Below are positions 1 through 34,197 of a stretch of DNA of 34,197 nucleotides, piece by piece. A program made the translations under genes and the position numbers. The stretch is from an uncultured bacterium (GTDB taxonomy: Bacteria > Planctomycetota > UBA8108 > UBA1146): positions 1 to 34,197 of the forward strand of contig CAJXMG010000030.1 of the NCBI GenBank assembly GCA_913056395.1, written 5' to 3'. The notes below the pieces were generated by a model. It had not been told where the DNA came from. It ran no database searches and saw only the letters and a list, made by a program, of their open reading frames with translations. Within the stretch, counting starts at the first letter, position 1. Each line of letters opens with the position of its first letter.

Positions 1-768
1 GTCGTTCACGATGCCACAGGTTTCTCCACTGAAGAGATGGCCCAATTCGCCCGCTGGACCAATCTCTCGGAAACCACTTTTCTCTTGCCCCCCACCGATC
101 CTGAAGCGGACTACCGGGTTCGAATCTTCACTCCTGAGGGAGAGTTGCCCTTCGCCGGTCACCCGACTCTGGGCAGCGCCTGGGCATGGCTGAATCGGGG
201 CGGTGAGCCGCGACAAGACCAGCAGATTATTCAGGAATGTGGCATCGGCAAGGTCCGGATCCGAAAACGGGATCAAGGGCTCGCTTTTGCGGCCCCGGGA
301 TTGCTCAGGGAAGGGCCTGTGGATGATTCCACTCTGCAGACGATTTGCAGCGGGCTCTCCATCGACAGAGAGGAAATTGTCGATCACTACTGGGTCGACA
401 ATGGACCGGGATGGGCAGCGGTCCTCCTGAAAGACTCGGAACGGGTTCTCTCCATCGATCCTGACTTCAGTCAGTTGAAAGAGATCAACTTCGGCATCAT
501 CGGCCCCGGCTCTCCCCATCCCGACGCCGACTTTGAAGTACGCGCTTTCGTGGAATCCCTGAGTATCCCCGAGGACCCGGTCACCGGAAGCCTTGCTGCA
601 GGGATCGCAGTCTGGTTCAAAAAGCGCGGCAAGGCGCCCTCCCAATACACCCTTCACCAGGGTACCGCGATTCGATTCAGTGGATTGATCGAAGTCTTCG
701 AGGAGGACGATTCCATCTGGATCGGTGGAACCGTCCACGAATGCATCACCGGTCAAAAACGGATCTGA
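1..768 (+). CDS. PhzF family isomerase/epimerase, 5' end missing
   Basis: The frame is open from base 1, so the start and roughly the first 20 residues lie outside the window; the ATG at 37 is internal. PhzF-fold proteins are two-domain, diaminopimelate-epimerase-like enzymes that isomerise small acids. Visible family landmarks are 'NLSETTFL', which carries the catalytic glutamate of PhzF, then 'PEGELPFAGHPTLGSA' near the end of the first domain, and 'EDPVTGSLAAGIA' in the second domain, which forms the anion-binding turn. The spacing fits a complete family member of about 260-270 residues. The substrate cannot be told, and there is no phenazine cluster nearby. It converges on the HAD gene with only 5 nt between the stop codons and no obvious terminator. 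Confidence 0.9.
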   Translation, partial: VVHDATGFSTEEMAQFARWTNLSETTFLLPPTDPEADYRVRIFTPEGELPFAGHPTLGSAWAWLNRGGEPRQDQQIIQECGIGKVRIRKRDQGLAFAAPGLLREGPVDDSTLQTICSGLSIDREEIVDHYWVDNGPGWAAVLLKDSERVLSIDPDFSQLKEINFGIIGPGSPHPDADFEVRAFVESLSIPEDPVTGSLAAGIAVWFKKRGKAPSQYTLHQGTAIRFSGLIEVFEEDDSIWIGGTVHECITGQKRI

Positions 769-773
769 CCGAT

Positions 774-2276
774 TTACATCGACTCCAACTCATGGGGCAA
801 ATAATCCATCGATGATCGGAAGTAGTGCCCCGCTGGATAGAAGAGCAGGTTGGTGGCACGACTGGTATAAGCACAGGCATAGTCTTCCAACTGTCTTCCA
901 AAATGGGTCAACTCATTCCCTGCACGGAAGAGACTGCCCCAATGTTCATTGGTCGCAGTACTCAACTTCGCCCGCAACTCTTCACGCTGACGGATAAATG
1001 CCTTGAGAGTATCGGTCGCGTTCTTTCGGGCACTGTGACATTCCAGCCGCAGGTTCTTGATGCCCTTCTTCTCTTCTTCGACAACACCTTCAATACTTTG
1101 GAGACACGCTTCCACGGCCTTCCAGTGCATCACTTCCCGCTCTGTGGAGATGCGCCTCTCATCCACTTCCCGCAGTTGGCGAACCAGTCCCGGCATCGCC
1201 GACTGGACCACCATCTCCTCTTCCAATTCGGGAACAACGAGCATCGTTCGCCAGTAGACATTGCGTTTGGATGAGATCAGATCGGCATAGATGTGATCAC
1301 CGACGTAGAGGATTTCCGGTCCGGCACAGCCGATCCTCTCCTCGATCTCCGTCAAATTTCCTCCAAGGAGGATTTTGTCCTCGATGCCAGGTTTGAAAGT
1401 TCTCCCGGAAGAGGCATCAAAGTAGGTCGGCTTACCGCCCTCTGCGACCACCAGATCGAAGAGGTCGAGCCATTCGGTCCCCCGTTCAGGGTCGCGCCCC
1501 AAAACGGTATTCATCATCGCGTGGGTGTATTCCCACTCACTGTTGGTCAGCAGGAACACTTTCTTTCCACACTCCCGGAGATGAAGCAGCAGAGCTTCAG
1601 TACGGGGGTCCTGTTGAATGTATTCTTCGGGATTGGCAGTAATCACACTTTTCAGGGAGTTGTCCCTGTGAATGGTGTCCGTGTGCTTGCGGATTTTTTC
1701 CCAGACACTGCGCCTTTCCCCTGCTTCGGTGTGATCGACCAGCGCGGTCCAGAGCAGGATTTCCGGACGGCTGAAGGCATGGTCCACCTGGATAAAGCGA
1801 TCTCCATCCGTGACATGGGGAATGATGTCCCGGTCTCCGTAGAGATTGCGCTTTTCACTGACGGTCAGTTTCTCTTTTCCACGGTAAGCGCGGAGAACGT
1901 GACCATAGCGATCGGTTTTGAGAATGACCCCTTCATCGATGTCGAGGATCAGAGCCTTCTTGGCAAAGGACAGATCGGGAAGCTCTTCGAGCCACTCCCG
2001 GGGAATTCCCTCGTGCTCAACCAGGCGATCCGCCACCAGTTTTCCCGCCAGTGCATCCAACGCCTCACAATTGTAAACCGCCAGAGTGTGGTCAAAGTCG
2101 AAGCCGACTGCTTCGATCTGTCCAAAACGCATCGTCCGGTTGGTGAAGACGGAACGCTGGTGATCGAAAACCGGAGTCCTGATCGCCATGGAGATCATGT
2201 CGAGCCAATGGGAATCCTTTGTGGACCCTTGATTCGCCGTCTGTTCCGGTTCATTGGAATTATTGGATTTGTTCAT
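774..2276 (-). CDS. HAD superfamily 5'-nucleotidase (cN-II / NT5DC-like)
   Basis: A 500-residue protein of the cytosolic IMP/GMP-specific 5'-nucleotidase type, which would hydrolyse purine nucleoside monophosphates in the cytoplasm. HAD motif I is 'DFDHTLAVY' with D60 and D62. Motif II is 'LLTNSEWEYTHAMM', and motif IV is 'ILYVGDHIYADLISSK' with the acidic pair. The stretch 'FAKKALILDIDEG' to 'FSRPEILLWTALVD' is the usual large cap region of this family. The C-terminal 120 residues are charged and helical. The start is ATG 2276, preceded by AAGGAGGGTGAG. It is the last gene of the CCA enzyme/TIM-barrel operon, with a 6 nt gap to the gene before it. The exact nucleotide substrate is not determined by sequence alone. 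Confidence 0.88.
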   Translation of the reverse strand: MNKSNNSNEPEQTANQGSTKDSHWLDMISMAIRTPVFDHQRSVFTNRTMRFGQIEAVGFDFDHTLAVYNCEALDALAGKLVADRLVEHEGIPREWLEELPDLSFAKKALILDIDEGVILKTDRYGHVLRAYRGKEKLTVSEKRNLYGDRDIIPHVTDGDRFIQVDHAFSRPEILLWTALVDHTEAGERRSVWEKIRKHTDTIHRDNSLKSVITANPEEYIQQDPRTEALLLHLRECGKKVFLLTNSEWEYTHAMMNTVLGRDPERGTEWLDLFDLVVAEGGKPTYFDASSGRTFKPGIEDKILLGGNLTEIEERIGCAGPEILYVGDHIYADLISSKRNVYWRTMLVVPELEEEMVVQSAMPGLVRQLREVDERRISTEREVMHWKAVEACLQSIEGVVEEEKKGIKNLRLECHSARKNATDTLKAFIRQREELRAKLSTATNEHWGSLFRAGNELTHFGRQLEDYACAYTSRATNLLFYPAGHYFRSSMDYLPHELESM

Positions 2277-2282
2277 ATCGGC

Positions 2283-3119
2283 TCACCCTCCTTGAAGGCC
2301 TTCAAGGTAACGCATCGATTGCTTCACCAGTTCCGGTGCCCGATGTGAATCCCGTGACAATTCGACCAGAAGTTGGCCCTGAAACCCGGATTCGGTCAAT
2401 GCACCGATGAGAGCGGGCAGATCCAACTCCCCCTCACCGAGGGGAAGGTGTTCATGCTTCCGATCTTTGCAATCATCCACATGAACATGGATCACTTCAT
2501 CGAGAACTGACTTCAGACCACCGAGTGGATCATGGGACTCGGTCACCCCCAGATGCCCGAGATCCACCGTCAATCCCAGTGCAGGATGGTCTATCTGCTG
2601 ACGAAACTTGTTCCAGTCCTCAAGACTTTCGATCCACATCCCCGGTTCCGGTTCAAAGCCGATGCGGACTCCATTCGATTCAGCGTGGTCGAGAACCGGT
2701 AACAGAGCTTTGATCAGGTTTTCCGTCACTTCGTCGGTCGATCGCGTGGAGTCGTCGTTGCTGCCACTCCATACGCTGACGACAGAAGCCCCCAATGCAG
2801 CCGCAATATCGATCGCTCTGATGTAGAAAGACTGGCGGAGTGCGCGCCCCTCTTCCGTGGCGCTGGCAAGGGTAGGCCAATGCTTTTTTCGGGAATCGAG
2901 AAGATACCTTCCCCCCGTTTCGATACTGGGCAGAAGAAGATGCTCCTCGAGTTTCTTTCGCAGAGTTTCAAGATCAGCGGATGTGGATTTCCATGGATCC
3001 AGGTGAGTCGGTCCCAAGGTGATACCCAAAGCGGAATACCCCGATGAAGAAAGCAGCTCCATCGCCTGGTCGATGGAGTGATCGAGCAATCCGTGGCTGA
3101 CGTAGCCGGGCTTCCACAT
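2283..3119 (-). CDS. Sugar phosphate isomerase/epimerase-like TIM barrel (AP endonuclease 2 family)
   Basis: A 278-residue xylose-isomerase-like TIM barrel. Metal-site motifs appear in the expected order: 'FEPEPGMW', 'TVDLGHLG', 'HVHVDDCK', 'LGEGELDLPALI' and 'LLVELSRDSH'. The start is ATG 3119 ('MWKPGYVSHG'), chosen because AGGGGAGG lies just upstream; the frame extends further 5' but only into the preceding gene. It sits 2 nt after the CCA-enzyme stop and 6 nt before the nucleotidase start, so the three genes are very likely cotranscribed. Members of this superfamily act on sugars, inositols or DNA abasic sites. The GEGELD motif favours a small-molecule epimerase or isomerase over a nuclease, but the substrate is unknown. 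Confidence 0.82.
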   Translation of the reverse strand: MWKPGYVSHGLLDHSIDQAMELLSSSGYSALGITLGPTHLDPWKSTSADLETLRKKLEEHLLLPSIETGGRYLLDSRKKHWPTLASATEEGRALRQSFYIRAIDIAAALGASVVSVWSGSNDDSTRSTDEVTENLIKALLPVLDHAESNGVRIGFEPEPGMWIESLEDWNKFRQQIDHPALGLTVDLGHLGVTESHDPLGGLKSVLDEVIHVHVDDCKDRKHEHLPLGEGELDLPALIGALTESGFQGQLLVELSRDSHRAPELVKQSMRYLEGLQGG

Positions 3120-3121
3120 GC

Positions 3122-4492
3122 TCAGGCCTCCCCTGAGGTGGAGTCGTTCTGCTCCAGTCTCTGTCGGACCCATTCCAGAGCGGCCTCACGATCAGAGACT
3201 TCACCCTCACGACGGGCGTCGTTGAGGGATTCGAGCATCGACCCCATCTCCGGGCCCGGAGTCATTCCCAATTCCATCAGATCCCTGCCCTGTAAAAGTG
3301 GTTCCTTGGGAGGACCAATCTTTTTCCATTCGAGGTACATCTCGCGGCACTCTTCATAGAGGCCCATATCCCGATGACTCCCCAGACAGTCCGCCTTGCA
3401 CAGATCGAGCAGTTCGCCAAAGCCGTCTTCCTCAAAGAGGCGATACCGTTTGGCCAGACGCATGTACGGGACATTCATGAACACGAGATGCCTGCGTACC
3501 AAATAGACGATGCGCTCCTGCGCTTTTCGGGAAAAACGCAAGCGTTCGCAGATTTCTTCCGTCATTCGTGCACCTAGCTCGTCGTGCCCATGAAAACGGA
3601 TGCGATCGGGGGCCTCTTCATAGGTATCCGGCTTGCCGACATCATGAAGCAAGGCACCCATGGCCAATTCAGGGGAAGGATCTTCCAGATTCTCGAGGAC
3701 GAGGCCGGTGTGAACGAAGACATCCCCTTCCGGATGATGCTCCGGGGGCTGTTGAACCCCTTTCATCTTTTCAATCTCCGGCAGAAACACCTGCATCAAT
3801 CCTGAATCGGAGAGCAGGTGGTAACCCCGATGGCGATGGGGCGAGACGAGGATACGCAGCAACTCTTCGCGGATTCGTTCCTGACTGACGGATGCCAAAT
3901 CCGCAGATTCCTGACAGATGGCTTTCCAGGTTGCCTCTTCGATGGGCAGATCCAGAACAGTCGCGAAGCGAACTCCGCGCAACATCCGCAATCGATCTTC
4001 CACAAATCGCTCACCGGGATCTCCGATGGCTCGAATCACCCCGGTCTTCAGATCATCGATTCCGCCCACATGATCCACCACTTCTTCACGGTCCAGATCC
4101 CAGAAGAGACCATTGATGGTGAAATCGCGGCGGAGGGCGTCCTCTTTTTCGTCGGTAAATCGCACCGACTCCGGGTGACGTCCATCCGCAATCCCGATAT
4201 CCGCACGAAAGGTCGCCACTTCCACTTCGGCATCGTCGACCAAGACCCTTACGACACCGAATTGGGCGCCGACCAGTACCGTTTTTTCGAAGAGAGCATC
4301 GATCTGGTCCGGGTGGGCAGAAGTCGCCAGATCAAAATCCTTTGGCTCCAGGCCGAGGAGATAGTCGCGCACCGCCCCACCGGCGAGAACACTCCGATGC
4401 CCTGCACCGGTGATGCGATCGTGGACCTTGCGGACCGCATCCGGAATCACCAATGGCTCGTCAGGGATCCCCTTGGGGGTTGATCCGGACAT
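3122..4492 (-). CDS. cca: CCA-adding tRNA nucleotidyltransferase with HD domain
   Basis: A 456-residue class II nucleotidyltransferase that would add or repair the 3' CCA end of tRNAs. The N-terminal catalytic head has 'LAGGAVRDYLLG' (about residues 37-48) followed by 'DFDLATSA' with the catalytic pair D52/D54. 'RRDFTINGL' and 'DPGERFVEDRLRMLRGVRFA' are the neck and base-recognition motifs. A C-terminal HD phosphohydrolase domain contains 'LLHDVGKPDTY' with H283-D284. The start at ATG 4492 is set by an AGGAGGAG site about 8 nt upstream; the frame continues upstream without a better start. First gene of a three-gene operon, divergent from ligA across 134 nt. It could be a poly(A) polymerase or A-adding enzyme of the same family. 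Confidence 0.9.
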   Translation of the reverse strand: MSGSTPKGIPDEPLVIPDAVRKVHDRITGAGHRSVLAGGAVRDYLLGLEPKDFDLATSAHPDQIDALFEKTVLVGAQFGVVRVLVDDAEVEVATFRADIGIADGRHPESVRFTDEKEDALRRDFTINGLFWDLDREEVVDHVGGIDDLKTGVIRAIGDPGERFVEDRLRMLRGVRFATVLDLPIEEATWKAICQESADLASVSQERIREELLRILVSPHRHRGYHLLSDSGLMQVFLPEIEKMKGVQQPPEHHPEGDVFVHTGLVLENLEDPSPELAMGALLHDVGKPDTYEEAPDRIRFHGHDELGARMTEEICERLRFSRKAQERIVYLVRRHLVFMNVPYMRLAKRYRLFEEDGFGELLDLCKADCLGSHRDMGLYEECREMYLEWKKIGPPKEPLLQGRDLMELGMTPGPEMGSMLESLNDARREGEVSDREAALEWVRQRLEQNDSTSGEA

Positions 4493-4584
4493 CGTGTTGC
4501 GTTCTCCTCCTGCTGGGCCGGGATTCCCTTCCCGGGACCCTGGGGACACCCGAGGATAACCGAAGAGCAGCGATCTTGGCATGA

Positions 4585-6666
<2,082 letters not shown>

Positions 6667-6710
6667 ACAGGGCTGAAAAATACTGAGCACTGAAGAAAGG
6701 GTGGTTCACG

Positions 6711-8114
6711 ATGAGTGACACCGAAGGAGCCGCGGAAAACCGCGGCCAGTGGAGCAGTCGTTGGGGTTTCATTCTGGCAGCGGCGGGCGGTGCGGTCGGC
6801 CTCGGCAATATCTGGAAGTTCCCCTACATCACCGGTGAAAATGGCGGCGGCTACTTCGTCCTCATCTACCTTCTCTTCATTCTGCTGATCGGCATGCCCA
6901 TCATGGTCGCCGAGGTCCTCGTCGGTCGCAGCACCCAGAAGAGCCCGGTGGGCGCCTTCAAATCCCTCTCTTCTCCGGGAAGCCTGTGGGCGATTCCCGG
7001 CTGGCTCGGGGTTTTGACCGGCTTCATCATTCTGAGTTACTACTCCGTCGTTGCCGGCTGGGCACTGCACTACACCTGGTTCTCGATGTCCCAGGGCTTT
7101 GCCGGCATGAATGCCGATGAAATTGGCAATGCCTTCGGTACCCTCTTTGAGGATGGTGACGCCAACATCCGCTGGCACCTGATTTTCATGCTGATGACCA
7201 TCGGTGTGATTCTCGGAGGAATTCAAAAGGGTGTCGAGCGCGCGGCACGAATCCTGATGCCGATCCTGCTCGTGATGCTGCTGGGTCTGCTGGGGCTCGC
7301 CATCACCTCGGATGGATTTGGAAAGGCCCTTGAATTCGTCTTCAAACCCGACTTCTCCAAAGTGACTAAAGCGGGAGTCCTCGAGGCGCTCGGGCACTCC
7401 TTCTTTACCCTGTCGCTCGGTATGGGAGCCATGATCACCTATGGTTCCTACCTGGAGAAGAAGGAGGATCTGGTCGCGGCTTCGGGAATGATCACCATCC
7501 TCGATACTGCCATCGCCCTCGTTGCATGCCTCGTGCTGTTCCCCATCACTTTCACCTTTGGCCTTGAACCCCAGGCAGGCCCCGGACTGGTCTTCATCAA
7601 CCTTCCCATCGCCTTTTCGCAACTGGCGGGAGGGGTTTTCTGGAGCACGCTCTTCTTTGCCCTGCTGGTTTTGGCGGCGTTGACCAGTGCCATCAGCCTC
7701 CTCGAGGTAGTGGTCTCCACCTTTATTGATGAGTTCAAAATGTCCCGCTTGAAGGCCACTATTCTTTGCGGGGGCACCATCACCCTGTTCGGCTTGCCCT
7801 CTGCCCTTTCCGGATCACCGGAATCGTATTTCGGAAGCGAATTCAAGGAGCACTCCGCCTTCCTCTTTGAAGGTGAGACCGGCAAGAATTGGTTCGACAC
7901 CTTTGACCACCTCGCATCCAACTGGTTTCTTCCCATCGGAGGACTGCTGATTGCGCTCTTTGTGGCTTGGCGTGTCGGAGACAAGGCTCGCGAAGAGGCC
8001 TTTACCACCGGTTCCCGCTTTGCACGCTGGTACGGATTGTGGCTGCAACTGCTTCGATATGTCGTCCCGGTCGGTGTGATCGCAGTTATCCTCTACAAGA
8101 TCGGTCTCATCTGA
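6711..8114 (+). CDS. Sodium:neurotransmitter symporter (NSS/SNF) family transporter
   Basis: A 467-residue inner-membrane protein with about eleven hydrophobic segments, of the LeuT-like sodium-coupled amino-acid transporter family. TM1 carries the signature 'AVGLGNIWKFPY', where N33 corresponds to the Na1-site asparagine of LeuT. The next loop has 'ENGGGYFVLIYL', and TM6 carries 'FFTLSLGMGAMITYGSYL', the unwound substrate-binding helix of the family. Bacterial NSS proteins usually take up amino acids with sodium, but the substrate cannot be read from sequence. RBS AAGGGTGG precedes ATG 6711. It follows ligA by 44 nt and its stop overlaps the MOSC start, so cotranscription with the MOSC gene is likely. 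Confidence 0.93.
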   Translation: MSDTEGAAENRGQWSSRWGFILAAAGGAVGLGNIWKFPYITGENGGGYFVLIYLLFILLIGMPIMVAEVLVGRSTQKSPVGAFKSLSSPGSLWAIPGWLGVLTGFIILSYYSVVAGWALHYTWFSMSQGFAGMNADEIGNAFGTLFEDGDANIRWHLIFMLMTIGVILGGIQKGVERAARILMPILLVMLLGLLGLAITSDGFGKALEFVFKPDFSKVTKAGVLEALGHSFFTLSLGMGAMITYGSYLEKKEDLVAASGMITILDTAIALVACLVLFPITFTFGLEPQAGPGLVFINLPIAFSQLAGGVFWSTLFFALLVLAALTSAISLLEVVVSTFIDEFKMSRLKATILCGGTITLFGLPSALSGSPESYFGSEFKEHSAFLFEGETGKNWFDTFDHLASNWFLPIGGLLIALFVAWRVGDKAREEAFTTGSRFARWYGLWLQLLRYVVPVGVIAVILYKIGLI

Positions 8115-8548
8115 TGCAGGTCATCGATCTTGCCGTGAGACCATCGAAAGGGGCCACCCCCGAACGGGTGCTCGAACTCTCCTGCGATCCTGAAGCGGGT
8201 GTCATCGGCGACCATGGTTCTTCCCGTCGGCGTCAGATCACCCTGCTCTCGACGGAGCAGTGGCAGAGAGCCTGCGAGCAGGTCGGTCGCGAGGTCGCCT
8301 GGACCACCCGCCGCGCGAACCTGCTGGTGAGTGGTGGAAGCTTTGGGCCGGAACATGACGGCAGAAAACTGCGGATTGGCGCGGTCGAAATCCTGATTCA
8401 CGGTGAGCTGGTCCCCTGTCAGCAGATGGAAGATCAGCAACCGGGCCTGCTCCAATCCCTGCAGCCGGACTGGCGTGGAGGATTGCACGGCGAGATCATC
8501 ACCGCCGGCACGATTCGCCCCGGAGATGTCCTCGAAGTCTTGGACTGA
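8114..8548 (+). CDS. MOSC domain protein
   Basis: A 144-residue stand-alone MOSC domain. The stretches 'GVIGDHGSSRRRQITLLS', 'TTRRANLLVSGG' and 'LRIGAVEILIHGELVPCQQM' match the MOSC fold, and the Cys in 'LVPCQQM' is at the position of the conserved family cysteine. MOSC domains handle sulfur or oxo ligands in molybdenum-cofactor enzymes, and stand-alone versions detoxify N-hydroxylated compounds or carry sulfur. The role here is not known. The start ATG 8114 overlaps the preceding stop (TGATG), so translation is coupled to the transporter. Upstream in-frame ATGs lie inside the transporter gene and were rejected. Confidence 0.85.
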   Translation: MQVIDLAVRPSKGATPERVLELSCDPEAGVIGDHGSSRRRQITLLSTEQWQRACEQVGREVAWTTRRANLLVSGGSFGPEHDGRKLRIGAVEILIHGELVPCQQMEDQQPGLLQSLQPDWRGGLHGEIITAGTIRPGDVLEVLD

Positions 8549-8559
8549 GAACCTGCGTT

Positions 8560-9363
8560 TCAGCGTTCGAGGATGCGAATAAAACCGGCCACCAGACGCG
8601 GGTCGTAGGCTCCGTGATCTTCGACGATGAACGATCGCAGGACATCAAAGGCACAACGACGACGATCGGAACCCGGTTCGGATCCCCCCGTCGTCGCTTC
8701 GTCAAAGGCGATGACGAGACTGGCGATACGAACTGGCAGTCGTTGCTGTTCCCGACTCCAACCACGGGGACCGGTACCATCGAAACGCTCCTGATAGCCT
8801 TCAAGGATGGCGCGAACGCTATCGCCACAGCGATGCTCTTCTGCCAGGGAAGAAAGGTCGAGCCCTTCAAGCTTTGCTCCCAGCAACATCATGCCCCGAC
8901 AAAAATCGTCGAGAAGATCTCCCCCCTCGATGCCAACATCGTGTGCGAGGAGCAGGGCGTATCGAACCCGGCGATAGATCGCTTCGATGGCTTGCGGCCT
9001 CTCAGCCGAATTCTGTTCAAGGAAGTTGCTGACCCAAACGATCCCGGAGCGGGGATTCCACCCCCCCTGAATCGAAGAGCGTAAATATTTGAGATAGTGA
9101 TCCCTCTGCTGCAGGGGCATCCACAGGGCATCCTGCCCCGCTTCCAACAACTCCCTGCGAACTTCGGCGGAGAGGAGATCTCCGGCTCTTCTGCAGAGGA
9201 CCCAGTCGCCATCGTGATCGAGATAGATGTCGACGGGAACCTTGCTGTCTGCCTCCAGTGTGGCCAGGGGCAATGGCACCAGATCAGACAAACGTGGAAT
9301 TGAAAAACCTGAATTTGAAAGGTGGCCGGCTTGAGCCGGGTTGTGCGGGGCGGGCACTTTCAC
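8560..9363 (-). CDS. Degenerate HD-GYP domain protein, probably catalytically inactive
   Basis: The predicted start is GTG 9363, placed by AAGGAGGAG just upstream, giving 267 residues. The N-terminal part ('IPLRLSDL'-type start, then 'PVDIYLDHDGDWVLCRRAGD') resembles the small domain that precedes many HD-GYP proteins. The C-terminal part keeps the end of an HD-GYP domain: 'ERFDGTGPRG' followed by 'LPVRIASLVIAFDEATTGG', compare HHExxDGSGYPxG and ARIxxIADxFDAxT. The HD pair and the HH of the GYP motif are missing: the HDIGK position reads about 'LLGAKLEG' and the HH position reads 'GY'. c-di-GMP hydrolysis is therefore unlikely; a binding or scaffold role is inference. It lies 80 nt downstream of pyrF, and a 6-bp hairpin sits in that gap at 9402-9417. 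Confidence 0.7.
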   Translation of the reverse strand: MKVPAPHNPAQAGHLSNSGFSIPRLSDLVPLPLATLEADSKVPVDIYLDHDGDWVLCRRAGDLLSAEVRRELLEAGQDALWMPLQQRDHYLKYLRSSIQGGWNPRSGIVWVSNFLEQNSAERPQAIEAIYRRVRYALLLAHDVGIEGGDLLDDFCRGMMLLGAKLEGLDLSSLAEEHRCGDSVRAILEGYQERFDGTGPRGWSREQQRLPVRIASLVIAFDEATTGGSEPGSDRRRCAFDVLRSFIVEDHGAYDPRLVAGFIRILER

Positions 9364-9443
9364 GACACTCCTCCTTCTCCGACTTCCAGAGTCGAAGTTC
9401 TGGAGCACCACTGCTCCCAAGAAGAATACCATCCGCGCCTGAA

Positions 9444-10331
9444 TCAGGAGGTCATCGCCCCCTGGAGCTGCTGCCGCGTCTCTCTCGCAGCCTGCTGAAC
9501 CGCTTCCTGCCACGGAATGCCCGGCTGTTTTTCGAAAGCCTGGACCACTCCACGGCTGGAATTGACCAGAGCTCCCAATCCACGACTGTCAAAGGCCGGG
9601 CCAAGATCCTCGACACTGCCCCCCTGCGCACCGACTCCCGGAATCAGCAGACTGGCTCCCGGGGCACACTCGCGCACCTTTGAGATCTCCTCAGGGTGAG
9701 TTGCTCCCACGACGAGACCGACACCGTGATAGCCACACTCTCCCCGGGAACCTTTCCCCCACTGTTCAGAGGTGCGGGCAACCTGCAAAAAGATCGGGTC
9801 GGCATCTCCATCACGCTTCTGGAATTCCGCCCCGCCTGGATTGGAAGTTCTGGCGAGGACATACAGCCCCCGTCCGCCCTCACGCACCCTCTCAAGGAAT
9901 GGCTCAAGGGAATCACTGCCCAGGTAAGGATTGATGGTCAGGGCATCCACATGAGGTCCGGGGGTCCCGGGTTCTGTACCCAGCAGCGCTTCCGCATACG
10001 CGGAAGCGGTGGAACCGATGTCCCCCCGCTTGGCATCGAGGACGACGATCAATCCCTGCTCACGGGCTTTTTGACATACACCCTCCAGTGCGCGCCAACC
10101 GCGCCAACCCCAACGCTCAAAGAAAGCGATTTGTGGTTTGACCGCAGCAGCATCAGCGGCGACCGCCTCGATGACTCCGCAACCCAATCGCAGAAGAGCA
10201 TCTTCCGGCTCAAGGCCTGACAGCTCTTCGGGTAACCGATCCAGTCGCGGATCGATACCCACCACCAGTCGACTGTCCTTTTTTTCGATGGCCTCAGCCA
10301 AACGATCTGCGTAGCAATTTTCAAAACCCAT
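9444..10331 (-). CDS. pyrF: Orotidine 5'-phosphate decarboxylase (type 2)
   Basis: A 295-residue enzyme for the last step of UMP synthesis, OMP to UMP plus CO2. The signature 'LDAKRGDIGSTA' holds the catalytic K101 and D104. 'VGIDPRLDRLP' near the N-terminus, 'VKPQIAFFE' around K65, and 'LIPGVGAQGG' for phosphate binding complete the family pattern. The length and the order of motifs fit the long 'type 2' subfamily found in actinobacteria and planctomycetes. ATG 10331 overlaps the upstream stop as TGATG; a GTG at 10334 would give a GTGA overlap and is equally possible. It is the third gene of the minus-strand run that starts with the PabA/TrpG-like gene, and no other pyr gene is in the window. 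Confidence 0.95.
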   Translation of the reverse strand: MGFENCYADRLAEAIEKKDSRLVVGIDPRLDRLPEELSGLEPEDALLRLGCGVIEAVAADAAAVKPQIAFFERWGWRGWRALEGVCQKAREQGLIVVLDAKRGDIGSTASAYAEALLGTEPGTPGPHVDALTINPYLGSDSLEPFLERVREGGRGLYVLARTSNPGGAEFQKRDGDADPIFLQVARTSEQWGKGSRGECGYHGVGLVVGATHPEEISKVRECAPGASLLIPGVGAQGGSVEDLGPAFDSRGLGALVNSSRGVVQAFEKQPGIPWQEAVQQAARETRQQLQGAMTS

Positions 10332-11152
10332 CACTCATGACTCCCGTCGTCGCTCGATTCATTGGAGGGAATACTCGCAAGTGTCTGCTGCAGCTCCTTG
10401 AGAATCTGTTCCTGTCCCCATGATTGGGCTTTCTCTGCTCCCAACTCCAAAGCCTTGATGGCAGAGTCATGAAAACCGGAATCGAGGAAAGAAGTGCCCA
10501 CTACCAGATACCCCATCGCGGAAGAATCGGGTCCGTACATCAGTTGGTAAAAATGATCGAGACCCGATTCATAAGCCCGGGACACAAAGCCATCACGCTG
10601 CAGAAACAGGGATCGAACCAGAACCGTATCGGAACTCCAGCGATGCAGGAGTGCTTCCAGAGCCACCGAACCGGTCTCAAACAAATGCGAGATGCGGTGA
10701 ACCTTTTGCGGAAACATGTCATGAACCTCGTCGAGGATCACCTGTTGTTCCTGATGCAAATCACGGTCGGTCCCCGGCAACATCGCCGCTTCATCCGTGG
10801 CATAGGTGAGCACGTTGTAGTGCTCTTCCTTGAGAATGCTCAACTCGTGAAAGATGTCATTGACCAGACGGTCCAGAAAATCGGTGCTGTCCTCAGTCCT
10901 GAAGAGTCGATGACACGCCGTTTTCAGGGGGGTGAGAAAATCGTCCCGCAACACTTCCAGATCCTGGGTGGAAAGCAGTTCAAAGAGATCCTTGGGGTCG
11001 AGGCGAATTTTTTCACGGGGAACACCCAATTTGTCGACGTAGTCATGAACGATCTGTTCATAACGATCGTGAACCGACTGAAAGTTGTTCCATGCCAGGT
11101 AGAAACGCTCGACGACGCGCCACTTCAGGGATTCTGCAGTATCGGTGATCAT
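10331..11152 (-). CDS. Uncharacterised helical protein between pabA/trpG-like and pyrF
   Basis: I do not recognise this 273-residue protein. It has no signal peptide or membrane segment, so it is probably cytoplasmic. It looks all-helical and acidic. The N-terminal half has 'RVVERFYLAWNNFQSVHDRYEQIVHDYV' character but split by short charged loops, and the last 60 residues ('YLVVGTSFLDSGFHDSAIKAL', shortened here to its theme) read like a single TPR-type helical hairpin, followed by a Ser/Asp-rich tail. Both ends overlap neighbours: the start shares ATGA with the amidotransferase stop and the stop shares TGATG with pyrF. Such coupling suggests expression in fixed ratio with nucleotide or chorismate enzymes. 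No catalytic motif is visible. Confidence 0.85.
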   Translation of the reverse strand: MITDTAESLKWRVVERFYLAWNNFQSVHDRYEQIVHDYVDKLGVPREKIRLDPKDLFELLSTQDLEVLRDDFLTPLKTACHRLFRTEDSTDFLDRLVNDIFHELSILKEEHYNVLTYATDEAAMLPGTDRDLHQEQQVILDEVHDMFPQKVHRISHLFETGSVALEALLHRWSSDTVLVRSLFLQRDGFVSRAYESGLDHFYQLMYGPDSSAMGYLVVGTSFLDSGFHDSAIKALELGAEKAQSWGQEQILKELQQTLASIPSNESSDDGSHE

Positions 11153-11913
11153 CGGGTTTCCCCTTCCGGAGGAACAACTGGCAAGGCGGTGGCATTCACC
11201 ACCTGCGGATTCGGAATCTCGAATCCTCCCAGATCCTCAGGGCATGGAAGACCATCCACAAACGCTTTCAGCAAATGATCCCCCTCAGGGGTGAGGAAAG
11301 ACTCCGGATGGAACTGGACCCCCCAGGTGGATTCTCCCGGAATTCCCAGCCCCATAATCCCCCCACTTTCGCTCCAGGCAGCAATTGCCAGCTCAGCCGG
11401 CAGAGATTTGGGAACAACATGCAGGGAATGGTAACGGGCCACCTTCAGCGGATGGGACAAGTTGCCAAAGATGCCGACTTCACAATGACGAATCAGATCA
11501 GGCTTGCCGTGAACCGGAACTCCACTGGGAATCACCTGAGCACCCAAACACTGGGCGATGACCTGATGCCCGAGGCAAACCCCCAGAATCGGGATTTTCC
11601 CCCTCCAGAATCCAAAGGCCTGCTTGGCCAGCAGTGCCGATTCTGGTTTTCCTGGACCGGGTGAAAGCAGCAGGCGATCGGGATTCAGGGCCTGCAAGTC
11701 TTCCAGGTTTCGTTGATCCGCCTGGCGTACCGTGATTCTAGCTCCGCTTCGGGAGAGGGATTGCACCAGGTTGTAGGTGAAGGAATCCCGATGATCGAGA
11801 AGGAGGACGTGGGGGCCCTTCCCGAAAACGCTCCACTCGTCGGCGAGATCTCCTTCAGATGTCGTCAGGGGAGAGTATTCAGTGGATTTCAAGGGTGTCC
11901 ATTTCCAAGACAA
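11149..11913 (-). CDS. Class I glutamine amidotransferase, anthranilate/aminodeoxychorismate synthase component II
   Basis: This subunit would release ammonia from glutamine for anthranilate (TrpG) or aminodeoxychorismate (PabA) synthesis. The triad is complete: C113 in 'LGVCLGHQVIA', and H202/E204 in 'VQFHPESFLTPEG'. The oxyanion-type motif 'LLLSPGPGKP' and the N-terminal 'LLLDHRDSFTYNLVQ' are typical. With TTG 11913 as start the protein is 254 residues, about 35 longer at the N-terminus than usual. No ATG or GTG lies closer to the conserved core, so the start is uncertain. The chorismate-binding component I is not adjacent, and the trp versus pab role stays open. First gene of the operon ending in the HD-GYP-like gene; its 3' end overlaps the next gene by ATGA. 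Confidence 0.88.
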   Translation of the reverse strand: MSWKWTPLKSTEYSPLTTSEGDLADEWSVFGKGPHVLLLDHRDSFTYNLVQSLSRSGARITVRQADQRNLEDLQALNPDRLLLSPGPGKPESALLAKQAFGFWRGKIPILGVCLGHQVIAQCLGAQVIPSGVPVHGKPDLIRHCEVGIFGNLSHPLKVARYHSLHVVPKSLPAELAIAAWSESGGIMGLGIPGESTWGVQFHPESFLTPEGDHLLKAFVDGLPCPEDLGGFEIPNPQVVNATALPVVPPEGETR

Positions 11914-12088
11914 TTTGCCTCAATTGAGCCCCGAACCGGGACAGGAAAGGATCATATCGACCCCGGAGTGCCCCTGAAAGATCACCCGTAACCTCTTTCA
12001 ATCGTGTATCTTACGCAACTTGACCCAGCCCAGAGATGGGATCGGCCCGGCATTTGCCGCATTCCGGTTGGATTGGATTGGAGATTTC

Positions 12089-14650
12089 ATGCTCAGGACA
12101 ATGTTGTGGAGCCTCGGCCTGATCAGCCTCATCGGCTGTTCACCGATCAAGACCGAGGTCGAATTTGTCACCCCCGCAGCGGGGCAGACGGTGCCTCTGA
12201 ACGCCCTCATCATCGAAGTGGGCTTCGATCACCGCATGAATCTGGAAACCTTCGATAGCAGCAGCTTCAAGGTCCAAGGTTCGACGAGTGGGCCCATCGA
12301 AGGAGCCTTCACCGGTGAGAATGAAAACCGCAGAGTCACCTTCACCTCTCTGAACTTGCCCGCAGGTGGGGAAACCATCACCGTAGAGTTGACCTCGGGC
12401 CTGGTTTCGACCTCCGGAAAATCGGTCGATCCCTTCCAATGGCAATTTGCCATCGAAGCGGGAACTGCTCCCCCGCCCTCCTCTTTCATCGTCTCTTCGA
12501 TGACTCCCGGGATCGAGGCTTACAACGGCAACGTTAACAGCACCATCAATCCGGTGCTCACTGCTCCTTACGACCCGTTCAGCATCGGCAATGCCACGAT
12601 CCGGATCGACGCCTCCCGCAGTGGCCAGAGAACGGTCAGCCTGCAAAACGTCTTCACAGGGATCAACACCATCACTCTCTCCCCCGATCGCCCGTTTCTG
12701 GCGGGTGAACGAGTGACGCTTTCCCTCGTGGACGACGTCTTTGGTCTCGACACCACCGAATTGCCGCAAACGTTGTTGGCCACCCATATCGCCAATCTCG
12801 GATTCGATTGGCCCGGCAATGTCGTGAGTTCAGGGTCTGCCCTCAATGGCGGAAAAATCGTCTTCTTCGATTCCGACGCCGACGGACTCGACGAGTGGGT
12901 GGAGGTCGAAGCGAATGGAACCCTGACCCATCAGGATTCGACCCCCTCTGGCCCCGCAGGTTCGACCACCTGGAATCTGCCGGAAGCCGTCATCGATGCG
13001 GCTGTCGGAGATTTCGATGGCGATGGACGCAGCGATCTGATCTGTCTCGGAAACTCGGGAACCTCCGCCTATCTTTTGCGTGGCTCGTTCAGCATCGCAG
13101 TCGTCCTCGAGGATCCGGAACTGATTCCCCTCACGGTACAGTCGACCCATCTGGAAGCGGCCCATGGTGATCGCGATGGGATCGTCGATCTGGTTCTCAG
13201 TGGACCGGATGGTCTCGCCGTCGCCTGGGGTGGAAGCATTAATCCCCTCAGCGTGATTCACCCCGTCGATTCGACTCCTGTGGTTCATCGTGCCGTTGCC
13301 ACCGATCTCAATGGCGATGACCTCATCGACCTCGCGGCGGTTCTGGCCGACGGAAGCATCGCTTTCCACGCAGGAAATGGCGATCGCACCTTCACCGCAG
13401 AGGGAACCATCCTCGGTTACAACCTCACGCAACAGATTCGCGCCGTCAATCTCGATGGAGATTCCCTGCGTGACCTGCTGCTGATTCCATCCGGAGCGGG
13501 AACTCCTTCCGCCCTCCTCTCCGATGGCGATTTCAACTTCTCGCTGCGAGTCCTCTTTGACGATGTGGTCGCTCCAGGTACAGAGTTGATCGACTGGGAT
13601 GGGGATGGACGTCTCGATTGCATCAGCCCCATCGCCGGTTCCGCCGGTCTTTACTTCGCCAAGGGAGTGGGTGATGGAAACTTCCAGAGCCCCCAGCTTC
13701 TGGGCTACGCCTCAGAGGTGGAAGCCGTGACGAGCGGAGATACCGATGGAGATGGCGCTCTGGATCTGGCCATCCTGACTCCGGCCGGCACCTTTGAAAT
13801 CCTGCGTTCGGAGCCTGTGGTTCTCTCCCCCGCAAACCGTATTCGTGTGGAAGATCTCAGTGCCAACCCGGGTGATACCGTCAACTACCAGGTGATCATC
13901 GATTGCATCGATTCCCTGCAGGGTTGGACTCTGGCACTCGACTACAACGCTTCCATTATGGGACTGAACAACATCACCATCGCCGGAACCGATGTCGCCG
14001 GGCTCGTCGAGTTTGAGCTGCCCAACATCGACAACTCAAACGGTACCGTGATCTATGCCAACATTCTTGATCTGGCACCGCCCTTCGATAATCAGGTACT
14101 CGCTCCAGGATCGGGTTACGTCGTGGCAACCGGTGAAGCCTTCATCAGCGCAGGAGCGCCGGCAGGTAACTACGACTTCACTCCAGCAAATGGAATCATT
14201 GCCAATACGTCTCCCGAGACAGACAACTCCTTCGTCGTCAACGGCAGCTCCTTATTCCCCGAATTGGTCGGAGGTACCGTCTCCATCGGCGGCAGCAGTC
14301 CCGCCCAGCAGCCTTCTGATAATGAAGATCCGGAAACCGGTGGTGAGGACTCCACCGACCCGGTGGAGAGTGATCAGGTTCACTTCCTCCGTGGTGACGT
14401 CAACGGAGATGGCGTGATCGATCTCACCGATGGAACACAGTTACAGTTGCTGCTCGGAAATGGCACTCCCATCGAGTGCGCAGACGCAGCGGACGTCAAT
14501 GACGATGGAATCGTCGACGATGCCGACCCGGTCTACATCTTCGACTTCCTTTACCAAGGATCCAATCCACCTCCCGCACCGTATCCCCTCCCCGGTCCTG
14601 ATCCGACCGCGGATGGACTGGATTGCCAGTCCTACGGTGCGGCTCACTAA
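12089..14650 (+). CDS. Large lipoprotein with Ig-like, FG-GAP, cohesin-like and dockerin modules
   Basis: An 853-residue exported lipoprotein. The signal peptide 'MLRTMLWSLGLISLIGC' ends in lipobox L-I-G-C17; ATG 12089 with TTGGAGA upstream was chosen because it puts the signal peptide at the start. Modules in order are as follows. First is a Big_5-like domain at about 25-125 ('TPAAGQTVPLNALIIEVGF'). A second Ig-like stretch reaches about residue 240. At least six FG-GAP-like Asp-rich repeats lie between about 250 and 570, for example 'DFDGDGRSDLICLG' and 'DTDGDGALDLAIL'. A cohesin-like beta domain spans about 584-735 ('VEDLSANPGDTVNYQVII'), followed by an acidic linker. A dockerin with two calcium loops begins near 768 ('RGDVNGDGVIDLTD', 'DVNDDGIVDDADPVYIF'). 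It is likely anchored at the cell surface or outer membrane. The ligand is unknown, and the cohesin call is by pattern only. Confidence 0.85.
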   Translation: MLRTMLWSLGLISLIGCSPIKTEVEFVTPAAGQTVPLNALIIEVGFDHRMNLETFDSSSFKVQGSTSGPIEGAFTGENENRRVTFTSLNLPAGGETITVELTSGLVSTSGKSVDPFQWQFAIEAGTAPPPSSFIVSSMTPGIEAYNGNVNSTINPVLTAPYDPFSIGNATIRIDASRSGQRTVSLQNVFTGINTITLSPDRPFLAGERVTLSLVDDVFGLDTTELPQTLLATHIANLGFDWPGNVVSSGSALNGGKIVFFDSDADGLDEWVEVEANGTLTHQDSTPSGPAGSTTWNLPEAVIDAAVGDFDGDGRSDLICLGNSGTSAYLLRGSFSIAVVLEDPELIPLTVQSTHLEAAHGDRDGIVDLVLSGPDGLAVAWGGSINPLSVIHPVDSTPVVHRAVATDLNGDDLIDLAAVLADGSIAFHAGNGDRTFTAEGTILGYNLTQQIRAVNLDGDSLRDLLLIPSGAGTPSALLSDGDFNFSLRVLFDDVVAPGTELIDWDGDGRLDCISPIAGSAGLYFAKGVGDGNFQSPQLLGYASEVEAVTSGDTDGDGALDLAILTPAGTFEILRSEPVVLSPANRIRVEDLSANPGDTVNYQVIIDCIDSLQGWTLALDYNASIMGLNNITIAGTDVAGLVEFELPNIDNSNGTVIYANILDLAPPFDNQVLAPGSGYVVATGEAFISAGAPAGNYDFTPANGIIANTSPETDNSFVVNGSSLFPELVGGTVSIGGSSPAQQPSDNEDPETGGEDSTDPVESDQVHFLRGDVNGDGVIDLTDGTQLQLLLGNGTPIECADAADVNDDGIVDDADPVYIFDFLYQGSNPPPAPYPLPGPDPTADGLDCQSYGAAH

Positions 14651-14659
14651 CATTCCCCC

Positions 14660-14737
14660 CCCGGCCAGTTTCCCCGCTCCCCCTGCGCGGAGCACTCCCC
14701 CTTCCCCTCCGGGAATCTGGCCGGGCCCCCCTTTTTT
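14660..14737 (+). terminator. Branched intrinsic terminator after the lipoprotein gene
   Basis: Ten bases past the stop, 14660-14674 pairs with 14711-14725 (outer arms CCCGGCCAG and CTGGCCGGG, inner TCCC with GGGA, one mismatch). The enclosed loop holds a second small hairpin, GCTCC with GGAGC (about 14676-14693). A C-run and then six T residues (14732-14737) follow. The GC-rich stem plus T-tract is the pattern of a rho-independent terminator, although the long branched loop is unusual. Confidence 0.6.
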
Positions 14738-16060
14738 CCCTTCATTATGGCCACCCGGATCCTCATTTCAGGATTCGGTCAACCCCCTCATACGACCCGC
14801 GCTCCAAACCCCGATTCGTCAGATTTTTTTTGTGGTCCAAATTGCCCAATGGAGGCGACAGGATTCACTTCCGGGAGTCGGGACAAATCGTCTTCCGGGT
14901 ACCATATTGATGAGGGGCACAGGGCTAGATATTGTGCGGCCCTCGCCTGAAAAATACCGCCGAGTGCGGTTGGGGTGAGAAATCGATACGGGGGCCATCC
15001 TGAGTGAATCCAGCCGGATTCCGGGGGTTTGACTTCATTTTTCGATGCCATTGCCCGGGGGCAACTACCTGGTGAAATCCATGTGAGATCCATGTGATTT
15101 TCATATGCGATTCACCACGTTGTGGCTCCTGCAAGGGGGGATTCCCCCTTCCGGCAGCGGCCAGAGAATGGAACAGGCCTCGATAGACGTCTCTCGTATC
15201 GACCGGGCTCCTGAATCGCTCCCGGTAGAAACTGTGAATCGATCGTCGGCGTGCACCCGCAGTGCAAACCCACGGGAACAGCACAGATTCGCCGAAGCGT
15301 GAAAAACCCGGTTTGTTGTCGCGATTTGGCGCCTGTGAAAGCCTGACTCATGAAGAGCTCAGACCACTTTGGAGCTGGATTGCTGGGGGCTCGGCTTCAT
15401 TGAGCCATTGGGTTGGAATCACGGTGGCAGTTTCAACTGCGCCTGCCCATGACCACCCGGCGAAAATGAAGCCGATGAAGGGAGCGAGACGGGAAGTGTT
15501 CCTGTCGGACCTGAGCGTCGAAGCACTGTGCTTCTACGCCAGGGTCTGAACACTGGAACCGCCGATCCCGCAATGACGGAGAGCCTGGGAAGGCCTCCGG
15601 GTTTGAGAGTGTGGGTCGCAGAGTGCAGGACCTGAACAGGATTCTGCCTTTGAGACCCGGGTTTAGTGTTCCGTTGTCAGAGGGAACAGGGTTCTTTCTG
15701 ACTGCAGCATGTCAACGGGTGGTAGGCTGGCTAAGAGGCGCGCACGGTCGATCCTCTGAGCCACAGGAAACCCGCCCGGCTGTTACATTTCGGCGATTCC
15801 TGCCCAGTGCGGGGTCTTTTGGAGCCTTCCCGTGGTCCCCTGAAGACTCTCGCCCCGGGAGTGTTGGAGTCCTTTCCCTTTTTGGAAAGATACTCCTGCT
15901 TTCATGCGCCGAGACTGACGTGGAGAGTGACATGCCAGGAATCCTGCCCCCATTCCTCCTTTGGGGCCGTTTGGCCCTCGGAGAATCACTCCTGAACCCG
16001 GAAGACTGAGCCCGGACAAGTGGGGTCCGGTTCGCAAGAACTGGCCCAGGAGAGACTTTG

Positions 16061-16102
16061 GGCCGCGTGAGCCTTGAGGGCCGCGTGAGCCTTGAGGGCC
16101 GC
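16061..16102 (+). repeat. 18-bp tandem repeat, 2.3 copies
   Basis: The unit GGCCGCGTGAGCCTTGAG occurs at 16061-16078 and exactly again at 16079-16096, followed by a partial third copy GGCCGC (16097-16102). The copies are identical, so the duplication is recent or under correction. It sits between the GCAA-tetraloop hairpin and the CCCGCCC hairpin of the nrdJ leader region. Confidence 0.9.
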
Positions 16103-16389
16103 AGTCGGTCCCCTGAGTCTCTCCGATCCCGCCCATCAAGAGGGCGGGTTGGTGTACAGTGTGGGATTGCGAGTCGAGAAAGTGGAATCACCTTCACGAT
16201 CTGCAATCTTTCGTCATGACTCGGTTTCGGAAACGGAGAGGCAGGATCAAAGCTGCCTTTCCCTGCGTTCTGCCACTGAAGTGATTCGGGGGGAAAGCGC
16301 AGCGTTGATAGCGGCAAGTTGAAAACTGCAAGCTGAACCTGCTTGCACTGAATCGTTGCGCGCCGACACGGAACAGAGTCTTAGGGAAT

Positions 16390-16441
16390 ACCCGGTACGG
16401 TTCGGTCACTGCGGTGAAGACCGGACTCGCACTGAACGGGT
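16390..16441 (+). promoter_or_regulatory. Hairpin immediately upstream of nrdJ start, possible translational control element
   Basis: An outer stem ACCCG (16390-16394) with CGGGT (16437-16441) encloses a long hairpin. In it GGTTCGG (16399-16405) pairs with CCGGACT (16421-16427), allowing two G-U pairs, and TCAC pairs with GTGA around a TGCG tetraloop. The structure ends 26 nt before the TTG start and just before the purine-rich AGAGGA ribosome-binding region. It is well placed to affect initiation, but the ligand or mechanism is unknown. Confidence 0.4.
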
Positions 16442-16467
16442 AAGGGAAGAAGAAAGAGGAAGACAGT

Positions 16468-19400
16468 TTGAAGATTCAACGTCGCTTTACCACAGAAGGC
16501 ATGAGCCCATACGAGGGCATTCCGATGACGACCCGAACATCCGAGATTCGCAATCCGGATGGCACAGCGATTTTCCATCAGGACGACATCGTCGTTCCGG
16601 AGAATTGGAGCCAGGTCGCCACCGACGTGCTGGCACAAAAATATTTCCGCAAAGCCGGAGTACCCCAACTGGATGACAGTGGCCAACCGAAAGTGGATGC
16701 CGATGGCAATTCGATTCTCGGGGGTGAGACCGATTGTCGTCAGACCTTCGGCCGCCTTGCAGGCTGCTGGACTCACTGGGGATTTGAAAACAACTACTTC
16801 GACAGCAAGGAAGACGCCCGCGCCTTCCATGACGAGTTGTGTTACATGCTGGCCAACCAGATGTGTGCACCCAACTCACCGCAGTGGTTCAACACCGGAC
16901 TTCACTGGGCCTACGGCATCGATGGTCCCCCACAGGGGCACCACTACGTCGATCCTGCCTCCGGTGAATTGAAAAAGGCCAATAGTGCCTATTCCCGTCC
17001 GCAGCCCCACGCCTGCTTTATCCAGAGCGTCCAGGATGATCTCGTCAACGAAGGCGGAATCATGGACCTGTGGACCCGCGAAGCACGCCTCTTCAAGTTC
17101 GGATCGGGAACCGGTTCCAACTTCTCGGCACTTCGCGGAGAAGGGGAGCGTCTCTCCGGAGGCGGTAAGTCCTCCGGCCTGATGTCGTTCCTCAAGATCG
17201 GCGATGCCGCAGCGGGAGCCATCAAGAGTGGTGGAACCACCCGTCGGGCAGCAAAGATGGTCTGCCTCGATCTCGACCACCCCGACATCGAAAGTTTCAT
17301 CACCTGGAAGACCCGCGAAGAACAAAAGGTTGCGGCACTCGTTTCCGGATCCCGGATGTGTGCCAAGCATCTGACTGCTGTTCTGAAATCGTGTCGCCCC
17401 AACGGTGAAGAAACCGCCAACATCGACTTCAAGACCAACACTGTTCTCGCCGGAGCAATTCAGAAGGCCAGAGAAGTGGCGGTTCCTGAGCCGGCCATCA
17501 TGCGAGTTCTCCAACTGGCAGATCAGGGCGTCACCGGTATCGAGTTTGATGAGTTCGACACCGGCTGGGAAAGCGAAGCCTACGCGACCGTCAGTGGACA
17601 GAACGCCAACAACAGCGTCCGCGTACCCAATGCATTCTTCGAGGCTCTCGAAAATGATGGTCAGTGGGATCTGATCAGTCGCACCGACGGGGAAATCATC
17701 AAGAGTGTCCCCGCCCGCGAGCTGTGGGAAGAAGTCAGCCGTGCCGCATGGTCCTGCGCTGATCCAGGAGTTCAGTTCGATACCACCATCAACGAATGGC
17801 ACACCTGCCCCCGTGATGGACGAATCAACGCTTCCAATCCCTGCTCCGAGTACATGTTCCTCGATGACACGGCTTGCAACCTTGCCTCTCTCAACCTCGT
17901 CAAGTTCATGAAGGAGGACGGAAGCTTCAATATTGAGGCCTTCCGCCATGCGACCCGTATCTGGACGATGGTTCTCGAGATCAGCGTACTGATGGCCTCT
18001 TACCCGAGTGCCGACATCGCCCGCCTCTCCTACGAGTACCGCACTCTCGGTCTGGGCTACGCCAACCTCGGAACAGTCCTGATGCGTCTCGGTCTTCCCT
18101 ACGACAGTGAAGAGGGACGCGCCTTCTGTGGTGCCATCACCGCGATCCTGACGGGTCAGTCCTATGCCACCAGTGCCGAAATGGCCGGTGAACTGGGTCC
18201 CTTCCCTGCCTACGACCGCAACCGTGACAGCATGCTGCGTGTGATGAGAAATCACCGCGGAGCCGCTCACGATGTGAAACCCGAGGAATACGACGGCCTG
18301 TCGATTTTTCCGACCCCGATCAAAGAGAACTCCTGCGCTCCAGAGATGATTCAGGCAGCCAGGGATTGCTGGGATGAAGCGGTCTCGCTGGGTGAAAAGC
18401 ACGGCTACCGCAATGCCCAGTCGACCGTGATTGCTCCCACCGGAACCATCGGTCTGGTGATGGATTGTGACACCACCGGCATCGAGCCCGATTTCGCGCT
18501 CGTCAAGTTCAAGAAACTCGCCGGCGGTGGTTACTTCAAAATCATCAACCAGAGTCTTCCGCCCGCCCTCGAGCGACTCGGTTACTCCGAAGAGCAAATC
18601 ACTGCGATTAGCAAATATGCTGTCGGACATGGCACCCTGCGTGGAGCCCCTCACATCGATCACGAGGCCCTGAGAACCATGGGCTTCGACGAAGCCTCCA
18701 TCGCCAAGGTGGAATCCGCACTCGAGGGAGCTTTTGATCTGCAGTACGCCTTCAATGACTACCTTCTCGGTGAAAACTTCGCCGAGGTGAACCTGGGCCT
18801 GACCGGCGATCGCCTGGAGATGTGGAAGAGCAATCCCCTCGCCTCCCTCGGCTTCACCAAGGAGCAGATCCTCGCCGCCAACGAGTACGTTTGCGGAACC
18901 ATGACCATCGAGGGTGCTCCCCACCTGAGCGACGAGCATCTGGCTGTCTTTGATTGTGCCAATCGCTGTGGCCGCAAGGGTGAGCGATTCATTCGCTCCG
19001 ATGCCCACGTGTTGATGATGGCTGCAGCGCAGCCGTTCATCTCCGGCGCCATTTCGAAGACGATCAACATGCCCAATGAGGCCTCCATCGACGACGTCCG
19101 CGAGTCCTACAACCTCGGATGGAAATCGATGCTGAAAGCAGTTGCCCTCTACCGCGACGGCAGCAAGCTTTCCCAGCCTCTCTCTTCCTGGGGTGAAGAC
19201 TTCGATGAGGTCGAACTGCCAGAGGCGACCAACAACATGCCAGAGAATCTGGAGAAGGTCGTCTACCGCTACCTCGCCCGTCGCCGTCGACTGCCCCACC
19301 GTCGCAGTGGCTACACACAAAAAGCCATCGTCGGTGGACACAAGGTCTACATCCGCACCGGTGAATACGAAGACGGTACTCTGGGTGAGATCTTCCTCGA

Positions 19401-19956
19401 CATGCACAAGGAAGGGGCCGCATTCCGCAGCCTGATGAACAACTTCGCCATCTGTGTCTCCCTCGGTCTTCAGCACGGTGTGCCCCTCGAGGAGTTCGTG
19501 GAGGCCTTCACCTTCACCCGCTTCGAGCCGAATGGCATCGTCTCCGGAAACCGCAGCATCAAGATGGCGACCAGTGTTCTCGATTACATCTTCCGTGATC
19601 TCGCCATCAACTACCTTGGCCGTCATGATCTGGCTCAGGTTCAGGAGGATGACCTTCGCTCGAGCAGTCTGGGCAGCAGCCCGACGACTCCCGAGTTCAC
19701 CGACGAAGTCGAACAACCCGGCGGCAGTTTTGTCGGAATCCCTTCCGCAGCTTCCACCTCAAGGTTGGCAGAAAATGAAGGCGGCATGAAAAAGGCCGCC
19801 TCATCGACGGCAACGGAAGAACTTTCGGCAGAATCCATTTCCAGGGCCAAGGGTTACACCGGTGATCCATGCCCCGAATGCGGATCATTGACGATGGTTC
19901 GCAATGGCACCTGCCTCCGCTGTGACTCCTGTGGAGCGACCACCGGTTGTTCCTGA
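16468..19956 (+). CDS. nrdJ: Class II (adenosylcobalamin-dependent) ribonucleotide reductase
   Basis: An 1162-residue class II reductase that converts ribonucleotides to deoxyribonucleotides using adenosylcobalamin to make the thiyl radical, without oxygen. The active-site block is '[21 protein letters not shown]': N457, C459 (thiyl radical position) and E461, with redox partner C470. The other redox cysteine is C183 in 'PHACFIQSV'. '[20 protein letters not shown]' is the phosphate/substrate loop. The C-terminus is a four-Cys zinc ribbon ('CPECG' ... 'CLRCDSCG') with a final 'TGCS', as in long NrdJ proteins. The start is TTG 16468 with AGAGGA upstream; the following '[11 protein letters not shown]' matches the usual family N-terminus, and the ATG at 16501 would drop conserved residues. 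Preceded by a long structured region and closed by a strong terminator. Confidence 0.96.
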
Positions 19957-19996
19957 TCACGGTCACCGTGGTTTGACGACAGTTGTTGACCAGGAG

Positions 19997-20036
19997 GCGA
20001 GGGCGGTGAATCACACCGCCCTCGCTTCTTTTTATT
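19997..20036 (+). terminator. Rho-independent terminator after nrdJ
   Basis: A perfect 12-bp stem, GCGAGGGCGGTG (19997-20008) with CACCGCCCTCGC (20014-20025), closes a 5-nt loop AATCA and is followed by TTCTTTTTATT. This is a strong intrinsic terminator 40 nt after the nrdJ stop and 80 nt before dcd, so dcd probably has its own promoter. Confidence 0.92.
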
Positions 20037-20116
20037 CACAGTTTTGGATGGGGCGCAGGCTCCAGCACGGTTATCTTCAACAGTAGTTCAACGCTGTGGA
20101 AAGGTGAGGAGAAACG

Positions 20117-20698
20117 ATGAGTATCAAGTCCGATCGCTGGATTCGCCGCATGGCGACCGAGCATGAAATGATTTCCCCTTTCGCCCCCCAACAGGTTCGC
20201 GAAAGTGTTAATGAAACCGGAGAGGTCCAGCGAGCCATCTCGTACGGAGTCTCAAGCTACGGCTATGACCTCCGGGTAGCGGACGAGTTCAAGGTCTTCA
20301 CCAATGTCCATGGATCAGTGGTCGACCCGAAAAACTTCGACGACCGCTCCTTTGTCGACATCAAAACCGATTGCTGCATCATTCCTCCCAACTCATTTGC
20401 ACTCGCCCGCAGCATCGAATACTTCAAGATTCCCCGATCGGTCCTCACCGTGTGCCTGGGCAAATCGACCTACGCCCGCTGTGGAATTATCGTCAACGTG
20501 ACCCCCTTCGAACCTGAGTGGGAGGGACACGTCACCCTGGAAATTTCCAATACGACCCCACTCCCCGCACTGGTTTATGCCAATGAGGGATTGGCCCAGG
20601 TTCTCTTCTTTGAGAGCGATGAAGAGTGTGAGACCTCTTATGGCGACCGGGGTGGTAAGTATCAGGGACAAACGGGTATCAATCCCCCGCGCATGTAA
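20117..20698 (+). CDS. dcd: dCTP deaminase
   Basis: A 193-residue dUTPase-fold trimeric enzyme that deaminates dCTP to dUTP, feeding dTTP synthesis. Family motifs include '[14 protein letters not shown]', '[15 protein letters not shown]', '[17 protein letters not shown]' with the catalytic glutamate, and the C-terminal nucleotide-closing tail '[15 protein letters not shown]'. Length is normal for monofunctional Dcd (about 190). The last motif does not distinguish a mono- from a bifunctional dCTP deaminase/dUTPase. ATG 20117 has GTGAGGAGAAACG before it. It follows nrdJ in the same direction, a sensible functional pair, but a terminator separates the two. Confidence 0.95.
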
Positions 20699-20784
20699 TC
20701 CCCTGTAAAGGTCCGGATGGGTAGCCTCATCCTGAACCGAGGCTTACGATCGAAGGTGAAACCTGAACGATTCGGAGGTCTGAA

Positions 20785-21948
20785 GTGAGCACCCCAGAGG
20801 CTGAACAACGCTGGAATCAGGGCTTCGAGCCCTCCTGCAGCGATGCTGATTCCTGCAGTGATATCCTTCGCCGGGCCCAGGCTGGCGAGAGAATCTCTGT
20901 AGAGGACGCTCTCGCCCTGGCTCTCCACGCGGATGCTGAGGAATTGTTTGCGTGTGCCGATGCGATCCGGTCTAGGTTTCACCCCGACGACATCGTCACC
21001 TACGTGGTCGATCGCAATATTAACTACAGCAACATCTGTACATCCGTCTGTGCATTCTGTGCGTTTTACCGCAAGCCCGGAGATCCCGAGGGATACCTCC
21101 TCAGTCTCGACGAGATTCATGCGAAGGTCGATGAGACGATTTCACTGGGCGGTAGCGGAACCCTGATGCAGGGAGGATTGCATCCGGATCTTCCTCTCAG
21201 TTGGTACACGAACATGCTTCGCAGTATCAAAGAGCGTCATCCTGATTTTTACCTGCACTGTTTTTCTCCCACCGAGATTCATGCGCTCACTTCCGTTACC
21301 GGATTGCCCGCAGATGAAATTCTCCGGGAACTCAAATCTGCTGGACTCGACTCGATCCCGGGTGGAGGTGGTGAAATCCTTGTCGACGCCATTCGCAAAC
21401 GTCGCCGATCCTCCTGTGGAGCGGATGATTGGCTCGACATTTCTGCCCAGGCCCATGAAGCGGGCTTGCCGACAACCGCGACGATGATGATCGGTCTCGG
21501 TGAGACGGACTGGATGCGGGCAGAGCATCTCCAGAGGGTTCGGAACGTTCAGGATCAGACTGGAGGATTCATCTCCTTCATCCCGTGGACATTCCAACCA
21601 GATAACACCCCTCTCGGGAAGAAGATCACCGAAAGGGTTCCTGCGGAGGAATACGCTCGCTGGCTGGCAGTCTCACGCATCTTCCTCGACAACATCAAAA
21701 ACCTTCAGGTGTCATGGCTGACCGTGGGATTGGAAGAGGGAAGGCTGGGCCTGCAAAGAGGAGCCAATGATCTGGGATCAGTGATGATCGAGGAGAATGT
21801 CATCTCCGTGGCCGGCGCCAATCATCAGGCGACCGAGGATCTGTTGCGCACGACCATCGAAAAAGCAGGGTTCAAACCTGGGCTGCGAAATGCCGGTTAT
21901 CGTCGCCTCGAGGATCGACCGGTTCCCCAAGGGTCTGGAAGAGATTGA
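20785..21948 (+). CDS. mqnC: Cyclic dehypoxanthinyl futalosine synthase, radical SAM
   Basis: A 387-residue radical SAM enzyme of the futalosine route to menaquinone, converting dehypoxanthine futalosine to the cyclic form. The 4Fe-4S site is C85-x3-C89-x2-C92 in 'NICTSVCAFCAFYR', the spacing typical of MqnC/MqnE/CofG-type enzymes. Other family blocks are 'GGSGTLMQGGLHPDLPL', 'GLDSIPGGGGEILVD', 'ATMMIGLGETDWMRAEHL' and 'PWTFQPDNTPL'. The start is GTG 20785 with CGGAGG upstream. Other mqn genes are not in the window. The next gene begins 1 nt after the stop, suggesting translational coupling to the MEMO-like gene. Confidence 0.94.
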   Translation: MSTPEAEQRWNQGFEPSCSDADSCSDILRRAQAGERISVEDALALALHADAEELFACADAIRSRFHPDDIVTYVVDRNINYSNICTSVCAFCAFYRKPGDPEGYLLSLDEIHAKVDETISLGGSGTLMQGGLHPDLPLSWYTNMLRSIKERHPDFYLHCFSPTEIHALTSVTGLPADEILRELKSAGLDSIPGGGGEILVDAIRKRRRSSCGADDWLDISAQAHEAGLPTTATMMIGLGETDWMRAEHLQRVRNVQDQTGGFISFIPWTFQPDNTPLGKKITERVPAEEYARWLAVSRIFLDNIKNLQVSWLTVGLEEGRLGLQRGANDLGSVMIEENVISVAGANHQATEDLLRTTIEKAGFKPGLRNAGYRRLEDRPVPQGSGRD

Positions 21949-21949
21949 T

Positions 21950-22747
21950 TTGAACGATTACGCCCTCAATCCCCAGCTGAGCCGCGACGAGACCACAGAG
22001 GTCATCGAAGGATTGGTCACAGGGTGGAGTATTCCTGAAGAAATCCCCCAGGGGATCAACACCATCGTCGTGCCCGATTCGGAATGCCCGAACGGGGCAC
22101 GTTTTGGTGCAAGGGCCCTTCATACCCTGGTCCTCAGATCGAGACCGCGGACACTGGTCGTGATCTCTTCCGGTCCGGTTGAAAAACCGGTCATGCAATC
22201 GATGGGACAGGTAGAGACGGCTCTCGGATCCTGCTCCATCGACGAACGTCTCTCCGCAAGATTAGCGAATCGCATGGAATCGAATCTGGATATCGTTTCA
22301 GATTTGGATACTTCCGGATCCTCACTGCAAAGACTGACCCCACTTCTGTGTCAGGTCCTGGCCCCCGGTTGTCGATTTGTCCCGTGGATCCTTCCTGAAA
22401 AAATCGACGAGCCCCAATCCCTGATTGATCTCGGGACACAACTAGGCAAGGCCCTGACTGAAGAACAGGGAGCCTGCGTCGTGGCAGGACTTTCTCTTCC
22501 ACAGAGACATGCTTCTGCCCCGGAGACGGAAGTGACCGCTGACGCAACGATCCTGCGCCATATACTCGACCCCGATCCACACCTGTTTTTCGAATCTTCC
22601 CTTCAGGGAAAGCTGCGTAACATGGCTCCAATGCTGGTAGCGTTGGGCCAGGCAAAAGAACGGCACGGCCTCAAAGGTCATCTTCTGGAACATGGCGAAG
22701 TGGAATCCGCAGGTACCCATTGGGGTGCGGCCTCACTGGCCATTTGA
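21950..22747 (+). CDS. MEMO/AmmeMemoRadiSam-B-like protein lacking metal ligands
   Basis: A 265-residue protein whose overall pattern follows the MEMO family. 'MGQVETALGSCSIDERLSA' is like the WxTPLG...DEELA block, 'LQRLTPLLCQVLAPGC' is like EHSLExQLPFLQ, 'VVAGLSLPQRHA' is like the IASSDLSHY block, and 'MAPMLVALGQAKERHG' precedes a 'GTHWGAASLAI' end like SGDxxG..VVGYaa. The usual metal-binding residues are not kept: the PHAGY position reads 'VPDSECP', the second His is absent and the Cys of CG-P is lost. A redox or dioxygenase role is therefore doubtful. The TTG start at 21950, preceded by GGAAGAG, sits 1 nt after mqnC; ATG 21890, inside mqnC, is the alternative. Family assignment is by eye. 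Confidence 0.6.
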   Translation: MNDYALNPQLSRDETTEVIEGLVTGWSIPEEIPQGINTIVVPDSECPNGARFGARALHTLVLRSRPRTLVVISSGPVEKPVMQSMGQVETALGSCSIDERLSARLANRMESNLDIVSDLDTSGSSLQRLTPLLCQVLAPGCRFVPWILPEKIDEPQSLIDLGTQLGKALTEEQGACVVAGLSLPQRHASAPETEVTADATILRHILDPDPHLFFESSLQGKLRNMAPMLVALGQAKERHGLKGHLLEHGEVESAGTHWGAASLAI

Positions 22748-22782
22748 TGAGATTGCCTTAGATGAGATTGAAGGAGTAGACG

Positions 22783-23379
22783 ATGGGATCCATTGCAACC
22801 GGTGGCGGCGATAAAGGGGATACTGGCGTCTTCGGCTCCGGTCGCCTTCCCAAGAATCACTCACGTATCGAAGCCTATGGCAGTGTGGATGAGTTGAATT
22901 CCGAGATCGGTGTCATCATCGCTGCGGGAAATCCCCCCCACGCTTCCGGCGGGCACAACCTTCCCGAATCGATCCGCACCCAGTTGGAAAGGATCCAGTC
23001 CCTCCTCTTTGATCTGGGATCAGACCTGGCCCAACCCGGTTGTGGAAAAGAGGACGGCCCTTCCACTCGAATCGGTGATCAACATTCGAACCAACTCACC
23101 GACTGGATCCATGAGTGGGAATCGTCCCTGCCCGCACTCAAGAATTTCATCATTCCCGGTGGATCCCTGAATGCCGCCTTGCTTCACAGGGCACGGACCG
23201 TTTGCAGGCGCGCAGAACGCAAGACTGTCCAATTTTTGAAAGAAGCGGCAGAAGGTCACTCTGCAGTGGTTTTCCTCAACCGGCTCTCTGATCTTCTCTT
23301 TCTGCATGCCAGAGCCGCCAATCAGGCCGAGGGGATCCCGGATGTCCCCTGGATTGCCGATGAATCCTCCTCAGACTGA
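22783..23379 (+). CDS. PduO-type cob(I)alamin adenosyltransferase
   Basis: A 198-residue ATP:cobalamin adenosyltransferase that makes adenosylcobalamin from cob(I)alamin. N-terminal 'ATGGGDKGDTGVFG' is the ATP-binding TxTGDxGxT element, here with G in place of the usual R or T at some positions. 'RIEAYGSVDELNSEIG' and 'VFLNRLSDLLFLHARAAN' are the conserved cobalamin and ATP contact helices. 'CRRAERKTV' keeps the R-x2-R-x2-ER pattern. GAAGGAG lies 8 nt before ATG 22783. The product is the cofactor of the NrdJ reductase encoded 3 kb upstream, a plausible functional link. The gene follows the MEMO-like gene by 35 nt and converges on the CYTH gene. Confidence 0.92.
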   Translation: MGSIATGGGDKGDTGVFGSGRLPKNHSRIEAYGSVDELNSEIGVIIAAGNPPHASGGHNLPESIRTQLERIQSLLFDLGSDLAQPGCGKEDGPSTRIGDQHSNQLTDWIHEWESSLPALKNFIIPGGSLNAALLHRARTVCRRAERKTVQFLKEAAEGHSAVVFLNRLSDLLFLHARAANQAEGIPDVPWIADESSSD

Positions 23380-23408
23380 CGAGCAATCTGATTGATCACG
23401 TTTGGACC

Positions 23409-24032
23409 TCAGGACTCCCCTTCAGATTCCTCCAGAATTCTGAATAGCTGGCATGACTTGGATTCTTTGGCCTCGTGCCAGGAGATCTGCAAATCCCTGA
23501 GGATCCCGTCGATGACTTCTCTGGCCCCCCGTGGGTCGTCCGTCTCCACTTCCAACTCACGTCGAACCGTTCCGTCTGGGAAGACGGCTCGATCAAGTTC
23601 CACGACCCAACCCTGATCCAATTGGAAAGAGCGGCGAAAGTTTCGGATTCGCCCCCACTCTTCGAGAGTTGTCAGCGGCTCACCACAGATGGATTCCAGC
23701 TTTTCGAGACACTGCATTCCAAGAAGAGCACCGCTGAATTCTTTCGACTCAACCTGCTTGAGAGCTTGCGAAGTCAATGTCTCTGAGAACTCAGTGGCAG
23801 AAGAAACGCCAGCCTTGATCCCGCCAGCGATCTTGAGAGTGACTTCACTATTTCCATTCTCTATTCGGATTCGACAAAGGCAGCCGCGGGCTCGCAACTT
23901 CCCCTCGACATCGAGATAAATGTTCTGTTGATTCAACTGATTCAGGGAGCCTGGAAGTGACTTGGCCAACTTTTCGAGATCTGCATCGCTGCCAAGAAGA
24001 TACTTGAGTTCGACTTCCTCAAACTCCTTCAC
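23409..24032 (-). CDS. CYTH domain protein (triphosphate tunnel fold)
   Basis: A 207-residue CYTH/TTM-fold protein. The N-terminal ExExK signature is E6-V-E8-L-K10 in 'EEVELKYLL'. Tunnel strands follow: 'QNIYLDVEGKLRARGCLCRIR', 'EVTLKIAGG', 'RNFRRSFQLDQGWVVELDRA' and 'RRELEVETDD'. (Each is an alternating charged beta strand, and the first quoted item marks the Y-D...RIR pair.) Family members are inorganic triphosphatases, thiamine triphosphatases or class IV adenylate cyclases; sequence alone does not decide. The start is GTG 24032, which overlaps the NYN gene stop as GTGA, with AGAGGG just upstream. Last gene of the minus-strand run that begins with trxB or the TatD-like gene. Confidence 0.85.
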   Translation of the reverse strand: MKEFEEVELKYLLGSDADLEKLAKSLPGSLNQLNQQNIYLDVEGKLRARGCLCRIRIENGNSEVTLKIAGGIKAGVSSATEFSETLTSQALKQVESKEFSGALLGMQCLEKLESICGEPLTTLEEWGRIRNFRRSFQLDQGWVVELDRAVFPDGTVRRELEVETDDPRGAREVIDGILRDLQISWHEAKESKSCQLFRILEESEGES

Positions 24033-24535
24033 GATCCCTCTTCATCCGAAAATTGATCAAGCCAGTAATCGATCTGCTTCTTGCTTCTGGGCGGTGCGGG
24101 CTTTCCACCGGATTGCCCACCGGTTTTCCCGGACTTTTTGGTGCTTTTGGTGGAGAGTGTTCTCTGTCGAAAATTGGAACAGGAGCAGTGCTGGACATGC
24201 CCCCCCGGCAACCGCTTGCCGATATCCTTGAAATCATTGGTCACGACTTCAATGTGCTTTTGACTCTCTTCACGCTGGATCAGCAGGAGGATCAGGTCGT
24301 CTGCGGTACTGCCATGCTCGGCAACATGAACTTCAAGCTGGGGTCCAGAAGCCCCCGGAGGAATGGTTCCCGCCCCTGAGTCGAGACAGAGAACAAAGTG
24401 GTCTCCCCTCGCGGCAGCCCGATTCAGTTCATGACAGAGCAATTGAACCGCTGCGGGATAGCCGCTTTCCCCCATCCTTTGACGCAACTCCGGATCGGCA
24501 TGGATCAGATTGTTTCCGTCGATAATCCACTTCAT
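24029..24535 (-). CDS. YacP-like NYN domain ribonuclease
   Basis: A 168-residue NYN (PIN-like) domain protein. 'KWIIDGNNLIH' supplies the first acidic residue (D6) and the DGNN signature. 'FVLCLDSGAGTIP', 'GSTADDLILLLIQ' and 'IEVVTNDFKDIGKRL' place the other expected acidic residues. YacP-type NYN proteins are RNases, with Rae1 of Bacillus known to cut ribosome-bound mRNA. The C-terminal 45 residues are Lys/Ser/Gly-rich, a possible RNA-binding tail. The start ATG 24535 places 'MKWIIDGNN' at the N-terminus as in family members; a TTG at 24553 would overlap the previous stop and is possible. It sits between the Cys-rich gene and the CYTH gene. Confidence 0.82.
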   Translation of the reverse strand: MKWIIDGNNLIHADPELRQRMGESGYPAAVQLLCHELNRAAARGDHFVLCLDSGAGTIPPGASGPQLEVHVAEHGSTADDLILLLIQREESQKHIEVVTNDFKDIGKRLPGGHVQHCSCSNFRQRTLSTKSTKKSGKTGGQSGGKPAPPRSKKQIDYWLDQFSDEEGS

Positions 24536-24549
24536 GACCGGAACCGATC

Positions 24550-24858
24550 TCAATCGAAATCAAAGATGGAGGGGGGTTTTTTATCGGGATCGTCTTCCGC
24601 TTTTTTCAGGCCTTCTTCAAACAGCTGATCCAGTTTCTCACCACGCCCGTCTTCTTTGGCCAATTCCTTTTCAAACTTCTCTTGGGCTCTGGAAGGAGAG
24701 GAAATGGCATCTTTCACCGCGGACTCGAATGATTTGGTCTGACCATCCTCCCCCTTTGTGACCACATGGAAGATACGTCTGGCCCGGGGGTCGATGGTCA
24801 ATTTGCAATCACAGTGAGGACACTCGACTTCAAACAATCCGTCAGGGCGAGTCGACAT
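24550..24858 (-). CDS. Small Cys-rich, acidic hypothetical protein
   Basis: A 102-residue protein I cannot name. The N-terminus holds 'VECPHCDCKLTIDP' (C13, C16, C18), which looks like one knuckle of a zinc ribbon with no second knuckle, so metal binding would need dimerisation or a partner. The remainder is a charged helix ('KFEKELAKEDGRGEKLDQLF') and an acidic tail ending in 'IFDFD'. The start ATG 24858 has GGGGGAAG before it. It lies 9 nt after the folE stop and its own stop abuts the NYN gene, so it is part of one transcription unit. Proteins with this layout recur as short hypotheticals; no function is inferred. Confidence 0.8.
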   Translation of the reverse strand: MSTRPDGLFEVECPHCDCKLTIDPRARRIFHVVTKGEDGQTKSFESAVKDAISSPSRAQEKFEKELAKEDGRGEKLDQLFEEGLKKAEDDPDKKPPSIFDFD

Positions 24859-24867
24859 CGCTTCCCC

Positions 24868-25437
24868 CTATTTTCCGTAGATCAGATTCAGCACCTCATT
24901 GCGAGTCGCCTGATTTTCTCGCATGAGCCCCCTCATGGCAGAGGTGGTCATCACCCCTCCGGGTTTTTTGACTCCACGCATCGTCATGCAGGTGTGGGTT
25001 GCTTCAATCACAACGGTGACACCCTTGGGTTCCAACTGACTGGAGATCAGATCGGCGATCTGCTTGGTCAACCGCTCCTGCACCTGCGGTCTTTTTGCAA
25101 AGTGGTCGACAGCTCTTGCCAACTTGGAAAGGCCGACAATTTTATTTCCGGGAAGATAGGCGACATGTGCTTTTCCAGTGAAAGGCATCAGGTGGTGTTC
25201 GCACACTGAGACAAAGGGAATGTCTTTGAGGAGAACAATCTCATCGTAATCTTCACTGAATACGGTATTGAGAACCTGACTGCTGTCTTCTCTTAGCCCA
25301 GCAAAAATCTCCGCATACATTCTCGAGACCCGGTCAGGTGTATTGAGCAAACCTTCCCGTTTCGGGTCCTCACCCACTCCCTCGAGGATCAGTTTGACCC
25401 CTTCACGGATCTTCTCTGCATCAAAGTCATTGTCCAT
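24868..25437 (-). CDS. folE: GTP cyclohydrolase I
   Basis: A 189-residue type IA GTP cyclohydrolase that forms 7,8-dihydroneopterin triphosphate, the entry to folate, pterin and (via QueD) queuosine synthesis. Zinc ligands are C79 and H82 in '[10 protein letters not shown]', and C150 in '[10 protein letters not shown]'. '[20 protein letters not shown]' is the conserved substrate-pocket block, and '[13 protein letters not shown]' is present near the N-terminus. The length is the usual core without an N-terminal regulatory arm. ATG 25437 lies 2 nt before the upstream stop boundary, so translation is probably coupled to the TatD-like gene; TTG 25449 is a weaker alternative start. Confidence 0.96.
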
Positions 25438-25439
25438 TT

Positions 25440-26249
25440 TCAATCCCAACCCGGCTTCAAGTCCACCTTGCCTGATAGTGAGTAAAATTCGATCGGATTA
25501 TCCCAGACGATGGTTCGAATCGTTTCCTCCTTGAATCCCTGGCGCCTCATCGCCCAGATCGTCTTGGGCACACTGAGTGGATCTGAGGGGCCCCAGTCAC
25601 AGGAGGAGTTGACCAACATTTTTTCTGCGCCCTGCTCTTCGAAGATGGCAGTGGCCCTCTCGGGGCTGAGCTTGGTCACGGGGTAAACCGTATGCCCGCA
25701 CCAGAATCCATTGTCTTTGCTGACTTGGATGGTCTCTTCAGTGTTGTGGTCCATCAGTATCTTTGCGGGATCCAATTTCATTTCCTGGATCACCTTTATG
25801 GTCCTCTTCGTCCCCTCGAGTTTATTACGGTGCGGCGTGTGGATCATGACCGGGAGGTTGGCATCAAAAGCCATCTCCAACTGCTTTCGAAGGATGGTTT
25901 CTTCTTCATCCGTAATCAGGTCAAAACCAAGCTCACCGACAGCGACTACAGAGGGATGCTGGAACCAATCGGGCATCCGCTCGAGAACCTCATTGGCCAA
26001 CTCAGTGTTATTCGCCTCACGGGGATTTACACCAATCGTACAAAAGTGCTGAATGCCATATTCAGCCGCTCTTTGACGCTCAAAGTTGGTGATGTGATCG
26101 AAGTAGTCATAAAAAGTACCTGCAAACTTTCGGGGTTCTCCCAACCAGAATGAAGGTTCCGTAATTGCGACGATCCCTGCGACCGCCATTTTCTCGTAGT
26201 CATCGGTGATTCTTGAAATCATGTGACTGTGTGGGTCAAAGATACGCAT
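25440..26249 (-). CDS. TatD-family hydrolase of the EboB type
   Basis: A 269-residue metal-dependent amidohydrolase-fold protein. Metal motifs are '[10 protein letters not shown]' near the start, 'AVGELGFDL' (glutamate ligand), '[10 protein letters not shown]' (histidine), '[10 protein letters not shown]' (histidine) and '[14 protein letters not shown]' (aspartate). The whole sequence ('[18 protein letters not shown]', 'GVNPREANN') closely follows the EboB subgroup of TatD proteins from my memory of the eboABCDEF cluster, whose products help export or place secondary metabolites in the periplasm. No other ebo gene is in the window. The start ATG 26249 has AGAAGG upstream. The stop nearly meets folE, and trxB lies 77 nt upstream. 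Confidence 0.8.
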
Positions 26250-26292
26250 GTTGTTACCTTCTCACTTCGGTATGTATCGACTCACGACCTGA

Positions 26293-26304
26293 ATAACCGG
26301 TTAT
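26293..26304. promoter_or_regulatory. 12-bp perfect palindrome between trxB and the TatD-like gene
   Basis: ATAACCGGTTAT is self-complementary and lies 44 nt upstream of the TatD-like start in the 77-nt gap. It could be an operator; there is no T-tract, so it is not a typical terminator. A 12-bp palindrome can arise by chance, so the evidence is weak. Confidence 0.25.
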
Positions 26305-26326
26305 CCACCTGTATCGGGTTTTCGAC

Positions 26327-27250
26327 TTATGACTCGTGGTGCTCCAACCAGCGCTCAGCATCGATCGCTGCAGCACAACCGCTACCTGCAGCTGTAATAG
26401 CCTGGCGGTAGGTAAAGTCCTGAACGTCACCACAGGCGAAAACCCCGTCCACGCTCGTGCGGGTCACCTCGGAAGTCTTGATGTATCCGTTGTCGTGAAG
26501 ATCCAACTGCCCTTCAAAAAGGGAAGTATTGGGAGTATGGCCAATCGCCACGAAGACCCCGCTCAATGGCAGGGTTGATTTGTCCCCGGACTCGAGGTTT
26601 TCAACCTCCACACCGCTGACCTTGCCATCCTCTTCAAGAACTTCGGTGATGGCGGAGTGCCACATGAATTCCACTTTGGGATTGTCGAATGCTTTTTGTT
26701 GCATGATTTTGGAAGCCCGCAGTTCTCCTCTGCGGTGAATGACGGTCACCTTGTCCGCAAACTTGGTCAGAAATACCGCTTCCTCCATGGCTGAGTCTCC
26801 CCCGCCAACGACAGCAATGTCTTTCCCCTTGAAGAAGAATCCATCACAGGTCGCACAGGTACTCACACCATGGCCCATCAGGCGGCTCTCAGATTCGAGG
26901 CCCAGCATCTTCGCACTGGCCCCAGTCGAAATGATCACCGTTTTGGCTTCGACTTCCTGAGTCGCAGATTTGATCTTGTACGGACGGCTGGAAAAATCGA
27001 CCTCGACAACATTCTCGTAGTGAACTTCTGCACCAAAGCGCTCCGCCTGCTTACGGAAATTTTCCATCAACTCCGGTCCCATGATCCCTTCCGGGAAGCC
27101 CGGGTAGTTTTCGACATCGGTCGTCAGCATCAACTGCCCGCCGCTGTTGGCTCCGGCGAATACCATCGGGTTCAACTGTGCTCTTCCGGTGTAAACTGCT
27201 GCAGTGTATCCAGCGGGACCAGATCCGATGATCACGACTTCGCGCACCAT
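26327..27250 (-). CDS. trxB: Thioredoxin-disulfide reductase
   Basis: A 307-residue low-molecular-weight thioredoxin reductase: FAD/NADPH flavoprotein that keeps thioredoxin reduced in the cytoplasm. The FAD motif 'GSGPAGYTAAVYTGRA' starts at residue 9. The redox-active pair is C132/C135 in 'STCATCDGFFF', and the NADPH motif 'VVGGGDSAMEEAVFL' follows. The C-terminal FAD element is 'GVFACGDVQDFTYRQAITAAGSG'-like (kept in short form here). The start ATG 27250 has AAGAGG upstream. Reduced thioredoxin can serve ribonucleotide reductases such as NrdJ, but the genes are 7 kb apart and in opposite orientation. Confidence 0.96.
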   Translation of the reverse strand: MVREVVIIGSGPAGYTAAVYTGRAQLNPMVFAGANSGGQLMLTTDVENYPGFPEGIMGPELMENFRKQAERFGAEVHYENVVEVDFSSRPYKIKSATQEVEAKTVIISTGASAKMLGLESESRLMGHGVSTCATCDGFFFKGKDIAVVGGGDSAMEEAVFLTKFADKVTVIHRRGELRASKIMQQKAFDNPKVEFMWHSAITEVLEEDGKVSGVEVENLESGDKSTLPLSGVFVAIGHTPNTSLFEGQLDLHDNGYIKTSEVTRTSVDGVFACGDVQDFTYRQAITAAGSGCAAAIDAERWLEHHES

Positions 27251-27618
27251 GGTGTTACCTCTTTCTCGTACCGGTTGGGATGACCGGTTCCGGGGTTCAA
27301 TCTCAGGCCGTGCAGTCTAAATCAGGACCGATGCCCTATCGAGCACACCTGCCTCTCAGGGTGAACTATCCGACGGATTTCACAGAACCCCATCCCCTTT
27401 CCGGGGTTCCAGATCAGTGATCGCCTGCAAAGCAGCGAAAATCACATAAACCGTTGTTTTTAATAAACTTAGAGACACCAACCCTGCAAAAATGGGATCC
27501 TCCGATCTACTCTCTCCGGTTTTTCCGGACCTTCAGTGGATCGGGCTGGCTCCTGCCAAACAATCGGCGGTAGGATTCAGGTGTTCTTTGGACCGTTCTT
27601 CATGGGAGGAACCTCGAC
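27251..27618. promoter_or_regulatory. Divergent intergenic region trxB / secreted protein
   Basis: 368 nt with no gene. An AT-rich island at 27438-27472 (containing TTGTTTTTAATAAACTT) stands out against GC-rich surroundings and is the best candidate for promoters in one or both directions; I do not assign exact -35/-10 boxes. An 11-nt direct repeat TTCCGGGGTTC occurs near 27288 and again near 27400. The RBS GGAGGAA of the rightward gene is at its right end. Confidence 0.35.
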
Positions 27619-28707
27619 ATGTGTTTGCAAGCCAGAGTTTTCCTGATCACTCTCTTCGCGACCCTGTGCCTCAACTTCTTGTGCTCCACCTTTTGGCAGC
27701 CTCTTCTCCTGGCTCAGGATTCCGGGGAGGCCGCAGAAGAGGAATTTGCAGAGAGAGAGTATGAAACTCCTCCCCTGCCTCCTCTCGACCTCGATGACGA
27801 AAAGCTGAATCAGGATCTCGACCGATACCGGGAGCATCTGGAAGCCAGAGAATTCTCCAAAGCTCTCGCGATTATCAAGAGAGTGAAATCCAAAGTTCGA
27901 AAGCCGGAAGAATCCATCGCTGAAATCATCGACCGCTATTTCCGGGAAGCGGAAGCGGGCACTGTTCTCGACAAAGCCAACCGTTACCACAAGAAGAAAC
28001 AATTCCGTAAAGCCCTGAACGTCATCATCAAGGAAGATCCCAAAGAAGAAGCCTTCGAGGGAACACGCATCGGAGAAGAAGTCGCCGAACTGCGAAAAGC
28101 CCTCAAAGATGAAATCTACCTTCTGATCGAGGACTTTGAAAATGAGCAAGCGGCAAACGAAGAGGACTCGGAAGAAGAAGAGGACCAGGGTCGAGGAGGT
28201 CGGGGCCGGGGGCAAAATCAGGGAATGGGTGGTAACAGCAAGGTCGTCGGCGGCACTCCCGAAGATGGCGATGTTCGCAGTGGCAAGTTTGCACTTCACT
28301 GGCAGACCACCGAACGCCTCTCCTGGGTCACCATCGGCAACAAGGCATTCAGCAGAATGATGGAGGAAGGTGAGAGCATGACTGATTACCGCTACCTCAC
28401 CATCTCACTCCGTTGTGAAAATCCAGCCGCCAAACCCAATATTCTTGTGCTCTTTGACGTTGACGGTGCACAAGTCCGGGCTCCCAGAGGGGGAATGCGC
28501 AGAGGCGGTGCCCGTGCATGGCAGCGGGATGGATTCAATACCTCCGTCAACCCCAAGGGCGGCTGGAGAGAGTATCGCCTCGATCTGAAAAAGTTTACCC
28601 GCAAGGGTGAGGTGGACTGGGATATGGTTGAGGCCTTGCGCCTGATCTACACCGGCGGCCCCGACCACCTCATCATGATCGATGACGTTCAACTCGAGAA
28701 ACCGTAA
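27619..28707 (+). CDS. Secreted acidic protein with C-terminal beta-sandwich-like domain
   Basis: A 362-residue exported protein that I do not recognise. The first about 33 residues are a hydrophobic signal peptide ending near 'LLLAQ'. Residues 35-180 are highly charged and helical, with repeat-like segments ('HLEAREFSKALAIIKRVKS', 'YHKKKQFRKALNVIIKED') that resemble TPR-type helical pairs. A Glu-rich then Gly/Arg-rich low-complexity linker ('GRGGRGRGQNQGMGG') follows at about 190-210. The last 150 residues ('SGKFALHWQTTERLSWVTI' to 'LIMIDDVQLEKP') look like a carbohydrate-binding or galactose-binding-like beta sandwich. ATG 27619 has GGAGGAACC upstream. Five nt separate it from the hydrolase gene, implying one operon. 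Confidence 0.75.
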   Translation: MCLQARVFLITLFATLCLNFLCSTFWQPLLLAQDSGEAAEEEFAEREYETPPLPPLDLDDEKLNQDLDRYREHLEAREFSKALAIIKRVKSKVRKPEESIAEIIDRYFREAEAGTVLDKANRYHKKKQFRKALNVIIKEDPKEEAFEGTRIGEEVAELRKALKDEIYLLIEDFENEQAANEEDSEEEEDQGRGGRGRGQNQGMGGNSKVVGGTPEDGDVRSGKFALHWQTTERLSWVTIGNKAFSRMMEEGESMTDYRYLTISLRCENPAAKPNILVLFDVDGAQVRAPRGGMRRGGARAWQRDGFNTSVNPKGGWREYRLDLKKFTRKGEVDWDMVEALRLIYTGGPDHLIMIDDVQLEKP

Positions 28708-28712
28708 ATCGG

Positions 28713-29981
28713 ATGCCACGAGCTGAAATCGGTATCCGCATTCTGCTTCTCGTGCTGACCCTGACCAGCCCAGCCGGATTCAGCGATCCGTTGCACTCTC
28801 AGCCTTCACCGGGATTTCAGGAGTTTGTTTATGCCACCGTGGGAGGGACTCCCCTGTGGCTCGATTTTCTGCCGGCGACAGATGGCAGCCCCGGTCCCCA
28901 TCCGCTGATCATTTTCATTCATGGTGGAGCCTGGCAATCGGGGGTGAGACAAGCGGTGCCGGGACCGATCCTCGGCTTTCGCAACGAAGGTTTTTCCATT
29001 GCCACCATCGACTATCGATTGACCTCCCAAGCGGGTGAGTTTGGCAATGAACCTGTGACATGGCCCGCACAACGGGATGATGCCAAAGCCGCCGTACGCT
29101 GGCTTCGAGCCCATGCCAACGATCTCAATATTCGCCCGGATGCCTTTGTCGCATGGGGGCTTTCTGCTGGCGGGCATCTGTCCGCGATTCTGGCACTGAC
29201 CAACGATGCTCCCGGATCAGAGGGCTCCGTGGGCGACTGGCCCCAGATTTCTTCTGCGGTTCAGTTGGGAGTCAACTTCTACGGTCCTTCAGACCTGCTT
29301 CGACTCGATCTGGACGTAACCACCCCTCCCGGTTCCACTCTCAATCACGAGGAACCCGGCTCCCCCGAATCCCTGCTGCTCCGCTGGCAGGAAACCGGCA
29401 TCTCCATGGGTGAGATCCTCGATAATGAGGATTCCAATCAGGCACCCTGGCAGGAGTTGGTCGAACTCGCTCATGACGCCAGTCCCATCTTTGCGGTTCA
29501 GCCGATCCATGCAGTCCCGCTGATGATTGCACACGGAACGATGGATACCGTCATCGCCTACCCGCAATCGGTTCGCCTCCAGGACACGCTCACTTCTCTC
29601 GGTCTGGTCTCCACTTTGGAGACGGTCGCAGGAGCCGGCCATGGTCTTCCGCCTTCTTCTTTTTTCATGGCCCGGGATTGGATTCTTGAACAATGGCAGC
29701 AGCCCGCATTTATTCGCGGGGATACCAACCAGGACAATTCCACCGACCTCGCCGACGTGATCGTGATCCTCTCGGTACTCTTTCAGGGTGGTCAGGGAGT
29801 CCCTGATTGTGATCTGGCTCAGGACGTCAACGATGACGACAGTCTCGATATCAGCGATGCGGTTTACATGCTCTCGTGGCTATTCAGCAATTCGGCTCCG
29901 ATTCCTGCTCCCCATCCCCTCTGCGGAAACCAGGCAGTCCCCGGTAACCTGGACTGCTTATCCCCGCCTGCCTGTCCCTGA
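28713..29981 (+). CDS. Secreted alpha/beta hydrolase (esterase-like) with C-terminal dockerin
   Basis: A 422-residue exported enzyme. The signal peptide covers about residues 1-30. The hydrolase domain has the oxyanion motif 'HGGAW' (70-74), nucleophile S151 in 'GLSAGGH', D278 in 'HGTMDTVI' and H310 in 'GAGHGLP', the complete triad of the BD-FAE/hormone-sensitive-lipase type. From about residue 335 a dockerin follows, with calcium loops 'GDTNQDNSTDLADV' (D337, N339, D341, S343) and 'DVNDDDSLDISDAVYML'. The enzyme probably cleaves an ester on a polysaccharide or similar polymer and is tethered by its dockerin; substrate and partner are unknown. It follows the secreted acidic protein by 5 nt. 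Confidence 0.88.
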   Translation: MPRAEIGIRILLLVLTLTSPAGFSDPLHSQPSPGFQEFVYATVGGTPLWLDFLPATDGSPGPHPLIIFIHGGAWQSGVRQAVPGPILGFRNEGFSIATIDYRLTSQAGEFGNEPVTWPAQRDDAKAAVRWLRAHANDLNIRPDAFVAWGLSAGGHLSAILALTNDAPGSEGSVGDWPQISSAVQLGVNFYGPSDLLRLDLDVTTPPGSTLNHEEPGSPESLLLRWQETGISMGEILDNEDSNQAPWQELVELAHDASPIFAVQPIHAVPLMIAHGTMDTVIAYPQSVRLQDTLTSLGLVSTLETVAGAGHGLPPSSFFMARDWILEQWQQPAFIRGDTNQDNSTDLADVIVILSVLFQGGQGVPDCDLAQDVNDDDSLDISDAVYMLSWLFSNSAPIPAPHPLCGNQAVPGNLDCLSPPACP

Positions 29982-30043
29982 AGGAATTTCTCTTCGTTGA
30001 CCGCTTCGCAGGGTGCGGTTTAATGGGGCAAAGGGGAAATTCA

Positions 30044-31519
30044 GTGCTTCCGATTCGCAGACTGTCCACTCAACAGCCATTCTCAATGATCCGCTCCATC
30101 TTCGTGAGCGGCTGGCTCCTGTTGACTACACTGATTCCCCTCACTGGTCTGCTGGCTCAAGAAGCGGAAGATCCGTTCGCCGATCCCTTTGCAGAAGAGT
30201 CTTCCCCCACACCGACACTGGATGACCCTTTCGGCGATCCCTTTGAAAATTCTGAAAACGATACCCCAACATTCCTGACCGATAACAGCCCTGGATCTGA
30301 ACCCCGGGGGTCCATCGAGTTCTCCCCCAACGGAAGACTGCAAATTCGTGGTCCTGGAGGGGTTCCCGAACTCTCGATCATCCCAACCCTGCGACTCGAG
30401 CTGTTGCATACACCCGAAGACCTGGACAACCCCATCTTCACGACCCGAGACAGTGAAATCCGACTTGAAGGCAACATCCTCGGACGGGACTCATTTCTGG
30501 CTCGACTGAACCTTGCAGGAGATCATGCACATGGAGTCATATCGGAACTGTGGTTCGACACTCCACTCAAGCATGGATTCCACCTGACCACTGGACGCAT
30601 CCCCGGAACTTTGGGGCTAGAGAGCTTCCCGGGCCAGGAGAGAAGAATCTCCATCTCTCCGGGGCTTGTCGATTGGGCGGGCGGAGGGTCCGCTTGGGGA
30701 ATACGCACCGGGGGCCGCTGGATCAAGGGAGCTCTCACAGGCGATCTCCAGTTGATGCTCGATGAACCCGTCGATGTGGATGGAGAAAAGTTCGGCGGTT
30801 ACGGCCTGTTGACCCGTGTCAGCATTCGACCTCTTTCACGATTCCTCTTTGGAGGACCCGATGGGACACAGGAATCATGGAAAGACACTTCCCTGTTTCT
30901 CACCTCCCGTTGGGACTGGGAGGCGGATGGCATCTTCCGCATTCGATCAGCCGGAGAACAGGATCTGCTGACCACCATTCCTCTTCATCATGACAATATC
31001 CGCTGGGTCAGAACAGGCTGGCGACTGCCACTCACTTCGAGTTTGCAGTTTGAGAACGAGTGGTTGAGATGCGGGTTTTTCGGGGTCGGCCCCACCGACA
31101 TTGACATGCCGGGAGAAGTCACCGCATTCCAACTCGGCTTGCGGGCCAAATTGGGTTCCAGCAACCCGCTTCCCATCGCACTTCCACACGATCTCCCGGG
31201 CAAAGTTTTCAAGGAAGAGATCGCCGCTCCTTCATCCGGGGAGCTCGCTGAAACCCGCAACGGTTATGACCTCCTTCTCCGTTACGAACAACTGACGGTA
31301 AAGTCGGGCCTTTCTGATCTCGGCTGGCTTTCTACTGGAACGGGTTCCAACGATCTGGAAGCGTTACGTCTGGCAGTGACCCGCAAGATACGGCCCGGCC
31401 TGCGCTGGACCCTTGAAAGCGCATGGACCCGCAGCGATGTACCCATTCTTTTGGCACCGGGTGGGTCATCAGCCCAGAATCTGTTCACTTTCCGCTGTCT
31501 CGTGGAAATCGGGCTCTAA
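30044..31519 (+). CDS. Probable outer-membrane beta-barrel (porin-like) protein
   Basis: A 491-residue protein with a signal peptide ('FVSGWLLLTTLIPLTGLLAQ') and a low-complexity acidic segment with a repeated DPFxDPF pattern (about 48-75). The mature part has many short amphipathic strands with aromatic residues, such as 'LRLELLHTPED', 'SEIRLEGNIL' and 'SFLARLNLAG', ending in 'TFRCLVEIGL'. This is the layout of a phosphate-selective-porin-like or similar barrel, but no family is certain. GTG 30044 was chosen because AAAGGGGAAATT precedes it; ATG 30086 would give a shorter n-region and ATG 30023 lacks an RBS. A weak hairpin in the 62-nt gap after the dockerin protein does not look like a strong terminator. 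Confidence 0.65.
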   Translation: MLPIRRLSTQQPFSMIRSIFVSGWLLLTTLIPLTGLLAQEAEDPFADPFAEESSPTPTLDDPFGDPFENSENDTPTFLTDNSPGSEPRGSIEFSPNGRLQIRGPGGVPELSIIPTLRLELLHTPEDLDNPIFTTRDSEIRLEGNILGRDSFLARLNLAGDHAHGVISELWFDTPLKHGFHLTTGRIPGTLGLESFPGQERRISISPGLVDWAGGGSAWGIRTGGRWIKGALTGDLQLMLDEPVDVDGEKFGGYGLLTRVSIRPLSRFLFGGPDGTQESWKDTSLFLTSRWDWEADGIFRIRSAGEQDLLTTIPLHHDNIRWVRTGWRLPLTSSLQFENEWLRCGFFGVGPTDIDMPGEVTAFQLGLRAKLGSSNPLPIALPHDLPGKVFKEEIAAPSSGELAETRNGYDLLLRYEQLTVKSGLSDLGWLSTGTGSNDLEALRLAVTRKIRPGLRWTLESAWTRSDVPILLAPGGSSAQNLFTFRCLVEIGL

Positions 31520-31656
31520 CGGCCATTTGCCGGGAATAAGTCCCCAAGCAGCCCTTCCCTCTCACCCCGGTGATTTGCCCCATTTTCAGACCCTGTCGTA
31601 ATCTTCTCTGGAGCCTCATGGCCAGAGGTCTGTCGTGATTTCGATGGGAGAAATGA

Positions 31657-32106
31657 ATGGCAACACTGGAACACTCCAAACCTGACCCTTCAGCGGGATT
31701 AACCCTGCTAGAGGTAATGATCTCCATCGCCATTTTGGCCGTAGTCAGTCTCGCTTCAGCGCTGGTGATGATTCCCGTGGTTCAAGCCCAAAATGAATCC
31801 AGAGAGTTCACCCAGGCGACGGCGATGAGCCGTGCGGTTCTGGAAGAACTCTACTCCCAATCTCTGGAAGAACTGACCAATCCGGATGACGGTTATCTTC
31901 TTTCAGCCAACTGGCCCCAAAAAGGAACCCAGATCTACGGGGAAACTCCTACCGTTCTGGAGCTCAGCGATCCGACTATTCCGACAGTTCAAGTCACCAC
32001 GGCGGATCTTGAGGCTGACCCGATCGAGGTCCTAGTCACGGTCAGTTGGACCGGTCGAGATTCTGGCCCCGTCACCCGTGAATTTTGGGTCGTCAGGACC
32101 CGATGA
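31657..32106 (+). CDS. Type IV pilin-like / pseudopilin protein (PilV/GspI-like)
   Basis: A 149-residue protein with a prepilin peptidase site: the leader ends in G14 and the mature part begins 'LTLLEVMISIAILAVVSLA', with Glu at +5 and a long hydrophobic N-terminal helix. Such minor pilins form the tip or rod of type IV pili or type II secretion pseudopili. The C-terminal part has a small beta domain with 'DPIEVLVTVSWTGRD', typical of the PilV/GspI class. ATG 31657 has GGGAGAA nearby. It overlaps the next gene by ATGA. The 137-nt gap before it could hold a promoter, for example around 31575-31605, but this is weak. Confidence 0.85.
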   Translation: MATLEHSKPDPSAGLTLLEVMISIAILAVVSLASALVMIPVVQAQNESREFTQATAMSRAVLEELYSQSLEELTNPDDGYLLSANWPQKGTQIYGETPTVLELSDPTIPTVQVTTADLEADPIEVLVTVSWTGRDSGPVTREFWVVRTR

Positions 32107-32798
32107 TGGAGAACCTTTTGAAATCCCAATTCCAAAACTCCGAAACGGGAGCCACACTCCTCGAAATTCTGATCGCCTCCGTAGTGTTCATCATCGTGTT
32201 GATTCTGAGCCTCGGTGCCGCCACTGAATTTTCCGAATACGGAAATCAGGCCGATGCGGATGCAGGAATCCAGCTCGACAGTCATAGGGCGTTTTCGAAA
32301 ATGGAGCGGATTCTGCGACAGGGTTGGTCCACACCCATCGTTAATACCGAGGGGACATCCGTAACGATTCAGGTTCTCGGCTACTATTTCAATACCGGAT
32401 CCCAATCATGGCAGCAGATCGATCCAGCAACCTGGAAAAGGGTTTACGACGAAATGACCTCGTCCTACTACTTCGTAGATTCCTTCGACAATTCACTCCC
32501 GGTTGCAGATTGCACCATCAGTTGGGATCGGCTCAGCAGTGATCCCAATGCAGAGCTTTACCACTTCGGAGACTTGATGTGTACGCTATCCGCCGGAGCA
32601 AACTCAACTGAGTGGGTATTAGCCAAGCAGATCGGCACTCATGAAACAGACTCTTCCGGACAACGAATGAAGGGGATGGATTTCTCCGTGAGTGGGAACT
32701 CCATCGAAGTAGAGCTACACCTTCAAAGAAATGTGAAAGACCTCCCCTACTCGATTCGCAGCAGAATCCAGCAAAGAAATTATCTTGAGAGCCTTTGA
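32103..32798 (+). CDS. Type IV pilin-like protein (PilW/GspJ-like)
   Basis: A 231-residue second pilin-like protein. After the short leader ending in G16 the mature N-terminus reads 'ATLLEILIASVVFIIVL', again with Glu at +5. The remainder has the mixed alpha/beta pattern of PilW/GspJ minor pilins ('AFSKMERILRQGW', 'VEVELHLQRNVKDLPYSIRS'). ATG 32103 overlaps the previous stop by ATGA, with AGGA 4 nt before. The stop overlaps a further ATG by TGATG. Three consecutive pilin-like genes in one run suggest a minor-pilin operon; no secretin, ATPase or prepilin peptidase gene is in the window. Confidence 0.83.
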   Translation: MMENLLKSQFQNSETGATLLEILIASVVFIIVLILSLGAATEFSEYGNQADADAGIQLDSHRAFSKMERILRQGWSTPIVNTEGTSVTIQVLGYYFNTGSQSWQQIDPATWKRVYDEMTSSYYFVDSFDNSLPVADCTISWDRLSSDPNAELYHFGDLMCTLSAGANSTEWVLAKQIGTHETDSSGQRMKGMDFSVSGNSIEVELHLQRNVKDLPYSIRSRIQQRNYLESL

Positions 32799-32836
32799 TG
32801 ACTCTTTTCCAACGCTTCCGGCATGAAGGAGCAACT

Positions 32837-34197
32837 ATGACTGTTTCCCCCAAAACTACAGATACGCCTGGATCGTTTGACCCGGCCCGTGAAGAGTCTG
32901 GTCTGGCCATGTTCGTCACCGTATTCATGGCTCTGGTCCTGGGAATGGTCAGTGCAGTCACTGTGACCACCACCCTGACCCGTAATAAGGATTCACGCTT
33001 CCAGTTGGATCGATTGCAGGCTCGTGCCCTTGCGGAAGCAATTCTCGATGCGGCACAGAAACAGATTCTCCAACGTACCGCAAACTTCGATGATCCTTTC
33101 GCCGATTCTCTCACTGCCAGTGGAACCGTCACCATCGGTGGCGAGAACTACACTTGGAATGGTGAAGATCTCACTCCTTCGGTGTATCCGGGAGAAATAA
33201 ACGAAAATGGCTGGCGTCCAATCGAAGTCAATTACGATTCAACCGCAGGAAGTTCATCTGGTAAACAGGAGCTATACACCCGGGTCGTGCAAATCTACCC
33301 CGGCACTAATAGTGATTCTGGCGTGCTGATCGGTGAGGCTGCAAGTCGGCTGCGAAGAACGATAGAAGTTCAGAGAAATCCTCTTTTCGACTTCGCCATC
33401 TTTTTTGACGACGATCTGGAATTGCTCCCTGGGCCTTCGATGACCTTTTCCGGCAAGGTTCACGCAAACGGGGATATCTATGTAGGTGTGGGAGGCAACA
33501 AAACTCTCAGCATCGACTCCGATTACTTCCGTTGCACCGGCGAGATGTTCAGAGAGCGAAAGAATAACGGAAACACCACCAGTGGAACGGTTCGCATCAG
33601 AAATTCTAACGGCGACTACAAGAGTCTCCGAAATGACCGCGATTACGAATACTGGAATGATCCGGAAGCATGGGCCAACTACGCCACCAATCGCTGGGGT
33701 GGAACAGTGCAAACCGGTAGTCACGGTGTTCTGACCCAAAACGCTCCTGATATTGGATCGATTGCAAACAACGGTCACTACCGAAACACTGCGGACCTCC
33801 TCTTCCACAATGACCGTGTCTACCATGTTCAGAACGGCGTTGAAGTTGATATCACAGCACAGGTTTCCACAGCGATCAGCGAATCTTCAACGGATATGTA
33901 TGATGCGCGAGAAGAAACCTATGTGCCATTGACCGAAATCGATTTGTCGGATTCCCTTCTGACCAACTACATCGAAAGTGCCAATCAGGATTCGGATCCT
34001 TCCAACGATATAAACCAGATATACGCATACCGATCCCCCACACCTGAGCCAGCCAATTGGGATCCCGGAAGCGCTTCAAACTGGTTTGAAGGGATTCGAC
34101 TGGTCAATGGGCATACCATTCCAGCAGACATGCTCTTCGTCAGTGAAAATCCGATTTACGTTCAGGGAGATTTCAATACCACTGATTTCGGAACTTC
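32837..34197 (+). CDS. PilX/GspK-like or adhesin-type pilin protein, 3' end cut by window
   Basis: The frame is open to the last base, so at least 453 residues are present and the C-terminus is missing. Near the N-terminus 'EESGLAMFVTVFMALVLG' is a hydrophobic segment after a short leader, as in PilX/GspK-like proteins, but the Glu at +5 of a classical pilin is absent. Downstream is a long, mainly beta, Asn/Asp-rich exported region ('FSGKVHANGDIYVG', 'YRNTADLLFHNDRVYHV'). ATG 32837 with AAGGAG 5 nt before is favoured; ATG 32798, coupled to the preceding stop, gives 13 extra residues and cannot be excluded. It is the third gene of the pilin run. Confidence 0.7.
   Translation, partial: MTVSPKTTDTPGSFDPAREESGLAMFVTVFMALVLGMVSAVTVTTTLTRNKDSRFQLDRLQARALAEAILDAAQKQILQRTANFDDPFADSLTASGTVTIGGENYTWNGEDLTPSVYPGEINENGWRPIEVNYDSTAGSSSGKQELYTRVVQIYPGTNSDSGVLIGEAASRLRRTIEVQRNPLFDFAIFFDDDLELLPGPSMTFSGKVHANGDIYVGVGGNKTLSIDSDYFRCTGEMFRERKNNGNTTSGTVRIRNSNGDYKSLRNDRDYEYWNDPEAWANYATNRWGGTVQTGSHGVLTQNAPDIGSIANNGHYRNTADLLFHNDRVYHVQNGVEVDITAQVSTAISESSTDMYDAREETYVPLTEIDLSDSLLTNYIESANQDSDPSNDINQIYAYRSPTPEPANWDPGSASNWFEGIRLVNGHTIPADMLFVSENPIYVQGDFNTTDFGT

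Follow-up and report, generated by a model that had tools for sequence, protein, structure and literature searches.

The window, meaning the whole 34,197-nucleotide stretch of DNA that was analysed, is contig 30 of a 2.77 Mb genome whose near relatives, as found by nrdJ protein search, are marine Planctomycetota MAGs (e.g., TMED53 and MCMED-G47). It carries nrdJ, the gene for a class II ribonucleotide reductase, and 3' of it a dCTP deaminase gene followed by a radical-SAM CofH/MqnC-like gene (both assigned with Pfam). On its 5' side nrdJ is separated by a long gap from a gene for a secreted-type protein. The features in this part of the window are:

12020-14650, + strand: gene for a secreted-type protein with FG-GAP repeats, an Ig-like Big_5 domain and a dockerin (Pfam)
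14660-14736, + strand: terminator of that gene, with arms at 14660-14674 and 14711-14725 (15 nt, 93% complementary), then the T run CCCCCCTTTTTT
14907-14936, + strand: promoter-like site, TTGATG (14907-14912), 17 bp, and TATTGT (14930-14935) inside CTAGATATTGTG
14938-15056, + strand: 5' domain of 119 nt with genus-specific sequence, made up of a terminal hairpin at 14942-14979 plus another, closed hairpin domain
15243-15275, + strand: hairpin with the conserved loop CCGCA (15257-15261) and a stem that changes between species
15716-15778, + strand: domain in which an outer helix, CGGGTGG/CCGCCCG, closes an inner hairpin with the hexaloop CACGGT (15743-15748); the hairpin model covers 15730-15761
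16023-16047, + strand: hairpin with a GCAA tetraloop (16034-16037)
16049-16124, + strand: long variable hairpin with an 18-bp tandem duplication (16060-16095)
16389-16442, + strand: final hairpin ahead of the ribosome-binding site, with TACCCG/CGGGTA as outer stem, 16402-16407/16419-16424 as inner stem and ACTGCGGTG as conserved loop
16452-16461, + strand: Shine-Dalgarno-like GAAAGAGGAA, found by k-mer comparison and alignments and conserved with unchanged spacing in most family members
16468-19956, + strand: nrdJ, class II (adenosylcobalamin-dependent) ribonucleotide reductase, TTG start (Pfam PF02867, PF08471, PF12637)

The nrdJ start (16468-16470) is TTG in most family members, an uncommon choice for the gene of an essential enzyme; in G007 it is GTG. 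The small subunit of a class I ribonucleotide reductase was not found in the genome, and nrdJ may be the cell's only ribonucleotide reductase (class I was checked). NrdR is also encoded in the genome.

The stretch from 14738 to 16467, which from about 14942 on is referred to here as the leader, shows no coding signal. ORFs of 95-201 aa overlap it, and none of the nine overlapping translations has a Pfam match at E ≤ 1. Indels between the leaders of relatives that are 82-90% identical measure 19, 25, 14, 7 and 11 nt, mostly not multiples of three, and they sit in variable tips between invariant blocks. The missing Pfam matches and the frameshifting indels bear out the original prediction that no credible CDS is present; they speak against a protein-coding gene or pseudogene, and the degraded gene that had been raised as an alternative was not found.

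Strong folding, which had also been proposed, is confirmed, with z-scores of -3.9 for 15100-15800 and -8.5 for 15800-16467. In steps of 300 nt, the z-scores across 15001-16500 range from -4.3 to -2.5, compared with a mean of -0.49 (sd 1.21) for the 107 other segments of the window. The segment 14701-15000 has a z of about 0. The structured region had been thought to start at 14738 and its hairpins to be concentrated on the nrdJ side. Instead, 14660-14735 belongs to the terminator of the upstream gene (the matching segment in relatives has a fold z of -3.35 on the + strand vs -1.18 on the - strand), 14738-14906 is not strongly structured, and the structure begins at the promoter-like site, with a fold far above chance from about 14942. 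The hairpins are spread over about 14940-16442.

In family members, 79 leader segments of about 200 nt have a mean fold z of -1.82 (se 0.15), and the 200 bp 5' of the promoter have a mean of -0.45 (se 0.23). In G012, the structure signal stops at that genome's own promoter. For four genomes outside the family, the matching stretch 5' of nrdJ has a z near 0. Consensus folds measured against column shuffles give z-scores of -2.7 to -8.0 in most blocks. The fold energy of the whole leader is lower for the + strand in 8 of 8 comparisons. On that strand, Watson-Crick pairs have changed to G-U more often than to A-C in clades A and B, and the - strand shows the reverse. In clade C this test is neutral, and for 200-nt pieces the fold z shows no significant strand difference (-0.14, se 0.13).

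Of 59 related genomes, 54 yielded an nrdJ or related reductase gene, and for family members the DNA 5' of the gene was read as well (the leader of G001 consists of two contigs joined through an identical 87-nt overlap). Where enough sequence is available, the gene order in the family is a dockerin-type gene, a gap of at least about 0.8 kb, and nrdJ. The upstream gene in these members is of the same type as that in the window, with the C-terminus ...DPTADGLDC. The synteny of a dockerin/FG-GAP gene before nrdJ also holds in the order-level relative G016. Leader length in the family varies from about 0.8 to 1.56 kb. No copy of the leader occurs elsewhere in the genomes, and the conserved 22-mer TTTGACTTCAYTTTTCGATGCC has no exact counterpart in viral contigs.

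Sequence turnover in the leader is rapid. Across genera, the only 8-9-mers that recur at consistent places are CTAGATAT in the promoter and AAAGAGGA in the Shine-Dalgarno region. Among four species there are 100-nt blocks of the leader that are nearly invariant. When structures predicted from single sequences were compared within clade A, changed cells were split between 97 with pairing kept and 96 with pairing broken; in clade C, 24 compensatory changes were counted vs 1-7 when the structure was slid. The predicted global fold is therefore correct only in part, and evolution is fast over large parts of the leader. Only some of the helices are proven.

The putative promoter at 14907-14936 carries a signature, TTGA-N(13-15)-TAGATATNGTR, that has a single occurrence in each of 13 among the 16 genomes of the family and is absent from 13 other genomes of the class. 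Where the contig reaches nrdJ, the signature is 0.93-1.56 kb 5' of that gene. The three family genomes without a match are G004 (where a contig end cuts the leader), G012 (which has the signature with one mismatch at -879) and G007 (which has none). The site was not listed by a simple sigma-70 consensus scan. Given its position, the RNA start is predicted near 14942, about 200 bp 3' of the start originally proposed. The element CTAGATATTGTG, which overlaps the -10, presumably resembles half an NrdR box, and one half-box-like CTAGATATNGTG is conserved within the signature. NrdR sites consist of two boxes, usually with a spacing of 15-16 bp (PMC12051234); a second box at that spacing was not seen by eye at the promoter. 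The genome encodes NrdR, but NrdR would not explain the RNA.

The 5' domain that follows the promoter has a mean column identity of 92% in five species, and 99.4% of its predicted pairs are kept, with few changes. Its covariation is weak (57 of 500 shuffles reach the score), and the changes are too few for a firm claim. A model of this domain (R2) matched five genomes of the genus and none beyond the genus among 294 Planctomycetota.

The domain with the CACGGY hairpin is family-wide. Twelve leaders, drawn from three genera, have the hexaloop, closed by a G-C pair, 380-725 nt before nrdJ, and a variant with the loop CUCGGU occurs in G013. Single-sequence folding places a similar enclosing helix around it in most leaders. 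The covariation among homologous leaders that had been called for is present in this hairpin: over 10 distinct sequences, pairing is intact in 86.7% of cells, seven of the nine pairs have changes on both sides, and the stem covariation of 0.768 falls to 0.160-0.262 when slid and is reached by 0 of 500 shuffles. In each of 12 genomes a model of the hairpin (R1) has a single strong match, which invariably falls in the nrdJ leader; the next-best matches have an E of 0.2 or worse. The hairpin was not found in the nrdJ leaders of G010 (L054), G012 (L106) and G007 (L105), which are shorter (0.8-1.0 kb) and also structured; the leader may therefore have been remodelled in these genomes. As to a kissing partner for the loop, no conserved RCCGTG was found in the leader, and the motif is missing from most leaders.

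The last hairpin before the ribosome-binding site also covaries. Within the genus, its inner stem changes from CGGUC/GACCG to GAAUC/GAUUC while the loop ANTGCGGTR is kept, and 100% of the inner-stem cells are paired, vs at most 52% when slid. A TGCG tetraloop had been predicted near 16410. What is conserved there is the longer loop ANTGCGGTR, not a tetraloop. In genus members, UGCGG of this loop is complementary to the CCGCA loop at 15257-15261, a possible long-range loop contact suggested by base complementarity; as the two sequences are conserved but do not covary, it is a lead only. The predicted GCAA tetraloop at 16034-16037 is real, but its hairpin is peripheral because it is missing from the relative G003. 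In the adjacent variable hairpin, the exact 18-bp tandem duplication of GGGCCGCGTGAGCCTTGA (16060-16095) is found in this genome alone and illustrates the growth of hairpins in the leader.

Structured leaders typically measure 50-300 nt. Few large RNAs are known in bacteria, and their function is mostly unknown. An nrdJ RNA motif with tetraloops has reportedly been described upstream of nrdJ in metagenomic DNA, and the original prediction had suggested it for this locus. The likeness lies in the position 5' of nrdJ and in the tetraloops; the suggestion is unsupported, since no Rfam family matched this leader, although the Rfam library may lack a model of this motif. Rfam 15 (4227 families, cmscan) gave no match at the gathering threshold in the window or in the loci of 13 relatives, and scans up to E = 10 gave chance matches only. 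Two positive controls were detected in the same genome: RNase P RNA, on another contig, and a cobalamin riboswitch (71.1 bits, L063, G000:C7:88752-88955). The latter is the only cobalamin riboswitch match of the genome and lies on a different contig, away from nrdJ.

The leader can be compared with further known systems. Cobalamin riboswitches before ribonucleotide reductase genes are likewise structured leaders of genes tied to B12 and deoxynucleotide synthesis, but the present leader is several times longer, and RF00174 had no match in the window or in the relatives' leaders; membership is unsupported. GOLLD, ROOL and OLE (PMC12286853) are large multi-domain RNAs that similarly have conserved apical loops and variable stems. 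Membership is unsupported here as well, as none of their Rfam models matched in the window or the relatives' loci. In contrast to these RNAs, the leader is chromosomal and fixed before nrdJ, with no phage link seen. GOLLD members exceed 800 nt (PMC12286853), and this leader, if it is a single RNA, is about twice the length of GOLLD. For homo-oligomeric assembly by loop contacts between molecules, the only candidate seen is the CCGCA/UGCGG complement of genus members, which does not covary. The literature searched yielded nothing relevant, either on leaders of nrdJ or on large RNAs of Planctomycetes. The region is classed here as a structured leader RNA without a known parent family, unusual in its size and sequence turnover.

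That a structured RNA precedes nrdJ is well supported by fold energy, conservation throughout the family and covariation in the CACGGY and last hairpins. The original prediction left its role between a cis-regulatory leader and an independent ncRNA. The conserved promoter-like site and Shine-Dalgarno sequence, terminator-like sites that are not above chance between promoter and nrdJ, and the conserved hairpin next to the Shine-Dalgarno sequence favour one transcript, and with it a leader, short of proof. The conserved promoter and ribosome-binding site flank the conserved structure, and the same gene lies downstream in all members. On balance the region probably forms the 5' leader of the nrdJ mRNA, very long and structured, and controls expression of the gene. 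Against this stands its size, as 1.5 kb far exceeds what known cis-regulators need, and most of that length turns over fast.

The main rival is a large ncRNA with a function of its own, made from the promoter at 14907-14936 and either processed off or merely located 5' of nrdJ, which is possible at a distinctly lower probability. An RNA of 0.8-1.5 kb with several domains, conserved apical loops and fast stem turnover resembles the large ornate RNAs, and a CACGGY loop that lacks its complement in most leaders is expected if the loop contacts something else. However, linkage to nrdJ is strict in every family member that was read, and an RNA acting independently of nrdJ would account poorly for the lack of a terminator above chance, the hairpin conserved directly 5' of the Shine-Dalgarno sequence and the absence of copies elsewhere. 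It is unlikely that the leader represents an undescribed class of very large RNA (0.8-1.5 kb), co-transcribed with nrdJ and with its own activity as a ribozyme, RNA assembly or RNA-protein machine.

Selection might also act generically for a long, folded, untranslated leader (for spacing, mRNA stability or insulation from the upstream gene) with no specific sensing or catalysis. The variable length would fit, and so would the failure of most of the sequence and many of the predicted helices to persist from genus to genus. This is considered quite unlikely, since it would not require the near-invariant 100-nt blocks of four species, and the CACGGY loop and its closing G-C are kept across three genera despite changes in the stem. 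A divergent known RNA (cobalamin riboswitch, nrdJ motif, group I/II intron, RNase P etc.), invited by the position before a B12-dependent enzyme, or a degraded protein-coding gene, invited by the overlapping ORFs, is highly improbable in light of the Rfam and Pfam results, the frameshifting indels, and the cobalamin riboswitch and RNase P RNA located elsewhere in the genome.

If the region is a leader of the nrdJ mRNA, transcription would start near 14942 and run without a stop into nrdJ, and the leader would fold during its synthesis. The CACGGY domain may be the functional core or recognition module, its likeliest role being to bind a protein or other trans-factor or to make tertiary contacts. 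The hairpin adjacent to the Shine-Dalgarno sequence could serve as the output, transmitting the leader's state to the nrdJ message at the level of its translation or stability. Most of the remainder would be scaffold that changes quickly in sequence yet retains its structure. Obvious candidates for the sensed signal would be deoxynucleotide, cobalamin or growth status, given that this genome may have no ribonucleotide reductase other than nrdJ.

A structured nrdJ leader of 0.8-1.5 kb in a marine Planctomycetota family would, if true, be among the longest described. It would provide a test case with handles at the nucleotide level (the hexaloop CACGGY, the hairpin adjacent to the Shine-Dalgarno sequence and a single promoter) and could reveal the control of an essential enzyme that depends on B12 but whose gene has no classical cobalamin riboswitch. 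Large RNAs with quick sequence turnover evade searches of the Rfam type.

Two other segments of the window also have strong folds. The strongest of all 300-nt segments is 19801-20100 (z -5.5), which spans the 3' end of nrdJ together with the space ahead of the dCTP deaminase gene and is possibly a terminator or regulatory hairpin. The segment 6301-6600 (z -4.2) lies close to where an ORF ends and to the gap that separates it from the next gene.
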